From Rhizobium sp. AC27/96 (GTDB lineage Bacteria; Pseudomonadota; Alphaproteobacteria; Rhizobiales; Rhizobiaceae), in NCBI RefSeq assembly GCF_001692325.1, contig NZ_LXKN01000001.1, forward strand, positions 992,001-1,056,000: a DNA stretch of 64,000 bases, given 5' to 3'. A program made the translations under genes and the position numbers. This document shows positions 1-64,000 of the stretch, piece after piece; position 1 is the stretch's first letter, and every line of letters starts with the position of its first letter. Under the pieces are notes generated by a model. The model was not told where the DNA came from and ran no database searches. It worked only from the letters and a program-made list of their open reading frames with translations.

Positions 1-41
1 CTCATCGCTATCAATCCCATCTGCAATCTCCCAAACGTCGC

Positions 42-239
42 TCAGCGCCGGGGAGTGTGACATTCCAACTTTGCAGAAACAGGACATTCTAACAACGTGT
101 TGCATTTGATCTCACGAAAGATCGTCGAACAATGCCGCCCGAGCTTCTCCGCAATGATCTCGACACTCAGCCCAACCGTTCGCCAGTGGGCGATCCTGCG
201 ACGTTCATCCATGTCGATATGGGAGTAGGTGCGCTTCAT
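42..239 (-). pseudogene. IS30-family transposase fragment (N-terminal HTH only)
   Basis: The first ~47 residues, beginning MKRTYSHIDMDERRRIAHW, match the N-terminal helix-turn-helix of IS30-type transposases, including the hallmark GRHCSTIFREIK recognition segment. After that the reading frame runs into about 20 unrelated residues and stops. The DDE catalytic domain of a complete transposase (usually 300-400 aa) is absent, so this is a remnant without transposition activity. The start at 239 (ATG) is preferred over the longer frame because IS30 proteins begin next to this helix. I saw no terminal inverted repeats, although one end could lie beyond position 1. Confidence 0.7.
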
Positions 240-438
240 TGCATCTTCCTTGCGAGTGACAAACCAATTGGTATCATTCGCATGTCGCACTTCATCCTTG
301 AACCCACCCCCGCTACAAACGAAGATCAGATAAGATAGATTATGGAACTAAATTTGATATCCGTTTTGATGAAAAACGCGAAATATGTGAATTATTCCAT
401 CTACTTGGCTGTTTCCCCCAAGCGCGCCTCTTGCCTCA

Positions 439-930
439 TCAACTCGCCTTGATGCGGATTACCTTTGCGGCGATCTTCTCGGCCAGCAGCGTCGGATTGC
501 AGGCGAAAATGCTGTCGGGCCGTCCGGCTGCGCACCAGACCTGATCGTAGGCAAGAAGGCTTTCATCGATGAAGACAGGCAGTTCGACGAGATGACCGAT
601 CGGACCGACGCCGCCGATGGCAAAGCCGGTCTCGTCGCGGACCCGGTCGATATCGGCGCGCTTGAGCCGAATTCCGTAAGTTGCTGCTATATGTGCTGTA
701 TCGGCATTGTGTGCGCCGGAGACGAGAAGCAGCGTCAGCTGATGCGTATCGGCATTGACGAAGACCAGCGACTTGACGATCTGGCCGACGGCGCATCCGG
801 CCGCCTTGGCGGCTTCTTCCGCCGTTCGCGTCGATTGCTCCATGCGCTTGATCGAGATATCGAGACCGAGATTGCGCGCGGCAAGCTCGACGCGTTCCAG
901 GCTGGAAAGCTTCCTGCTGTCTTCGCTCAT
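439..930 (-). CDS. YbaK/EbsC-family aminoacyl-tRNA deacylase
   Basis: A 163-aa protein of the YbaK/ProX prolyl-tRNA-editing superfamily, whose members remove wrongly attached amino acids (for example Cys or Ala from tRNA-Pro) in trans. The domain spans about residues 35-155. The Lys in the GQIVKSLVF segment and the GGVGPIGH loop are the conserved substrate-pocket elements. The start codon overlaps the stop of the upstream metallo-hydrolase gene (ATGA), so the two are translationally coupled. It is the last gene of the leftward metG-tatD transcription unit. Which tRNA it edits cannot be told from sequence. Confidence 0.85.
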   Translation of the reverse strand: MSEDSRKLSSLERVELAARNLGLDISIKRMEQSTRTAEEAAKAAGCAVGQIVKSLVFVNADTHQLTLLLVSGAHNADTAHIAATYGIRLKRADIDRVRDETGFAIGGVGPIGHLVELPVFIDESLLAYDQVWCAAGRPDSIFACNPTLLAEKIAAKVIRIKAS

Positions 931-1754
931 AGATCGTCATCCTCCACGTCTAGCTCGATCTGCATCTGATCATAGGCCGGCTCGACATGATCGGGCGTTT
1001 CCGCGAGCACGGTTTCATAATCAAGCGGCGTATGCATATGGGTCAAGATAGCACGCTTCGGCCGCAGCCGTTCGATCCAGGCCAGCGATTGCTCCAGCGA
1101 CAGATGGCTTGGATGGAAGCGGTACTGGAGGGCGTCGATGATCAAGACATCGAGATCCTGGACTCTTTCCACAGATTCCGCCGGGAAGTCACTGATATCA
1201 CTGCAATAAGCGAGATTGCCGATACGAAAACCCAAGGAGTGGATATCGCCGTGGATCTGCTTGTGCGGCCAGAAGCGGATAGGGCCACCTGCCCCTTCGA
1301 TCGTGAAGCTTTTCGCCAAAGTTTCAATCAGCACCGGCCGGACGATTGGCGGATAGCTGCTGCCGGGCGGCGTTTCCAGGCAATAGCGGAAGCCCTCGCG
1401 AATGCGATCCATCGTCTGCCGGTCGGCATAGATCGGGATGCGCTCATGGGCATTATGGAAGAAGCCGCGAAGATCGTCGATGCCGTGAATATGGTCGGCA
1501 TGGGCGTGGGTATAAAGTACGGCATCGACGGAACTGACGCCGGCATGGATCATCTGCTCGCGAAAATCCGGGCCTGTATCGATAACGACGGTCGTAATAC
1601 CGCCATCCGGCGCGATCTGCTCGATCAGGAAAGCCGCACGCGTGCGGCGGTTTTTTGCATTTTTCGGATCACAGGCGCCCCAGTCACCGGTGATGCGCGG
1701 CACACCCGGCGACGAGGAACAGCCCAATATGGTGAAGCGCCGCCGGTATGTCAC
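927..1754 (-). CDS. MBL-fold metallo-hydrolase (PhnP-like)
   Basis: A 275-aa metallo-beta-lactamase-fold hydrolase. The metal-binding signature HAHADH lies at residues 83-88, followed by GIDDL. A Cys-Ser-rich N-terminal segment (GCSSSPGVPR) and the later HMHTPLDYE resemble the PhnP/lipoate-ligase-associated branch that cleaves cyclic phosphodiesters. The start is GTG at 1754, four bases after the tatD stop, and the gene overlaps ybaK by four bases. The tatD-MBL pair directly after metG is a common alphaproteobacterial arrangement and suggests a housekeeping nucleotide or RNA-related role. The substrate is unknown. Confidence 0.88.
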   Translation of the reverse strand: MTYRRRFTILGCSSSPGVPRITGDWGACDPKNAKNRRTRAAFLIEQIAPDGGITTVVIDTGPDFREQMIHAGVSSVDAVLYTHAHADHIHGIDDLRGFFHNAHERIPIYADRQTMDRIREGFRYCLETPPGSSYPPIVRPVLIETLAKSFTIEGAGGPIRFWPHKQIHGDIHSLGFRIGNLAYCSDISDFPAESVERVQDLDVLIIDALQYRFHPSHLSLEQSLAWIERLRPKRAILTHMHTPLDYETVLAETPDHVEPAYDQMQIELDVEDDDL

Positions 1755-1758
1755 GCCG

Positions 1759-2541
1759 TCAGACCCTCGTCATCTTCGAGAAGCAGTGGAAGGCATTCGC
1801 CGTGGTGATCTCGGCAATCTTTTCCATGCTGACGCCAATCGTCTCGGCCAGCACTTCGGCTGTGTTGACGACATAGGAAGGCTCATTGCGCTTGCCGCGC
1901 CAGCGCTTCGGCGCCAGATACGGCGCATCGGTCTCGACGAGCAGCCGGTCATGCGGGATCGTCTTGGCGATGTCGCGCAGCTCTTCCGACTTCGGGAAGG
2001 TCAGGATGCCGGAAAAGGAGATATAGCCGCCAAGTTCGACACCCGTCTGGGCAAGGGCAGGGCCGGCCGAGAAGCAATGGAGAATGAAGGGGAAAGCCCC
2101 CTTCCCTGTTTCCTCGGTCAGGATCGCGGCCATGTCCTCGTCGGCGCTGCGGCTGTGAATGACGAGCGGCAGCTTGGTTTCGCGGGCAGCCGCGATGTGA
2201 CGCAGGAAACCGGTCTTCTGGTCTTCCGGCTTCACCGTGTCGTAGAAATAATCGAGCCCCGCCTCGCCGATCGCGACGATCTTCGCATGCTGGTTTGCCA
2301 GCCGCACGAGATCTTCCGTCTGGATATCAAGCTCCTGATCGGCGCTGTTCGGATGTGTTCCCACAGAGCAGAAAACCGATGGATAGCGCTCGGTGAGCGC
2401 GATCAACCCGTCAAGCTTTCGAACCCTGGTCGAGATCGTGACCATCTGCTTGACGCCCATTTCGTGAGCGCGCGCGACGATCGCGTCGCGCTCTTCCTCG
2501 AAGTCGGCAAAATCCAGGTGGCAATGCGTGTCGATCAGCAT
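1759..2541 (-). CDS. TatD-family metal-dependent hydrolase/deoxyribonuclease
   Basis: A 260-aa TIM-barrel amidohydrolase-superfamily protein. The N-terminal HCH motif (His6, His8) supplies two metal ligands. Further expected ligands are present in AIGEAGLDY (Glu), VIHSRSA (His), LHCFSA (His) and VETDAPYLAP (Asp). TatD proteins act as 3'-5' DNases in DNA repair or fragmentation, and the YcfH/YjjV branch has the same fold. Length is normal for the family. The gene sits 8 bp after metG in the same direction, matching the widespread metG-tatD gene order. Confidence 0.92.
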   Translation of the reverse strand: MLIDTHCHLDFADFEEERDAIVARAHEMGVKQMVTISTRVRKLDGLIALTERYPSVFCSVGTHPNSADQELDIQTEDLVRLANQHAKIVAIGEAGLDYFYDTVKPEDQKTGFLRHIAAARETKLPLVIHSRSADEDMAAILTEETGKGAFPFILHCFSAGPALAQTGVELGGYISFSGILTFPKSEELRDIAKTIPHDRLLVETDAPYLAPKRWRGKRNEPSYVVNTAEVLAETIGVSMEKIAEITTANAFHCFSKMTRV

Positions 2542-2549
2542 GGAAAACC

Positions 2550-4103
2550 TTATTCGACAGTCGGCGCAACATAGCGCGGGAAGACCGGCTTGGGGGCTTC
2601 CAGCGGCGTACCGGCAACGAGACGGCCAGCCTCGCCGAGCGCTGCAAAGTCACGCTTGTCTGCGGGGATGGCGATGAGATCCAGCAGCTTCGCGGAGGAT
2701 TCCGGCATGAAGGGCTGCAGCAGGATACCGATCTGGCGCACGACATCGGCCGTGACGTAAAGCACGGTCGCCATGCGGGCCGGATCGGTCTTCTTCAGCG
2801 CCCAGGGCTCCTGGCTTGCGAAATAGCGGTCCGTCTCCGAGACCACGGCGATGATCGACGCCAGAGCACGGTGGATGAGCTGCTTGCCCATATCCTCGCG
2901 GGTAGAAGCCAGCAGTGCGTCGGCTTGTGCAATCAGCGCCTTGTCTTCGTCTGTCAGTGGGCCGCATTCGGGGATCTGTCCGTCGCAGTTCTTGACGATC
3001 ATCGACAGCGAGCGGCTGGCGAGGTTGCCGATACCGTTGGCGAGATCGGAGTTGATGCGTATGCCGATCGCTTCTTCGCTATAGCTTCCGTCCTGGCCGA
3101 AGGAAACTTCGCGCAGGAAGAAGTAGCGTACCTGGTCGAGACCGAAGTGGTTCACGAGGTTAACCGGGTCGACGACATTGCCGAGCGACTTCGACATCTT
3201 CTCGCCCTTGTTGAGCAGGAAGCCGTGAGCATAGACGCGCTTCGGCAGCGGCAGCTTTGCCGACATCAGGAAGGCCGGCCAGTAGACGGCGTGGAAGCGG
3301 ATAATGTCCTTGCCGATGATGTGTACGTCAGCCGGCCAGTATTTTGCTCGCGGATTGTTGCGGTCTTCGATGTAGCCGGTGGCGGTTATGTAGTTCGTCA
3401 GCGCGTCGACCCAGACATACATGACATGCGACGGGTCGTTCGGCACCTTGATGCCCCAGTCGAAGGTCGTGCGCGAGATCGACAGGTCCTTGAGGCCGGA
3501 TTTGACGAAGGAAATCACTTCGTTGCGGCGTTCAGCCGGTCCGATGAAGTCAGGGTTCTCTTCATAGAGCTTCAGCAGCCGGTCCTGGTATTCCGAGAGC
3601 TTGAAGAAGTAGCTCGCCTCCTCCACCCACTCGACCGGCGTACCTTGCGGTCCGTAGCGCACACCATCGGCGCGCAGCTCGGTCTCGTTTTCCTGGTAGT
3701 AGGCTTCGTCGCGAACCGAATACCAGCCGGCATAGGAATCCTTGTAGATGTCGCCGGCATCGGCCATCAGGTTCCAGATGTTCTGCGAGGTCTCGTGGTG
3801 CCGCGGCTGCGTCGTGCGGATGAAGTCGTCGTTGGACGCGTTCAGCAGCTTGCCCATGGCCTGGAATTCATCGGAATTGCGGTTGGCGAGCTCCTGTGGC
3901 GTCAAGCCCTCGGCCCGCGCCGTCTGCTGCATCTTCTGGCCATGTTCGTCCGTGCCTGTAAGGAAGAAGACGTCGCGCCCGTCCAGTCGCTGGAATCGCG
4001 CCATGGCGTCGGTGGCAATCAGCTCGTAGGCGTGGCCGATATGCGGCTTGCCATTAGGATAGGCGATGGCTGTGGTGATGTAGAACGGGGTCTTTTCGGT
4101 CAT
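2550..4103 (-). CDS. metG: methionyl-tRNA synthetase
   Basis: A class I aminoacyl-tRNA synthetase of 517 aa that charges tRNA-Met with methionine in the cytoplasm. The ATP-binding HIGH motif is intact at residues 21-24 and the KMSKS loop is intact in [11 protein letters not shown]. The GTDEHG element and the [11 protein letters not shown] segment are typical of MetRS. There is no C-terminal tRNA-binding (EMAP-like) extension, consistent with the ~515-aa alphaproteobacterial form. The gene starts at ATG 4103 and is followed closely by tatD. In this genome it is separated from holB by an inserted TSUP/SUKH cassette. Confidence 0.97.
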
Positions 4104-4353
4104 GTCAGGCAGGGATCCGCTTTTACGGTTGCGTCTCTGTTATTCTTGGCTCCGCTCGCTTTAGCGCATGTTTGCCGGGAGCGAAACACCAAGTTTCGCG
4201 TGCGCAGCATTCAGCGAGATCGGAGCCGGCCTTCCTTGACAGGGTCCTGCCCCAGCTTTACCCCTTCGATGAACCAGAGCACAGGACCGAAATCACAGTG
4301 AATGTCATCGATTTTTTCATGAGCCTGGCTGACGGCTTCACGGGGCCGTCGTT

Positions 4354-5154
4354 TTGAGTTTCATCGCTTCCTATCAGCCGCTTTATTCCATTTCCGGCTT
4401 TTTCGTCGGCATGCTGGTCGGCATCACCGGCGTTGGCGGCGGATCGCTGATGACGCCGTTGCTGGTGCTACTGTTCGGCGTGCATCCGGCAACGGCAGTC
4501 GGTACCGACCTGCTCTATGCCGCGATCACCAAGACGGCCGGGACGGCCGTTCACGGCATGCACGGCCGCGTCAACTGGAAGGTCGTTGGTTTCCTGGCTT
4601 CAGGCAGCGTCCCAGCGGCCCTGGCCATGCTTTGGATCATGGCGGGCGTCAATCGCGAGAGCCCGGCGGTCGCTCATACCATCACCCTGTCCCTCGGCTG
4701 TCTTCTGTTGTTGACGGCGGTCATGCTGATCTTCCGCGGCCAGATACTGGACTCCATACGCAAATGGCGAGGCGAGCGCGGCAAGCTGACCCCGCGTACG
4801 ATCGCATTGCTGACCATCATTCTCGGCCTTGTGCTCGGCATTCTGGTCACCATGACCTCGGTTGGCGCGGGCGCGCTCGGCGTCACCGTGCTGCTGGTGC
4901 TCTATCCGCAGCTCGACGTCCGCGAGATCGTCGGCTCGGACATCGTTCATGCGGTACCGCTCACCTTGATCGGCGGCATGGGATATTGGTTCATCGGCGA
5001 GATCAACTGGACGATGCTGTTCGCACTGCTCGTGGGATCGATCCCCGGCATCGTTGCCGGTAGCCTGCTCGCTCCGCGCCTGCACGAGCGCTCCGTGCGT
5101 ATCATCCTTGCCGTCACGCTGGCCGTTGTCGCCTGGAAGCTTATTTTTCCCTGA
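4354..5154 (+). CDS. TSUP (TauE/SafE) family sulfite/anion exporter
   Basis: A 266-aa integral membrane protein made of two homologous halves. The first half contains GITGVGGGSLMTPLL and the second TSVGAGALGVTVLLVL, the glycine-rich TauE/SafE signatures. About eight hydrophobic segments are expected. Family members export sulfite, sulfoacetate or related organosulfur anions. The start used is TTG at 4354; no good ATG lies upstream in frame, and the first internal ATG would remove part of helix 1. It is transcribed opposite to the flanking metG and holB genes and forms the left side of an inserted cassette. The substrate is not determinable. Confidence 0.88.
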   Translation: MSFIASYQPLYSISGFFVGMLVGITGVGGGSLMTPLLVLLFGVHPATAVGTDLLYAAITKTAGTAVHGMHGRVNWKVVGFLASGSVPAALAMLWIMAGVNRESPAVAHTITLSLGCLLLLTAVMLIFRGQILDSIRKWRGERGKLTPRTIALLTIILGLVLGILVTMTSVGAGALGVTVLLVLYPQLDVREIVGSDIVHAVPLTLIGGMGYWFIGEINWTMLFALLVGSIPGIVAGSLLAPRLHERSVRIILAVTLAVVAWKLIFP

Positions 5155-5195
5155 AGTAGCTCCAAGCAAAGCGAGAAATTACCAGGAGAGAAGCG

Positions 5196-5660
5196 ATGAG
5201 CGACTGGCAACCCTATCTGCGAACCGCATTTCCGCAGCCGACTGATGAAGACAGAACTCGGCTCGAGTATCTCGCAGGCGCGGCCCTGCCCGACGCTTAC
5301 TGGCGCATGGTAGGTTCACATCAGGGAGAGGTCCTGGATACCGAGCTTGAGCTGGAGGGCGAGGGCGCGATCAATTTCGGCGTCTTGTTGTTGGCCTTGT
5401 CTCCTCTCGCCGTTGAAAGGCAAAGCGCATCCTATTGTGTGGAATACTGCTTCGAAGGCATGCAAGACCGCTATCCGGCAGGCCTGTTCCCTTTTGCCGA
5501 TGATACGGGCGGAAACTACTGGGCTTTCGATTTTCGCACCAATTCAACCGATCCAGCCATTGTCTTCATCGACCATGAAATGGTCGGAGATGCAGGTGTG
5601 ACCGCAGCATCGGAGAGCTTTGCAGCCTTTATGGCAAGCGCGGGAGCCCCGGGCTTCTAG
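5196..5660 (+). CDS. SMI1/KNR4 (SUKH-1-like) family protein
   Basis: A 154-aa acidic soluble protein. Features of the SUKH fold include the early LPDAYWRMVGSHQGE segment, the central GLFPFADDTGGNYWAFDF segment (the conserved region around a Gly-Asn-Tyr/Trp turn) and the late VFIDHEM. SUKH proteins are common immunity proteins for contact-dependent and polymorphic toxins, but many are orphan housekeeping-like proteins. A clear ribosome binding site (AGGAGAG) precedes ATG 5196. No toxin gene is adjacent; the neighbours are a TSUP exporter in the same direction and an unknown gene facing it. An orphan immunity role is inference. Confidence 0.7.
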   Translation: MSDWQPYLRTAFPQPTDEDRTRLEYLAGAALPDAYWRMVGSHQGEVLDTELELEGEGAINFGVLLLALSPLAVERQSASYCVEYCFEGMQDRYPAGLFPFADDTGGNYWAFDFRTNSTDPAIVFIDHEMVGDAGVTAASESFAAFMASAGAPGF

Positions 5661-5710
5661 GCAAACGTCGTACGGGCTCGCCAACGACGATGACAGCCAT
5701 CGAACTGCGT

Positions 5711-6154
5711 CTACGTTTGAGCTGGAAGCTCTTCAAAGTTCGACGTAAGTTTCCGGGCAAGTGGACCATTCTTCGCCGCCAGCAGGCTCCATCCCGGCTT
5801 TGCCCCGGGTGAGAGAATACCAAACAGTCTGCTATGCAGATAGATGCGAGCCATGGGGCCGTATTGCTCGTGTGTTTTCCATAGAACAACGATATCTGAT
5901 GGTTGTTTGGCAAATTCAAAAGCCAGATCCTCACGCACGAATTCACGCGGATTCGCGAATGGCATCTCTTCTTTGTCGTGCCACGCAGGCTCTGCCGGTG
6001 GTTCGCCTACGTTATAAAGCCAAACGTCCCCGATGATTTCACCATCCGCAGCTAAAAGATAGGCGTAGGCAACGTGGCCATTGTCCTCGAACAAGACGCT
6101 GCACCCGGAATCCGGATCACTGATGGAGGTCAACAAGGGCTCTGCGTTTTGCAT
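5711..6154 (-). CDS. unknown 147-aa soluble protein
   Basis: I do not recognise this protein. It is acidic and soluble, with no signal peptide or membrane segment. The N-terminal half (CSVLFEDNGHVAYAYLL, then IGDVWLYN) looks like a series of beta strands. A Pro/Glu-rich stretch follows (GEPPAEPAWHDKEEMPFANP), then a C-terminal region with strand-like patterns (DIVVLWK, ARIYLHSRLFGIL). It is convergent with the SUKH gene and both sit in the insertion between holB and metG. This context, its size and its composition would suit a second orphan immunity-type protein, but that is inference from position only. Confidence 0.6.
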   Translation of the reverse strand: MQNAEPLLTSISDPDSGCSVLFEDNGHVAYAYLLAADGEIIGDVWLYNVGEPPAEPAWHDKEEMPFANPREFVREDLAFEFAKQPSDIVVLWKTHEQYGPMARIYLHSRLFGILSPGAKPGWSLLAAKNGPLARKLTSNFEELPAQT

Positions 6155-6181
6155 GCTTCCTCCGCCAATTGAGCTAATGCT

Positions 6182-7213
6182 TCATGCCGAAAGCTGTTGC
6201 TTGAGCTCACCGAGGACTGTCATGAGTGTCTGCTTGCGATCGAGATTGTAGGCTTGCGAGATATTGAGCCGTTCGGTGGTCTCGGAGTGGAGACGGGCCA
6301 GCCTTTCCGCCATGCCGAGGTATCCGCCAAATGCGGCAGCCCTTGCGCGTTCGGCGATATCGTCACCGATATGGGATATGAAGAAGCCGAAGATCGTGTC
6401 GCTGTCCTTGCTGGAAAGCGCGTCGGCGAGGCGATGCATCGCCTTGCGTGAGGCGGGACCTTCCGCGGAAAGGACCTGCCGGTAGGCTTCGATGATCTCG
6501 CCGCCGCCGTAGTTCAGAAGCTTCAGCGCCTCGCTGACACTGCCTTTGGCGGCCGAGAGCAGTTCACTCCCCTGCTCTGCCGGCACGCCGAGATTTGCAA
6601 GCGCCCAGCGCAAGATCTCGTCTCCAAGTGGCGCGAGCTTCAATGGCAGGCAGCGCGAACGGATGGTCGGCAGCAGACGGCCAGGCGCATGCGACAGTAC
6701 GAGGAACAGCGCCCGCTTCGGCGGCTCCTCGAGAATCTTCAGGATGGCGTTGGCGGCGTTGCGGTTGAGATCATCGGCCGGGTCGATGATGACGATCCGC
6801 CAGTTGCCGGTGCCCGAGGTTTGCGAAAAGAACTTTCCGGCGCGCCGAACTTCGTCCACCGTAATAGCCGACTTCACCTTGCCGGTCTTGTCGTCCACGG
6901 GACGGCTCAGATGCAGCAGATTATGGGATGCGCCGCCGGATATCTGCCGGCTTATGGCGGAGGACGGATCGGGATCTCCGATCGTCTCGGGTGCGGATGC
7001 CGGGTCGGGATGGGACAGAACGTGATTGGCAAACCGGAAGGCCAGCGTCGCCTTGCCGACCCCCTCGGGTCCCTCGATCAGCACGGCATGATGGCCTTTG
7101 CCGGAGCGATAGGATTGCGCCAGGAAGGCTTCCGCCTCCTCGTGGCCGAAGAGCTTGGTATTGTCCTGTGGAGCGATCGCGCCATCGAGAACGCCGGGCC
7201 GATCCTCGCTCAT
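6182..7213 (-). CDS. holB: DNA polymerase III subunit delta'
   Basis: A 343-aa AAA+ clamp-loader subunit. The Walker A-like [14 protein letters not shown] lies near residues 49-62, and SRC in the [11 protein letters not shown] segment matches the conserved sensor/SRC motif of clamp loaders. In the replisome delta' helps delta open the beta clamp for loading on DNA. The start overlaps the end of tmk by four bases, so the two are coupled, as is common in many bacteria. In related genomes metG would follow next; here the TSUP/SUKH cassette intervenes. Confidence 0.95.
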
Positions 7214-7893
7214 TGCGCCGCTTCCGATCTGGCCGCAGCGATAGTCGCGGCAGGGCCAAGGCGCCTGTCGACGATCGCGGCGATGTCTGCGGCGATCTCG
7301 TCTTCCGAGCGCTGGGCGCCGATGACATGGCAGCGCTCCGGCTCGCGTGCGGCGATATCGAGAAAAGCCTCACGGCGTTTCTCATGGGTCTGCATCTCTT
7401 CCTTCTCGAAGCGGTCGGGAGCGACGACGGCGGAGGCCCGCTTACGCGCGCGCTCAAGGCCAATCTCGGCGGGAATATCGAGGATCAGCGTGCAGTCAGG
7501 GACGACGCCATTCACGGCAACTCTTTGCAGGGCCTCGATATAGTCGGCCTCGAGATTGCCGGTCACGCCCTGATAGACGCGTGAGGAATCCATGAACCTG
7601 TCGCAAAGGACGATGGCGCCGCGTGCCAGCGCCGGGCGAATGACTTCCTCGACATGGTCGTTGCGGGCAGCGGCGAAGAGAATCGCTTCCATGCGCGTGC
7701 CGAAGATCTCGGCAGCTCCGGACAGCAGCACATGGCGGACAGCCTCGGCACCGGGAGATCCACCTGGCTCGCGTGTCACAAGCACGTCATGACCACGTTC
7801 GCGCAATCGCTCGGCCAACCGGCGGATCTGGGTCGATTTACCAGCCCCTTCGCCGCCTTCGAAGCTTACGAATAATCCGTTTGCATCAGCCAA
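7210..7893 (-). CDS. tmk: thymidylate kinase
   Basis: A 227-aa P-loop kinase that converts dTMP to dTDP. The P-loop [11 protein letters not shown] is at about residues 13-23. The [11 protein letters not shown] segment is the DRX/TREPGG motif that places the dTMP phosphate, and the [12 protein letters not shown] segment is the second signature. Length is typical (205-230 aa). It overlaps holB by four bases, forming the usual tmk-holB pair. The start is ATG 7893. About 150 bp separate it from the upstream penicillin-binding protein gene, so an internal promoter is possible. Confidence 0.96.
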
Positions 7894-8045
7894 TGATCAT
7901 GTCCTGCACTTTTCGCCTGCCTGTCGCTCGGCATGCGATACGTCTCTTGTTTAACCCAAGACATGCCCGCGTGGAACCGTGCATGTGTCGGCGTCAGGCA
8001 TTCTATATGGGGTGTGAACAGGGATTTCGCGAGCCGCGCAATCCG

Positions 8046-9257
8046 TCAGGCCGGCAGAGGCCTGTCCCATAGCCAAGAGAATAGCAGGGATTCGGTCAAT
8101 TCCATGAAAGCATCGAAGGCACGTCGGCTGAGCGTGCCCTGAGCGATTGATTCTTTTGTATAAAGCGGCAATTCGCGCACCAGCCGCGCGCCCAAGAACA
8201 CGCGAAGCGTCCCGGCATCATAATCCGCGGCGACGGGCGCTGTCAGCGGCCAGCGATAGACGATTCGCGCCGACAGGCGATCGGGCGTATCCACTGGAAC
8301 GTAGACATCGACGGGCATCTTCGCCAGCAAGCCTACCGTCGACTGTGCGCCGCCATAGACGCTGGCATCGCCGATGACTTCACCGCCTGCGAAAATGCGC
8401 TGGCTCTTGAAATTGCTGAGCCCCCATTCGAGCACGCGGCGGGTTTCCTCGGTGCGCTCCTTGTCGCTCTTGAGCCCACCAAGCGCCAGAAACAGCCGAC
8501 GGCCGTCACGTTCCACCGATGCGACGATCGAAAATCCTTCGCCATCGGTAAAGCCCAGTCCAAGACCATCGACGCCAATGTTGAGCAGCAGCAATGGGTT
8601 CTTGTTGCGTTGGTAGATCTTGTTCCAGGTGAAATCCGGCTGGCCGAAATATTTGTAGAGATCCTGGTGTTTCTGCTGCAGATCCTGCGCCAGCGTTACC
8701 AGTTCCCGCATCGAGACCTTGCCGCCGCCGCTGGGGTCGTTGGCGTCCGGCAAGCCGGTGGAATTGGTGAAGGTGGCGCGGGGCATGCCGATCTCGCGCG
8801 CCCTCGCCGTCATGCGCCGGGCAAATTCGCGCTCGCTCACCGAAATACCCTCGGCCAGCACGATGCAGCTGTCGTTGGCCTGCTGCACGGCGACGCCCTG
8901 AATAAGGTCTCCGACGCGTACGCGGGATTTCAAAGCGGCGAACATCGTCGACGCCCGGGAGGGAGCACCACCGGTCCGCCAGGCATTTTCCGAGACTGGA
9001 TATTCGGTATCGAGCGAAATCTCCCCTCGCCCGATGGCATCGAAGATGACGTCCAGCGTCATCAGTTTCGCAAGCGATGCTGGCGAGATCGGTTGATCCT
9101 CGGCTTTTGCAAGGAGAATGGTGCCTGTCGAGGCCTCGATCATGAATGCCTGTGCGGCTTTCGTATCGAAGGCGCCTGGCGTGGCCGGCTGCGCCAAGGC
9201 TACCGCATTGCCGATACCGAGGAGAAAAAGGAACAAAAGAATCAAGCGCTTTGGCAT
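8046..9257 (-). CDS. D-alanyl-D-alanine carboxypeptidase family protein with degenerate active site
   Basis: A 403-aa protein of the low-molecular-weight penicillin-binding protein family (peptidase S11, DacA/DacC-like). An N-terminal signal peptide (about 22 residues) predicts export to the periplasm. The nucleophile motif SxxK is present as Ser61-Leu-Ala-Lys64. The second motif SxN reads Gln126-Ala-Asn128, and the third motif KTG reads Gly233-Leu-Gly235, so the Ser of motif 2 and the Lys of motif 3 are missing. The rest of the fold aligns well (SENAWRTGG, NSTGLPD, GFSIVASVERDGRRL). It lies 70 bp after rlpA, suggesting a peptidoglycan role. Whether it is still an active carboxypeptidase is doubtful. 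Confidence 0.88.
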   Translation of the reverse strand: MPKRLILLFLFLLGIGNAVALAQPATPGAFDTKAAQAFMIEASTGTILLAKAEDQPISPASLAKLMTLDVIFDAIGRGEISLDTEYPVSENAWRTGGAPSRASTMFAALKSRVRVGDLIQGVAVQQANDSCIVLAEGISVSEREFARRMTARAREIGMPRATFTNSTGLPDANDPSGGGKVSMRELVTLAQDLQQKHQDLYKYFGQPDFTWNKIYQRNKNPLLLLNIGVDGLGLGFTDGEGFSIVASVERDGRRLFLALGGLKSDKERTEETRRVLEWGLSNFKSQRIFAGGEVIGDASVYGGAQSTVGLLAKMPVDVYVPVDTPDRLSARIVYRWPLTAPVAADYDAGTLRVFLGARLVRELPLYTKESIAQGTLSRRAFDAFMELTESLLFSWLWDRPLPA

Positions 9258-9327
9258 GCCGTCCCCTCAATCCGATCACCTGCCCCATTATTTTAGAGAC
9301 AGGTAAAGATTCAGGCAATGATGCTGA

Positions 9328-10503
9328 TCAATCAGCCTGCGTGCTGCCCTGATGCTGGCGGCGATAGGCCGAGAGGATCGACTCCTGCGTCAGGCCGTCA
9401 TTGCGGAGCATGACGGCATCGAAGGCCAAGTCGACATAGACAGTCTTGATGGGCGCATTTTGGTAGGCGGCGACCGCCGAGCCCAGCGACTGGTCGTCCA
9501 GGCTTGCCATGCGAGGCGTGAAGTCAGGCCGTTCGCGCGGGATCGGTCCGATCTGCGGCAAAACGATCATGACGGGCTGAGCAGACTCGACTGAAGGCAT
9601 GGCACCGCCGTTCCACGTCATGGGAGGCGGATTGTTGTTGCGCTTGTCGTTATTGTAAGCTGGCTTGGGCGCATCGGCGAAAGCAGTGGTCGCATAGGGC
9701 GACTGACGCGGAATGGGAGCGATGGCCGGCGTAGCATCAAAGCTGCGCACTTCGCGGCTGGCGCGTGTTGGTGTTGGCGTATACGAATCCGGCAGCTGAT
9801 CGGCGGTCATCCGGCCGGCCGAGGCGACCATCACGCCAGTCGCGATCTGACCGCCGGGATTGATGCTCGGTAGGCGCGAACCCTTCGGAATATAGGATGC
9901 CATCAGATAAGGTTCGTCATGGCCGTCCATGCGGGCGCGGCCGACATATTGCACGCGCACGTCGCCGGTGCCGCTGTGCTGGAGATCGAGCAACTGCGCC
10001 GTCTTGTTGGAAAGATCGATGATGCGACCGGGATGATAGGGGCCGCGATCGTTGACGCGAACGATGATGGAAGAGCCGGTCTCAACATTGGTAACGCGCG
10101 CATAGCTCGGCAACGGAAAGGTCGGATGCGCAGCGGTGAGCGACTGTTGGTCATAAACTTCGCCATTGGCGGTCAGGCGGCCGTGGAATGCCGAGCCGTA
10201 CCAGGAAGCGATGCCGACCTTGCTATAGCCGAAATCTTCCTTGGGATAATACCACTTGCCCTTCACCTGATACGGATTGCCGACCATGAAACGGCCGCCG
10301 CCCTTGGGAACGGGGCCGTTGTTGACGACCCGCGGGCTGGCCTTCACGCCATACTCCTTCTCGGAGAAGTATTCCTTGCCATGCTGGCGCGTCGAAGCAA
10401 CCTTCTGGGTCGTTCCGCAGGCAGTGATGGTTGCGCACATCAGTGAGAGAGCAAACCAACGCATACCCGTTGCGCATGTCACCGCACGATTTTCGAATTT
10501 CAT
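9328..10503 (-). CDS. rlpA: RlpA-family septal ring lytic transglycosylase (lipoprotein)
   Basis: A 391-aa protein from the chosen ATG at 10503. The N-terminus has a hydrophobic segment ending in a lipobox-like ATITAC, so it is probably an outer-membrane lipoprotein. The double-psi beta-barrel RlpA domain includes GIASWYGSAFHGRLTANGE, AAHPTFPLPS and VRVNDRGPYHPGRIIDLS. The Glu, His and Asp needed for lytic transglycosylase activity on denuded glycan strands are therefore present. No clear SPOR domain follows; the C-terminal ~190 residues are Pro/Asn-rich and end in a short conserved-looking tail. In-frame ATGs at 10524 and 10464 are alternative starts. It is first in the leftward rlpA-dac-tmk-holB train. 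Confidence 0.9.
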   Translation of the reverse strand: MKFENRAVTCATGMRWFALSLMCATITACGTTQKVASTRQHGKEYFSEKEYGVKASPRVVNNGPVPKGGGRFMVGNPYQVKGKWYYPKEDFGYSKVGIASWYGSAFHGRLTANGEVYDQQSLTAAHPTFPLPSYARVTNVETGSSIIVRVNDRGPYHPGRIIDLSNKTAQLLDLQHSGTGDVRVQYVGRARMDGHDEPYLMASYIPKGSRLPSINPGGQIATGVMVASAGRMTADQLPDSYTPTPTRASREVRSFDATPAIAPIPRQSPYATTAFADAPKPAYNNDKRNNNPPPMTWNGGAMPSVESAQPVMIVLPQIGPIPRERPDFTPRMASLDDQSLGSAVAAYQNAPIKTVYVDLAFDAVMLRNDGLTQESILSAYRRQHQGSTQAD

Positions 10504-10826
10504 CTGTCCCACGCCGCTACTCATTACTTTGACGGAGGTCTGCAGAACCGGCACATCCCTCATTCCGGTACCCTGCTACGCCTCAATCACCTAACGGTAC
10601 TTTAATCATGATTGGAGTTTGTCCATTTTGCGATGCAAATTGAGCGCACTGGGGAAATTCTGAAGATCATGGTTAATGCGCAGTAAAGTGCGACTTGTCC
10701 GATGTGTTGCCTGGATTGCCGAACAATCCCTACTTCGGATCATCATCAATAATCCCGGATCGTGACAGATGGGAGCGGATTCATACTGTTTGCGGCTTGC
10801 AGCCGGACCGGAATAAAACAACCATA
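10504..10826. other. 323-bp intergenic region upstream of rlpA
   Basis: This stretch separates rlpA from the GNAT gene; both lie on the minus strand. It is less GC-rich than its surroundings. I see a 10-bp palindrome AATCATGATT at 10604-10613 and no convincing coding region or Rho-independent terminator. It probably carries the rlpA promoter. Confidence 0.4.
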
Positions 10827-11330
10827 TCAATCACCTGTATCGAGACGCATCAGTATTTCGTCGTGATAGACATCTCCGACCTTGAGTGCCTCGGTATCCC
10901 TGGCCCACGCCTTGAAACCGAAGGATTCGTAAAGGTGGATGGCTGCGCCATTCGATGACACGACGCAGAGGCGTATCGAGCGGCATGTGGTCTTCGCCTC
11001 CTTAACCGCGGCCTCCATCAGCAGCCGCGAAAGCCCGGTACCTCGCGCATCAGGCCGAACATACATTCCCCAGATCGACGCGATGTGCTTCATCTTGGCG
11101 CCTTTCGATCTGGCAACGGCAATGACGCCGGCAAGTGCGCCGTCTTCCGCGAAGCCGCCGAATACGACGCTGTTTGAGATCATATCTGCGATCTGCGTCT
11201 CGGAATATTGCAGCTCCTGCTCATGGGACGCGCCAAAAGCTTCAGGATGGCGCTCCAGCCCCTCCAGGCGGATATCCCTGAAAGCGGGCGCATCACTGCG
11301 CTCCAGACGACGTATGCTGAAAAGCTGCAT
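10827..11330 (-). CDS. GNAT-family N-acetyltransferase
   Basis: A 167-aa GCN5-related acetyltransferase. The acetyl-CoA-binding motif A is visible as MYVRPDARGTGLSRLLMEAA, followed by LCVVSSNGAAIHLYESFGF (motif B region). The start at ATG 11330 is preferred over an upstream TTG at 11348 because an AAAGGAA ribosome binding site sits just before it. It lies 21 bp after the ECF41 sigma factor gene and is probably co-transcribed with it and the upstream flavodoxin-fold oxidoreductase. Many homologues acetylate small amines or antibiotics; the substrate here is unknown. Confidence 0.88.
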   Translation of the reverse strand: MQLFSIRRLERSDAPAFRDIRLEGLERHPEAFGASHEQELQYSETQIADMISNSVVFGGFAEDGALAGVIAVARSKGAKMKHIASIWGMYVRPDARGTGLSRLLMEAAVKEAKTTCRSIRLCVVSSNGAAIHLYESFGFKAWARDTEALKVGDVYHDEILMRLDTGD

Positions 11331-11351
11331 GGGTGTTCCTTTCGTCAACGA

Positions 11352-12224
11352 TCAGTGGGCCATGACACTGGTTATGTGCCGCAGCTTGTCCGGATTGCGC
11401 GTGCAATAGATGGCAACGACCTTTTCCTGCTCCACATGCAGTGCGGTCGTCTGCACGACGTCGCCGCCTTCCATCGTAACGAAACCGGGCAAGCCATCGA
11501 TGATGGCATAATGGATCAATCGTGATGGCTGCGAGAGGAAAATGCGCGCCATCATCTCATGGCGCAGCATGACTGCATCGAGCCCGATCAGCGGCTGCCT
11601 TGATGCCGGTACCTTACCGCCGCCATCCGCATAGGCAACGACATCCTCCGAAAGCAGGGCGCGCAATGCGGCCATGTCGCCGGTTCTGGACGCGGTGAAG
11701 AATGCGGTGGCAAGCTTGAGGCCTTGCTCCTTGCCGACAGCGAAGCGAGGCCGGGCGTCGAGGATATGTGCCCTCGCCCGGCTCGCGAGCTTGCGGCAGG
11801 CGGCTTCTTCGCGGCCGATTGCCAGCGCCACGTCCTCGAAGCCCATGCCGAACACGTCATGCAGCAGGAAGGCCGCACGCTCCAGCGGCGACAGGCGCTC
11901 CAACGCCAGCATCAACGGCAGCGTGAGATCGTCGGCTGCATCATCGTCTTCCGGGTCGAAGATCGGCTCTGGCAGCCAAGGTCCGACATAGGTCTCGCGT
12001 CGACGCCGGGCGGATTTCAACTCGTTCAGGCAGAGCCTCGTAACGATGGTCCGCAGGAATGCAGCCGGCTCGCGAATCGATTGACGATCCGTCGCGAGCC
12101 AGCGCAGCCAGGCTTCCTGCACGATGTCTTCGGCATCGGCGACCGATCCGAGCATCCGGTACGCAAGCCGGACGAGACGCGGGCGCAGCTCTGAGAAGAT
12201 CGGATCGGCAGGTATCTCGGTCAT
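11352..12224 (-). CDS. ECF41-type sigma factor with SnoaL-like C-terminal domain (SigJ-like)
   Basis: A 290-aa extracytoplasmic-function sigma factor. Sigma region 2 covers about residues 10-75 (AEDIVQEAWLRW) and region 4 about 105-160 (LSPLERAAFLLHDVFGMGFEDVA). The C-terminal ~120 residues form a SnoaL/NTF2-like domain. Three short motifs diagnostic of the ECF41 group are present: WLPEP at 83-87 in the linker, DGGGKV at 200-205 and NPDKL at 277-281. ECF41 factors have no anti-sigma gene; the fused C-terminal domain controls activity. The start overlaps the stop of the upstream oxidoreductase (ATGA), and a candidate ECF41 promoter lies upstream of that gene, suggesting autoregulation. Confidence 0.9.
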   Translation of the reverse strand: MTEIPADPIFSELRPRLVRLAYRMLGSVADAEDIVQEAWLRWLATDRQSIREPAAFLRTIVTRLCLNELKSARRRRETYVGPWLPEPIFDPEDDDAADDLTLPLMLALERLSPLERAAFLLHDVFGMGFEDVALAIGREEAACRKLASRARAHILDARPRFAVGKEQGLKLATAFFTASRTGDMAALRALLSEDVVAYADGGGKVPASRQPLIGLDAVMLRHEMMARIFLSQPSRLIHYAIIDGLPGFVTMEGGDVVQTTALHVEQEKVVAIYCTRNPDKLRHITSVMAH

Positions 12225-12847
12225 GAGGTCACAAGAGCGTGTTGCAACGGAGCGGCCAAGACTTGGCGGCCGCGAACGAATTGTAGCGTCGTCAGCGCGA
12301 CGCGTCGCCCCAGATAACGCGCAGTCGCGAGATCGGATTCGGGTGGTGCTGTCTCAGGACCCTCATCGGTATTTGCCTGGGCACCGGCGCCGAGCCAGAA
12401 GCCAAGCCGGTTCATATCCGCTTCCGAGCCCGTTGACGAGCAGTTGGCCGGCGGCAGGTCGAGACCGACCCAATGCATACCGTGCTGCGCGGCAAAGATT
12501 GCCAGCTGGATCAGGGTCGAAAGCTTGTCACCGGAGCGGGACCCCGAGGTGGTGAAACCGGCGGCGATCTTGTCCTTCCAGAGAAAGCCCTTGGCAAGGA
12601 CGGCGGTCGAGGTCGCCTCCTCGAAGGCTTTGAACGCGGCCGAAACGGAGCCCATGTAGGTTGGCGAACCGAAGATGATCGCTTGCGCGGCATGGAGATC
12701 CTCCCAATGTCGCTCCACTTTGTCCACGCTCAACAGCATGGCCTCGACACCGTCGACCTGCTCGACCCCTGCCCTGACGGCTTCGGCCTGGCGACCGGTG
12801 TGCCCATAGCCGGTGTGATAGACGATTGCGATGCGCTGGCGAACCAT
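12221..12847 (-). CDS. flavodoxin-fold NAD(P)H-dependent oxidoreductase (WrbA-like)
   Basis: A 208-aa flavodoxin-like protein. The N-terminal IAIVYHTGYGHTGRQAEAV loop is the FMN phosphate-binding site. IFGSPTYMGSVSAAFK and the TTSGSRSGDKLSTL segment are further FMN-contacting loops of the WrbA/NAD(P)H:quinone oxidoreductase family. The start at ATG 12847 is preferred over the longer frame because GGAGATAACA directly precedes it. The gene overlaps the ECF41 sigma factor by four bases. ECF41 factors are classically paired with one target gene from the carboxymuconolactone decarboxylase, oxidoreductase or epimerase families, so this is the likely regulated partner. Confidence 0.87.
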   Translation of the reverse strand: MVRQRIAIVYHTGYGHTGRQAEAVRAGVEQVDGVEAMLLSVDKVERHWEDLHAAQAIIFGSPTYMGSVSAAFKAFEEATSTAVLAKGFLWKDKIAAGFTTSGSRSGDKLSTLIQLAIFAAQHGMHWVGLDLPPANCSSTGSEADMNRLGFWLGAGAQANTDEGPETAPPESDLATARYLGRRVALTTLQFVRGRQVLAAPLQHALVTS

Positions 12848-12883
12848 TGTTATCTCCTTCGAAAATGGCGTTGCGAAGGATAG

Positions 12884-12910
12884 GACAAGGCAGGGATGCC
12901 ATCTGTGACA
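12884..12910 (-). promoter_or_regulatory. candidate ECF41 promoter for the oxidoreductase-sigJ-GNAT unit
   Basis: On the minus strand TGTCACA (12910-12904) is followed after 16 bp by TGTC (12887-12884), 36 bp upstream of the oxidoreductase start codon. The published ECF41 consensus is a TGTCACA -35 element and a CGTC -10 element about 16 bp apart, so this matches all seven -35 bases and three of four -10 bases. The assignment rests on the consensus from memory and on the sigma factor being encoded next door. Confidence 0.55.
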
Positions 12911-12919
12911 TGCCCTGCC
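12889..12919 (+). terminator. hairpin with T-tract, plus orientation
   Basis: GGCAGGG (12889-12895) pairs with CCCTGCC (12913-12919), with further ATG/CAT pairing inside, and is followed on the plus strand by C and six T (12921-12926). It looks like an intrinsic terminator for plus-strand transcription, but both flanking genes are on the minus strand, where only a weak T-tract follows. It overlaps the candidate ECF41 promoter. Confidence 0.4.
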
Positions 12920-12958
12920 CTTTTTTCTTCCTGGCATCGGCTTGGTGGCCGGCTGCGC

Positions 12959-13312
12959 CTATTTCTGCCGATAGAGGATCATGCCGCCGTGATGCAGCAC
13001 GCCGTCGATGAATGTTCCATCGGCGGTAAAGCCGGTATCGTCCCAATAGTCGATATGATTGCCGCGAACCTCGTAGCGTCCCTGATAGGCGCTCTCCCGC
13101 TTGCCGCGTGCTTCGTCGTAACGGCCGTTCGCAAGCAGGTGATGGCGGACATGGCCATCGCCCGTGATCCACATGCCGACATAGGGGTGGTTTTCTGAGG
13201 GGCGGGTAACAGTGTTTTGCTCGATACTCATCTGAGCTAGACCTTTCTCTGTGGTTAGGATAGCCGCGCCGGCGAAAAGTCCGGCTGCGGCAAGAAGCGA
13301 AACTTGCTTCAT
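12959..13312 (-). CDS. Atu4866-domain exported protein
   Basis: A 117-aa protein with an N-terminal signal peptide (MKQVSLLAAAGLFAGAAIL, cleavage near Ala26). The mature part is the small Atu4866 domain named after an Agrobacterium protein: HPYVGMWITGDGHVRHHLL, YQGRYEVRGNHIDYWDDTGFTADG and a terminal HHGGMILYR. The alternating aromatic and charged pattern suggests a beta barrel that may bind a small ligand. It overlaps the stop of the SDR gene by four bases, so the two are translationally coupled. Homologues are often encoded next to SDR oxidoreductases. Molecular function is unknown. Confidence 0.85.
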   Translation of the reverse strand: MKQVSLLAAAGLFAGAAILTTEKGLAQMSIEQNTVTRPSENHPYVGMWITGDGHVRHHLLANGRYDEARGKRESAYQGRYEVRGNHIDYWDDTGFTADGTFIDGVLHHGGMILYRQK

Positions 13313-14040
13313 TGATTGCGCGTGGGGCGGATGACGATCTCGTTGACGTCGACATCGTCAGGCTGCTCGATGGCGAAGCGCACGGCCCGGCCGATCGCAT
13401 CCGGCTGCAGCGCTATGGCGCGGTAGGTCTTCATGGCTTCCACCGCCACCGGATCGGTGATCGTGCTGGCAAGCTCGCTCTCGACCACACCGGGATGGAT
13501 GCAGGTGACGCGGAGCTTGTCGTTTTCCTGCCGCAAGCCATCGGAGATTGCCCGCACCGCATATTTGGTGGCGCAGTAGACGGCGGCCGTGGGCGAGACG
13601 GCGAGCGCGCCGATGGAGGCGATGTTGATGATATGGCCGGAGCCCCGGGCCTTCATCTCAGGCAATACGGCGGCGATGCCGTAGAGCACGCCCTTGATGT
13701 TGACATCGACCATCTGATCCCACTCCTCGACCTTCAGCGAGGCCATGAGCGACAGGGGCATGACGCCGGCATTGTTGACGATCACGTCGACGCGACCAAA
13801 GCCCTGGCGTGCGGCCTCGGCAAAAGCGGCGACGTCGGCGCGATCCGTCACATCAAGGCGGCGCGTCATCGCTTCGCCGCCGCTTTCCCTGATTTCGTTT
13901 GCCAGCGCTTCCAGACGATCTGTGCGGCGCGCGCCGAGCATCACCTTCGCGCCCGCTGCGCCGAGTTCCCGGGCAATCCCGACGCCGATGCCGCTCGAAG
14001 CTCCGGTTATGAGGACGACTTTATTGAGGGACATGTTCAT
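13309..14040 (-). CDS. SDR-family NAD(P)-dependent oxidoreductase
   Basis: A 243-aa classical short-chain dehydrogenase. The cofactor motif TGASSGIG is at residues 12-19, NNAG at 89-92, catalytic Ser142 (INIASIG), and the YxxxK pair Tyr155/Lys159 (YCATK). Arg residues after the second strand (GARRTDR) suggest NADP preference. Homologues act on diverse carbonyl substrates. It is divergent from a LysR regulator, with a shared 114-bp control region, and coupled to the Atu4866 gene. It probably leads the SDR-Atu4866 unit, with the flavodoxin-sigma unit having its own ECF41-like promoter. Confidence 0.9.
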   Translation of the reverse strand: MNMSLNKVVLITGASSGIGVGIARELGAAGAKVMLGARRTDRLEALANEIRESGGEAMTRRLDVTDRADVAAFAEAARQGFGRVDVIVNNAGVMPLSLMASLKVEEWDQMVDVNIKGVLYGIAAVLPEMKARGSGHIINIASIGALAVSPTAAVYCATKYAVRAISDGLRQENDKLRVTCIHPGVVESELASTITDPVAVEAMKTYRAIALQPDAIGRAVRFAIEQPDDVDVNEIVIRPTRNQ

Positions 14041-14126
14041 TTCCTTCCTGGTTGATCTTCAAACCGCTCTGCAGCAGTTGTCAGGAAGGTAGATCCAGCG
14101 CATTGTTGTGATAAGACGCCAAGTCA

Positions 14127-14141
14127 TTGCCAATATGGAAA
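14127..14141. promoter_or_regulatory. candidate LysR binding site in divergent SDR/LysR promoter
   Basis: TTGCCAATATGGAAA is an imperfect 15-bp dyad with the T-N11-A arrangement typical of LysR-type operators. It is located 13 bp before the LysR start codon and 87 bp upstream of the SDR start. Assignment is by position and pattern only. Confidence 0.3.
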
Positions 14142-14154
14142 GTTTTACTAACCA

Positions 14155-15045
14155 ATGGAACCGGATCTCAATGCTCTCGCCGTCTTCGCACTCGTCGCCG
14201 AAGAGCGGAGTTTCCGTGCGGCTGCCGACCGTATGGGTGTTACCCGATCAGCGGTCAGCCAAACGATCCGACGGTTGGAGGAAACGCTGGGAATAGCACT
14301 GGTGCTGCGTACGACCCGCAGCGTGAGCCTCACCGAGGCGGGCGAGCGCCTCTATGGCGAAGTCGCACCCGCAATTGCGGACATGCGTGTCGCCGTGGAA
14401 GCCACCGGAAATTTGCGTGGGCCCGCGCGCGGCCAGCTGAGGCTGGCGGTCTCATCGATTGCCGAACGCTTTCTGTCCGGGCCGTTCCTCGCCAGCTTTG
14501 CCGAGGCCAATCCCGAGGTTCAGATCGATGTCACCGTGACGGACGAGGAGTTCGACATCGTTGCGGAAGGATACGATGCGGGCGTCAGGCTTGGCGAAGT
14601 CATCGAGCAGGACATGATCGCGGTTCCCGTGGCCGGCGACGAACGGCAGCTCGCAGTCTGTTCGCCAGGATATCTGCAGCGCGTTGGCGCGCCTTCGCAT
14701 CCGAGCGAGCTGGCCGCTCATCGCTGTATCGGCTGGCGCTCGGCACCGAAGGTCGCCCCATATCGCTGGGAATTTGCCGAAGGCAGCAAGGAGTTCAGCG
14801 TGGCGGTCGCGCCGGAGATCACCACCAACGACATGGCGTTGATGACAAAGCTTGCCATAGCCGGGGCTGGAATCACATTCGGCATGGAGGAGAGCTTCCG
14901 TCCATTTATCGATCGAGGCGAGCTCGTGCCCATCCTCGAACGCTTCTGCCCACGTTTTGCTGGTTTCTACCTCTATTACTCCAGCCGCCGCCACTTGGCC
15001 CCGAAATTGCGAGCCCTTGTCGACCACCTGCGTGCCTTGAGGTAG
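14155..15045 (+). CDS. LysR-family transcriptional regulator
   Basis: A 296-aa LTTR. The winged helix-turn-helix occupies residues 1-60 (ALVAEERSFRAAADRMGVTRSAVSQTIRRLEETLG), and the effector-binding domain runs from about residue 90 (RGQLRLAVSS) to the end. It belongs to the branch of LTTRs commonly placed divergently from oxidoreductases. It is transcribed away from the SDR-Atu4866 unit, the usual arrangement for a regulator and its target. The inducer is unknown. Confidence 0.93.
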   Translation: MEPDLNALAVFALVAEERSFRAAADRMGVTRSAVSQTIRRLEETLGIALVLRTTRSVSLTEAGERLYGEVAPAIADMRVAVEATGNLRGPARGQLRLAVSSIAERFLSGPFLASFAEANPEVQIDVTVTDEEFDIVAEGYDAGVRLGEVIEQDMIAVPVAGDERQLAVCSPGYLQRVGAPSHPSELAAHRCIGWRSAPKVAPYRWEFAEGSKEFSVAVAPEITTNDMALMTKLAIAGAGITFGMEESFRPFIDRGELVPILERFCPRFAGFYLYYSSRRHLAPKLRALVDHLRALR

Positions 15046-15071
15046 TGCTGGCGATCCGGCAGAAATGAAAC

Positions 15072-15098
15072 GGCCCAGCCGCTGGAGACGGCTGAGCC
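15072..15098 (+). terminator. weak terminator-like hairpin after LysR gene
   Basis: GGC-x-CAGCCG (15072-15081) pairs with CGGCTG-x-GCC (15089-15098). It begins 27 bp after the LysR stop. No T-tract follows on the plus strand, so it is at best a weak or factor-dependent terminator. Confidence 0.3.
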
Positions 15099-15264
15099 AC
15101 CTTTGCCAGGTCAGGGGTCAAATCTGACTGAAGCACCCTAGTAATAAGTTAAGCTTAGTTTTTGTCAATCGCGACCAGTGCGGTAGTTGCTTGTCGGCGC
15201 GGGCAATCCCTCCAATCACGCATTTTGATGTTTCGGTTGAGCATTTATCGAACCGATATCGATC

Positions 15265-15903
15265 ATGTCACTTGAGCAAGCGCGTCCAGATCGACAAAAT
15301 ACGCGGATGTTGTTCAAAGCCGCTCTCCTGAACTTGATCGCGGATGGTTCCGTCACGCTTGCCTTCCGACACTGGCGCCGGCCAACGGTGCGGGCGGGAG
15401 GCACGCTGCGGACGGCCATTGGTGTGCTGCTGATCGAAGCCGTAGAGGCGGTGCGGGCCGAAGACCTCACAGAGGATGATGCGCGTCGATCCGGCTTTGT
15501 GAGCCGCGATGCGCTTCTCAAAAGTGTGGTGCCTCGTGGCGAGGGAGCACTCTACCGTATCGCCTTCAGCCGCTTGGGAGACGACCCGCGCGAAGCTCTG
15601 CGCCTCGAAGATTGCCTCGATGACATAGACTTGGCGGACCTGACGGCCAGCTTGGCGCGGCTTGATCGCGACCGTCCCTGGACCGCCGCTGTCCTCCGCC
15701 TGATCGGACAGCGTGATGGGACCACGGCGGTCGAGATCGCCGCAGCCATTCGTCTCGAAAAGCCCGTCGTCAAACGGCGCATCCGGCAGCTAAAGGAGCT
15801 GGGCCTCACGGAAAGCCTGTCATCCGGCTATCGCCTGTCGCCCAGAGGGCGGGCGGCGCTACCATCATTGCCAAAGCGTGTCAGTTCCGAGGAAGATGAT
15901 TGA
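15265..15903 (+). CDS. putative ASCH/PUA-like protein with C-terminal winged helix
   Basis: A 212-aa protein that seems to combine two modules. Residues ~14-110 resemble an ASCH/PUA-like fold (MLFKAALLNLIADGSVTLAFRHW, then GGTLRTAIGVLLIEAVEAV). Residues ~150-205 resemble a winged helix-turn-helix (AVLRLIGQRDGTTAVEIAAAIRLEKPVVKRRIRQLKELGL, then GYRLSPRGRAAL). ASCH domains bind RNA or nucleotides, so this could be an RNA- or DNA-binding regulator. An in-frame ATG at 15307 is an alternative start. It lies close to tRNA-Ser on the opposite strand. Function is not established, and both domain calls are by eye. Confidence 0.65.
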   Translation: MSLEQARPDRQNTRMLFKAALLNLIADGSVTLAFRHWRRPTVRAGGTLRTAIGVLLIEAVEAVRAEDLTEDDARRSGFVSRDALLKSVVPRGEGALYRIAFSRLGDDPREALRLEDCLDDIDLADLTASLARLDRDRPWTAAVLRLIGQRDGTTAVEIAAAIRLEKPVVKRRIRQLKELGLTESLSSGYRLSPRGRAALPSLPKRVSSEEDD

Positions 15904-15998
15904 GGGTTCTGGAGAAGATTCGAACCAGCTTTTGGCTGCAGCTCTGGTCGTTAACACGTTACAGCGGCTCGCCGCGCCGAGGTACAATCGAAGGCGTA

Positions 15999-16088
15999 TG
16001 GCGGAAGAGGTGGGATTCGAACCCACGGTACGGTTTCCCGCACGCCGGTTTTCAAGACCGGTTCCTTAAACCACTCGGACACTCTTCC
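15999..16088 (-). tRNA. tRNA-Ser(UGA)
   Basis: A 90-nt class II tRNA on the minus strand. The acceptor stem GGAAGAG (16088-16082) pairs with CTCTTCC (16009-16003), followed by discriminator G and an encoded CCA (16001-15999). The anticodon arm has 5-bp stems around CTTGAAA, giving anticodon TGA. The long variable arm and the T arm (GGTTCGAATCC) are present. The encoded CCA suggests an intact gene. Confidence 0.96.
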
Positions 16089-16241
16089 TGTCACGGCGGC
16101 ATGCGCCTTGTATAAAGTGGTTGGCTGGCTTTACAGCTATTCGGGCCGAAGCGTCAACCGGGCTGCCGTGCATCTTTGGTGATCGGGCAGCCTTGTGTGA
16201 AGGATTTGGCATCGACTATCCGGAAGGACATTGCCTCGCCC

Positions 16242-16838
16242 ATGACATTTGACGATCAACCTTTGTCTCTCGGTCAAAAACCGTTGGCCGGCCCTGCCCT
16301 TGCCGCCTTCTTTGCCCGCGATGCCGTTGTTGTCGCATCGGATCTGATCGGAGCGCGGTTTACGGTTTCGGGTATCGGCGGCCGTATCGTCGAGACGGAG
16401 GCCTATCGGCCTGATGACGAGGCTTCGCACGCCTATCGCGGCCCTACCCCGCGCAACGCCGCCATGTTCGGTCCGCCGGGCCGCGTCTATATCTACCGCT
16501 CCTATGGTATTCACTGGTGCATAAACTTCGTCTGCCTTACCGGAAGCGCCGTGCTCATTCGGGCGCTGGAGCCGGAAACGGGTATCGAGGAGATGATACG
16601 GCGGCGCGGCATGGCCAATATCATCTCGCTGTGCAATGGCCCGGGAAAGCTCTCGCAGGCGCTGGCCATCGATATCGGTCTCAACGCTTTGTCGCTCGAT
16701 GAGACGCCTTTTGCCTTTTTCCTTGCCGAACCAGTCGCGGTCGTGTCGGGCAAGCGCATTGGGATCACCAAGAATGTCGATCCGCTCTGGCGTTTCGGCG
16801 CGGCGGGCTCCCGCTTCGTCAGCCGCCGCTTCCCCTGA
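16242..16838 (+). CDS. DNA-3-methyladenine glycosylase (AAG/MPG type)
   Basis: A 198-aa monofunctional DNA glycosylase of the mammalian AAG/MPG fold, which excises alkylated purines such as 3-methyladenine and hypoxanthine to start base-excision repair. Signatures are the catalytic Glu in IVETEAYR, DEASHAYRGPTPRN (base-flipping and pocket residues) and GRVYIYRSYGIHWCINFV. Length fits the family (190-220 aa). The chosen start is ATG 16242; a longer frame from TTG 16176 adds 22 unconserved residues. It stands alone between tRNA-Ser and the emrB terminator. Confidence 0.92.
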   Translation: MTFDDQPLSLGQKPLAGPALAAFFARDAVVVASDLIGARFTVSGIGGRIVETEAYRPDDEASHAYRGPTPRNAAMFGPPGRVYIYRSYGIHWCINFVCLTGSAVLIRALEPETGIEEMIRRRGMANIISLCNGPGKLSQALAIDIGLNALSLDETPFAFFLAEPVAVVSGKRIGITKNVDPLWRFGAAGSRFVSRRFP

Positions 16839-16852
16839 TTGAATAAAAATGA

Positions 16853-16874
16853 CCGCCGGGGTGGTGCCCGGCGG
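16853..16874 (-). terminator. Rho-independent terminator after emrB
   Basis: CCGCCGGG (16853-16860) pairs with CCCGGCGG (16867-16874). On the minus strand the hairpin is followed by a T-rich tract (complement of 16845-16850). It lies 39 bp after the emrB stop, in the convergent gap with the glycosylase gene. Confidence 0.7.
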
Positions 16875-16912
16875 CCATATGGCCACGCAGTGAAACTGGA
16901 AAGACTGCGCGG

Positions 16913-18457
16913 CTATTCCATGGCGACGCTATGATCGACGACCGGCGGCGCCTTTGGTTTGCGCAGGAGAACCAGCAGCGGTATGGCGCAGATCGACATC
17001 AGCATCAGCAGCTTGAAATCGTCTATATAGGCAATGATGGTCGCCTGCGTGGTGATCATGCCGTCAAGCGTGGCGCGTCCCACAGCCGTCAGCGGACTGA
17101 TACCCTGGGCAGCCGTTGCGTCGAAGTAACGGTTGAATGGCGTGACATAGGCGGCAATATTCGCATGGTTGACCTGCGTGTTCTCCGTGATCAGCATCGA
17201 GACGACCGAAATGCCGACGCTCGAGCCGATATTACGCGAGAGATTGTAGAGGCCGGTGCCCTCGCCGCGCATCTGCGCAGGCAACGTCGCAAACGCGATC
17301 GTCGTCAGCGGCACGAAGAGGAAGCCAAGGCCGGCACCCTGGACGAAGCCGACCGAAATCAGCGTCCACTGCGAAACATCGGGCGTCCAGCCGGTCATGT
17401 CGTACATGGCCCATGCGGTCAGGGCGAGACCGATGAACAGCAGGAAGCGCGTATCCACCTTGCCGATCAGCCGTCCCACAAGGAACATGCAGAACATCGT
17501 GCCGAGGCCGCGTGGCCCCATGACGATGCCGGCAGTGACCACGGGATAGCCCATCAGCGTTTGCAGATAGGGTGTCATCAGGGCGAGCGAAGCCAGATAG
17601 GTCACACCGACGATGAAGATGAACAGCATGCTGACGGCAAAATTCTGGTCGAGAAACAACCTCGGATTGACGAAACTTCGTTCGGCCGTGAACGTATGCA
17701 CGATAAAAAGATAGAAGGCGCAGACGCAAACGAGCGCCTCGATGATGATCTCGCTCGAATAGAACCAGTCCAGCTGTTCGCCGCGATCGAGAAAGAGCTG
17801 CAGCGCGGCAATGGCGGTCGACAGCATGCCGAAGCCGAACAGATCCAGCTTGGCGAGAGCATCGAGCTTGGTCTCGGTCACGTAGACAACGATGCCGAAG
17901 AAGGCGAGCGCGCCGATCGGCACGTTGATGTAAAACACCCAGCGCCAGCTGATATTGTCCGTCAGCCAGCCGCCGATCACAGGGCCGAGCACAGGGCCGA
18001 CCATGACCGAGACGCCGAACAATGCCATGGCGCGGCCGCGCTCCTCGACATTGTAGATATCGAGAAGAATGCCCTGCGACAGCGGCACCAGGGCAGCGCC
18101 GAAAAGGCCTTGCAACAGGCGGAATCCGACGATTTGGTTCAAGGATTCCGAGAGGCCGCACAGAACGGAGGCGGCGACAAACCCGGCGATCGCCACCAGC
18201 AGCACGCGCTTGCGGCCAAACTTCGCCGAGAGGAAACCGGACGGCGGCGTCATGATGGCTGCAGCGACGATGTAGGAGGTCAGCACCCAGTTGATCTGGT
18301 CGGCGCTGGCCGAAACGTCGCCCTGGATATGCGGCAGGGCAACGTTGGCGATGGTGGTGTCCAACGCCTGCATGATGACAGACAGGATCACGCAGGCGGT
18401 AATCGCGCCACGATTGGCGATCGGCGCCGATGGCGAAGCGGTGGTAGCGTTACTCAT
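16913..18457 (-). CDS. emrB: DHA2-family drug efflux MFS permease (EmrB-like)
   Basis: A 514-aa inner-membrane transporter with about 14 predicted helices. The DHA2 signatures include ALDTTIANVALPHIQGD near the N-terminus (motif D1) and GPVLGPVIGGWLTDNISWRWVFYINVPIG (motif C and the following loop). It would export hydrophobic toxic compounds by proton antiport together with the EmrA adaptor and an outer-membrane channel encoded elsewhere. The start at ATG 18457 overlaps the end of emrA by 8 bp and has a CAGGA ribosome site; the longer frame to 18532 is not needed. It belongs to the marR-emrA-emrB operon. Confidence 0.94.
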   Translation of the reverse strand: MSNATTASPSAPIANRGAITACVILSVIMQALDTTIANVALPHIQGDVSASADQINWVLTSYIVAAAIMTPPSGFLSAKFGRKRVLLVAIAGFVAASVLCGLSESLNQIVGFRLLQGLFGAALVPLSQGILLDIYNVEERGRAMALFGVSVMVGPVLGPVIGGWLTDNISWRWVFYINVPIGALAFFGIVVYVTETKLDALAKLDLFGFGMLSTAIAALQLFLDRGEQLDWFYSSEIIIEALVCVCAFYLFIVHTFTAERSFVNPRLFLDQNFAVSMLFIFIVGVTYLASLALMTPYLQTLMGYPVVTAGIVMGPRGLGTMFCMFLVGRLIGKVDTRFLLFIGLALTAWAMYDMTGWTPDVSQWTLISVGFVQGAGLGFLFVPLTTIAFATLPAQMRGEGTGLYNLSRNIGSSVGISVVSMLITENTQVNHANIAAYVTPFNRYFDATAAQGISPLTAVGRATLDGMITTQATIIAYIDDFKLLMLMSICAIPLLVLLRKPKAPPVVDHSVAME

Positions 18458-19679
18458 GGTCCTGACCGCGGGAATGGCCCAGCAGATTGCTGATGAAATC
18501 GGGCAGGCCGCGGGCATGGCCGGTGTCGACACCAGCGACGACGCTCATTCCGACGCGCAGCGGCGGCTTGCCCTGCGTATCGTCGATATTGATTATCATC
18601 GGGATGCGCTGCACGACCTTGACCCAGTTGCCGGTCGTGTTCTGTGCGGGCAGCAGCGAGAAGCTGGAGCCGGATGCCGGCGCGATGCTGGCGACCGTGC
18701 CCTTCCAGGTTACGCCCGGATAGGCATCGACGGAGATGTCGACCTTCTGGCCGGTTCGCACGTAGGTCAGCTCGGTTTCCTTCGGGCTGGCATTGACCCA
18801 CATATGCGTGGTCGAGACCAGCGAGAAGCCCTGCTGAGCGGCTGTCAGATAGGCGCCGACCTGCAGTGAGGGAACATTGGCGGTGACGCCGTCGAATGGA
18901 GCCCGTACCACAGTGTCGTCGAGCTCGCGCTGTGCATTGTCGACCGCAGCCTTGGCCTGCAGGTAGAGCGGGTTCTGTTCCGGAGGCAGATCGGCAGTAC
19001 CGTCGCCACCCAACTGCGCGAGTGTCGCGGCAGCCTGCGCCTGCGCTACCGTGACCTTCTGCTGGGCAGCGGTGAGATTTTGCTTGGCCTGGTCAAAGGC
19101 CGCCTTCGAAGCGACCGAGCTGTTGATCAGATTTTGCTGACGCTCCAGCTCTGTCTGGTAGTAAGGGATGTCGGCCTGCGCCTGTGCGATCTCGGCTACG
19201 GATTGCTTGTAGCTCGCCTGCAGGTTCAGGATCTGGTTTCTGGCGTTGCCGAGCTGTGCCTGCGCACCTTCCAGCGCGATTCGGAAGGAATCGGGTTTGA
19301 GGCGGAAAAGCACCTGCCCCTTCCTTACCACTTCGTTCTCGTGGACGTCGACCGAAATCACCGTGCCGGAAACGTCGGTGGAAACCCCGACCATGTCTGC
19401 CTGAATATAGGCATTGTCCGTGGACATGATCTGTCCGCCGGTAACGTAATAGTAGCCACCGATAACGAGAGCGACCGGCAGCAGCGCAAACAGGATCGGG
19501 CGCGTCGGGCTGCGCCGCTTGCGCGGCGTTTCAGGCGGCGTGACCGGAGCCGCCGCGGCGGCGGTCGCTGCGGGCTGTGGTGCCGGGTTGGAAGATGGCG
19601 CCTCGGCTACGGGAGCTTGAATTTGTTCCGAGGAGTTTGCGTTTGCGGGTACGCGAAGCGGAGAGGATGCGTCAGCCAT
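18450..19679 (-). CDS. emrA: HlyD/EmrA-family membrane fusion protein
   Basis: A 409-aa periplasmic adaptor. A Pro/Ala-rich cytoplasmic leader is followed by one membrane helix near residues 58-78 (PILFALLPVALVIGGYYYV). Next come a biotinyl-lipoyl-like beta segment (ISVDVHENEVVRKGQVLFRLKP), a long coiled-coil hairpin (about 130-250) and the second lipoyl half (DDTVVRAPFDGVTANV). This layout is that of EmrA. It overlaps marR and emrB by 8 bp each, so the three genes form one operon and the pump is assembled from coupled products. Confidence 0.93.
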   Translation of the reverse strand: MADASSPLRVPANANSSEQIQAPVAEAPSSNPAPQPAATAAAAAPVTPPETPRKRRSPTRPILFALLPVALVIGGYYYVTGGQIMSTDNAYIQADMVGVSTDVSGTVISVDVHENEVVRKGQVLFRLKPDSFRIALEGAQAQLGNARNQILNLQASYKQSVAEIAQAQADIPYYQTELERQQNLINSSVASKAAFDQAKQNLTAAQQKVTVAQAQAAATLAQLGGDGTADLPPEQNPLYLQAKAAVDNAQRELDDTVVRAPFDGVTANVPSLQVGAYLTAAQQGFSLVSTTHMWVNASPKETELTYVRTGQKVDISVDAYPGVTWKGTVASIAPASGSSFSLLPAQNTTGNWVKVVQRIPMIINIDDTQGKPPLRVGMSVVAGVDTGHARGLPDFISNLLGHSRGQDHE

Positions 19680-20136
19680 GTTGGATCTCTTTGTCGACTG
19701 CCTTCGAGCGGCAGGCGTTGAGCAGGTTCGATTTCATAAGGGTAAGCAATTCATAGAGGCGTTCGTGATCTTCCTGGGGCACTCCGTCGAGCGCCTCCCT
19801 GCGGGTCTGGTCGCCTATGCTGCGCATCGTGTCCATCAGCGGCCGAGCCTCGTCGCGCATGTAGAGGAGCCAGCTGCGTCGATCGTTGGGATGTTGCCGG
19901 CGCTCCACGAAACCGCGTTCGCTCAGCTTGTCCAGGATGCGGACCAGGGTTATCGGTTCGATCTCCAGGATTTCCGCCAATCCGGCCTGATGGATACCTT
20001 CGTTGTTTGCGAGATAGGCCAGCGTCTGCCACTGCGAACGCGTGAGCCCCAAATCCTTTGCGCGCTGCTCGAACCTCTTTCGAAGAAGCCGGGCAACGTC
20101 ATGGAGGAGAAAGCCGAGAGTGGGTGTCGAGTTCAT
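19672..20136 (-). CDS. MarR-family transcriptional regulator
   Basis: A 154-aa winged-helix regulator of the MarR/EmrR type. Helices of the HTH lie around LTRSQWQTLAYLANNEGIHQAGLAEILEIEPITLVRILDKL, and the wing contains ERRQHPNDRRSWLLYM. It is first in the marR-emrA-emrB operon and overlaps emrA by 8 bp, so it most likely represses this pump and is released by phenolic or other toxic ligands. Two inverted repeats upstream of its start are candidate operators. Confidence 0.93.
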   Translation of the reverse strand: MNSTPTLGFLLHDVARLLRKRFEQRAKDLGLTRSQWQTLAYLANNEGIHQAGLAEILEIEPITLVRILDKLSERGFVERRQHPNDRRSWLLYMRDEARPLMDTMRSIGDQTRREALDGVPQEDHERLYELLTLMKSNLLNACRSKAVDKEIQHG

Positions 20137-20140
20137 TTTA

Positions 20141-20192
20141 TAGCAAGCCTGCTATTCATAAGCAACCTTATAATTACTGCTACGTATAGTAA
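20141..20192. promoter_or_regulatory. candidate MarR operators upstream of marR-emrAB
   Basis: Two inverted repeats lie 5-56 bp upstream of the marR start. One is TAGCA-N4-TGCTA at 20141-20154. The other has arms TTACT (20174-20178) and AGTAA (20188-20192) around a TACGTA core (20181-20186). The sites are AT-rich compared with the surroundings. Their position over the likely promoter fits autorepression. Confidence 0.45.
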
Positions 20193-20245
20193 GCGTCCAC
20201 TCGATACAAGAGGGCGAGCGCTCAAGAAGTGGCGATGGTCGAAGA

Positions 20246-20274
20246 TGTCGCAGGGGTGTCGCAAAGATGTCGCA
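20246..20274. repeat. three direct repeats TGTCGCA with 11-bp period
   Basis: TGTCGCA occurs at 20246-20252, 20257-20263 and 20268-20274, each 11 bp apart. Seven-base direct repeats separated by four bases are the architecture used by PhoB/OmpR-type response regulators. The repeats lie in the gap between marR and the DUF883 gene, upstream of a strong hairpin at 20355-20385. Confidence 0.5.
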
Positions 20275-20354
20275 GTCGATCCGCGCGCCCATTTCACGCC
20301 GAAAAGCACAACGTCAAATGGGACGGACTCATCGCTAAGAGCACCGCATAATTG

Positions 20355-20385
20355 AAAAGGCGCGGACGATTTGTCCGCGCCTTTT
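20355..20385. terminator. strong bidirectional intrinsic terminator
   Basis: A 13-bp perfect stem: AAAAGGCGCGGAC (20355-20367), loop GATTT, GTCCGCGCCTTTT (20373-20385). The A/T ends act as the U-tract in either direction. On the minus strand it lies about 70 bp after the DUF883 gene and would end that transcript. On the plus strand it could end an unannotated short RNA starting near 20200-20280. Confidence 0.75.
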
Positions 20386-20453
20386 CGGCAGTTTCACAAA
20401 CGGGATTGGAAGCGTGGGGGCTGCTTCCTACCCTCGAGAGTTCAGCGTTGAAG

Positions 20454-20735
20454 CTAGCGTCGGCTTAGAAGTCCGATCAGGTAGCCGATGCCTGCGGCGG
20501 CGGCGACCATGAAGATCGGATCTTCGCGAACCCTTTCGCGCAACTGCTCTGTGATCTCCTGGGCTTCTTCCGCGACGACCGACTTTGCTCCCTGCCCGAC
20601 TGCGGCCGCACTCTGTGACAGCCTTGTCAAATCTTCCCGCAATGCAGCGACCTGCGCGGCCAGATCCTCCATCGCCGTTTCGGTCTGCGCGCGCGCCGAA
20701 GAAGACTGGTTGGAAGCTGATTTCGTCTCTGCCAT
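20454..20735 (-). CDS. DUF883/ElaB-YqjD-like membrane-anchored protein
   Basis: A 93-aa protein with a polar, coiled-coil-like N-terminal two thirds (METDLAAQV-type heptads around residues 20-60) and a C-terminal glycine-rich hydrophobic segment ending in two arginines (FMVAAAAGIGYLIGLLSRR). This is the plan of the ElaB/YqjD/DUF883 family, whose E. coli members tether to the inner membrane by the C-terminus and can bind ribosomes in stationary phase. It is divergent from ppiD. A strong terminator follows at 20385-20355. The role here is inferred from the family. Confidence 0.8.
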   Translation of the reverse strand: MAETKSASNQSSSARAQTETAMEDLAAQVAALREDLTRLSQSAAAVGQGAKSVVAEEAQEITEQLRERVREDPIFMVAAAAGIGYLIGLLSRR

Positions 20736-20916
20736 CGTGAGCTCCTAGTGTTTTCTTGTTCATCAAAACGTCATTCCGGATCAAAGGTTCCGGCACTTTC
20801 GCGCCGAGTTGGGTGATTTCCCCCGTGGCTCTTCAATTCCGGTTCGGATTGTTCTAAGGAACGTCGATTGTTTCGCCTGCGGGCGAAGACGTGATGATGA
20901 CGAGGTTTGCTTTCCG

Positions 20917-22809
20917 ATGTTCGACGTGCTGAGAAAAATCGCCCAGACTTGGGTTGCCAAGGGTTTGTTACTTCTTCTGGCGGCAGCCTTCGGCGTATGG
21001 GGCGTCGAGCGTTCGCTGATATCGGGCGGTAACAGCAATACCGTTGTCACCGTCGGCGATCAGCATATCGATACCAATGAATTCCGCCTCGCCTATCGTC
21101 GCCAGATTCAGGCGATCAGCCAGCAATTGCGCATGCAGATCACCCCGGAACAGGCGCGCGCCTTCGGCATCGGGCAGCAGACGGTTGCGCAGCTCGTTGC
21201 AGGCGCCTCGCTCGATCAGCTCGCTGCCGACATGAACCTCGGCCTTTCGCAGGATCGTCTCGCCAAGCTCATTGGCGACGATCCGGCATTCAAGGCGCCG
21301 AACGGCGCTTTCGACCGCCAGAAGTTCGAACTGCTTCTGCGCAACAGCAGCATCACGCCGGACGACTACATCAAGGAGCGCAGCAAGGTCGCGGTCCGCA
21401 GCCAGATCGTTGAAGCGGTGTCCAACGGCTTTGTCGCGCCACAGGTGCTGGTCGATGCCGTCAAGCAGTATCACGACGAGAGCCGCAGCATCGACTACCT
21501 GCTGCTGACCAACGCCAACATCGACCCCGTCAAGGCTCCGGCCGACGACGTGCTGTCCAAGTGGTTCGATGGCGTGAAGTCCAAGTATCGTGCTCCGGAA
21601 TATCGCAAGTTCGCCTATGTGAAGCTGCAGGCCGAGGATCTGGCCGATCCGGCAAGCGTTTCCGATGAGGAGCTGCGTGCCCAGTACGACAAGCGCAAGG
21701 ATAGCTTCACGACCCCGGCAACGCGGACGATCGAACAGCTGACCTTCGCCAACAAGGATCTTGCCAACGCAGCCTCCGACGCGCTGAAGACTGGCACGAC
21801 CTTCGACCAGCTGGTCTCCGATCAGGGCAAGAAGCCGGCAGACGTTCTGCTGGGCAACTTCACCAAGGATCAGGTTCCTGACAAGACGATTGCCGATGCC
21901 GCCTTTAGCGTCACCAAGGATGGCGGTACGACGCCTGTCGTCGACGGCTCTTTCGGCCCCGTCATTCTGCGCGTGACGAACGTGAAGGATGAAACGGCGA
22001 AGAACTTCGACGACGTCAAGGAAGACATCCGCAAGCAGATTGCGCTCAGCAACGCCGCCACCGAAATCACCAGCGTCCATGACAAGTTCGAGGATCTGCG
22101 TGGCTCCGGCGCCTCGCTGCAGGAAGCTGCAGCACAGCTCAAGCTTAAGCTCGTGACGATCGATGCGATCGATGCGACGGGCCTCGACCAGAGCGGCAAC
22201 GACATCAAGGATCTGCCGGTTCGCCAGCAGCTGCTTTCGGAGGTCTTCAAGGCCGATCAGGGTGGCAATCCCGCGCCGCTGACCGTCGGCAATGACGGCT
22301 ATGTCTGGTACGACATATTGGGCATTACGCCCGATCACGACCGCGCGCTCGCCGACGTTCGCGAGAAGGCTGTGGCTGATTGGACTGCCGAACAGCAGAA
22401 GATCGCGCTGGCCGCCAAGGCCGCCGAACTGAAGCAGGAAGCGCAGAAGGGCAAGTCGCTTGCTGATATCGCCGCACCGCTCGGCATTGCCGTCGAGAGC
22501 AAGAGCAATGTGCTCCGCTCCACCGATGATCCGGTTCTGGGTCGTGGCGGCATCGCCGCTGCCTTCTCCGGCCCGGTCGATACGGCTGCCAACGCCGTTG
22601 GCGCTGACGACACGACGCAGATCCTGCTCAAGGTTACCGATGTCAATGATAACCCGACGACGGACGCATTGAGCAATGACGATCAGCAGGTCGCCCAAAT
22701 CGCCAATGCCGCAGGCGACGATATCCTCGATCAGATGGTCAACCAGCTGCAATCCAAATACGCCGTCACGGTCAACCAGAGCCTCGCCGAACAGGCGATG
22801 TCCCGCTAG
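20917..22809 (+). CDS. ppiD: PpiD-like peptidyl-prolyl cis-trans isomerase / periplasmic chaperone
   Basis: A 630-aa protein anchored by one N-terminal membrane helix (ending GLLLLLAAAFGVWGVE) with a large periplasmic part. A SurA-like N-terminal chaperone domain (about 35-170) is followed by a parvulin-type PPIC region (about 230-360; TRTIEQLTFANKDLA and GPVILRVTNVKDE) and a C-terminal helical domain. PpiD sits at the Sec translocon exit and helps fold exported proteins. The chosen start ATG 20917 gives the usual PpiD N-terminus MFDVLRKIAQTWVAKG; the longer frame is rejected. It precedes trpD by 28 bp. Confidence 0.92.
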   Translation: MFDVLRKIAQTWVAKGLLLLLAAAFGVWGVERSLISGGNSNTVVTVGDQHIDTNEFRLAYRRQIQAISQQLRMQITPEQARAFGIGQQTVAQLVAGASLDQLAADMNLGLSQDRLAKLIGDDPAFKAPNGAFDRQKFELLLRNSSITPDDYIKERSKVAVRSQIVEAVSNGFVAPQVLVDAVKQYHDESRSIDYLLLTNANIDPVKAPADDVLSKWFDGVKSKYRAPEYRKFAYVKLQAEDLADPASVSDEELRAQYDKRKDSFTTPATRTIEQLTFANKDLANAASDALKTGTTFDQLVSDQGKKPADVLLGNFTKDQVPDKTIADAAFSVTKDGGTTPVVDGSFGPVILRVTNVKDETAKNFDDVKEDIRKQIALSNAATEITSVHDKFEDLRGSGASLQEAAAQLKLKLVTIDAIDATGLDQSGNDIKDLPVRQQLLSEVFKADQGGNPAPLTVGNDGYVWYDILGITPDHDRALADVREKAVADWTAEQQKIALAAKAAELKQEAQKGKSLADIAAPLGIAVESKSNVLRSTDDPVLGRGGIAAAFSGPVDTAANAVGADDTTQILLKVTDVNDNPTTDALSNDDQQVAQIANAAGDDILDQMVNQLQSKYAVTVNQSLAEQAMSR

Positions 22810-22837
22810 GCCCGGTCGTCGGGAGGATGGATAGTCA

Positions 22838-23854
22838 ATGGCTGAATTGAAGCCTTTCCTTGCCAAGGTCGCCAATCGCGAGGCGCTGACGCGGGATGAA
22901 GCCCGCCAGGCATTCGAGATCCTGATGTCCGGCGAAGCGACGCCGTCACAGATCGGCGCCTTCCTGATGGCGCTGCGCGTGCGCGGCGAGACGGTCGACG
23001 AGATCGTCGGCGCCGTCACAACGATGCGCGCGAAGATGCTGCCGGTTGACGCGCCTGCCGATGCCATCGACATCGTCGGTACGGGTGGCGACGGTTTCGG
23101 CACCTACAATATTTCCACGCTGGCAGCCTTCATCGTTGCCGGCGCAGGCGTGCCGGTGGCAAAGCACGGCAATCGCGCACAGAGTTCCAAGGCCGGCACC
23201 GCCGACACGCAATCGGTATTGGGCATCAAGCTCGATATCGGTCCCGATGTCATCGCCCGCTGCATTCGCGAGGCCGGCATCGGTTTCATGTTCGCGCAAT
23301 TGCATCATTCATCGATGCGCCACGTCGGCCCTTCCCGCGTCGAGCTCGGCACGCGCACGATCTTCAATCTGCTGGGGCCGTTGTCGAACCCCGCTGGCGC
23401 ACGGCGTCAGCTGCTGGGCGTCTTTGCGCCGCAGTGGGTCGTTCCGCTCGCCGAAGTGCTGAAGGATCTCAACGCCGAAAGCGTCTGGGTCGTGCACGGT
23501 GAAGGTCTCGACGAGATCACGACCACCGGCACCACCTCGGTTGCCGCGCTTGAAAACGGCAAGATCCGCACCTTCGAACTGACACCATCGGATTTCGGCC
23601 TGCAGCATGCCGATCTTGCTGACCTCAAGGGCGGCGATGGCGTTGCCAATGCGGCGGCGTTGCGTGCTGTGCTCAGAGGCGAGAAGAATGCCTATCGCGA
23701 CATTGCGCTGGCCAATGCAGCCGCATCGCTTGTCATTGCCGGCAAGGCGGAAACGCTCCATGATGGCATGAGGCTCGCGGCCCAGTCGCTCGATAGCGGT
23801 GCGACCGCTGTCGCCCTGGAAAAGCTGATCGCCGTCTCCAACGAGGAAGAATAG
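22838..23854 (+). CDS. trpD: anthranilate phosphoribosyltransferase
   Basis: A 338-aa enzyme joining anthranilate to PRPP, the second step of tryptophan synthesis. Diagnostic motifs are [15 protein letters not shown] (PRPP pyrophosphate loop), [15 protein letters not shown] and [30 protein letters not shown] (the last written over two adjoining conserved blocks). It is a free-standing TrpD, not fused to TrpG. It is followed by trpC at 12 bp. The trpD-trpC-moaC-moeA order is typical of Rhizobiaceae. Confidence 0.97.
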
Positions 23855-24682
<828 letters not shown>

Positions 24683-24683
24683 A

Positions 24684-25178
24684 ATGAGCACCGCAAAATC
24701 CGGCCTCACCCATATCGACGCGTCAGGCGAAGCGCATATGGTCGATGTCGGCGACAAGGCCGAAACGGCGCGCAGCGCCACGGCCGGCGGCTATGTCAGA
24801 ATGAAGCCGGAAACGCTGGCGCTGATTCGCGACGGCAACGCCAAGAAGGGCGATGTCATCGGCACCGCGCGGCTTGCCGGCATCATGGCGGCCAAGCAGA
24901 CATCCAATCTCATCCCGCTATGCCATCCGCTCATGCTGACGAAGGTGGCGGTCGACATCGTCGAAGATACCGCCCTGCCCGGCCTGCGCGTGACAGCGAC
25001 GGCAAAGCTTACCGGTCGCACTGGGGTCGAGATGGAGGCGCTGACGGCGGTCTCCGTCGCCTGCCTGACGATCTACGATATGGCCAAAGCCGCAGACCGC
25101 AGTATGGAAATCGGCGGCATAACGCTATTGGAGAAATCCGGCGGCAAATCCGGGGATTTCCGCCATCCGGGGGCCTGA
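24684..25178 (+). CDS. moaC: cyclic pyranopterin monophosphate synthase (molybdenum cofactor)
   Basis: A 164-aa enzyme that converts the MoaA product to cPMP in molybdenum cofactor synthesis. Conserved segments include [25 protein letters not shown] (His/Cys pocket) and [23 protein letters not shown], with the catalytic Lys in DMAKAADR. It starts one base after trpC and is followed after 3 bp by moeA. Tryptophan and Moco genes are thus in one transcript, a conserved alphaproteobacterial arrangement without obvious metabolic logic. Confidence 0.97.
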
Positions 25179-25181
25179 CAC

Positions 25182-26408
25182 ATGAGCCTTTTACCTGTCG
25201 CTGAAGCACAGGCGCGCCTCCTGGGCAGCGCCACGCCGCTTCATCGGATCGAAAGTGTTCCGCTCGATATGGCGGAGGGCAGAGTGCTGGCCAGAGATCT
25301 GGCTGCTCGCCTGACGCAGCCACCTTTCAATGCTTCGGCCATGGATGGCTATGTCCTGCGTTTCGAGGACGCGGCAACGCCCGGCTCCGAATTGCAGGTC
25401 ATCGGCGCTTCTGCCGCGGGCCATGCTTTCGAAGGCACGGTCGGTAAGAGCGAGGCCGTACGCATCTTCACGGGAGCGCCGGTTCCAGCGGGCGCCGATA
25501 CGGTTCTTCTGCAGGAGGATGCCGGGCGATTGGAGGGCGATCGCATTCGCACCACCTATGCCCTGCGCAAAGGACAACACATACGTCCGCGCGGCCAGGA
25601 TTTCCTCGAGGGCGAAGTCGTGCTGCCGGCCGGTACGGTTATGGATTTTTCGCGGCTGACGGTCGCGGCCGGCATGAACCATCCGGCGCTGGACGTTTTT
25701 CGCCGGCCGCTGGTCGCCATCCTTGCAACCGGCGATGAGCTGGTGGTGCCGGGCAGCGTACCTGGTCCTTCGCAGATCATTGCTTCGAATACCTTTGGTA
25801 TCGCTGCGCTGGCACGCAGCGCCGGCGCTCATGTGCTAGACCTCGGCATCGTCCCCGACAATAGCGACGAGATCACTGCCGCCATCGGCCGCGCGCAGGT
25901 GGCAAAGGCCGATATCATCGTCACGCTCGGCGGCGCTTCGGTTGGCGATCACGATCTGGTGCAGGCCACCTTGATTGCCGCCGGCATGCAGCTGGATTTC
26001 TGGCGCATCGCCATGCGTCCCGGCAAGCCGCTAATGGTCGGCAGCCTTGGGGAAACCCATGTTCTCGGCCTGCCCGGCAACCCCGTCTCCAGCCTTGTAT
26101 GCGGCGTGTTGTTCCTGGAACCCTTGATCCGCAAGCTTGCGTCACTGCCGCCGGTAAAGCGCGAGGGCGTCGCGCAGGCAGCGGTACCCTTCGCGGCGAA
26201 CGACCAGCGTCAGGATTACATGCGCGCGACGCTGACTAAATCCGCTGATGGCGGCTGGCTCGCCGAGTCGTTCTCGAAGCAGGATTCCTCGATGATGAAG
26301 GTCTTCGCGCGCGCCGATTGCCTGGTCGTGCGCCCGCCGCACGCGCCGGAGCTTGCTGTCGGCTCGCCCTGCCCGATCATAGTTCTCCGGCCGGATCTGC
26401 TGGGCTAA
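25182..26408 (+). CDS. moeA: molybdopterin molybdenumtransferase
   Basis: A 408-aa enzyme that inserts molybdate into adenylated molybdopterin. Conserved elements are FNASAMDGYVLRF (N-terminal), IFTGAPVPAGADTVL, the MoCF domain with LATGDELV and VTLGGASVGDHD, and LPGNPVSSLVCG. All four MoeA domains appear present. It is the last gene of the ppiD-trpD-trpC-moaC-moeA run and converges on gnd with a terminator between them. Confidence 0.97.
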   Translation: MSLLPVAEAQARLLGSATPLHRIESVPLDMAEGRVLARDLAARLTQPPFNASAMDGYVLRFEDAATPGSELQVIGASAAGHAFEGTVGKSEAVRIFTGAPVPAGADTVLLQEDAGRLEGDRIRTTYALRKGQHIRPRGQDFLEGEVVLPAGTVMDFSRLTVAAGMNHPALDVFRRPLVAILATGDELVVPGSVPGPSQIIASNTFGIAALARSAGAHVLDLGIVPDNSDEITAAIGRAQVAKADIIVTLGGASVGDHDLVQATLIAAGMQLDFWRIAMRPGKPLMVGSLGETHVLGLPGNPVSSLVCGVLFLEPLIRKLASLPPVKREGVAQAAVPFAANDQRQDYMRATLTKSADGGWLAESFSKQDSSMMKVFARADCLVVRPPHAPELAVGSPCPIIVLRPDLLG

Positions 26409-26422
26409 GCCGGATAACAAAA

Positions 26423-26448
26423 AGCCGGGAGGTTTGATCCTCCCGGCT
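26423..26448 (-). terminator. Rho-independent terminator of gnd
   Basis: A perfect 10-bp stem: AGCCGGGAGG (26423-26432), loop TTTGAT, CCTCCCGGCT (26439-26448). On the minus strand it is followed by TTTTGTT, giving a classic terminator 26 bp after gnd. On the plus strand it begins 15 bp after moeA but has no T-tract. Confidence 0.85.
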
Positions 26449-26473
26449 CATATTCATCACATCTGCGAACAGA

Positions 26474-27499
26474 TTACTTGACGGGCTTCTCGTGATGGCC
26501 GCCGAAGCCGGCGCGCATGGCGGAGAGAACCTTGTTGGCGTAATCATCGTTGCCGCGCGAGGCGAAGCGGCCGTAAAGCGCGGCGCTCAGCACCGGCGTC
26601 GGCACGCCTTCGTCGATCGCGGCCGAGATCGTCCAGCGGCCCTCGCCCGAGTCCGAAACGCGGCCGGCATATTGCGAGAGGGCGGCGTCGCCATGCAGGG
26701 CGTCGGCGGTGAGGTCGAGCAGCCAGGAGGTGATGACGCTGCCACGACGCCAGACTTCGCTGATTTCGGCGATGTCGAGATCGTACTGATAATATTGCGG
26801 ATGGGCGATCGGCGCCGTTTCGGCATCCTTCTCGGCATCCAGCTTGCCGACATTGGCGTGGCGCAGCACGTTCAGGCCTTCGGCATAGGCAGCCATCAGG
26901 CCGTATTCGATGCCGTTGTGAACCATCTTGACGAAGTGGCCGGCACCCGACGGGCCGCAATGCAGATAGCCCTGTTCGGCGGTGCTCTTCTTGGCGGCTT
27001 CTTCGGAGCGCATCGGCGAAGCGGCAACGTCACCGACACCTGGCGCCAGCGTTGCGAAAATCGGCGAGAGATGTTCGACGACATCCTTCTCGCCGCCGAT
27101 CATCAGGCAATAGCCGCGCTGCAGGCCGAAAACGCCGCCGCTGGTGCCAACGTCGGCATAATGAATGCCCTTGGCCTTCAGCTCTTCGGCACGGCGGATA
27201 TCGTCATGGTAATAGGAATTGCCGCCATCGATGACGATGTCGCCTTCCTCGAGCAGCGGTACGATCGCCGCCAGCTCCTGATCGACAATCGCAGCCGGTA
27301 GCATCAGCCAAACCACGCGGGGCTTGGCGAGCTTCGACACGAAATCCTCGAGTGACTTGCTGCCGGTGGCGCCGAGCTGCTCGAGGCCTGCGATGCTTTC
27401 CGGACGTGCATCGAAAACAACCGCGGTATGACCGCCCTTCATCAGGCGCTGCACCATGTTGTTGCCCATGCGGCCAAGGCCAATCATTCCGATTTGCAT
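26474..27499 (-). CDS. gnd: 6-phosphogluconate dehydrogenase, short (decarboxylating) type
   Basis: A 341-aa dehydrogenase converting 6-phosphogluconate to ribulose 5-phosphate and CO2. The dinucleotide motif GLGRMGNNMV opens the protein. VIDGGNSYYHDD, DVGTSGGVFG and GPSGAGHFVKMVHNGIEYG carry the substrate- and catalysis-related residues (Lys in the last). It is the short form (about 330-345 aa, versus about 470 in E. coli Gnd), a class often NAD-preferring and widespread in bacteria using Entner-Doudoroff metabolism. It is a single-gene unit with a long leader that contains a structured RNA candidate. Confidence 0.93.
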   Translation of the reverse strand: MQIGMIGLGRMGNNMVQRLMKGGHTAVVFDARPESIAGLEQLGATGSKSLEDFVSKLAKPRVVWLMLPAAIVDQELAAIVPLLEEGDIVIDGGNSYYHDDIRRAEELKAKGIHYADVGTSGGVFGLQRGYCLMIGGEKDVVEHLSPIFATLAPGVGDVAASPMRSEEAAKKSTAEQGYLHCGPSGAGHFVKMVHNGIEYGLMAAYAEGLNVLRHANVGKLDAEKDAETAPIAHPQYYQYDLDIAEISEVWRRGSVITSWLLDLTADALHGDAALSQYAGRVSDSGEGRWTISAAIDEGVPTPVLSAALYGRFASRGNDDYANKVLSAMRAGFGGHHEKPVK

Positions 27500-27607
27500 A
27501 TGTCAGTCTCCTAGGACGGTTTTAATCGTTTTGAATCTCAATAAAGACATTTCGCAATATTTTCCAATGAACAAATGACGGGCGAGCCATGCGCAGACCG
27601 GAGAGCG

Positions 27608-27676
27608 AAAAAAATCGGTCACGTTCACGCATCTGTGATGCTGCATACCGCAGTATGCCGTTTGCCTTTGTGACCG
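27608..27676 (-). ncRNA. candidate structured RNA with U-tract (three-way junction) upstream of gnd
   Basis: On the minus strand, an outer 7-bp stem CGGTCAC (27676-27670) / GTGACCG (27622-27616) encloses two hairpins. One is GCATAC-N4-GTATGC (27658-27643) and the other GCATC-ACA-GATGC (27641-27629), separated by one base. The outer stem is followed by A and seven T (27614-27608). This is a three-way junction that ends like an intrinsic terminator. It may be the 3' end of a small RNA or an attenuator in the gnd leader (gnd ATG is 109 bp downstream). The remaining parts of the 370-bp gap (27500-27607, 27677-27869) show no gene. Confidence 0.45.
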
Positions 27677-27869
27677 TGCTTTGCCCGTGTCGATGAAAGC
27701 GGTATTTCACGGCGCTATCAGAGTTCTGCAATCCATGTCCGCCAGCTGAAAAATAGTTTTCATCGCTCGTCATGTTTCGATGTAACGTTGAGCTGCTTAT
27801 TATCGATCCCGGGATTCTTTGCATCGTTCTCTATCTAATGCGCTGAACGTCAAGCGTCATAGGAGTCAT

Positions 27870-28865
27870 ATGTCTGCGTCGCTGAAACTGCCGCTCATTC
27901 CGGCCTCATTTTTTGGCATCGTTTTGGGACTTTCCGGGCTTGCAAACGCCTGGCGCGTCGCAGCGCGCATATGGCAATTGCCGTCTATGGTCGGCGAGAT
28001 ACTGACCTTCGTCAGTTTCGTGGTCTGGCTGCTGCTGATCGTGCTTTTCTCGCTGAAGTGGATCGTGGCCCGTGAGGAAGCCCTCAAGGAAGTGGCGCAT
28101 CCTGTTCAGTGCTGCTTTATCGGTCTCCTTGGGGTGACGACAATGCTCACGGCCGGTGGCCTATTGCCCTATTCACGCATTGGCGCAGAAACCATTTTTC
28201 TCGTCGGCGCCGCCTTCACGCTTGCGTTTTCAGTTTGGCGCACAGGCGGCCTCTGGCATGGCGAACGCGATATTGCAGCAACGACCGCCGTGCTTTACCT
28301 GCCGAGTGGTGCAGGATTCTTCGTTACCGCCATCGTCAGCGCGGCTCTCGGATTCCCCGATTGGGCGCAACTTTTCTTTGGCGCAGGCTTCTTCAGCTGG
28401 CTCGCGATCGAATCGGCTCTGTTGCACCGTCTGTTGACGGGACCGGCGCTTCCTCCGCCGCTGCGGCCGACGCTCGGCATTCAATTGGCGCCGCCAACCG
28501 TCGGTGCCCTCGCCTATATGAGCGTGATGCAAGGGCCGGCCGATACGCTCGTGCACGCCATGATCGGTTACGGCCTGCTGCAGGCGCTGATCCTGCTTCG
28601 CCTTCTGCCGTGGCTCATGAAAGATTCCTTCAGCCCGGGCTATTGGGCCTTCACCTTCGGTGCCACGGCACTGGCGACGGCTCCGATGCGGCTGATCGAG
28701 CGCGGCGATATCGGTCCCATGGTGAAACTGGCGCCCGTCCTCTTTATCGCAGCCAATATCGTCGTCATTCTGGTCGCCGCGGCAACCATATGGCTGATCG
28801 CCAATCGCAAGCTGGTTATCGGCTGGGCCGAGTTCACGGATATCAGCGCCGTCGGCCGGCGTTAA
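27870..28865 (+). CDS. TehA/SLAC1-family anion channel or transporter
   Basis: A 331-aa membrane protein with about ten helices, related to tellurite-resistance/dicarboxylate transporter TehA and plant SLAC1 channels. Typical elements are PASFFGIVLGLSGLANAWR at the N-terminus and a proline-rich region before later helices (GPALPPPLRPTLGIQLAPP). AGGAGT directly precedes ATG 27870, which decides the start. A VOC-family gene follows after 31 bp. Substrates in this family are chloride, nitrate or small organic anions; tellurite resistance is not implied by sequence alone. Confidence 0.86.
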   Translation: MSASLKLPLIPASFFGIVLGLSGLANAWRVAARIWQLPSMVGEILTFVSFVVWLLLIVLFSLKWIVAREEALKEVAHPVQCCFIGLLGVTTMLTAGGLLPYSRIGAETIFLVGAAFTLAFSVWRTGGLWHGERDIAATTAVLYLPSGAGFFVTAIVSAALGFPDWAQLFFGAGFFSWLAIESALLHRLLTGPALPPPLRPTLGIQLAPPTVGALAYMSVMQGPADTLVHAMIGYGLLQALILLRLLPWLMKDSFSPGYWAFTFGATALATAPMRLIERGDIGPMVKLAPVLFIAANIVVILVAAATIWLIANRKLVIGWAEFTDISAVGRR

Positions 28866-28896
28866 ACGAAACCGACACAACGTATCGAAGGACAAC

Positions 28897-29268
28897 ATGC
28901 TGGATCACGTGACAATCGGTGTTCGGGATATCGAGAAATCGAGGATCTTTTACGATGCGGTTCTGCATATTCTCGGCATTGAACGCCTTTATGCGGAAGG
29001 CGAAACCTTCGCGGGTTACGGCATCAGGCCAAAGGCATTCTTCTGGATCGGCCAGCGCGCTGACGCGCAGACAGGTACGCATATCGCCTTCACCGCGAAA
29101 AACCGGGAGGCGGTTGATCGGTTCCACCAAGCAGCACTTGCCGTTGGCGGCATTGACAACGGGCCGCCCGGTCTTCGTCCGCATTACCACCCCGACTATT
29201 ATGGCGCCTTCATCCTCGATCCCGATGGCCACAATATCGAGGCGGTATGTCACCTCCCGGTGAGCTAG
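28897..29268 (+). CDS. VOC-family protein (glyoxalase/dioxygenase fold)
   Basis: A 123-aa single vicinal-oxygen-chelate module. Metal-ligand positions are suggested by His4 in MLDHVTIGVRDIEKS, the His of GTHIAFTA, and the Glu in the C-terminal DPDGHNIEAVCH. It resembles the small LactoylGSH-lyase-like proteins common in Proteobacteria. It is probably co-transcribed with the upstream TehA-like gene. The substrate is unknown; detoxification of an electrophile is only a guess. Confidence 0.87.
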   Translation: MLDHVTIGVRDIEKSRIFYDAVLHILGIERLYAEGETFAGYGIRPKAFFWIGQRADAQTGTHIAFTAKNREAVDRFHQAALAVGGIDNGPPGLRPHYHPDYYGAFILDPDGHNIEAVCHLPVS

Positions 29269-29298
29269 CCGCACGCTTGGATTTTCGCGCGGGCAAGA

Positions 29299-30432
29299 TC
29301 ACTGCAGCGGCGGCCCGACATAGCGCGCTCGCGGCCGGATGAGGCGGCCGCTGGTCGCTTGTTCCATGGCATGAGCCAGCCAGCCTACCGTCCGCGCCAG
29401 CGCGAAGATGATCAAGGGCGCATCCTCAGGCAGGTGAAAGGCATGCGTCATCGCGGTCACCGCAAAATCAACATTGACGCGTTCGCCGACAAGCTGTTCG
29501 CCGACATCGCGAACCTCTGCGAACAGTGGAGGCAGCGTCAAGCAACGCAGCAATGCCTCGGCACGAATATCGACATCAGGATAGAGCTGGTGGCCGAAGG
29601 CAGGTAAAGGCCTTCCTTCCGCGAGATAGCTGCGGACCGCCTCCTCCGCGCCAATCGTGGCGGCGCGGGCAATCAAGGAACGCACGCTTTGCCACGCGCC
29701 GCCATGCAGCGGGCCGGTCAGCGTGGAAAGACCGGACAAGGCTGCGGCGGATAAGGTCGCGCCGGCGGAAGCCGTGATTCGTGCGGTGAATGTCGAGGCG
29801 TTCAGCTCGTGGTCCGCGAGCAGCACCAGACAGCGCCGTATCAGGTCACCGGCATCCGGGCGATCCCAGGCCACGGCGAGACGCTGATGCAGTGGTTTGT
29901 CGGCAGATCCTGGCGCCAGCGCATCGGCCACGGTTGCGAGCACGCTTTCCGCCTCACCCTGCAGCGCTGGAAGCGAGCGCCCCAGCGAGGGCAGATCGGT
30001 GGTCGTACGCTCGGCAAGCGCCGAAAATGCTGCATTCAAGGAAGGAAGCTTTCGCCGCATCTCCCCTTCCTCCAGTCGCAGCGGTCGTTTCATGTCCCAA
30101 AGCAATATCGCGACATCTTCGAGGCTCGCTCTCTCGGCAAGCTTGGCTGCATTCTGACCGCGATAGAAAAGCCCCCCGTTGAAAACCGTCGACAAGGCCG
30201 AAGGCAGCACCGGGTCTCCCCATTGAATCGCCTCGGCGGCCACCGCCTCCGTCTTGCGCCGGCCGGCATGGCGAGTTGCCAGCCGCTTCACGTCATCGGT
30301 GAAATAGAGGCTGCGCCGAGTATCCGCCGGATCGGGCTTGGCGCGAATGCGGCCACGGCTGACATTGGCGTACAGCGTCTGCGATTTCGTCCCCAGCAGG
30401 GTCAACGCCTGCTCCGCCGTCAGCCAGCTCAT
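29299..30432 (-). CDS. citrate synthase homologue with N-terminal helix-turn-helix
   Basis: A 377-aa two-part protein. Residues 1-55 form a MerR/excisionase-like HTH (WLTAEQALTLLGTKSQTLYANVSRGRI followed by RRSLYFTDDVKRL). Residues ~70-377 are a citrate synthase fold with active-site positions kept: His208 (DHELNAS), His243 (GPLHGGA), His281 (FGHQLYP) and Asp322 (NVDFA), plus the ARTVGWLAH block. Such proteins are usually annotated as citrate synthase family. The HTH suggests DNA binding or an alternative N-terminal domain, but neither DNA binding nor catalysis is shown. It is divergent from a second citrate synthase homologue with a palindrome-rich control region. Confidence 0.85.
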   Translation of the reverse strand: MSWLTAEQALTLLGTKSQTLYANVSRGRIRAKPDPADTRRSLYFTDDVKRLATRHAGRRKTEAVAAEAIQWGDPVLPSALSTVFNGGLFYRGQNAAKLAERASLEDVAILLWDMKRPLRLEEGEMRRKLPSLNAAFSALAERTTTDLPSLGRSLPALQGEAESVLATVADALAPGSADKPLHQRLAVAWDRPDAGDLIRRCLVLLADHELNASTFTARITASAGATLSAAALSGLSTLTGPLHGGAWQSVRSLIARAATIGAEEAVRSYLAEGRPLPAFGHQLYPDVDIRAEALLRCLTLPPLFAEVRDVGEQLVGERVNVDFAVTAMTHAFHLPEDAPLIIFALARTVGWLAHAMEQATSGRLIRPRARYVGPPLQ

Positions 30433-30442
30433 AAGTCCTCAT

Positions 30443-30473
30443 ATTGATCAATTGCATCAAGATTGACGTCAAT
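30443..30473. promoter_or_regulatory. paired palindromes between the two citrate synthase homologues
   Basis: ATTGATCAAT (30443-30452) and ATTGACGTCAAT (30462-30473) are perfect palindromes sharing the half-site ATTGA/TCAAT, with centres exactly 20 bp apart (two helical turns). A third weaker dyad, CCGAT-N3-ATCGG, is at 30484-30496. The region lies just upstream of both divergent start codons and is a good candidate operator, possibly for the HTH-bearing protein itself. Confidence 0.5.
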
Positions 30474-30516
30474 GAAAATAGACCCGATCTAATCGGATAG
30501 TCAAAGGAGAACCGTA

Positions 30517-31605
30517 ATGAAAAGTGGTCTTGAAGATGTCATTGCCGCAGAAACCAAGCTATCCGACGTCGATGGCGCCGCCGGTCGCCTGATCATACGC
30601 GGCGTGTCGCTCGATGATCTTGTGGCGACCAGCCGGTTCGAGGATGTGGCGGCGCTGCTGTTCGATGGCCTGTTCGACGAACATATCGATGCAGCCTCCA
30701 TCCGGAAGCAGCTTGGCGCAGCTCGTGTTTCGCTGTTTGCACACGTAGCGGCCGCCGATGCAGCGCTGCTCGCTCTGCCGCCGGTGGACGCGATGCGCGC
30801 TTTGCTGGCACGAATCACGGACGGCGAGGATTTCGCCAGTGCCATCAATCTGATGGCGGCGCCGGCCGTTTTCCTGCCGGCCGTGTTGCGGCTGCAGAAG
30901 GGTGACACGCCGATCAAACCGGATGCCTCATTATCCCAGTCGGCCGATATCCTGCGCATGCTGAGTGGTCGTGTACCGACAGCAGAGCAGACAGCGGGGC
31001 TCGACGCCTATCTCGTGACGATTTCCGATCATGGTTTGAATGCTTCGACATTCGCGTCACGCGTCATCGCTTCCACTCATGCCGGCCTGACCTCTTCCGT
31101 GCTGGCGGCGATCAGCGCCCTGAAGGGTCCGTTGCATGGTGGCGCACCCGGCCCCGTCCTCGATATGCTCGATGGCGTCGGCAAGCCGGAGAACGCGCGT
31201 GAATGGCTGTCGAATGCGCTCGATCATGGCGAGCGATTGATGGGGTTCGGCCATCGCATCTATCGTGTCCGCGACCCGCGTGCCGATGCGTTGAAAACCG
31301 CGCTGAAGCCGATTTTTGCCAGCGGCCAGGCGGATGCCGGCCGTATCGCGTTGGCGGAGGCGATTGAAGCTGCAGCACTCGCCCTGCTCAAGGAGCGCAA
31401 GCCTGATCGCCCACTCGACGTCAATGTTGAATACTACACGGCCCTGCTGCTCGACGCCCTCGGCTTTCCGCGAAACTCCTTCACCGGCGTCTTTGCGATC
31501 GGCCGTACGGTCGGCTGGATTGCCCATGCGCGTGAACAGACGCTCGACGGGCGCCTCATCCGTCCGCAGTCGCGCTATGTCGGTCCGCTGCCAAAGGCAG
31601 CATAA
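30517..31605 (+). CDS. citrate/methylcitrate synthase family protein
   Basis: A 362-aa protein of the citrate synthase family without extra domains. Active-site positions are His172 (DHGLNAS), His207 (GPLHGGA) and His246 (GFGHRIY). The usual catalytic Asp is Glu305 (NVEYYTALLLDALGF), a conservative change seen in some family branches. The arginine-containing GRTVGWIAHAREQ is kept. It could make citrate, 2-methylcitrate or another condensation product. It is not the main housekeeping gltA by context. It is divergent from the HTH-citrate synthase and convergent with a LysR gene. Confidence 0.88.
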   Translation: MKSGLEDVIAAETKLSDVDGAAGRLIIRGVSLDDLVATSRFEDVAALLFDGLFDEHIDAASIRKQLGAARVSLFAHVAAADAALLALPPVDAMRALLARITDGEDFASAINLMAAPAVFLPAVLRLQKGDTPIKPDASLSQSADILRMLSGRVPTAEQTAGLDAYLVTISDHGLNASTFASRVIASTHAGLTSSVLAAISALKGPLHGGAPGPVLDMLDGVGKPENAREWLSNALDHGERLMGFGHRIYRVRDPRADALKTALKPIFASGQADAGRIALAEAIEAAALALLKERKPDRPLDVNVEYYTALLLDALGFPRNSFTGVFAIGRTVGWIAHAREQTLDGRLIRPQSRYVGPLPKAA

Positions 31606-31628
31606 GCCGTACTAAGGCTGATCGATGC

Positions 31629-32504
31629 TCACGCGGCCGCGGATTGACGCGGCCGCACCAATCCTTCGCGGATGTGGCGGGCGAGCTCCTGTGCCGGCGG
31701 CATGGCATTCCCCTTGGGCAAATGCAGATTGATCGCGAAAACCGGCAGCTCCGGCAGGCCTTCCTCGATTGAGAGAATGTCGAGATCGGCAGGAACAGTG
31801 GAAGCCAGCCAGGCGGTAACCGCCAGATCGGTGCGCACGGTCGCGGTGGTGGCTTCGATATTGCCGTTCTCGAACACGGTGCGCCAGCGCCGACCACCAC
31901 TACTCAGTGCAGCAAATACGGACGACCGGAAAGCGCAGGTATCGGCCACCATCGAGATCGGTAGCGGCATCTTGCGATAGGCGTTTCCGCCTTTCGCCCC
32001 GACCCAGACCAGTCGCTCGACAACCAGACACTCGCCTTGAGACGAACCGAACGGTTCTTCGACCACGCAGAGATCGATAGCGCCCTTCTCCAATTCCTCC
32101 AGCAGCTCCGGCGATGAGGCGCAAACCAGAGAAATCTCCACCTGCGGGTAGCGGTCGGCATAGGATTTCAGCACCGGCGCCAGTGTTGCACCCACAAGAT
32201 CATAGGGAACGCCGAGCCGCACACTTCCCTGAACCGTCCGCTCGGTCATGTCGGCCCAGATGTCGTCGTTGAGCATCAGCAATCGGCGGGCATTACCGCG
32301 CAGCCGCTCGCCGGCGTCCGTCAACCGCAAGCCGCGCTTGTCGCGCTCAAACAAAGTGGATCCCAGCATCTCCTCCAGCCTCTTGACCTGTTGGCTGACG
32401 GCACCTTGCGTCATGTGCAGCATATTGGCTGCAACGGTCATGCTGCCCTGATCGGCAACGGCGGTGAAGGTTCTGATCAGTGCGATATCGAAGTTTCGGG
32501 CCAT
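31629..32504 (-). CDS. LysR-family transcriptional regulator
   Basis: A 291-aa LTTR from ATG 32504. The N-terminal winged HTH is FDIALIRTFTAVADQGSMTVAANMLHMTQGAVSQQVKRLEE (given here as two adjoining conserved blocks), followed by the linker helix and a two-lobed effector domain starting near VRLGVPYDLVG. It is divergent from a LysE-family exporter, the classical arrangement of LysG/ArgP-type regulators with amino-acid exporters, so control of that exporter is likely. An alternative start at 32531 would place the candidate operator inside the gene and is less attractive. Confidence 0.9.
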   Translation of the reverse strand: MARNFDIALIRTFTAVADQGSMTVAANMLHMTQGAVSQQVKRLEEMLGSTLFERDKRGLRLTDAGERLRGNARRLLMLNDDIWADMTERTVQGSVRLGVPYDLVGATLAPVLKSYADRYPQVEISLVCASSPELLEELEKGAIDLCVVEEPFGSSQGECLVVERLVWVGAKGGNAYRKMPLPISMVADTCAFRSSVFAALSSGGRRWRTVFENGNIEATTATVRTDLAVTAWLASTVPADLDILSIEEGLPELPVFAINLHLPKGNAMPPAQELARHIREGLVRPRQSAAA

Positions 32505-32507
32505 CCA

Positions 32508-32522
32508 AGCATTATAAATGCT
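32508..32522. promoter_or_regulatory. perfect 15-bp palindrome, candidate LysR operator
   Basis: AGCATT-ATA-AATGCT is a perfect dyad 4 bp upstream of the LysR start, followed by another AATGCT half-site at 32523-32528. It lies between the divergent LysR and LysE genes and fits an LTTR binding site. Confidence 0.5.
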
Positions 32523-32602
32523 AATGCTCATGTCCTTCAATATTCGATTTCTTGATGGGTGTTGCGCGCCTATCCCTTCTCCGGAATTGGAGAAAGGCCG
32601 AA

Positions 32603-33202
32603 ATGACCATTGAATCCCTGTTGCCGCTGATTCTGTTTGCACTCGTCTCAACCATAACACCGGGCGGCGCGACAACGCTTGCGACCGCTTCCGGCGCCCA
32701 TTTCGGTTTTTGTCGGTCGATCCCCGTCATGGCAGGTTTCGCCTTCGGCCTCGGCTCCATGGCCGGTGCGGCCGCCGCCGGACTTGGCGGTGTCTTGTTG
32801 GCTTTCCCGATATTGCAGATCGCCATGAAGACGCTCGGCTCGCTCTATCTGCTGTGGCTGGCGGTACGGATCGGCAAGAGCGGTCAACCGCATAACGCCG
32901 ATCAGATGGCGAAGCCGACAGGCTTTGCCGCCGGCGTCTGGATGCTGTGGCACAATCCCAAGGGCTGGGCGATGACGATGGGTGCCGCCGCCTCCTTTGC
33001 CATGCTGGCAAACGGCCCGCTGATGCTCGCGATGCTGCTAGCCTCCACCTTCTGTCTGATGGCGGCCATCTCTCTGGCACTATGGTGTGCTCTGGGGCAG
33101 TTGCTCGCCCGCCTGCTAAATGCGCCGTGGCAATGGCGCGTCCTCAATGTCTCGCTCGCTTGCCTGCTGGTGATATCCATCATCCCGATGTGGCGCGGCT
33201 GA
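32603..33202 (+). CDS. LysE-family translocator
   Basis: A 199-aa inner-membrane exporter with five to six helices, of the LysE/RhtB superfamily that exports amino acids or related small metabolites. The early STITPGGATTLATASGAHFG matches the conserved PGP/PGG region of the family, and LYLLWLAVRIGKS and MLWHNPKGWAMTMGA are further typical segments. An AGAAAGG site precedes ATG 32603. It is divergent from a LysR regulator. The exported substrate cannot be inferred. Confidence 0.88.
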   Translation: MTIESLLPLILFALVSTITPGGATTLATASGAHFGFCRSIPVMAGFAFGLGSMAGAAAAGLGGVLLAFPILQIAMKTLGSLYLLWLAVRIGKSGQPHNADQMAKPTGFAAGVWMLWHNPKGWAMTMGAAASFAMLANGPLMLAMLLASTFCLMAAISLALWCALGQLLARLLNAPWQWRVLNVSLACLLVISIIPMWRG

Positions 33203-33229
33203 AGCCAGAAATGGCGAGATCGTTTGCAA

Positions 33230-35089
33230 TCACACACGGCTGTGCCAGAGCCACACGGTCAGCGATCCGGCGCGGCCGCGCAAACTTGTGTCGATCGGGC
33301 CGTCGAGCCTGCCTTCGATGTAGGGAGCACTATCGCTACCGGCGGAAAGCAGGAGGTCGTCGCTGATGGCGATCTCCGCGCCGTTGCTGGCAGCCACTTC
33401 CATCAGGCGGCTTGCCACATTGACGGTGTCGCCCGTCGCGGTGATCTGCTGCCTCCCGCCATCGCCGAGCCTGGAGGCGACGATGGTGCCGAAATGCGCG
33501 CCGATCTTGAAGCCGATGCGGGAAGCCGTCTCTTCGGGTAGCGTTGCGAGCCAGCTTCTCATCCGACCGGCGAGATGAATGCAGCAGCGCGCCGCATTGG
33601 CCGGATCGGTTCGCTTTGGTTGCGGCAGGCCAAAGAGGATCATGGCGCCGTCACCCATGAAGCTGGTAATGGCACCGCCACTGGCCGTCACCTCCTCGTC
33701 GACCAGATGATAGAAGCCGTTCAGCAGCTCACGCACGGCCGTCGGGCCGATCGTCTCGCTGAGACCGGTAAAGCCATTGATGTCGATGAAGACCACGGCT
33801 GCTTCCTGGTGCACAGGCTCTGCAAGGAAGGCGGGGTCGCGGGCCAGATGTTCGGCCAGGCCCGGTGCCTGGATGCGCTGCAGCCGCTCGCTCTGCGCCG
33901 CGAGGCGCCCGGCCTGCCTGCGGCCGAGCCAGATCTGGGCCGCACCGAAGAGCAGTGCTGGAGGTACAGTCGCCGCGATCGGCAGGGCAGCGCTTAGCCA
34001 GAAGCCGTGTTTAAAAGCACTGATATTGATCCCCAGCCAGGCGAGGATGGCGCAAAGCGCCATGATCAAGCCGATGGTGTTGCGCCGCCAGGCAAGCAGG
34101 CCGACGATGATGAGGGGCATGCCCACAGCGAAATAGAGATCGATATAGCGGATGCCGTGGTCCCGGATGAGCCCGTCTCTTGCGATCAGATGTGTGATCG
34201 AGGTGGATATGACTTCGACACCAGGCAATACCGGATCGAAAGGCGTCGGAAAGACATCGCCGCCGCCGGTCACTGTCGCACCGATGACGACGATATGATC
34301 CCTGATTGCCGCCTCCGGCAGTTGACCGCTAAGCGCAGCACTGGCGCTGAGGGTGCGGATCGTGCCGCGCGGCCCATAGAACGAAAGCGGCATCAGATAG
34401 CCGGTGTCGGTATAGACGGAGTGGCCACCGATCTTGATGCGGTCCGAGATGACGACCGGCTGTTCGCCGGTGGCCGCCGAAACCACACGCATTGAAAACG
34501 ACGGCTCGATGCGTTCGCCGCTGCGAAACAGCATCGGCACGAATCGCGGCGTCCCCGTCTTGTCGGTCTGTACGTTGACGACACCGGTGCTTGCGGCACC
34601 CGCGAATCTCTCCTGTGGCTCCAGGAATTGCAGCGCGCTCGGTACGCGGGCGAGAGGCTCCTTGCTGTCATCGGCAACGCGCTGGCGGCTTTCGGGAAAA
34701 ATGCCGGCGGCGGCCAGCACGGCATTCGTCCGCTTCAGCGATTGCTCCAGCGCCGCATCGCCGGCCTCGTCACCGGGATCGATCAGGAGCATGTCGAGCG
34801 CGATAGCCTTTGGTCCCAGTGCCGCGATGGCGTCGACCACCTTGGCAAGCGTGGCGCGGGGAAGCGGATAATGTCCGGCCACACGCGACGTCTCATCGTC
34901 AATGGCAACGATGGTGACGATATCGGGAGGCTGGCGGCTGCCGCCGATCGTATCTCTCAGATTCGTCAGGGTCGCCTCGGCGCCGTCGACAAACGGGATA
35001 TCGCCATGCAGGTTCATAATGCCGAGGCCAAGGCCCCAGACAGCAGTCAGGACAAGCGCGATCAGCGTCTGCAGCGGCGGTCTGCGCAT
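33230..35089 (-). CDS. CHASE2-domain adenylate/guanylate cyclase
   Basis: A 619-aa membrane receptor cyclase. One N-terminal helix leads to a periplasmic CHASE2 sensor (about 35-320; VAIDDETSRVAGHYPLPRA, GATVTGGGDVFPTPFD), then three closely spaced helices (about 325-390) and a cytoplasmic class III cyclase domain (about 430-605). The latter has VVFIDINGFTGLSE with metal-binding Asp, and SFMGDGAMILFG with the second Asp. It probably makes cAMP (or cGMP) in response to an extracellular cue. It starts 12 bp after the FecR-domain gene, a pairing seen repeatedly in Proteobacteria. Confidence 0.93.
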   Translation of the reverse strand: MRRPPLQTLIALVLTAVWGLGLGIMNLHGDIPFVDGAEATLTNLRDTIGGSRQPPDIVTIVAIDDETSRVAGHYPLPRATLAKVVDAIAALGPKAIALDMLLIDPGDEAGDAALEQSLKRTNAVLAAAGIFPESRQRVADDSKEPLARVPSALQFLEPQERFAGAASTGVVNVQTDKTGTPRFVPMLFRSGERIEPSFSMRVVSAATGEQPVVISDRIKIGGHSVYTDTGYLMPLSFYGPRGTIRTLSASAALSGQLPEAAIRDHIVVIGATVTGGGDVFPTPFDPVLPGVEVISTSITHLIARDGLIRDHGIRYIDLYFAVGMPLIIVGLLAWRRNTIGLIMALCAILAWLGINISAFKHGFWLSAALPIAATVPPALLFGAAQIWLGRRQAGRLAAQSERLQRIQAPGLAEHLARDPAFLAEPVHQEAAVVFIDINGFTGLSETIGPTAVRELLNGFYHLVDEEVTASGGAITSFMGDGAMILFGLPQPKRTDPANAARCCIHLAGRMRSWLATLPEETASRIGFKIGAHFGTIVASRLGDGGRQQITATGDTVNVASRLMEVAASNGAEIAISDDLLLSAGSDSAPYIEGRLDGPIDTSLRGRAGSLTVWLWHSRV

Positions 35090-35101
35090 CGGCTCAGGAT
35101 C

Positions 35102-35638
35102 TCACTGGCCGAGACGGGTCATCAATGCGCTGATGCGCTGCTGTGCCCAGGGTATGACACGCAACGGCGAGCGGCCCTTGTCGGCATCGATGCCCTGTCC
35201 CTGGCCGAGTGTGACGCCCTGCCCCGTTGATACCTTGTTGACGGCGACACGGCCGCGCAAGACGAGCACGGATGTCTTGCCCGCCTTCACATCGACCGCC
35301 CACCGCGTGCCACGAACGGCGGCGATTGCCTGCGGCGTTACCACCTCGAACCCGCCTTTGACGCGACTGCTGTCGACATCGACCAAGGCTGCCTTGCCGC
35401 TGAGCACCAGCGCATCCACCTGCCCATCATGATTGCGGTCCGCAAGCCGGTAATGTGCGCCGCGCTCGATGGTAATGCTGAGCCCCGGCTGGCAATTCAA
35501 CGTCTGGCGTTCGGTGCTGACAGTCGGTTGAAGCGAGCAGTTCCCGGCGGATTCGGCAGAAGCCGTGCCGGCCCCGACGAGGCATAGAAGGCCCGTTGCC
35601 AGCGCCGCGCTGAGAAAATTACTCATTTGAATCATCAT
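35102..35638 (-). CDS. FecR-domain exported protein
   Basis: A 178-aa secreted or periplasmic protein. A signal peptide ends near ASA (residue ~28). The rest is a FecR-like beta-rich domain: LSITIERGAHYRLADRNHD, then VVTPQAIAAVRGTRWAVDV and KTSVLVLRGRVAVNKV. The segment TPxxxxxVRGT is the family hallmark. A GAGGG site supports ATG 35638 rather than upstream codons. It is coupled to the CHASE2 cyclase gene and may act as a partner in sensing envelope signals. Unlike true FecR, there is no ECF sigma/TonB receptor context. Confidence 0.88.
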   Translation of the reverse strand: MMIQMSNFLSAALATGLLCLVGAGTASAESAGNCSLQPTVSTERQTLNCQPGLSITIERGAHYRLADRNHDGQVDALVLSGKAALVDVDSSRVKGGFEVVTPQAIAAVRGTRWAVDVKAGKTSVLVLRGRVAVNKVSTGQGVTLGQGQGIDADKGRSPLRVIPWAQQRISALMTRLGQ

Positions 35639-35720
35639 TTTGGCCCTCATCACCTATAACTGGGGCCGAAGACGACGATGTCCAGTCACGGCATTCCAGA
35701 TACTTGGTGGTGATGATGCG

Positions 35721-36770
35721 TCAGGGATGATTGATCTGCAAGTTGTCGTAGCCTCGCGCCTTGTAAAGCACCGTCGAAATCAACCAGCTCAACAGGAAAA
35801 TACCGACGACAGCGAAGCCGAAATTGGCGAGATTGTCGTTGAGTTCGCCGATGAAGCGCCAGAATCCGCCTTCGAGACCGAGCTTGTCCGAAATAAGCCC
35901 GAGCGCCTCTATGCCGCCGATGAAGATGGCGACGACGACGGAAGCGGCGGTGATTGTCAGATTGTACCAGAGCTTGCGGATCGGCTTGACGAAGGCCCAG
36001 CCATAGGCGCCGGTCATCAGCGTGCTGTCGAGCGTATCCATCAGCGACATGCCGGCGGTGAAGAGCGCCGGGAAAATCAGGATCGTCCAGAAGGACATGC
36101 CCTGCGCGGCCTGCGCGGCGGAAATGCCGAGAAGCCCGATCTCGGTTGCGGTGTCGAAACCGAGACCAAAGAGGAAGCCGATCGGATACATGTGCCATGA
36201 GCGGGTCACGACCTTGAACATCGGCCGGAAGATGCGCGCCAGGAAGCCCCCGCCGGCAAGCAGCGTATCCAGATCTTCTTCCGCGATCCTCTCGCTTCTC
36301 CGCGCCCGCCTGAACGCCGACCAGACGCCCTTGAGCACGAAGAGATTGGCAATACCGATCAGGAGCAGGAAGGCCGCCGACACGGTGGTGCCGATGACAC
36401 CGCCGACATCGTGAAACGAATCGAGTTGGCTCTGCATCGCGGCGGCCGTCGCGGCAATCAGGATCGAGGCGATGACGACGATCGAGGAGTGACCGAGTGA
36501 GAAGAAGAAGCCGACGGCATAGGGCTGCTTCTTTTCCTGGATGAGCTTGCGCACGACATTGTCGATGGCGGCGATATGGTCGGCGTCGAAGGCGTGACGA
36601 AGGCCGAACATATAGGCAAGAAATGCAATGCCGAGCAGCGATGGCCTGTCCGAGAATGCGACCCAGGCCCAGATCCAGGCAACAATGTTGAAAATAATCA
36701 AAAGTGCAAAAGTGAAGGCGATCTTGGCTTTCGGCCGCTCGACGCCATCGTCAAATGGATTGAGGATCAT
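35721..36770 (-). CDS. NiCoT-family nickel/cobalt permease
   Basis: A 349-aa membrane protein with about eight helices. The NiCoT signature RHAFDADHIAAIDN (the H-x4-DH metal-selectivity motif in helix II) is intact, followed by FFSLGHSSIVV and later the LGFDTATEIGLLG block. Family members (HoxN, NixA, NhlF) import Ni2+ and/or Co2+ at high affinity for urease, hydrogenase or cobalamin synthesis. The start ATG 36770 gives the usual N-terminus; the longer frame is rejected. No urease or hydrogenase gene is nearby. I saw no cobalamin riboswitch upstream. Confidence 0.92.
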   Translation of the reverse strand: MILNPFDDGVERPKAKIAFTFALLIIFNIVAWIWAWVAFSDRPSLLGIAFLAYMFGLRHAFDADHIAAIDNVVRKLIQEKKQPYAVGFFFSLGHSSIVVIASILIAATAAAMQSQLDSFHDVGGVIGTTVSAAFLLLIGIANLFVLKGVWSAFRRARRSERIAEEDLDTLLAGGGFLARIFRPMFKVVTRSWHMYPIGFLFGLGFDTATEIGLLGISAAQAAQGMSFWTILIFPALFTAGMSLMDTLDSTLMTGAYGWAFVKPIRKLWYNLTITAASVVVAIFIGGIEALGLISDKLGLEGGFWRFIGELNDNLANFGFAVVGIFLLSWLISTVLYKARGYDNLQINHP

Positions 36771-36875
36771 ACTTTTGTTCCCGTTATGCTTACTCGCACA
36801 GTGCCACGGAAACCCAAGGGGCGCGACAGTCAAATGACGTAGATGCCGAAGTTTTTCGCAGTGTTGCAAATTTGG

Positions 36876-36901
36876 GCAAGCCCGACATGAGCCGGGCTTG
36901 C
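36876..36901 (-). terminator. terminator-like hairpin after the rhodanese gene
   Basis: GCAAGCCCG (36876-36884) pairs perfectly with CGGGCTTGC (36893-36901). It begins 13 bp after the rhodanese stop on the minus strand, but the following T-tract is weak (CCCAAATTTGC). Confidence 0.5.
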
Positions 36902-36913
36902 GTCATTATTCAA

Positions 36914-37306
36914 TCATCCTCTTTCGAAGGGATGGCCCTCGTCTGCCCAGCCGGTAATGCCGCCGATCATCACCTTCACGCGCTTGCCGAGCGTGCCGAG
37001 CCGCAAGGCGGCCCTGTCGGTGCCGTTGCAATGCGGACCGGCGCAATAGACCACGAACAGTGTATCCTCAGGCCATTCCGCCATCTTTCGCGCCGTCATC
37101 TTGCCATGCGGCAGATTGATCGCGCCGGGAATATGCTGCTCCTGAAACAGGGCTGGACCGCGAACATCGATGAGGACGAAATCCGCGTTGCCTGAGGTCA
37201 TGGCCTGCTGCACATCGGAACAATCTGTCTCGAAGGCGAGCCTGCGGGCATAATGTTCGGCAACGAGCTGCGGATCTGCGGCGGGGATTTCACTGACTAG
37301 GGACAT
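36914..37306 (-). CDS. rhodanese-like domain protein
   Basis: A 130-aa single rhodanese domain with a short N-terminal extension. VLIDVRGPALFQEQHIPGAINLPHG is the characteristic front half (given as one contiguous block in two parts: VLIDVRGPALF and QEQHIPGAINLP). The active-site loop is YCAGPHCNGTDRAA, with the catalytic Cys in place. Sulfur transfer or a regulatory persulfide role is likely. The start ATG 37306 has an AAGGAG site. It is divergent from ftrA; FtrA-type regulators are frequently next to a rhodanese gene. Confidence 0.9.
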   Translation of the reverse strand: MSLVSEIPAADPQLVAEHYARRLAFETDCSDVQQAMTSGNADFVLIDVRGPALFQEQHIPGAINLPHGKMTARKMAEWPEDTLFVVYCAGPHCNGTDRAALRLGTLGKRVKVMIGGITGWADEGHPFERG

Positions 37307-37392
37307 GTAACGCTCCTTCATTGGTTCGCTGCATTCATGCCCGAGCGGTTCGAGAGTTGAAATTGGCCGAAATGCCATATAGCGTCAAAATC

Positions 37393-40674
<3,282 letters not shown>

Positions 40675-40787
40675 AGGTCCAGTCCTGCCCGCATGCGGGC
40701 ATCAAAAAGAAAAGCTCGCGGCTCTTTACATGAGGCTCTCGCCTATTCCAAGCCCTTTTGAGGCCGGAATTCCGGACAAGCCGGTCT

Positions 40788-41558
40788 TTAGGCGAACTGC
40801 CGTTCGAATGCGGCATAAATGGCGAGGAAATCGACCGCTTTCAAGCTTTGACCTCCGACAAGCAAACCATTGACGTTGGGAACATCGAGAAGGTCCCGCG
40901 CATTGGCGCCGCTGACCGATCCGCCGTAGAGGATTCTCATTTTGCCGCCTTGCTTGCCGAAGCGTTCGACGAGCTCGGAACGGATGAAGCCATGGGCCTC
41001 CTCGACATTTTCGCGGGTCGGAACCTGACCGGTGCCGATCGCCCATACAGGCTCGTAGGCGATGACGGTCGATTCTGCCGTCGAGTTGTCTGGAATCGAG
41101 CCGGCCAGCTCGCGCTTCAGCACATCCAGGGTCTGGCCGCTGTTGCGCTCATAGGCGGTTTCGCCAAGGCAGATGATGGCCGTCAGGCCCGCTTCATGGG
41201 CGGCCTGCGCCTTGGCGCGCACCAGCATGTCGCTTTCCGCGTGGTTCCGGCGACGCTCGGAATGGCCGACGATCACATGGGTGCCGAAGCAATCCGCAAT
41301 CATCTCGGCCGAGATATCGCCGGTATGTGCGCCGCTGACCTGCTGGTGGCAATCCTGGGCGCCTATCGCCAGCGGGCTGTCGTCGCAGAGCGCCGTCGCG
41401 ACATAGAGCAAGGTGGCCGGAGGGCAAAGCAGCGTATCGATTTTCTCCGATAGCGGCGTCTTGACGCCGTCTGCGATCGCCTTGATCTGATCCAGGCTCG
41501 CACGCGTGCCGTTCATCTTCCAGTTTCCGGCCAGAAGCGGCCGTACAGTCTTCGTCAT
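40788..41558 (-). CDS. tpiA: triosephosphate isomerase
   Basis: A 256-aa glycolytic enzyme interconverting DHAP and glyceraldehyde 3-phosphate. Catalytic Lys is in LAGNWKMNG, His in VIVGHSERR, Glu in [13 protein letters not shown]. Phosphate-binding GGSVSGAN and [11 protein letters not shown] complete the barrel. It is upstream of secG and pyrG on the same strand. Length is normal. Confidence 0.97.
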
Positions 41559-41697
41559 TCCGAACTTCTCCCCCTTGATCCACCTGTCGGACTAACAAAA
41601 CTGTGGAGGAAAGGAAAGTTATGGAAAGGGGTCGAAACCGGTTCAAATCGTTTGAAAGATGCTTATCCGGAAAATAAGTCGAATTGGCTGATATGTT

Positions 41698-42594
41698 TCA
41701 GGAGGCCTGTGGATCAGCGATCCAGTTGAGCACCCTGCGCCAATCGGTCATCCGCACCGGCGTTCCATGATTTCCGGTTTCGAAAAGCGTGAACCGCGTC
41801 GGGTAATGCGCTTTGTAGAGCTTCTCGAACAGGGCTTGCTGGTCGGCTGCCGCATAGACCGGATCCTTGCTGCCATGGGTGAACCAAAGCGGCAGCTTCG
41901 CCTTGTAGAAGGCGCTCTTCGTAAAATCCGGATCGGTGACACCGCTTAGAATCGCCATGCCTTTCAGGCGCTTGACGCTTTCGGCATCGCGGGTGATGCC
42001 CCAGCAGATGAAGCTGCCCATCGAGGCGCAGGTCAGAATGACGGGCTTGCCGCCGGATTGTTCGGAGGAATAGCGGATCAGCGCTGCTATATCGGCCACG
42101 CCATTGCTGTCGAAGCTCTTGACGCTTGGCGCATAGTAGGTGCCGCCGTTTGCGTAGGCGAGGTTTTTCAGCCGGTTGAAATTGCCGCCGAACGTATAGT
42201 CGTTGGAGCCGAGCCGGCGATCGCCGCCACGGCCATGGATGAAAATGACGGTGAAAGCCTGTTTCGATGCCGGCCCTATCCGCGTGACATCGACCTTGTG
42301 ATCGCCGAGCTGCAGGGTCTCGTCTTCCTGCGCCTTCCAGCGGACGCCCGTGTCGACATAGGCCGGCTTGACGCGCTTTTCCGGGATTTGGTCGCGACCG
42401 TTGATATCCCGCATCTCCTGATAATCGATCGTCTGGAAAGCGCCATTGTCATGGCTCTCGAGCACGGTCTGATTAGAAAAGAGTTCGTCCTTGAAGGGCT
42501 TCAGCATCTCCGCATCGGCGCTGGAAGCGGCCGCAAGCAGCAGAAAGCTTGATATCGCGGCCAGGATAGGCAAATGAGCTGTGGACATTCGCAT
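41698..42594 (-). CDS. secreted alpha/beta hydrolase
   Basis: A 298-aa protein with a signal peptide (HLPILAAISSFLLLAAASSADA). The alpha/beta hydrolase fold shows VIFIHGRGGDRR (oxyanion region), a nucleophile Ser in LTCASMGSF (C-x-S-x-G in place of the standard G-x-S-x-G), an Asp in THGSKDPVY and a His in ETGNHGTPV. It is probably a periplasmic esterase or related hydrolase. A strong GGAGGAAG site precedes ATG 42594, which decides the start. It is divergent from parE with a perfect 15-bp palindrome between them. The substrate is unknown. Confidence 0.83.
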   Translation of the reverse strand: MRMSTAHLPILAAISSFLLLAAASSADAEMLKPFKDELFSNQTVLESHDNGAFQTIDYQEMRDINGRDQIPEKRVKPAYVDTGVRWKAQEDETLQLGDHKVDVTRIGPASKQAFTVIFIHGRGGDRRLGSNDYTFGGNFNRLKNLAYANGGTYYAPSVKSFDSNGVADIAALIRYSSEQSGGKPVILTCASMGSFICWGITRDAESVKRLKGMAILSGVTDPDFTKSAFYKAKLPLWFTHGSKDPVYAAADQQALFEKLYKAHYPTRFTLFETGNHGTPVRMTDWRRVLNWIADPQAS

Positions 42595-42710
42595 GCGGAC
42601 ACTTCCTCCGATCGGCCACCGGGCTTGCCATTCGTCACCCGGCAACGCAAATCTCTTTATAAATCTGCCCCGTCGTGGGGCGCCATCGCTCTTGTGTGCC
42701 GTTTCTGGCA

Positions 42711-42725
42711 GAATCACGGTGATTC
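42711..42725. promoter_or_regulatory. perfect 15-bp palindrome between hydrolase and parE
   Basis: GAATCAC-G-GTGATTC is a perfect dyad about 117 bp upstream of the hydrolase start and 76 bp upstream of the parE start. It looks like a repressor or activator site. The cognate regulator is not evident from the window. Confidence 0.45.
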
Positions 42726-42800
42726 GCGAATAGCGGCCGCAAATGCGATAATAAAAGGGGTCTGGCCCCACCAGAACAAATCTGAGCAGCTTGAAATTCT

Positions 42801-44864
42801 ATGGATAACAGCAACGATCTCTTCTCCGGACTGCCTAGTGCCCCTAAGCCGGAGGCAACGGAAAAGCCCGCCCTGAAAGTTGAAAAGCCTGTGGCAGCGA
42901 CGCCGCAGCGCGCGGCGCCGACGACATCTTCAGCCGAGGAATATGGCGCAAGCTCGATCCGCGTTCTTGAGGGGCTTGAGCCGGTCCGCATGCGTCCGGG
43001 CATGTATATCGGCGGCACGGATGAAAAGGCGCTGCACCATCTCTTCGCCGAAGTCATCGACAATTCGATGGACGAAGCCGTTGCCGGCCATGCCAATTTC
43101 ATCGAGGTCTATCTCGACCGGCAGGGTTATCTGACCGTCACCGACAACGGTCGCGGCATCCCGGTGGAAAACCATCCGCAGGTACCGGGCAAATCGACGC
43201 TCGAAGTGATCATGACCAAGCTGCATGCCGGCGGCAAGTTCGACGGCAAGGCCTACGAGACCTCGGGCGGTCTGCACGGCGTCGGCGTCTCCGTCGTCAA
43301 CGCGCTGTCGGATGATCTGGAAGTCGAGGTCGCCCGCAATCGCAAGCTCTATCGCCAGCGCTTTTCGCGCGGCGTGCCGGTCGGCGGCCTTGAAGAAATG
43401 GGCGATGTCCATAATCGCCGCGGCACCCGGGTCCGCTTCCATCCCGATCCGCAGATCTTTGGCGATCATGCCCGCTTCGAGCCGGCCCGTGTCTTCCGCA
43501 TGGCGCGCTCCAAGGCCTACCTGTTCGGCGGCGTCGAGATTCGCTGGAGCTGCGATCCGGAACTGGCGCCGGAGGGCTCCGATGTTCCTGAGAAAGCCGT
43601 CTTCCATTTCCCTGGCGGCTTGAAAGATTATCTCAAGGCGACGATGGGCAACGAGTTCACCGTTACCCGAGAGATTTTCGCCGGCAAGACGGAGAAGGAT
43701 AGCGGTCACGGTTCGCTGGAATGGGCGATCACCTGGTACGGCGGCGATCCGCAGATCCATTCCTATTGCAATACCATCCCGACGCCTGAGGGCGGCACGC
43801 ATGAGGCCGGCTTCCGCATCGCGCTTACCAAGGGTCTGAAGAGCTACGCCGAACTAACGCAGAACAAGCGCGCCGCCAATATCAGCACGGAAGACGTGAT
43901 GATATCGGGCGTCGGCATGCTCTCGATCTTTATCCGCGAACCGGAATTCGTCGGCCAGACCAAGGACAGGCTCGCGACCGTCGAGGCGCAGCGCATCGTC
44001 GAAAACGCTCTGCGCGATCCCTTCGACCACTATCTTACCGATAATCCGACCGAAGCCGAAAAGCTGCTGGAATGGGTGATCGAGCGCTCTGAGGAGCGCA
44101 TGCGCCGCCGCAAGGAAAAGGAAGTCAACCGCAAGACCGCCGTGCGCAAGCTGCGCCTGCCCGGCAAGCTCGCGGACTGCTCGCAGAACTCCGCCGCCGG
44201 CGCCGAACTCTTCCTGGTCGAGGGTGACTCGGCCGGTGGCTCTGCCAAGCAGGCGCGCAATCGCATGAATCAGGCGATCCTGCCGCTGCGCGGCAAGATC
44301 CTCAATGTCGCCAGCGCCGGCCGCGAAAAGCTTTCGGCCAACCAGCAGATCGCCGATCTGATCCAGGCGCTGGGCTGCGGCACGCGCTCGAAATACCGGG
44401 AAGAAGACCTTCGCTATCAGCGCATCGTCGTCATGACCGATGCCGACGTCGACGGTGCTCACATCGCCTCGCTGCTGATTACCTTCTTCTATCAGGAAAT
44501 GCCCGAACTGGTCCGCGGTGGCCATCTTTTCTTGGCCGTTCCGCCGCTCTACAAGATCACGCAGGGGGCGAAATCGATTTATGCCCGCGACGACGCGCAT
44601 CGGCTGGAGCTGATGGAGACGGAGTTCAAGGGCAAAGGCAAGCTCGAGATCAGCCGATTCAAAGGCTTGGGCGAAATGCTTCCCGCGCAGCTCAAGGAAA
44701 CGACGATGGATCCGTCCAAGCGGACCTTGTTGCGTGTCGAGATCGATGAGGTCGATTTCGAGGGCACGCGCGATGCCGTCGACAATCTCATGGGCACCAA
44801 GGCCGATGCCCGCTTCCGCTTTATTCAGGAGCGTGCGGCCTTCGCCGAGGATCTGGATATCTGA
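42801..44864 (+). CDS. parE: DNA topoisomerase IV subunit B
   Basis: A 687-aa type IIA topoisomerase ATPase subunit. The GHKL ATPase has EVIDNSMDEAVAG (Glu/Asn), TVTDNGRGIPVE and SGGLHGVGVSVVNALS. The TOPRIM domain has EGDSAGGSAKQARNR and the metal triad in MTDADVDGAHI. The C-terminus lacks the extra GyrB insert and ends AFAEDLDI, favouring ParE over GyrB. An unconserved Pro/Ala-rich N-terminal ~40 residues precede the ATPase core, as in other rhizobia. It works with ParC (not in the window) in decatenating chromosomes. Confidence 0.95.
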   Translation: MDNSNDLFSGLPSAPKPEATEKPALKVEKPVAATPQRAAPTTSSAEEYGASSIRVLEGLEPVRMRPGMYIGGTDEKALHHLFAEVIDNSMDEAVAGHANFIEVYLDRQGYLTVTDNGRGIPVENHPQVPGKSTLEVIMTKLHAGGKFDGKAYETSGGLHGVGVSVVNALSDDLEVEVARNRKLYRQRFSRGVPVGGLEEMGDVHNRRGTRVRFHPDPQIFGDHARFEPARVFRMARSKAYLFGGVEIRWSCDPELAPEGSDVPEKAVFHFPGGLKDYLKATMGNEFTVTREIFAGKTEKDSGHGSLEWAITWYGGDPQIHSYCNTIPTPEGGTHEAGFRIALTKGLKSYAELTQNKRAANISTEDVMISGVGMLSIFIREPEFVGQTKDRLATVEAQRIVENALRDPFDHYLTDNPTEAEKLLEWVIERSEERMRRRKEKEVNRKTAVRKLRLPGKLADCSQNSAAGAELFLVEGDSAGGSAKQARNRMNQAILPLRGKILNVASAGREKLSANQQIADLIQALGCGTRSKYREEDLRYQRIVVMTDADVDGAHIASLLITFFYQEMPELVRGGHLFLAVPPLYKITQGAKSIYARDDAHRLELMETEFKGKGKLEISRFKGLGEMLPAQLKETTMDPSKRTLLRVEIDEVDFEGTRDAVDNLMGTKADARFRFIQERAAFAEDLDI

Positions 44865-45013
44865 CAACCGCAACGGGTTGCCGTTGCCCGGCACCATCCC
44901 CGATATTTTATCGGAATGTCGGATATTCGTTACGAACGCGTCATGGACGGATGCATAGATGGCGGCATTAGCTTGAATGTCGCTATTTAACCATTCGGAT
45001 TGACCATATCGCC

Positions 45014-46147
45014 ATGTTGAAGCCCATTTTGTCGGCTGTTGCCGCCGCCTTCCTGTTCGGCCTTCCCGTTCACGCTGCAGACATCGGCACGATTATCGAC
45101 GTGCCCTGCCCCTTTGGCGACTGCAACGCCGGCATCAGCCTCGCCTATCTCGGCAGCTACGATATCCCGACAGGCTTCACGGAAAATGGCGTTGAGGTCG
45201 GCGGCCTGTCGGGCATCGAATTTGATCCGTCAACCGGCCGCTATATTTCCATCAGCGATGATCGCTCCGAGAAGGCGCCGGCCCGCTTCTACCGCCTGGA
45301 TATTGACGTCAGCGCCGAAGGCCTGAAAGGCGTAGCGGTTCTCGATCACGTTACGCTGCAGGATAAGGATGGCCAGCCTTTCGCGACGAAAAAGGTGGAT
45401 GCGGAATCCATTCGCCTTGGCAGGGACGGCATATATTGGAGCAGTGAAGGCGACGGAAAGGCATTGCTGCCGCCCTTCGTGCGTATTGCCAACCGAGCCG
45501 GCGGCTACATGCGCGAATTTTCACTGCCGGACGGATTCGCGCCCACCGCCGACAAGAGCACTGGCATCCGTGACAATCTCGCTTTCGAAGGCCTGGCTTT
45601 TCTCTCCGGTGGAGATCTGATCGTCGGCACGGAATCCGCGCTCTATCAGGATGGGCAGATCGCCACGCTCACCGGCGGCGCGCTTGCCCGCCTCATCCGC
45701 TATGACGTCGCGACCGGCGAACCGAAGGCGCAATATGTCTATCCGGTCTCGCCAATTCCGCAGGCGCCACCCACGGCAAACGGCTGGAACGATTCCGGCC
45801 TGTCCGAGATCATCGGACTTGACGACCACCATCTGCTCGCGATCGAACGCGGCTACGCCCAGGGTATCGGCAATACCATCGTGATCAATATGGTCGATCT
45901 CGACGGCGCTACCGATGTGTCGAACATCCCTTCGCTTGCCAAGACCGATCAGCGCGTCGTGCCGGTGCGCAAGGCCCAGATCATGGATCTGCGGGCTCTC
46001 GGCCTTGCCCCTGACAACATCGAAGGCATTGCCTTCGGCAAGGCCAGGGACGGCACGGATGTATTGATCCTTGTCGCCGACAACAACTTCAATCCGATGC
46101 AAAAGACCCAGTTTTTCGCATTCAAGGTGATCCGCCGTCCCTCCTGA
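45014..46147 (+). CDS. exported esterase-like/phytase-like protein
   Basis: A 377-aa secreted protein with an N-terminal signal peptide (LSAVAAAFLFGLPVHAA). The body matches the phytase-like (esterase-like activity of phytase) domain, a beta-propeller-like fold: VGGLSGIEFDPSTGRYISISDDRS, DAESIRLGRDGIYWSSEGD, and near the C-terminus NIEGIAFGKARDGTDVLILVADNNF (each cited in part). Phosphatase activity on organic phosphate is suggested by the family name but poorly established. It is monocistronic or weakly linked to the AI-2E-type gene 140 bp downstream. Confidence 0.87.
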   Translation: MLKPILSAVAAAFLFGLPVHAADIGTIIDVPCPFGDCNAGISLAYLGSYDIPTGFTENGVEVGGLSGIEFDPSTGRYISISDDRSEKAPARFYRLDIDVSAEGLKGVAVLDHVTLQDKDGQPFATKKVDAESIRLGRDGIYWSSEGDGKALLPPFVRIANRAGGYMREFSLPDGFAPTADKSTGIRDNLAFEGLAFLSGGDLIVGTESALYQDGQIATLTGGALARLIRYDVATGEPKAQYVYPVSPIPQAPPTANGWNDSGLSEIIGLDDHHLLAIERGYAQGIGNTIVINMVDLDGATDVSNIPSLAKTDQRVVPVRKAQIMDLRALGLAPDNIEGIAFGKARDGTDVLILVADNNFNPMQKTQFFAFKVIRRPS

Positions 46148-46232
46148 AGCCTTGTTATTATCTTTACGGCAGTCGTGTTATTGTCACGGCATCGGAATAA
46201 AGAGGCTTTCAGGGCGTTGCTCTTGAAAGAGC

Positions 46233-46264
46233 CTAGATCGTACCCCATAACCGGGTGGATCTAG
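46233..46264. repeat. long imperfect hairpin before AI-2E-type permease gene
   Basis: CTAGATC (46233-46239) and GATCTAG (46258-46264) form an outer stem, with ACCC (46242-46245) and GGGT (46253-46256) pairing inside across a small internal loop. It ends 24 bp before the proposed start codon and directly before the AGAGGGG ribosome binding region. It may be a leader hairpin affecting translation; there is no T-tract. Confidence 0.4.
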
Positions 46265-46288
46265 TTGAAGAGGGGCAAAGTAAGTCCG

Positions 46289-47503
46289 GTGGGTGTATTT
46301 GAACGTCAGAAGCCGAAGGAGCATCGTTGGCTGGGGTCGAGTGCGCATGCGCGCATGCCGCTTATTCCATCCATCTCCGCTGCGCGTTGGCTGCTAATTC
46401 TGATTGCCATTGCCGGCGCCTATTTCTTCTACGGCTTTCTTGTTCCGGTTTTAGCCGCAGCGGTGATCGGTTTCGCCACCTGGCCGCTTTATAGCGAGCT
46501 GCTGCGCCGCACTGGTGGCAATACGACGCTCGCGGCCACCATCGCCCTTATGTTCATCGTGACGTTTCTCGTCCTGCCGATCGTGCTGTCGGCCATCTAT
46601 ATGGCTGGTGAAGTGCGCGAATGGTTCGGCTGGGCCGTTCACGTCAACCGCGAAGGCGCGCCAACGCCGGAATGGATCCTGGCCTTGCCAGTCGTTGGAC
46701 AATGGCTTGGCGAACAATGGACGCAATATGTCGGCAGCCCGGGCTCAATCGGCGAGCTGGCGCAACTGGTCAGTGGCGCGCATATCGGCAACATCTACAG
46801 GGCGGTCCTTGCGGCGGGCGGCAACGCGTTTCATGTCGTCTTAACCCTGCTGTTCATGCTGATCGCCCTGTTCTTCATCTATCGCGATGGTTCGACCTTC
46901 GTGCGCCAGGTCGATCTCCTTGGCGAGCGCATCCTTCCGAACCGCTGGGAACGGATTTCCCGTGTCGTGCCGGCCACCATCAGCTCCACCGTCATGGGCA
47001 TGACGCTGATCGCGATCGGCGAAGGCATCGTTCTCGGCGTGGCCTATTGGATTGCCGGCGCCCCCTCTGCGATCACGCTTGGCGTTCTCACAGGCGTCAT
47101 GGCCCTTGTGCCGGGTGGCGCCCCGCTGTCGATGTTTCTCGTCTCGGTTTATCTTGTTGCCAGCGGGTCACTTTGGGCGGGCGTTGGATTGTTTGTTTGG
47201 GGCACGGTCGAGCTTTTCATCGTCGACAAGACGCTTCGCCCGAAGCTTGTCGGCGGCCCGATCAAGCTGCCCTTCCTGCCGACCTTCTTCGGTCTCGTCG
47301 GCGGCGTAAAGACCATGGGCTTCCTTGGTCTGTTCATCGGCCCGGTCTTGATGGCAATCATCGTCGCCATCTGGCGCGAATGGATTCGCGAGGCGGAACT
47401 GACCGAAGAGCAGCATGCGCAGGAGCCTGAGTTGCAACTGCGTGGCCCGACGGTTCCGAACGCTGATCGCGTGCCTAGGTCAGAGCCAGCCTCTTCTCCA
47501 TGA
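46289..47503 (+). CDS. AI-2E/UPF0118-family membrane protein
   Basis: A ~404-aa integral membrane protein with about eight helices. It carries the family motifs PVLAAAVIGFATWPLY near the N-terminus and VLTGVMALVPGGAPLSMFLV and FLGLFIGPVLMAI toward the C-terminus. Members include TqsA (proposed AI-2 exporter) and various ion exchangers, so the name does not prove a quorum-sensing role. Start choice is uncertain: GTG 46289 with AGAGGGG 12 bp upstream, TTG 46265 further up, or ATG 46355. The last 29 bp overlap the convergent GNAT gene. Confidence 0.85.
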   Translation: MGVFERQKPKEHRWLGSSAHARMPLIPSISAARWLLILIAIAGAYFFYGFLVPVLAAAVIGFATWPLYSELLRRTGGNTTLAATIALMFIVTFLVLPIVLSAIYMAGEVREWFGWAVHVNREGAPTPEWILALPVVGQWLGEQWTQYVGSPGSIGELAQLVSGAHIGNIYRAVLAAGGNAFHVVLTLLFMLIALFFIYRDGSTFVRQVDLLGERILPNRWERISRVVPATISSTVMGMTLIAIGEGIVLGVAYWIAGAPSAITLGVLTGVMALVPGGAPLSMFLVSVYLVASGSLWAGVGLFVWGTVELFIVDKTLRPKLVGGPIKLPFLPTFFGLVGGVKTMGFLGLFIGPVLMAIIVAIWREWIREAELTEEQHAQEPELQLRGPTVPNADRVPRSEPASSP

Positions 47504-47939
47504 ACAGGCTGAGCGGGTCTGGTTGATAGCTACCGAAGGCCGCAATCTCGACATAACCGAACCTTTTGTAGAGGGCGATTGCTTCCGGCTGATATATGCC
47601 GGTTTCCAGGCGGATGGCTTCAAGTCGCTTTTCGGATGCGGCTGTTTCAAGTGTCTCCATCAGCTTGCGCGCAACGCTAAGCCCTCTGGCAGCGGGATCC
47701 ACGAACATGCGTTTGATTTCAGCGGTGCCCTCGCCTGCTTCCACAAGCCCGCAACACCCGACGATATCACCGTTGATTCTCGCAACCCAGAACGTCACCT
47801 CCGGCTTTTCCAGCGAGGCAAGGTCGAGCATGTGGTTGCTCTCGGCCGGATAAAGCGATTCCGCATAGGCATCCGACATGTTGAGAAGGCGGATAACGCC
47901 ATCCTGGCGGGGAGATTCAATAGCAATAGACAGCGACAA
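47475..47939 (-). CDS. GNAT-family N-acetyltransferase
   Basis: A 154-aa acetyltransferase. Motif A is visible as IKRMFVDPAARGLSVARKLME, with VGCCGLVEAGEGTAE before it and YQPEAIALYKRFGYVE (motif B) after it. The start is probably TTG at 47939, since CGAGGTG lies seven bases upstream and the codons beyond it look non-coding. The 3' end overlaps the AI-2E-type gene by 29 bp. The target is unknown; small-molecule acetylation is typical for this size. Confidence 0.83.
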   Translation of the reverse strand: MSLSIAIESPRQDGVIRLLNMSDAYAESLYPAESNHMLDLASLEKPEVTFWVARINGDIVGCCGLVEAGEGTAEIKRMFVDPAARGLSVARKLMETLETAASEKRLEAIRLETGIYQPEAIALYKRFGYVEIAAFGSYQPDPLSLFMEKRLALT

Positions 47940-47970
47940 GATACACCTCGGTGAAGACTGTCGCTGGATA

Positions 47971-49107
47971 TCACGCGGCGGCGAGGGTCGCCAGTGCGGC
48001 GAAGCCCCGGGCGGCCTGCCGCCGTTCGGCATTTGCAAGTTTCTCCACCATGTCGAGCAGCTGCGTGGCCGCAGCCGGCTGCTCCGTCAGGCGGAATTTG
48101 CGCATCAGGAGAGACGAGACATTCTCGAGCATGGCTCCGCCATTCGCCCGCGACGCATCACGCCAGGTGAGCGTTGCTTCCACGAATACTGTGCTGATGT
48201 CGCGGGATAGTCCGGCGCTCTCGTAAAGCGCGCGGATGGCATGGGCTCGGCCTCTGGAAATGATCGAACGGGTGCGTCGTTCGTCGCAGCCGGAGAGATT
48301 GGTGATGGCGCAGGCAAAGAAATCGACCTTGCCGGAGCAAAGTGCGTGCATCAGGAAAGCCGGTGTCAACCAGCCGCTCTGCCTCAAATGTTCGACCAGG
48401 TCCGGCAGCTGTTCGTGTTGCGCAGATCCGGCGATGGCAACGGTCGCCGATTCGCTGGCTTCGCGGGTCACCTGCTGGAGCCTGCCGGCGCCGATAACCG
48501 TCTGGATGAGGCTCGATTCCAATAGCGCCTCGCTGACCCGCCGCATCAACAGGTGCCTGATGTCCGAAGACAGGCCATCACGAGACAGAAGCAGGCCGCG
48601 TATGTCGGCACAATCGCCTAGCCGCTCTGCGATACGCTTCAGCGAAGCCTGCGAAAGCAATGCTCCGTCATTCTCGAGAAGGCAGAGGATTTCGGTCTCT
48701 CCGCCGATCTCCGCAAGGGCCGCACAAGCCATCCGAGGCACCTGCCCGCGCGATGCGATCAAAATCCGCGTCACATCGCTACCATGCAGCGCGAGATCGA
48801 CCAGATCGGCATCGGTGAACACCGGAGAAAACAGGATGATCTGCCCTGCAATTTCGGGCTGATCCTCGGCAAGGGACAAGATGACGTTGCGCGGAGCATC
48901 AGATGAGCGGGCGACGGCTTCGGCCAGCGCCAGTCGTACGCGCGGTGACGGATCATCGAGCAGATAGGTCATCGCCATCTCGGCGGCGACGCGTTCCTCA
49001 TTCGGCATGTCCGATTGCAGATAGGCGCGGCCGAGGGCATTGGCTGCCCTGGCTCTGTTGTCTGCCTTTGCGGTCTCGGCCCAGCGAAGGAATGCTTCTA
49101 TGATCAC
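47971..49107 (-). CDS. DUF2336-domain protein
   Basis: A 378-aa all-helical protein of the alphaproteobacterial DUF2336 family. It has HEAT-like repeats in the N-terminal half (YLLDDPSPRVRLALAEAVARSSDAP, ILIASRGQVPRMACAALAEIG, each cited in part). The C-terminal half carries a second helical bundle (LMHALCSGKVDFFACAITNLSG). Function is unknown; relatives are often found near motility, cell-cycle or two-component genes. The start is GTG 49107, with no clear ribosome binding site but a 7-bp hairpin (49112-49132) right upstream. Confidence 0.85.
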   Translation of the reverse strand: MIIEAFLRWAETAKADNRARAANALGRAYLQSDMPNEERVAAEMAMTYLLDDPSPRVRLALAEAVARSSDAPRNVILSLAEDQPEIAGQIILFSPVFTDADLVDLALHGSDVTRILIASRGQVPRMACAALAEIGGETEILCLLENDGALLSQASLKRIAERLGDCADIRGLLLSRDGLSSDIRHLLMRRVSEALLESSLIQTVIGAGRLQQVTREASESATVAIAGSAQHEQLPDLVEHLRQSGWLTPAFLMHALCSGKVDFFACAITNLSGCDERRTRSIISRGRAHAIRALYESAGLSRDISTVFVEATLTWRDASRANGGAMLENVSSLLMRKFRLTEQPAAATQLLDMVEKLANAERRQAARGFAALATLAAA

Positions 49108-49111
49108 GTTA

Positions 49112-49132
49112 CGCCTCGATATCGGCGAGGCG
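49112..49132. repeat. hairpin directly upstream of DUF2336 start codon
   Basis: CGCCTCG (49112-49118) pairs with CGAGGCG (49126-49132) around ATATCGG. On the minus strand it would sit 5-25 nt before the GTG start codon and cover any ribosome binding site (the arm contains CGAGG). Confidence 0.4.
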
Positions 49133-49230
49133 ATTCCCGCCCCGCGAACTCATGCTGCCAACCTTAGCGGGCAAAGGTTTACGGGGCGTTTACCTTGTTC
49201 ATTAACCAAGAAAAATTAGCGCGATATGTG

Positions 49231-49836
49231 TCAGGGTGCCTTGGGGCGTATCATTTCGAAGACATCACTGCCTTCGCTATAGTCCATATAGCCCATGCGC
49301 GCGATCGGCCTTGCCAGCGCCATATCAAGCCTCCCATCGCGAATGATCGTTTCATCAATATGGATGCCAACAACTTGGCCGATGACCATGATGTTTTCCG
49401 AAGCCTCGCCATCCAGGCCTTTCGGCTCCAGAATTTCGGTGACACGGCACTCCAGCACCGCAAAGGCCTCACCGACATAGGGCGCATCGACCAATTCGCC
49501 CGGCCTTGCGGTCAGCCCCGCCAATTCGAACTCGTTGACGCCATAAGGCACGGCGATCGATGATTGGTTCATCTTTTCGGCGATGTTGCGGCTGACGAGG
49601 TTGGCCGTAAAGACGCCTGTCTCCTCGACATTACGAACACTGTCCTTGCGTCCGGCCGACGAAAACATCACCAGCTTCGGCTGGTCGCTGACCGCGTTGA
49701 AGAAGGAGTAAGGGGACAGGTTCAGCGAACCGTCCCTGCCCTTGCTGCCGATCCAGCCAATCGGCCTTGGCGCGACGATGGCCTTGAAGGGGTCGCGCGC
49801 CAGACCGTGACGATTGGTATCCGTCGTGTAGAACAT
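49231..49836 (-). CDS. flavin reductase family protein (FMN-binding split barrel)
   Basis: A 201-aa flavoprotein. The flavin reductase-like split barrel shows FKAIVAPRPIGWIGSKGRDGSLNLSPYSFFNAVSDQP (cited across two conserved blocks), with Pro-Arg-Pro and the NLSPYSFFN FMN phosphate-contacting segment. GVFTANLVSRNIAEKMN follows. The family includes flavin reductases and related DIM6/NTAB proteins. The ATG at 49836 overlaps the TGA of the upstream nitroreductase (TGATG), so the two flavoproteins are translationally coupled. Confidence 0.9.
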   Translation of the reverse strand: MFYTTDTNRHGLARDPFKAIVAPRPIGWIGSKGRDGSLNLSPYSFFNAVSDQPKLVMFSSAGRKDSVRNVEETGVFTANLVSRNIAEKMNQSSIAVPYGVNEFELAGLTARPGELVDAPYVGEAFAVLECRVTEILEPKGLDGEASENIMVIGQVVGIHIDETIIRDGRLDMALARPIARMGYMDYSEGSDVFEMIRPKAP

Positions 49837-50423
49837 CAGGCGTCCCCGCCACCGACCCATGTCACCGTTTCCGACAATTCCGGACGCGGACGCTCGACGG
49901 GCGGGAAGCTCGATGAGCCGATATGGATGAAGCCGGCGACCTTCTCGCCCGAGGCGACGCCGAGCAGCGGATAGGCCCGCTCGTCATAGGCAAACCATTC
50001 CGTCAGCCAGTTGGATACCCAGCCATGAGCATTGGCCGAAATCAACAGGTTCAGGCAAAGCGCGCCTGCCGACATCAGTTGCTCCCATTCCGGGATCTTG
50101 ACATGCGGCGCCGCCTTGCTGACGACGGCGATCACGACCGGCGCGCGCGTGAAGCGGGTGCGCTCCACCTGGATCATTTCTTCCGACAGATCCGGCTTTG
50201 CTTCCAATGCAAGCGTCAGCAGCTCCTCGCCGATGCGTGCACGCTCCTCGCCGCGATAGACGATGAAGCGCCAAGGGGCGATCTTGCCGTGATCCGGCAC
50301 GCGCGAGGCCAATCGGATGATCTCCTCGATCTCGGCCTTTTCCGGACCTGGCTCTGCCATTTGAAATGCAGGGATAGATCGACGCACGGCGAGATAATCG
50401 ATCAGCTTGATGTCGGTTTTCAT
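49836..50423 (-). CDS. nitroreductase family protein
   Basis: A 195-aa FMN-dependent nitroreductase. The N-terminal RRSIPAF and [24 protein letters not shown] segments are FMN-binding. [24 protein letters not shown] and the C-terminal [15 protein letters not shown] are typical of the YdjA-like branch. YdjA-type enzymes are small, homodimeric and of unclear natural substrate. It is coupled to the downstream flavin reductase gene, suggesting a shared redox function. Confidence 0.92.
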
Positions 50424-50532
50424 TGAGTGATTGCTCTCATTTTACGGATACGAGGATGTGGGTCTTGAATTTGCCACCGCATTGGTTTTGAAGTGGCGTG
50501 TGTTTTATCGGAAGTCAATCGGTTCGGAACCC

Positions 50533-51654
50533 ATGTCAGGCATTTCATCCGCTCGCCGATTGAGCGCGGCTTTTGCCGTCCTGCTGAGCCTCAATAGCAC
50601 CGCATCCGCGCAGGAGGCTTTCAAGGAGTTCAAGCAGCTCGACGGCAGCGTGAAGATGCCGAAGCTCAACGCATTCGTAGCGCCCGGCGGCGAAAATTCG
50701 CCCTCCCGCACATTGCGTGACGTTTGGCTTGAAGCCAAACTGACCCCGCAGAGCGGCCCGCAGCAGCAGGGCCTGTCCTGGTATGTCTTCAGCCCGATCG
50801 CCGGCGCCGACGGCAAGCTGCCGCTGGTGGCAAGCTCGAAGGGTGGCTCGGCCGCCTTCCATCTTCTGCCCGGTGACTACTTCGTCAATGTCTCCTTCGG
50901 CCGTGCTGGCGTGACCAAGAAGTTGAGCGTCGCGGAAACGGGCGATACCCAGAAACAAACCATGGTTCTTGATGCCGGCGGCATGGTGCTGAACGCCGTT
51001 TCCGGATCCGATGTCCGCATTCCGCCAAAAGAGTTGAGTTTCGCGATCTATTCCAGCGAGGCCAAGGAAGATGGCGAACGCGGCCTTGTCATGGCCGACG
51101 TCAAGCCGAACACGCTGGTGGGCCTGAGCGCAGGCACCTACCACATTGTTTCGGAGTATGGCAGCGTCAACGCAGTCATCCGAGCCGATATTCAGGTTGA
51201 AGCCGGCAAGGTAACGGAGGCGACCATCCAGCACCGGGCGGCAAAGATCACGCTCAAACTGGTGTCGGATGCCGGCGGCGAAGCGATCGCCGATACCGCC
51301 TGGTCGATCCTGACCTCTGCCGGCGATATAGTCGGGGAAAGCCTGAGCGCCTTCCCGACTATGGTACTCGCCGAGGGCCGTTATACTGCCGTGGCTCGTA
51401 ACAAGGACAAGATCTACCAGCGGGACTTTACCGTGGTGGCAGGCACGAACACGGATGTGGAAGTGCTGATGAAGGAACAGCAGCCGCAGGAAGTCGACGA
51501 CCAGCAACCGGCCCAGCAGCTCCCGATCCAGATGCCGCAGATGCGCCAGACCCAAAGCCCCCAGACGCAACCGGCGACCTCCACCCAACAACCATTGCCG
51601 ACATATGAGCAACTGGTACCCGCCGGAGGCGACGAAGGCGAAAGCATGGATTGA
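50533..51654 (+). CDS. exported protein with Gln/Pro-rich C-terminal tail
   Basis: A 373-aa protein that I cannot assign to a named family with confidence. An N-terminal signal peptide ends in STASAQ (about residue 27). Residues ~30-305 appear as repeated beta-rich units resembling a series of Ig-like or carboxypeptidase-regulatory-like modules (GDYFVNVSFGRAGVTKKLSV, AGTYHIVSEYGSVNAVIRAD, AEGRYTAVARNKDKIYQRDF). Residues ~315-360 are rich in Gln, Pro and Thr (QPAQQLPIQMPQMRQ). It is likely periplasmic or outer-membrane associated. ATG 50533 gives the signal peptide; a longer frame starts at 50431. Confidence 0.72.
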   Translation: MSGISSARRLSAAFAVLLSLNSTASAQEAFKEFKQLDGSVKMPKLNAFVAPGGENSPSRTLRDVWLEAKLTPQSGPQQQGLSWYVFSPIAGADGKLPLVASSKGGSAAFHLLPGDYFVNVSFGRAGVTKKLSVAETGDTQKQTMVLDAGGMVLNAVSGSDVRIPPKELSFAIYSSEAKEDGERGLVMADVKPNTLVGLSAGTYHIVSEYGSVNAVIRADIQVEAGKVTEATIQHRAAKITLKLVSDAGGEAIADTAWSILTSAGDIVGESLSAFPTMVLAEGRYTAVARNKDKIYQRDFTVVAGTNTDVEVLMKEQQPQEVDDQQPAQQLPIQMPQMRQTQSPQTQPATSTQQPLPTYEQLVPAGGDEGESMD

Positions 51655-51714
51655 GGCCTTGAGGGCTGCTTCTCCGCCATCGAAGCGCGAAAGCAGGCAG
51701 AAGTATCTCGCCCC

Positions 51715-52554
51715 TCAGACAGCCTTTCGCCGCAGCATCCTTCTCGGTGGCGCCATCGAAAATACGGCACCGTATAGCTTCGAGAGCATATCCTTGCGGT
51801 CGCTTCCTTCGCTCAGCGCTTCCCAGCTCATCAGGGCACCGACATGCGCTGTGATCGTGCTTCCTGACAGACGCCGGAATTCGCGGATCAACAATGAGAG
51901 GCGCAGCGTCATCGAAAGGCGGCTCGCCAGATGAAACAGCCGGCCGTTTTGCCCCTCGAAATAGACCGGTATGACGCTAGCGCGCGCCGCCTGGATCAGC
52001 TTAGCCGGAAATATCTTCCACGGCAGGTCTTCGGCGCGGCCAAAACCCTTCTTCGCAGTGGCGACGCCGCCGGCGGGAAAGATGATGATCGTCGTGCCTT
52101 CCTTGAGCAGACGAACGGCTTCATGACGCGTCTTCATGTTGATCGCCATCGCTTCCTTGGTTTCCTCGAAGGAAACGGGCAGCGAATAATCATGCATCTC
52201 CGGCACCTTCAACAACTCGTTGTTGATCAGGACCTTGAACGGACGGCCGAGCTGCTCGGCAAGCGCCAGGACGGCGATCCCGTCGCCAATGCCAAAGGGA
52301 TGATTGGCGACGATGACGATCGGCGCGTCGGGAATTTGGACCGGAGGCCATTCGCCCTTGGCAAGCAGGCGCACGTCGATGAGATCGAGCATCTTACCGA
52401 AGACGCGCTCGCTCTTGCCGACGATATCGCTACGCCAGATATCATAAAGTCGGGCATAACGATCGCGGCCGGACAGGCCTTCGATGGAGCGGATGAACCA
52501 GCGCTTGATGCGCGGGTCCCGTTCATTGGCGTAGGATAATTCTTTGAAATCCAA
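51715..52554 (-). CDS. PlsC-like lysophospholipid acyltransferase family protein
   Basis: A 279-aa acyltransferase. The catalytic His-Asp motif occurs as NHPFGIGDG (a one-residue-longer variant of HX4D), and the glycerol-binding block as IIIFPAGGVATAKKG. VIPVYFEGQNGRLFH follows. This variant is typical of the putative hemolysin/ornithine-lipid-related acyltransferase branch rather than of housekeeping PlsC. It would act at the inner membrane, acylating a lyso-lipid. It lies downstream of thrS on the same strand, separated by a hairpin. Confidence 0.87.
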   Translation of the reverse strand: MDFKELSYANERDPRIKRWFIRSIEGLSGRDRYARLYDIWRSDIVGKSERVFGKMLDLIDVRLLAKGEWPPVQIPDAPIVIVANHPFGIGDGIAVLALAEQLGRPFKVLINNELLKVPEMHDYSLPVSFEETKEAMAINMKTRHEAVRLLKEGTTIIIFPAGGVATAKKGFGRAEDLPWKIFPAKLIQAARASVIPVYFEGQNGRLFHLASRLSMTLRLSLLIREFRRLSGSTITAHVGALMSWEALSEGSDRKDMLSKLYGAVFSMAPPRRMLRRKAV

Positions 52555-52657
52555 ATGCGCGACGGGCTGCCCCGCTCCTATCGTTCAGCTGCGCGATGTA
52601 CAGCGGCCGCAGCAACGCTTTGATTTATAAACTATATGAAAGATTTATGTCAGTTGT

Positions 52658-52684
52658 CTGACGGCACCCTTAAAGTGCCGTCAG
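52658..52684 (-). terminator. terminator-like hairpin after thrS
   Basis: A perfect 10-bp stem, CTGACGGCAC (52658-52667) with GTGCCGTCAG (52675-52684), loop CCTTAAA. It lies 15 bp after the thrS stop on the minus strand. The U-tract is missing (ACAACTG follows), so termination may be inefficient. Confidence 0.55.
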
Positions 52685-52698
52685 GTATCATTTTGCCG

Positions 52699-54690
52699 TT
52701 AAGCAGCGGCCTTGGCGCGCCGTGCTTCCCGCTTGCGCAGAATATCCGGCGCCGTGGCCTCGAGAGTAAGCGATGCGATGGCTTCATCAAGTGACATAGC
52801 CGTCTGAACCTGGCTGCCGAGACGGCGGATGTTGACCGAACGCTCTTCGGCTTCCTTCTTGCCGCAGACGATGATCACCGGAACCTTCGTCACCGAATGT
52901 TCGCGGATCTTGTAGTTGATCTTCTCGTTGCGGAAGTCGGTCTCGACATCGAGGCCGGCATCGCGCAGCGCTTCGGCAACTTCTTCGCCATAGGAATCGG
53001 CTTCAGACGTGATCGTCGCCACGACGACCTGCAGCGGCGAAACCCAAAGCGGCATGTGACCGGCGAAGTTCTCGATCAGGATACCGAGGAAACGCTCCAT
53101 CGAGCCGCAAATGGCGCGGTGGATCATGACGGGCTGGGTCTTTTCCGAATGCTGATCGATGTAGAAGGCACCGAAGCGTTCCGGCAGGTTGAAGTCGACC
53201 TGCGTGGTGCCGCACTGCCATTCGCGGCCGATGGCGTCCTTCAGCGTATATTCGAATTTCGGACCGTAGAACGCACCCTCGCCCGGCAGAATGCCGGTCT
53301 TGATGCGACCCTCGGACTGCGCCTCGATGGTCTTCAGCACATCCATCATCACGCTTTCGGCGCGGTCCCAGAGCGCGTCGGAGCCGACGCGCTTTTCCGG
53401 ACGGGTCGACAGCTTGACGACGATTTCCTTGAAGCCGAAGTCTTCGTAGACCGACAGGATAAGGTCATTGATCTTCAGGCACTCGGCGGCCATCTGCTCG
53501 TCGGTGCAGAAGATGTGGGCGTCGTCCTGCGTGAAGCCGCGCACGCGCATCAGGCCATGCAATGCGCCTGAAGGCTCATAGCGATGGACTGCGCCGAATT
53601 CCGCAAGGCGGATCGGCAGTTCGCGGTAAGACTTCAAGCCATGCTTGAAGATCTGGATATGACCGGGGCAGTTCATCGGCTTCAGCGCGAAGACGCGATC
53701 ATCATCCGTATCGTCGCCGGCGACGGTGACCTTGAACATGTTGTCGCGATACCAGCCCCAGTGACCGGAGGTTTCCCAGAGCGACTTGTCGAGCACCTGC
53801 GGTGCGTTGACTTCCTGATAGTCGCCTTGCAGCCGCCGGCGCATATAGGACACCAGCGTCTGGAACATGCGCCAGCCCTTGCCGTGCCAGAAGACGACGC
53901 CTGGGCCTTCTTCCTGGAAATGGAACAGGTCCATTTCGCGGCCGAGGCGACGATGGTCGCGCTTCTCGGCCTCGGCAAGAATATGCAGATAGTTGTCGAG
54001 ATCGGCCTGTTCGGCGAATGCCGTGCCGTAGATGCGGGTCAGCATCGGGTTATTGCTGTCGCCGCGCCAATAGGCGCCGGCCACCTTCATCAGCTTGAAC
54101 GCCGTGCCGATCTGGCCAGTGGACGCCATATGCGGACCACGGCAGAGGTCGAACCAATCGCCCTGATAGTAGATCTTCAGATCCTGACCTTCAGGGATCG
54201 CATCGACCAGTTCCACCTTGTAGCGCTCGCCCTTGGCGGCAAAGACTTCCTTTGCCTTCTCGCGCGACCAGATCTGCTTGGTGAAGGGGGCATTGCGCTG
54301 GATGATCTCGCGCATCTTCTTCTCGATGACCGGAAGATCATCGGGTGTGAAAGGCTCGTTCTTGGCAAAATCGTAGTAGAAACCGTTCTCGATGACCGGA
54401 CCGATCGTCACCTGCGTGCCGGGCCACAGTTCCTGAACCGCTTCGGCCATAACGTGTGCCGCGTCATGCCGGATGAGCTCCAGCGCGCGATCGTCCGTGC
54501 GGGTGATGATTTCGATCTTGCCGTCAGTTACCGGATCCGAGAGGTCACGCACGGTGCCGTCAATGGCAATGGCGACCGACTTCTTGGCCAGCGACTTTGA
54601 AATGGATTCGGCGACATCGCGACCGGTCGTGCCGGCAGCGAAGCTGCGCACGGAACCATCGGGAAATGTCAGGGAAACAGATTGGGACAT
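52699..54690 (-). CDS. thrS: threonyl-tRNA synthetase
   Basis: A 663-aa class II synthetase. The N-terminal TGS domain (about 1-62) is followed by the second additional domain for editing with HHxxxH-type residues ([15 protein letters not shown]; His-x3-His). The catalytic core includes LRPEYKP-like [13 protein letters not shown], motif 2 [20 protein letters not shown] and motif 3 [20 protein letters not shown], and the anticodon-binding domain lies at the C-terminus ([12 protein letters not shown]). Length is normal. A small hairpin (54711-54728) precedes the ribosome binding site. Confidence 0.97.
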
Positions 54691-54817
54691 CGATATTCTC
54701 CTTGTCCAGTCCCGCCAACGAATGCGGGTGGTTTTAAAGATGAAGACCCAGGCAGATGCAGCTTGGATCCGCGCGCCTGATAGCTGTATTTAGCCGTCTA
54801 GTAAAGGAAAAGCGGCG

Positions 54818-55345
54818 CTAGCGGCCGATCATCTCGGCCAAACCGCGCACGGTGTTCCAGTTTCGCATCGTTCCGATGCCAAGCCGCTTGGTGGTCAGAG
54901 CCGGCAATAGCTTCGTCTCGCTGGCTTTGAGGCCGAAATCGATCCAGAGATCGCCATCGATAATTGCCATGCGCTCGTCCTGCCGATATCTGGCAAATAT
55001 ATCGAGGGTTTGAGGCTCAAGCGGCTGGCGCATGACGCGAATGATGACCTCGCTACCGATGCCATCAAGGAAAGGATTGCCTTCTGCGAGCTTCAGCCAT
55101 GTATCGGCGTCGCGCACGATGATATCGACATGTTTTCCGAAGGCTGCTGCAAAGCCGGCTTCGAGCTTCGCCTCGATCGAGGCAATGGGCTGTTTCGCGC
55201 CTTCGAAAATCAGATTGCCGGTTGCGACAAGCGTTCTGGTGTTGTGAAAGCCCAGCCCCTCCGCCATCGCCTTCAGATCCGCCATCACGACCCTGCGGCC
55301 CGGGCCAATAACGATGCTGTAGAGCAGTGCGACATAGATCGCCAT
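54818..55345 (-). CDS. DUF1697-domain protein
   Basis: A 175-aa protein of the DUF1697 family, recognised by YVALLYSIVIGPGRRVVMADLKAMAEGLGF and TLVATGNLIFEG at the N-terminus and the C-terminal TKRLGIGTMRNWNTVRGLAEM. The family has a ferredoxin-like fold and unknown function. ATG 55345 lies four bases after the yidD stop, so it is probably in the iscU-like/yidD/DUF1697 operon. The frame is open further upstream, but those residues are unconserved. Confidence 0.85.
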   Translation of the reverse strand: MAIYVALLYSIVIGPGRRVVMADLKAMAEGLGFHNTRTLVATGNLIFEGAKQPIASIEAKLEAGFAAAFGKHVDIIVRDADTWLKLAEGNPFLDGIGSEVIIRVMRQPLEPQTLDIFARYRQDERMAIIDGDLWIDFGLKASETKLLPALTTKRLGIGTMRNWNTVRGLAEMIGR

Positions 55346-55349
55346 CTGG

Positions 55350-55769
55350 TCAGGCGGCCTTTTGCCCGAGCCGGAAATAGCGCCAGGGTGCCCACCAATG
55401 ATAGCGATTCTCCAATGTATCGGGCACCGGATCGAGACCGTTGGTGCCCCCGGGACCACAGCGCCCCACACGAAACAGCGTCATCCAACCGCCGGCCCAT
55501 AGACCATGCCGGGCAATCGCCTCATAGCCATATTCCGAGCAGGTCGGGATATGGCGGCAGGAATTACCGATGAAGCCGGACAGGGTGAGCTGGTAGAGGC
55601 GAATGAAGCCCATGCCGAAGAGGCGGTCTGGCGTCTTGCGGAAAGGACCGGAATAGTTACGTGATTGATTTATCCGGTTGGGTGGCTCCGCATTGCGTCT
55701 CGCGCTCTTCGGAGCCTCGGCGCCGCCCTCGTCTTCATCGTCGTCCTGCATGAGACAGAATTGACACAT
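55350..55769 (-). CDS. yidD: YidD membrane-protein insertion efficiency factor
   Basis: A 139-aa member of the YidD/DUF37 family. The core (about residues 53-125) has the family pattern LYQLTLSGFIGNSCRHIPTCSEYGYEAIARHG (conserved Cys-His-x-PTCSEY element) and RVGRCGPGGTNGLDPVP. It is extended at the N-terminus by about 45 acidic then basic residues compared with E. coli YidD (85 aa). YidD aids YidC-dependent membrane insertion. It sits between the NifU/IscU-like gene and DUF1697, not beside rnpA-yidC, which is common in Rhizobiales. Confidence 0.92.
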   Translation of the reverse strand: MCQFCLMQDDDEDEGGAEAPKSARRNAEPPNRINQSRNYSGPFRKTPDRLFGMGFIRLYQLTLSGFIGNSCRHIPTCSEYGYEAIARHGLWAGGWMTLFRVGRCGPGGTNGLDPVPDTLENRYHWWAPWRYFRLGQKAA

Positions 55770-55784
55770 CGCACGGAGCCTCGA

Positions 55785-56246
55785 TCAGACGGCTGCGGCC
55801 GTTTTAGCGTTTCCGCCCTGGCGTTCCGCCTCGATCTGGCCGATCGCATCGACAACGGCATCGAATGTCAGCATCGTCGACGCGTGACGCGCCTTGTAAT
55901 CCCGGACGGGTTTCAGGTAGCGCATGTCCTCGAAGCGACCGCTTGGTCCCTCACCATCAGCCTTGAGCATCGCGAGCATATCCTCGCGCGCCTGGCGCAA
56001 TTCTTCCGCCGATGCTCCAACGACATGGCGGGCCATGATCGAAGACGACGCCTGGCCGAGCGCGCAGGCCTTGACGTCATGGGCAAAATCGGTCACCACA
56101 TCGCCGTCCATTTTCAGCCAGATTTTTACGCGAGAACCGCACAGTCTGGAATGGGCCTGGGCACTGGCATCGGCGTCAGGAAGACTGCCGATAAGGCCGA
56201 TATTACCGGCAAATTCCAGGATTTTGCTGTTGTAGATTTCGTCCAT
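55785..56246 (-). CDS. NifU/IscU-like iron-sulfur cluster assembly scaffold
   Basis: A 153-aa protein with the IscU/SufU fold. Two of the three cluster-ligand cysteines are present: Cys36 (SRLCGSRVKIWL) and Cys61 (DVKACALGQASSS). At the position of the third Cys the sequence is KARHAST with His121. This pattern (two Cys plus a His) departs from canonical scaffolds. The start ATG 56246 gives the normal N-terminus MDEIYNSKILEFAGN. It heads the unit with yidD and DUF1697, and a RIME repeat lies directly upstream. Confidence 0.88.
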   Translation of the reverse strand: MDEIYNSKILEFAGNIGLIGSLPDADASAQAHSRLCGSRVKIWLKMDGDVVTDFAHDVKACALGQASSSIMARHVVGASAEELRQAREDMLAMLKADGEGPSGRFEDMRYLKPVRDYKARHASTMLTFDAVVDAIGQIEAERQGGNAKTAAAV

Positions 56247-56273
56247 CACAGATTCTGCTCCGATGCACCCGTT

Positions 56274-56388
56274 AGAGCATGATGCCGAAAAGTGTAAGCG
56301 GTTTTCGGATGACATCATGCTCTATTTATTTGATTCTAGAGCCAATTCAGATTTTAGGTCGAGCAGACCTAAAATAATTCGGCTCTAG
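56274..56388. repeat. RIME-like rhizobial intergenic repeat (two palindromes)
   Basis: A 115-bp element composed of two large imperfect palindromes. The first pairs AGAGCATGATG (56274-56284) with CATCATGCTCT (56313-56323) and CCGAAAA with TTTTCGG inside. The second pairs CTAGAGCC (56336-56343) with GGCTCTAG (56381-56388) and ATTTTAGGTC with GACCTAAAAT inside. Length and two-palindrome plan match the Rhizobium-specific intergenic mosaic elements, which occur in many copies between genes. It sits between the NifU/IscU-like gene and folE. Confidence 0.78.
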
Positions 56389-56558
56389 TGTTGCGTAATA
56401 AAAAACACAGCGTGTCCGTTTAGGACACTTTCACAGGAACGATGCCATACTATATGTATGTCGTTCGAAGACCATAGAAATGCAATGGTCTTCTGTAAGT
56501 TTGATGGGAAACCGTGCAGGACGGCAGGCTTGTCCGCCAGCCAGAACGCCCCGGAGCC

Positions 56559-56637
56559 CGCCAAAGGTACACAATCTCCGTGCCTCGGAGATGCCAGTGG
56601 CGAGTCCGATAGATGATATCCGCTAAGCGGGTAGGAG
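56559..56637 (+). promoter_or_regulatory. structured folE leader, candidate THF-II (folE motif) riboswitch
   Basis: In the 402-bp gap before folE, CGCCA (56559-56563) pairs with TGGCG (56598-56602). This encloses an asymmetric internal loop and a perfect 7-bp hairpin ATCTCCG/CGGAGAT (56574-56580, 56586-56592). A second hairpin CCGC-TAA-GCGG (56620-56630) ends just before the AGGAG ribosome site (56633-56637). A two-helix structure with an internal loop close to the ribosome site of folE is the position and general form of the folE RNA motif of Rhizobiales. I cannot verify the consensus nucleotides. Confidence 0.45.
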
Positions 56638-56648
56638 AACCACAGGTA

Positions 56649-57260
56649 ATGGACGCCATTGTAAAGAATTTTCCGCAAGTCGTTGAATCCGAACGTCCGT
56701 CGCAGAAGGAAGCCGAAGACGCAGTCCGCGTTCTGCTTCGCTGGGCTGGTGACGATCCGCAGCGCGAAGGCCTGCTCGATACGCCGGCTCGTGTCGCCAA
56801 GGCCTATCGCGAGCTTTTCGCCGGCTATGACCAGAATCCCGAGGATGTACTAGGCCGCACCTTTGAAGAGGTTGCCGGCTATGACGACATCGTCCTCGTG
56901 CGCGACATTCCGTTCTTCTCGCATTGCGAACACCACATGGTGCCGATCATCGGCAAGGCGCATGTCGCTTATCTGCCGAACGGTCGCGTGCTCGGTCTGT
57001 CGAAGATCGCGCGCGTCATTGAAATCTTCGGCCGCAGGCTGCAGACCCAGGAAGCCATGACTGCGCAGATTGCCAATGCGATCGACGATACGCTCCGCCC
57101 GCGCGGCGTTGCCGTCATGATCGATGCCGAGCATATGTGCATGGCCATGCGCGGTGTGCAGAAGCAGGGGGCGACGACTTTGACCACGACCTTTACCGGC
57201 GCTTTCAAGGCAGATCCTGCTGAACAAGTACGTTTCATGTCGATGGTCCGGGGCCGCTAA
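56649..57260 (+). CDS. folE: GTP cyclohydrolase I
   Basis: A 203-aa enzyme that converts GTP to dihydroneopterin triphosphate, the first step of folate synthesis. Zinc ligands are Cys and His in [11 protein letters not shown] and the Cys in [26 protein letters not shown] closes the active site. ATG 56649 gives the expected N-terminus, and a structured leader with an AGGAG site precedes it. hisI follows at 25 bp; both enzymes open purine-derived rings, but no functional link is implied. Confidence 0.97.
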
Positions 57261-57285
57261 CCGGGCTCCAAGGAAAGAGCCGGAA

Positions 57286-57735
57286 ATGAATATGATTTTC
57301 AATGCGCCTTCCGAAGACAAGTCCGAGCTCGAAGACGCCGGCGATTTCACGCCCCGTTTCGACGATCGCGGTCTGATCACCGCGATCGTGACCGATGCGC
57401 ATGACGGCGAACTGCTGATGGTCGCTCATATGAATGCCGAGGCACTTGCCTTGACGATCAAGACCGGCACGGCGCACTATTTCAGCCGTTCTCGCGGAAA
57501 AATCTGGAAGAAGGGCGAGACATCCGGAAACCTGCAGACGGTGAAGGAAATCCGTACTGATTGCGATCAGGACGCCATCTGGCTGAAGGTCGAAGTCGCC
57601 GGGCATGACGCCACCTGTCACACCGGACGCCGGTCCTGTTTCTATCGTACTGTCGAGCTGGAAGACGGAAAGCCGATGCTGAGCGTGGTCGATGATCACC
57701 TGCATTTCGATCCGGACGAAGTCTACAAGCATTAG
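57286..57735 (+). CDS. hisI: phosphoribosyl-AMP cyclohydrolase
   Basis: A 149-aa monofunctional HisI, third step of histidine synthesis. Metal sites are in DCDQDAIW (Asp-Cys-Asp) and the Cys pair of [30 protein letters not shown] is the substrate-binding block. There is no fused HisE domain, as usual in alphaproteobacteria. It lies downstream of folE and probably shares its transcript. Confidence 0.97.
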
Positions 57736-57841
57736 ACCTATTGGCGAAGTGCGCTAATTAGTTACAACCGATATACGATTTGGAAACGAAAAAGGGACAG
57801 TATTTTGCTGGGGGCACATTAGGCTCCGGAGGAGAGTTCAA

Positions 57842-58801
57842 ATGCTGAATTGGGGTTTGAATCGTCATAACGGCGGACAGAACTCGACCGGTTTGAGCAC
57901 CTCGCAAGATACATCCAATTCGCCTCCAGTCGCCGCTCCCCCAAAGAAGGTCAAGATCGCGCTGGCACTCGGCGGCGGTGCGGCGCGAGGCTGGGCGCAT
58001 ATCGGCGTGTTGCGCGCCCTGGATGAGGCCGGGATAGCTGTCGGCATGATTGCCGGCACATCGATCGGAGCCCTCGTTGGCGGCTGCTATCTCGCCGGCA
58101 AGCTCGACGAACTGGAGGCTTTCGCTCGTTCACTGACCATGCGCCGCATCGCAAGCCTTCTTGATCTCACGATCGGCGGCAGTGGTCTGTTCGGCGGGAT
58201 GCGGCTGACCAAGCGCATGCAGGAACATCTCGAAGGGCTTTCGATCGAAGATCTCGAGCATCCTTTCGTCGCCGTCGCCGCGGAGCTGAACACCGGCCAT
58301 GAAGTGTGGATTGCCAATGGCTCCCTGATCACGGCCCTGCGAGCGTCATACGCCCTGCCCGGCATTTTCGAGCCGGTGCGCTCCAACGGCCGAACCCTGG
58401 TCGATGGCGCGCTGGTCAATCCCGTACCGGTTTCTGTGTGCCGGACCTATGAACAGCCGCTCGTCGTCGGGGTGAACCTGCACTACGATCTCTATGGCCG
58501 ATCCGCCGTGATCAAACACAATGTCGGCCCGCCAAATGGCGACCTGTTGCGCCGCGAAGACGCGCCTGCCACGAAACTCGGCATGACCGGCGTCATGGTG
58601 CAGGCCTTCAACATCATTCAGGACAGGATTGCGCGCGCACGCCTGGCCGGAGACCCGCCGGACCTGGCGCTGCATCCGCGCCTGAGCGACATCGGCCTTT
58701 CGGAATTTCATCGCGCCGGCGAAGCAATCGAGCGCGGCTACGAGGAAACGCTGGCGAGACTGACTGAAATCCGCCGGATGCAGGAAGCCTATGCGCGCTA
58801 A
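57842..58801 (+). CDS. patatin-like phospholipase family protein
   Basis: A 319-aa cytoplasmic lipid acyl hydrolase. The patatin domain (about 38-210) has the oxyanion GGGAARGWAH, the nucleophile Ser in GTSIGA and the catalytic Asp in VDGALVNPVPV, so the Ser-Asp dyad is intact. It resembles the RssA/YchK branch. The first ~35 residues are Asn/Ser/Pro-rich and probably disordered. It follows hisI by 106 bp with GGAGGAGAG near the start. The substrate is unknown. Confidence 0.92.
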   Translation: MLNWGLNRHNGGQNSTGLSTSQDTSNSPPVAAPPKKVKIALALGGGAARGWAHIGVLRALDEAGIAVGMIAGTSIGALVGGCYLAGKLDELEAFARSLTMRRIASLLDLTIGGSGLFGGMRLTKRMQEHLEGLSIEDLEHPFVAVAAELNTGHEVWIANGSLITALRASYALPGIFEPVRSNGRTLVDGALVNPVPVSVCRTYEQPLVVGVNLHYDLYGRSAVIKHNVGPPNGDLLRREDAPATKLGMTGVMVQAFNIIQDRIARARLAGDPPDLALHPRLSDIGLSEFHRAGEAIERGYEETLARLTEIRRMQEAYAR

Positions 58802-58831
58802 TATTTGGGATCAGGCCATTCGTCGCCGCAA

Positions 58832-58849
58832 TCGACCCCGCCGGGTCGA
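58832..58849. terminator. hairpin in convergent patatin/CBS gap
   Basis: TCGACCC (58832-58838), loop CGCC, GGGTCGA (58843-58849). Located 31 bp after the patatin gene and 27 bp after the CBS gene in opposite direction. It has no T-tract; it may stop transcription from both sides weakly. Confidence 0.4.
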
Positions 58850-58875
58850 CTGCATCGACTGAGCCGAACCGCTCC

Positions 58876-59310
58876 TCACCCGGCAATGTAGGCCTTGATC
58901 TGTTCGGCCTCGAGTTCGATCTCGCGGATACGCCATTTGACGACGTCACCGATCGAGATGATGCCGCTGAGCTTACCCTTTTCCTCGACAGGGACGTGGC
59001 GGAAGCGACGCAACGTCATCAGTTCCATCAACTCGTCGGTGGTGGTGTCTTCCTTGCAGCGATGCACCTTCGCCGTCATCATCGATGCAATCGGCTTATC
59101 GAGGCACTCCGCGCCATCCTTGGCAACGGCATTGACGACATCTCGCTCGGTAAAGATACCCGAGATCTTGCCGCCTGCTCCAACGACGACGATTGCGCCG
59201 ATGCGCTTTTCGTTGAGTATCCTGGCGGCCTCGCCAACCGTGGTGTTACCCCCGGTGGTAACAACGTCGCGGCCTTTGGCATCAAGTATGGCTTTTACGG
59301 AAACTGACAT
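58876..59310 (-). CDS. CBS-domain-pair protein
   Basis: A 144-aa protein consisting of two tandem CBS domains (about 10-65 and 77-132; for example IGAIVVVGAGGKISGIFTERDV and FRHVPVEEKGKLSGIISIGDVV, cited in part). Such stand-alone Bateman modules bind adenine nucleotides and act as regulators of partner enzymes. A GGGAGGA site supports ATG 59310 rather than the longer frame. It lies downstream of the rhomboid gene on the same strand (168-bp gap). The partner is unknown. Confidence 0.92.
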   Translation of the reverse strand: MSVSVKAILDAKGRDVVTTGGNTTVGEAARILNEKRIGAIVVVGAGGKISGIFTERDVVNAVAKDGAECLDKPIASMMTAKVHRCKEDTTTDELMELMTLRRFRHVPVEEKGKLSGIISIGDVVKWRIREIELEAEQIKAYIAG

Positions 59311-59478
59311 TCGATCCTCCCATCTCGAAAGCATGGTGAACACTTCAAGCGTCCGATATGTTCCGAAACTACCCCCGGAGCTCAAACCGGCGCACGGCCC
59401 GTCGGTCGAGTCGATCTCCTCTATCCCAAGACCGACGGATGATAATGGTGCGCCCGCGGCGTCAATAAAGCAACAGCT

Positions 59479-60249
59479 TCATTCGTCGAGCGGCGGGCCT
59501 GCCTGCTCTTCTGTGACTGGCCGCCGATCAAACAGCGCGAACAGCAGAAATCCGAAGAGAAAGCCGCCGATATGGGCATCCCAGGCCACCGGCTGGGAGC
59601 TGTCGCCGGCAAGGGTGATGCCGAAGGCCACGAGGGCGTTACCGGCAATCCACATGACGATATAGGCAACGACAGTGCGGCTGCGCAACGATGCAAGAAT
59701 GGTGAGGCGCGGGTTCAGATGCGCCTGCCCCATGGAGCGCCGGCGGCCATCCATGGCCGGAAAGGCGAAACGGCAGGCAGCGCCCATGAGCGCCGAGACG
59801 ACACCGGATGCGCCGATCAGCAATGTCTGATCGCCCCAATATAGGGCAGCATGCATGAAGGCGGAGGCGGCAGACGAGAGAATCCAGAAAATCACGTAGC
59901 GCAACGTGCCGATGCGCCGAGCCACCGGCGCGGCAAAGACCATAAGCCAAAGGCTGTTGAAAACAATGTGCTCGATGCCACCATGCAAGAGCGAATAGGT
60001 CACCGGCGTCCAAAGCCATTCGAGACCCTGCTGCGACAGCGAAAATGCGTAACGTGCGGGAATGAAGCTGAAGGTGAAATAGATCCAGTTCAAGGTGTCG
60101 TCCGACCATGACGGCACGTTCATGACCGCAAAGACGATCACCAGCAGGGCAAGGCTGACGAGGATGACCGGCGGCAGGTTGAACGCCGGAACACGCTGCT
60201 GCGGCCGCGGATATTCCGGCTCTGGGCGCGGCAGCTGTTCATCATCCAT
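59479..60249 (-). CDS. rhomboid-family intramembrane serine protease
   Basis: A 256-aa membrane protease with about six to seven helices after a Pro/Glu-rich cytoplasmic leader. The catalytic dyad is Ser148 in LIGASGVVS and His226 in WDAHIGGFLFG; the HGGIEHIVFNSLWL segment matches the rhomboid helix-2 His/Asn region. All key residues are kept, so it should cleave transmembrane substrates. ATG 60249 is chosen; TTG or ATG codons up to 60297 are open but unconserved. A strong minus-strand terminator lies 54 bp upstream of the start. Confidence 0.92.
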   Translation of the reverse strand: MDDEQLPRPEPEYPRPQQRVPAFNLPPVILVSLALLVIVFAVMNVPSWSDDTLNWIYFTFSFIPARYAFSLSQQGLEWLWTPVTYSLLHGGIEHIVFNSLWLMVFAAPVARRIGTLRYVIFWILSSAASAFMHAALYWGDQTLLIGASGVVSALMGAACRFAFPAMDGRRRSMGQAHLNPRLTILASLRSRTVVAYIVMWIAGNALVAFGITLAGDSSQPVAWDAHIGGFLFGFLLFALFDRRPVTEEQAGPPLDE

Positions 60250-60302
60250 GTCTTGGCTCTGCTTTTCTGTAGATGTGACCGACACATAGCCCAGCAAAAC
60301 TC

Positions 60303-60334
60303 AAAAAAAAAGCCGCCCAGTCATGCCGGGCGGC
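60303..60334 (-). terminator. strong Rho-independent terminator with no annotated upstream gene
   Basis: GCCGCCC (60312-60318) pairs with GGGCGGC (60328-60334). On the minus strand the stem is followed by nine T (60311-60303). There is no minus-strand coding gene entering it from the right (next gene is the PAS protein on the plus strand), so it probably ends a small RNA or attenuates the rhomboid transcript. Confidence 0.85.
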
Positions 60335-60566
60335 GCATCGGGCGTTTCTGTGCAGAATAGGCTTGGAAAAGCCGAGCCGCGCCCGGAAGTTCGTGCTGAA
60401 GGTCACTTGGCGAAGTGATGAAAAACTTCTCTCATTTGGTGTCACACAAGGCAATCGAAACCATTCATTAACCCTAACGGCCCGGCTTTGGCATGAAACT
60501 GGCAGGGCTTGATGTGAGGGCGATGAACGCCTTTGTATTTGAACTGAAATGGGACACGGACGCATC
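60335..60566 (-). ncRNA. candidate small RNA upstream of terminator
   Basis: This gap between rhomboid (minus) and the PAS gene (plus) must contain the start of the transcript ended at 60303. It includes a GGCTT-N4-AAGCC hairpin at 60360-60373 and no plausible protein. Start site and exact length cannot be fixed by eye; 60-200 nt is likely. Confidence 0.35.
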
Positions 60567-61229
60567 ATGCGCCAGGCTACAAGCATCGAAATATTTACCT
60601 ATTGGGAGCGGATCCGTGGCGATGCGGATGCCCCCATGCGTAATCTGATACAGCCATCAGCGGTCAGCCATATTCTCCCCGAGCTGTTTATCCTGGAGAA
60701 CACTGCCGACGACAATCCGCGCTTCCGCCTTGCCGGCACGGCAATCTGCAATCTCATGGGCCGTGAAATTCGCGGAGAGAATTTTGCAGCATTGTGGGCC
60801 GGAAGCCAGCAGGAAGATCCGGTTCGCATCGCCGCTGGCGTGATGACGCATGTCGTGCCCGCCTTGATCAACGCGACAGGCTATTGCATCAGCGGCCGTA
60901 GCATGACCTTCGAGCTGGTGCTGATGCCATTACGGACTTCTGGCAACACATGCGACAGGCTGTTGGGATGTCTGACGCCGACGGCTCGTTCGGCATGGCT
61001 CGGCAACGAGCGTCTTGAGTTCCTGGCGCTCGATCGCAGTCGCCTGCTTCACGACCGCCCTGCCCGCCTCGTGGACTTGCCTCCCCATCCGGATCCAAGT
61101 GATCTGCTGCCAAGCCAGGAAAGTATCGGCCTAGGTGAGTGGATGCGAAAAAGGTTAAATCGCGCTATCTCCGCGCGAAATGCTGGCGAGATTGAACCAT
61201 CACGAGACAAAGTCCGGCGTCGTCTCTAA
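60567..61229 (+). CDS. PAS_5-domain protein
   Basis: A 220-aa soluble protein of the alphaproteobacterial PAS_5 family. Conserved features include IFTYWERIRGDADAPMRNLIQPSAV near the start, LFILENTADDNPRFRLAGTAICNLMGREIRG in the middle (each cited in part) and FELVLMPLRTSGNTCDRLLGCLTP. It has no output domain, so it likely works as a small signalling or cell-envelope-stress protein in trans. In-frame ATG 60549 is an alternative start. It precedes a double PilZ protein in the same direction. Confidence 0.88.
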   Translation: MRQATSIEIFTYWERIRGDADAPMRNLIQPSAVSHILPELFILENTADDNPRFRLAGTAICNLMGREIRGENFAALWAGSQQEDPVRIAAGVMTHVVPALINATGYCISGRSMTFELVLMPLRTSGNTCDRLLGCLTPTARSAWLGNERLEFLALDRSRLLHDRPARLVDLPPHPDPSDLLPSQESIGLGEWMRKRLNRAISARNAGEIEPSRDKVRRRL

Positions 61230-61313
61230 GTCATGCCTTAGGAAAGACAACCATACCTTAAGAAGTTTCGGCTAAATATTGCAGTCGACGCAATCGGTTA
61301 AAGAAGCTTCTCC

Positions 61314-61943
61314 ATGCATTTGTTCCAGCCGGCCCATGCGACTCGGTCAAGTCAATTTGCAGGCAATGGCGCTCGCAGCGATCAGCGGACCTTTCAGCGG
61401 GTCCCGATCAATATGCAGGGCCGCCTGATGCTGGCAAATTATGAGGAATACGAATGCCTGGTCACGGAAATGTCGCCCGGAGACATGTATGTCACCTGCT
61501 TGGGACGCCCGCGTGCGGGTGAACGCGTCATCGCCTATGTCGATCATCTTGGCCGTGTTGAGGGCAATGTGGTTGCCGTCGATGGACGCGGTTTCAGCAT
61601 GTCGATCAACGCCACCGAGCGGAAGCGCGAAAAACTCGCAGCTCAGCTGACATGGCTTGCCAACAAGCATGAACTCGGCCTGCCGGAAGATCGCCGTCAC
61701 GATCGCCTGACGCCGCGCAGCACCAGCAGCGAACTCACCCTTGAAGACGGCACTATGTATGTATGCCGCATCATGGACCTTTCGCTTTCGGGCGCTGCGG
61801 TCGACCTTGAAGTGCGCCCGCCTATCGGCACCGCGGTCCGCCTCGGCAATATGCGTGGCCGCATCGTCCGCCACTTCATGGAAGGCGTTGCGATCGAGTT
61901 TCTCTCCCTGCAATCGCGCGAGACCTTGCGCGAATTTCTCTGA
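61314..61943 (+). CDS. double PilZ-domain protein (c-di-GMP receptor candidate)
   Basis: A 209-aa cytoplasmic protein with two PilZ-like domains (about 22-105 and 123-209). The first has RxxxR as Arg25-TFQ-Arg29 but a weak second motif (TEMSPGD). The second has Arg127-RHD-Arg131 and a canonical DxSxxG at Asp155-Ser157-Gly160, so c-di-GMP binding is expected mainly there. Such proteins control motility, exopolysaccharide or cell-cycle outputs. It lies 84 bp after the PAS_5 gene and may share its transcript. Confidence 0.87.
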   Translation: MHLFQPAHATRSSQFAGNGARSDQRTFQRVPINMQGRLMLANYEEYECLVTEMSPGDMYVTCLGRPRAGERVIAYVDHLGRVEGNVVAVDGRGFSMSINATERKREKLAAQLTWLANKHELGLPEDRRHDRLTPRSTSSELTLEDGTMYVCRIMDLSLSGAAVDLEVRPPIGTAVRLGNMRGRIVRHFMEGVAIEFLSLQSRETLREFL

Positions 61944-61965
61944 TACTGTCATCCTCTTGTTACGC

Positions 61966-61987
61966 AGCGTCTCGAAATAGCGACGCT
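61966..61987 (+). terminator. terminator-like hairpin after PilZ gene
   Basis: AGCGTC (61966-61971) pairs with GACGCT (61982-61987), followed by TGTCTTTCC. It lies between the PilZ gene and prolyl aminopeptidase. Weak U-tract. Confidence 0.35.
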
Positions 61988-62001
61988 TGTCTTTCCATTA
62001 G

Positions 62002-62979
62002 ATGCGTGACGACGAGATGCTCTATCCAGACCTGGTTTCCTATGATGAAGGCCTGCTGGATGTCGGCGACGGCCAGCGGATTTTCTGGACGCAATCCGGA
62101 AATCCGGACGGCGTGCCCGTTCTCATCCTGCATGGCGGCCCAGGCTCCGGCAGTTCCTCCAGCGCGCGGCGCTATTTCGATCCGCAGCATTACAGGATCA
62201 TCCAGTTCGATCAGCGCGGCTGCGGCAACAGTCTGCCGCATGCATCCGAACCCGAAATCGACATGTCAGCCAATACGACATGGCATACGGTCGCCGATAT
62301 CGAGCAGCTAAGGCTCTTTCTCGGTGTCGAGCGCTGGCACGTATTCGGCAATTCATGGGGCTGCACGCTTGCCCTCCTCTATGCGGAAACCCACCCGGAT
62401 CGCGTTTCATCTCTGCTCGTTGTCGGTGTCACCATGACGAGACAATCGGAAATAGACTGGCTTTATCGTGGGCTCGGCCGGTTTTTTCCCGAGGAATGGG
62501 CTCGCTTTCGCGCGGCGGTGCCGGTGCAGGATCGCGACGGCGATCTCGTGGAGGCCTATTATCGCCTTTTGCGCAATCCGGATTCGGCAGTCTATATCAA
62601 GGCTGCAAAGGATTGGCATGAGTGGGAGGCCGCCTCGATCGTCGTCGATCCTCGATCCACCATGCCGATGCGCTGGTCCGATCCACGTTATGTGACAGCG
62701 CGGGCACGCATCATCACGCATTACTTTCACCATCTGGCCTGGCTGGAGGAGCAACAGATCCTGCGGGACATCAAGCGGCTCGCCGGCATTCCATGCACGA
62801 TGATCCAGGGGCGTCTCGATTTGGAGGCACCCGTCATTACGGCCTGGGAATTGTCGCAGGCATGGCCTGAAGCCAAGCTGGTGATCGTTCCCAGCGGTGC
62901 TCATTCGCTTGCGACCTCGGATATGGCCATTGCCATCGTCGGCGTGACCGATGCGCTTCGCACGCTCAACCAGCGATAA
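62002..62979 (+). CDS. pip: prolyl aminopeptidase (proline iminopeptidase)
   Basis: A 325-aa S33-family alpha/beta hydrolase that removes N-terminal proline from peptides. Features are LHGGPGSGSSSSARRYFDP (oxyanion hole), QFDQRGCGNSLPH, the nucleophile Ser in FGNSWGCTLALLYA, Asp in IQGRLDLEAPV and His in SGAHSLA. The nucleophile elbow reads GNSWG rather than the more common GGSWG. Length is typical (310-330 aa). It is probably monocistronic. Confidence 0.94.
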   Translation: MRDDEMLYPDLVSYDEGLLDVGDGQRIFWTQSGNPDGVPVLILHGGPGSGSSSSARRYFDPQHYRIIQFDQRGCGNSLPHASEPEIDMSANTTWHTVADIEQLRLFLGVERWHVFGNSWGCTLALLYAETHPDRVSSLLVVGVTMTRQSEIDWLYRGLGRFFPEEWARFRAAVPVQDRDGDLVEAYYRLLRNPDSAVYIKAAKDWHEWEAASIVVDPRSTMPMRWSDPRYVTARARIITHYFHHLAWLEEQQILRDIKRLAGIPCTMIQGRLDLEAPVITAWELSQAWPEAKLVIVPSGAHSLATSDMAIAIVGVTDALRTLNQR

Positions 62980-63369
62980 AATATTAAAAAAAATTTTGAG
63001 CGCGTTTTCCCGGAATGGCACAGCTTCGTGTCTGTTCAGCCCCTTTGGGCATCGCATTGAAGCCGCAATGCGGATTCGATGTTTCATTTTGGGACGAATT
63101 CCAGCCTAAATGCGCTCTCGCCGTTAAGAACCCGATCGGCGGGAAACCATTTCAAAACAGTGCGGTACTTCATTTCGACGGCCAAGATCCGATACCGGAA
63201 ACATTCAAATTTTAATCGAATTTGCCGAAAATTTGCTTCAAGTTTTCTGCGTGTTTTATGAAAATTCGATCCGGATTTGAATCAATTAAGCCCTTAATTT
63301 GACTACGTAATTTTGCGTCAGATAAAATGATGAGTGTCATTCTGAGCCCAACAAAAAAGGGACAGGGAC
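62980..63369. other. 390-bp AT-rich intergenic region
   Basis: Gap between pip and the transglutaminase-like gene. It starts with an A/T-rich tract and contains a hairpin CGCATTG-N6-CAATGCG (63053-63072). No convincing gene was found; the short open frame 63015-63215 has no recognisable features. The right half is AT-rich and probably holds the promoter of the downstream gene. Confidence 0.4.
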
Positions 63370-63975
63370 ATGAACTTTCAATTCGTACTCAGCGGCTGCG
63401 CCGCATTGGCACTCGCCACGCTCGGCTTCTTTGGCCTGGCTCAGGCTGCTCCTGCCAACATGACGATTACCGGTGACGCAGCTCCCCCGATCGGTCACTA
63501 CGAATTCTGCAAGCAGAACCCCAGTGAATGCGCCTATGCCGGCGGCGATGCCGGGGCGATCATCCTCAACCAGGATAACTGGAAGACGATCCTGAAGATC
63601 AACTACACCGTCAACACGACGATCAAGCCGATGACCGACATGGAACTCTACGGCGTCGAGGAAAAGTGGGCGATCCCGACCACTGCCGGCGACTGTGAAG
63701 ATTTCGCGCTGCTGAAGCGCAAGCAGTTGATCGATGCGGGCTTCTCGCCTTCCGATCTCCTGATGACCGTCGTGCTGCAGCCGAATGGCGAAGGCCATGC
63801 CGTTCTGACCGTTCGCACCGATCGCGGCGACTTCGTTCTCGACAACATGCGCAACAAGGTGAAGCTCTGGTCGGAGACGGAATACACCTTCCTCAAGCGC
63901 CAGTCCGCTGACGATCCGGCTCGCTGGGTGAAGATTCAGGACGGCCGCGCCGTCGCAGTCGGCAGCCTGAAGTAA
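63370..63975 (+). CDS. bacterial transglutaminase-like cysteine peptidase (BTLCP) family protein
   Basis: A 201-aa exported protein with a signal peptide (FVLSGCAALALATLGFFGLAQA). The mature domain has the catalytic triad of the BTLCP family: Cys in TAGDCEDFALLKR, His in GEGHAVLTVRT and Asp in FVLDNMRN. Related LapG proteins cleave surface adhesins under c-di-GMP control, but this is the short single-domain rhizobial form, with unknown substrate. It lies 390 bp after pip and appears monocistronic. Confidence 0.9.
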   Translation: MNFQFVLSGCAALALATLGFFGLAQAAPANMTITGDAAPPIGHYEFCKQNPSECAYAGGDAGAIILNQDNWKTILKINYTVNTTIKPMTDMELYGVEEKWAIPTTAGDCEDFALLKRKQLIDAGFSPSDLLMTVVLQPNGEGHAVLTVRTDRGDFVLDNMRNKVKLWSETEYTFLKRQSADDPARWVKIQDGRAVAVGSLK

Positions 63976-64000
63976 AGACGCAGGATACAGGGTCATCGGC

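Follow-up and report, generated by a model that had tools for sequence, protein, structure and literature searches.

What is the function of a citrate synthase homologue that carries a helix-turn-helix (HTH) segment and is divergently transcribed from a second citrate synthase gene? A preliminary description of this locus proposed that such a protein could be an enzyme, a metabolite-sensing transcription factor, or both, the whole forming an autoregulated switch. Within the window, meaning the entire 64,000-nucleotide stretch of DNA analysed, the two open reading frames on which that proposal was built are indeed present as divergent genes separated by an 84-bp gap. The first, here called HTH-CS (29299..30432, minus strand; 377 aa; protein P0001), encodes a predicted one-component regulator composed of a winged HTH (residues 1-58; 30259..30432, minus strand) and a citrate-synthase-like sensor domain (residues 80-377; 29302..30195, minus strand). 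The second (30517..31605, plus strand; 362 aa; protein P0002) encodes a citrate synthase of the NF009005/PRK12350 kind that has a Glu in place of the catalytic Asp; it is the presumed local target, and the sequence reads as having a ribosome-binding-site-like AAGGAG at 30504..30509 on the plus strand.

Several observations indicate that the N-terminal segment is a genuine HTH, as had been claimed. While P0001 itself scores 20.7 bits against Pfam HTH_17, under the Pfam cut-off of 27, three of the four HTH-CS members scanned exceed it (30.7, 33.4, and 38.5 bits). In addition, a separate AlphaFold model of the segment displays winged HTH topology with a pLDDT of 90.8. The top structural matches of this model are Xis and MerR-type domains, with Z scores from 7.8 downward, a range (under 8) in which the comparison tool warns that only a common arrangement may be reflected, and Foldseek matches have E values above 0.001. 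In the model of the whole protein, a helix spanning residues 45-58 is followed by a low-confidence linker (57-75).

The frequent pairing of the two genes could be taken to mean that the HTH-like segment, rather than binding DNA, serves as the contact surface through which HTH-CS and the divergent citrate synthase assemble into a heteromeric enzyme. A citrate synthase partner is found at 56 of 63 order-level HTH-CS loci and at 78 of 80 loci in Rhizobium, and is divergent in every instance (56/56 and 78/78, respectively). However, the partner is absent from the remaining 7 of the 63 order-level loci, from 7 of 10 plasmid loci, and from several phylum-level loci, and it is because HTH-CS genes without a citrate synthase neighbor exist that this explanation is rejected. 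Further evidence against it is that the strongest conservation is found in the HTH signature (TLYANVSRG, residues 19-27, inside the winged HTH) and in the DNA site described below. Given these observations, a heteromeric interface has practically no chance of being the correct reading.

The DNA site itself differs from the one originally proposed. The two exact palindromes noted between the genes, ATTGATCAAT (30443..30452) and ATTGACGTCAAT (30462..30473), do exist, with centres at 30447.5 and 30467.5, 20 bp apart. Each occurs in one exact copy within the 64-kb window, but when 1 mismatch is allowed the copies number 3 and 2, as compared with shuffle means of 2.4 and 1.9, and the palindromes are thus weak evidence when taken singly. 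Moreover, both palindromes at 20-bp spacing are found at 48/80 Rhizobium loci but at only 5/95 others, whereas a 13-base core lies in exact form beside the HTH-CS gene at 80/80 and 80/95 loci, respectively. A double palindrome with two-turn spacing was therefore rejected as the conserved unit: what is conserved is a 24-bp operator, and the 20-bp spacing generally is not. As a pair, the palindromes overlap this operator and represent a local variant.

As defined by comparison across loci, the operator core reads ATTGAT-N7-ATCAAGATTGA and occupies 30443..30466, ending 10 bp from the HTH-CS start codon. It is asymmetric and comprises three half-sites (TTGA at 30444-30447, TCAA at 30457-30460, and TTGA at 30463-30466), the outer of which is spanned by the first palindrome, while the second palindrome spans the inner TTGA together with a putative -35 element. 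Its core, TCAATnTTGAn9TCAA, is present within 2 mismatches at 84 of 95 loci, in the same orientation at all 84, and is found in alpha-, beta-, and gammaproteobacteria beside neighbors as different as a citrate synthase, the prpB-prpC-acnD operon, a CoA-transferase, and a hydroxyacid dehydrogenase; in 1900 shuffles it appeared 0 times within 1 mismatch and 5 times at 2 mismatches. The 95-locus set leaves out the 80 Rhizobium loci, still includes three loci of the window's genus, and contains close relatives, such that its members are not independent. Also outside this set are L207-L212 (repeat retrievals), L158-L186 (mostly repeats), L191, L204, L205, and L218; among these, L191 and L218 have the exact site, and L158, L170, L173, L174, and L185 together contribute four exact sites and one with 1 mismatch. 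No recognisable site was found at L189, L201, L202, L206, L213, and L214 despite an intact HTH signature, nor was one found at L204 and L205, in which the signature is changed.

Is the operator linked to HTH-CS, or could it be bound by another regulator, or be a mere promoter element of HTH-CS genes? Its position near the HTH-CS start and over a promoter-like -35 would suit either of the latter possibilities, but the site tracks HTH-CS across classes and genomes. HTH-CS was detected in 64 of the 297 order-level genomes (among the matches listed; G087 and G271 rest on partial or split matches and G183 on a weak one) and in 53 of 398 genomes of the phylum. An exact 23-bp pattern occurs in 49 of the 297 genomes, comprising 46 of the 64 with HTH-CS and 3 of the 233 without (Fisher p 2e-35, uncorrected for relatedness), and a reversed-pattern control gave 0. 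Inspection by eye of the three genomes that lack HTH-CS placed the site inside coding sequence in two (G002 and G192) and upstream of an Rrf2-like gene in the third (G269). Additionally, at L151, L191, and L258 an exact copy is found at a distance of 2.7-10 kb from HTH-CS, in the promoter regions of other genes, and its orientation toward these genes at L151 and L258 matches the usual layout. Co-variation between protein and site is hinted at by L157 (signature SRKN), the half-sites of which read TCGAC, but a changed DNA code in members with SRK or GRK signatures is only a hint because L190 (SRKK) retains the usual TTGAT-type site. Taken together, these comparisons leave recognition by another regulator, or a simple promoter element, as a very unlikely explanation, and tie the operator to the HTH-CS gene and to a varied set of promoters.

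The genes found near the operator include those encoding citrate synthase, CoA-transferase III, 2-hydroxyacid dehydrogenase, and DUF2332 proteins. HTH-CS is also divergent from prpB-prpC at L194 and from prpB-prpC-acnD/aconitase at L195 and L197, and these methylisocitrate lyase, methylcitrate synthase, and AcnD neighbors all score above NCBIfam cut-offs. Cation-efflux neighbors (L189, L201, and L206) were not accepted as targets, as the operator was not found there. At L259 an exact site by a cytochrome oxidase operon is unexplained. The window's own genome contains one exact operator and eight with 2 mismatches, six of which fall inside likely coding frames (L221 and L223 do not); these sites give no support for a genome-wide regulon there that extends past the local pair.

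The operator also appears to overlap the promoter of the citrate synthase gene. In a profile of 90 loci, -10-like A2/T6 pairs lie 17 bp from the operator's inner TTGA at 38 loci, as compared with 16 or fewer at each of the other 59 offsets. For the window, this would place a putative -35 (TTGACG, 30463..30468, plus strand) within the operator and the expected -10 at 30486-30491 on the plus strand, where the sequence, GATCTA, is a poor match. MerR operators fill a 19-20-bp promoter spacer. Such a spacer is not supported here, given that the A2/T6 signal peaks at 17 bp and the putative -35 is in the operator.

The remaining question is whether the C-terminal domain is an enzyme, a sensor, or both. 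That it has a citrate synthase fold is indicated by its score against PF00285 (181 bits, cut-off 27) and by matches between the P0001 model and citrate synthases in the PDB (Z 30.9, rmsd 2.8, 298 aligned residues). P0001 falls under every NCBIfam citrate synthase cut-off (best 138 bits vs 332 and 421), while its neighbor P0002 scores 474.5 bits against a cut-off of 332; in a scan at E 1e-50, two more HTH-CS proteins (L194 and L156) gave zero NCBIfam matches and four PrpC proteins scored 717-731 against a cut-off of 550. In a tree, HTH-CS proteins form one clade (SH-aLRT 100) separate from partner citrate synthases and PrpC. Residue counts were made on 120 HTH-CS and 64 citrate synthase proteins, reduced from 181 and 138, with near relatives still included.

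The preliminary description held that all active-site positions are kept. This is true of the oxaloacetate and catalytic residues, all seven of which are retained in P0001 (H208, H243, H281, R290, D322, R347, and R366), but the basic residue before the catalytic Asp has been lost. Across the 120 HTH-CS proteins, equivalents of pig R329, R401, and R421 are present in 120, 119, and 120, and equivalents of H238, H274, H320, and D375 in 112, 112, 109, and 111, respectively, with P0001 having all; most members thus retain catalytic residues, which is compatible with activity. Such retention favors the view that HTH-CS is a trigger enzyme, i.e., a working (2-methyl)citrate synthase that is also a regulator, with the flux of substrate or product steering DNA binding. 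PutA and BirA are enzymes that also regulate. Several features speak against such a dual role. Firstly, at least one of the four catalytic or substrate-site residues is missing from 11 of the 120 (a count that tolerates Asn at H320 and Glu at D375), although the carboxylate-binding arginines are retained there too, and two of the 11, L154 and L157, have an operator within 2 mismatches. Secondly, the small domain is shortened between R290 and D322 of P0001, the corresponding R329-D375 interval having a median of 31 residues in HTH-CS vs 48 in citrate synthases and 41 in PrpC. Thirdly, the basic residue before NxD, which lies in a gapped stretch of the alignment, is present in 2/120 HTH-CS proteins vs 63/64 partner citrate synthases and 4/4 PrpC, and is the only basic position tested that separates HTH-CS from both. 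Basic residues at three further positions, FGH+1, +4, and +6, for which we assume a CoA-side role carried over from pig citrate synthase, are present in partner citrate synthases and missing in HTH-CS (K/R at FGH+4: 64/64 and 7/120, respectively). However, PrpC, by annotation a working enzyme, likewise lacks them (0/4 at each position), so their absence is no proof of lost CoA binding. This weakening of the case for lost CoA binding lowered our estimate for the preferred explanation and raised that for a trigger enzyme, which we nonetheless consider rather unlikely.

The preferred explanation is that 29299-30432 most likely encodes a one-component transcription factor in which a MerR/Xis-type winged HTH is joined to a citrate synthase fold exapted as a di- or tricarboxylate sensor, with predicted autoregulation and control of the citrate synthase gene. 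Of the possibilities raised at the outset, the transcription-factor and autoregulation parts have gained strong comparative support from the conserved operator, the genome co-occurrence, and the varied target promoters; DNA binding, the ligand, the sign of regulation, and weak or absent catalysis are inferences. The winged HTH would bind the 24-bp operator at 30443-30466, and since this site lies near the HTH-CS start and over the putative -35 of the citrate synthase gene, HTH-CS would control both its own gene and its neighbor. The proposed sensor domain keeps the oxaloacetate/citrate pocket, consisting of three arginines and usually three histidines and an aspartate. Because this pocket is kept while the small domain is shortened and the basic position is lost, HTH-CS probably binds oxaloacetate, citrate, 2-methylcitrate, or a related compound, and the synthase reaction may no longer run well. 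Citrate synthase moves from an open to a closed form upon ligand binding. A closure of this type would reposition the HTH pair of an HTH-CS dimer on its half-sites, the favored outcome being autorepression with ligand-dependent release.

More broadly, it seems likely that HTH-CS proteins make up a widespread, previously undescribed class of one-component transcription factors that use a complete citrate synthase fold as their sensor. This class would descend from one ancient HTH-CS fusion, have mostly one operator code and varied carboxylate-metabolism targets, and be spread over alpha-, beta-, and gammaproteobacteria, with at least one actinomycete among its hosts. None of the titles and abstract openings listed from open-licence papers presents a citrate synthase with an HTH in a regulatory role. 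If this interpretation is correct, a set of proteins annotated as citrate synthases would become predicted regulators whose DNA address is known and whose targets are readable from genomes, and at the 2-methylcitrate operon the sensor, itself derived from a synthase, would detect what the synthase under its control produces. HTH-CS would also be a clear example of an enzyme that has become a sensor, as well as a candidate for use as a biosensor of citrate-like acids.

Metabolic reconstructions that count the HTH-CS gene as a TCA-cycle enzyme would likewise be corrected, as in papers on R. leguminosarum. The adjacent "citrate synthase" pair RL2508/RL2509 of R. leguminosarum 3841 is probably this locus, judging by adjacency and genome position, and both genes are listed as plain citrate synthases in those papers, one of which names three candidate citrate synthase genes (PMC1557990). 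In a transposon sequencing study, RL2508 and RL2509 are both marked GN and NE, read here as growth-neutral and non-essential, while RL2234 is marked VGI/GD in one condition (PMC5118466). Elsewhere, sco5831 is named a citrate synthase-like protein (PMC7324645) and a Collimonas protein a citrate synthase family protein (PMC12542777).

Comparison with known systems highlights both similarities and differences. HTH-CS shares its winged HTH topology and best structural matches with the MerR/Xis superfamily (HTH_17; CarH, SoxR, CadR, Xis, BldC), but has a citrate-synthase-like sensor and an operator that overlaps the putative -35 with an apparent 17-bp spacing. MerR-family sensors respond to metals, drugs, or cobalamin, and MerR-type proteins have a dimerising coiled coil after the winged HTH. 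With the type II citrate and 2-methylcitrate synthases (M. tuberculosis CitA, PrpC, B. subtilis CitA) HTH-CS shares the fold (Z ~30) and the oxaloacetate-side residues, and differs from them in its N-terminal HTH, separate clade, shorter small domain, and lost basic position. Dedicated prp-operon regulators are PrpR and GntR-type proteins; HTH-CS adjoins prp genes at L194, L195, and L197, but is an unrelated protein with a sensor akin to an enzyme of the operon. A parallel in design is that of the MocR/GabR proteins, which also combine a winged HTH of ~60 residues, a linker, and a whole enzyme fold and act on local metabolic targets, with the distinction that a GntR-type winged HTH and a PLP aminotransferase fold take the place of the MerR/Xis-type winged HTH and citrate synthase fold (PMC6917764; PMC4944035; PMC5320631). 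HTH-CS is outside the MocR class, and the likeness is one of design only.

The preliminary description placed a divergent pair of citrate synthase (CS) genes in the window, with two palindromes between them, and the sequence bears out both the gene order and the two exact palindromes. An open reading frame at 29299-30432 on the minus strand encodes P0001, a CS homologue with an N-terminal helix-turn-helix (HTH-CS), and one at 30517-31605 on the plus strand encodes the partner CS, P0002. P0001 matches the Pfam citrate synthase family with 181 bits and lies under all NCBIfam citrate-synthase cut-offs, P0002 lies above that of NF009005, and the two proteins share 39% identity over 197 residues. 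Elsewhere in the window, a CHASE2-adenylate/guanylate cyclase gene stands immediately 3' of a FecR-domain gene on the same strand (33230-35653; Pfam), and adjoining genes encode a NicO nickel/cobalt transporter, a rhodanese-domain protein and a DJ-1/AraC-type regulator (35721-38409).

Judging by the nearest loci, R. tropici is close to the window's Rhizobium genome. By hand count, HTH-CS is present in 64 of 297 genomes of the order among the matches listed. A CS gene adjoins it at 56 of 63 order-level loci outside the window's genome and at 78 of 80 Rhizobium loci, the remaining two being at contig ends, and the pair is divergent in every instance (56/56 and 78/78). A survey of 398 genomes of the phylum returned 54 full-length places in 53 genomes at E <= 3.2e-80, and plasmid records, in which a CS partner occurs at 3 of 10 loci, extend the family to Burkholderiales, Ewingella, Roseomonas, Niveispirillum and one actinomycete, Embleya. 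Where annotation of these proteins is present, it reads citrate synthase or citrate synthase family protein.

The intergenic site itself had been partly misread: the palindromes are there, but the element conserved across loci is a 24-bp operator (30443-30466 in the window) with a 13-base core, TCAATnTTGAn9TCAA; information content drops beyond about 24 bp (90 loci). Upstream of HTH-CS the core is exact at 80/80 Rhizobium loci. In a separate set of 95 loci it matches perfectly in 80 and with at most two mismatches in 84, in a single orientation throughout, while 1900 shuffled upstream regions yielded none within one mismatch and five at two. Its end precedes the HTH-CS start codon, as chosen by script, by a median of 10 nt. 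Across the order, the exact pattern TCAATMTTGATN7ATCAA was found in 49 of 297 genomes, comprising 46 of the 64 with HTH-CS among the matches listed versus 3 of 233 others (Fisher p 2e-35, genomes being counted as if unrelated); the reversed pattern was found in 0 of 297. The window's genome carries it once, at 30444-30466. By eye, three loci (L147, L156, L203) have the usual half-sites at different spacings, and in six with the usual HTH signature (L189, L201, L202, L206, L213, L214) no recognisable site was found within the locus. The last five form the HTH-CS group of one genus (g129), in which the HTH signature is intact and several catalytic residues are lost; a cation-efflux gene adjoins L201 and L206. 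At L157, L204 and L205, where the signature reads SRKN or GRKN, upstream TCGAC replaces the usual half-sites, and a changed DNA code is possible in these members, although L190 (SRKK) retains the usual site.

Displaced copies indicate that the operator is separable from the HTH-CS gene's own leader. In a Caballeronia locus (L151), where HTH-CS ends the gene row SDR-MFS-VOC-HTH-CS, two operators (exact at locus position 1066, one mismatch at 1247) lie 2.7-2.9 kb from HTH-CS, in the gap that separates the SDR gene from a D-glycerate dehydrogenase gene, one facing each. A similar pair in a different genome (L191; exact at 1996, one mismatch at 2166) lies 2.7-2.9 kb upstream of HTH-CS, and at L258 an exact operator at 4903, about 10 kb from HTH-CS, stands upstream of an MmgE/PrpD-family gene, its other side being a gene row that includes a solute-binding protein and a luciferase-like monooxygenase. 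A further exact operator (L259, 5032) has a COX1-type cytochrome oxidase gene nearby, and HTH-CS in that genome is on another contig.

Without a CS partner, HTH-CS is often positioned as a LysR-type regulator would be, next to carboxylate genes of various kinds. The divergent gene at L194-L197 is of the PEP_mutase/ICL kind (at L194 above the methylisocitrate lyase, prpB, cut-offs), and the CS there exceeds the 2-methylcitrate synthase equivalog NF009006 throughout (717-731 bits, cut-off 550), with AcnD as third gene at L195 and aconitase in third place at L197. Since prp-type genes adjoin it, HTH-CS occupies the place expected of the 2-methylcitrate operon regulator. A PrpF gene lies near L199. 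Elsewhere the neighbours are a divergent family III CoA-transferase (L187, L192, L193, L198, L207, L211), a 2-hydroxyacid dehydrogenase, FAA hydrolase and TctC receptor (L188), DUF2332 (L209, L210), an FMN-dependent dehydrogenase (L208), a nearby CitMHS transporter (L204), an annotated CoA-transferase (Ewingella), GudP with a 2-hydroxyacid dehydrogenase (Paraburkholderia) and a 2-hydroxyacid dehydrogenase operon (Comamonadaceae). These family scans cover a chosen part of the loci, and some boundaries are rough because genes were called by a simple script. P0001 had been proposed as an enzyme, a metabolite-sensing transcription factor or both; conserved operator, displaced sites and varied neighbours strongly support, by sequence comparison, its being a regulator. 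HTH-CS was not found described as a regulator in the open-licence literature searched.

Pfam HTH_17 scores 20.7 bits in P0001, below its cut-off of 27, and 30.7, 33.4 and 38.5 bits in three homologues. Among 44 aligned members the consensus is LGVxxxTLYAYVSRGxIR, with Y21, V24, S25 and R26 invariant. A whole-protein model built from 29 Rhizobium sequences (pLDDT 82.4) predicts helix-helix-strand-strand-helix at residues 6-56, then a low-confidence linker (57-75) and the CS domain. Modelled separately (pLDDT 90.8), the HTH aligns best with phage Xis, CarH, CvkR, CadR and SoxR (53-61 residues, rmsd 1.8-3.2) at Z 7.8 to 7.1, all within the range below 8 where, as the tool warns, a match may reflect merely a common arrangement; Foldseek gave it no match at E <= 0.001, its rows mixing MarR and MerR. 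The CS domain is closest to citrate synthases, above all M. tuberculosis CitA (Z 30.9, 298 residues, rmsd 2.8).

Over 60 offsets downstream of the core, mean match to TATAAT peaks at 19 (2.22 of 6; runner-up 16, 2.17), which implies a 17-bp spacer from a putative -35 made up of the inner TTGA plus the two bases that follow it. A2 and T6, the most telling -10 letters, coincide at this offset in 38 of 90 loci, against 16 at most at any other single offset; the window's own putative -10 is a poor match. Most likely, a dimeric CS body would bear two wHTHs gripping operator half-sites. These comprise direct TTGA repeats 19 bp apart with an inverted TCAA between; that there are three suggests binding by more than a single dimer. 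Because the operator adjoins the start of HTH-CS and shares bases with the putative -35 of its target, the simplest model would have both promoters repressed in one state, with di- or tricarboxylate binding releasing repression, though HTH-CS may activate instead. Three candidate CS genes have been named in R. leguminosarum 3841 (PMC1557990); RL2508 and RL2509 are adjacent and are probably the pair in L082. A transposon screen (PMC5118466) marks both of these GN/NE, and for RL2234 gives VGI/GD in one condition, labels that we read as growth-neutral, non-essential and growth-affected; this would fit a non-essential, inducible system.

In a quick-search CS-domain tree (74 rows, rooted on the genome's own GltA, with two long branches), the 48 HTH-CS rows are set apart by a single branch (SH-aLRT 100), with the prp-linked members clustering together among them, and partner CS (21 rows, 83) and PrpC (4 rows, 100) are each set apart by branches of their own. 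Residues were counted in 188 aligned sequences (120 HTH-CS, 64 partner CS, 4 PrpC), numbered as in pig CS, from which the assignments to CoA and oxaloacetate binding are also taken. HTH-CS may retain residual enzyme activity: equivalents of H238, H274, H320 and D375 are present in 112, 112, 109 and 111 of 120. Eleven of 120 lack at least one of these four catalytic/substrate-site residues, even tolerating N at H320 and E at D375, and all 11 keep the three arginines R329, R401 and R421, found overall in 120, 119 and 120. The R329-to-D375 stretch has a median of 31 residues in HTH-CS, 48 in partner CS and 41 in PrpC, and the position before NxD is K/R in 2/120, 63/64 and 4/4, respectively. K/R at FGH+1, +4 and +6, present in nearly all partner CS, occurs in 18, 7 and 7 of 120 HTH-CS, a loss that proves nothing because PrpC also lacks these residues (0/4). 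Partner CS itself, P0002 included, has Glu at D375 (63 of 64), the position at which CS enzymes normally carry the catalytic Asp; this substitution is also seen in the B. subtilis and M. tuberculosis sequences compared.
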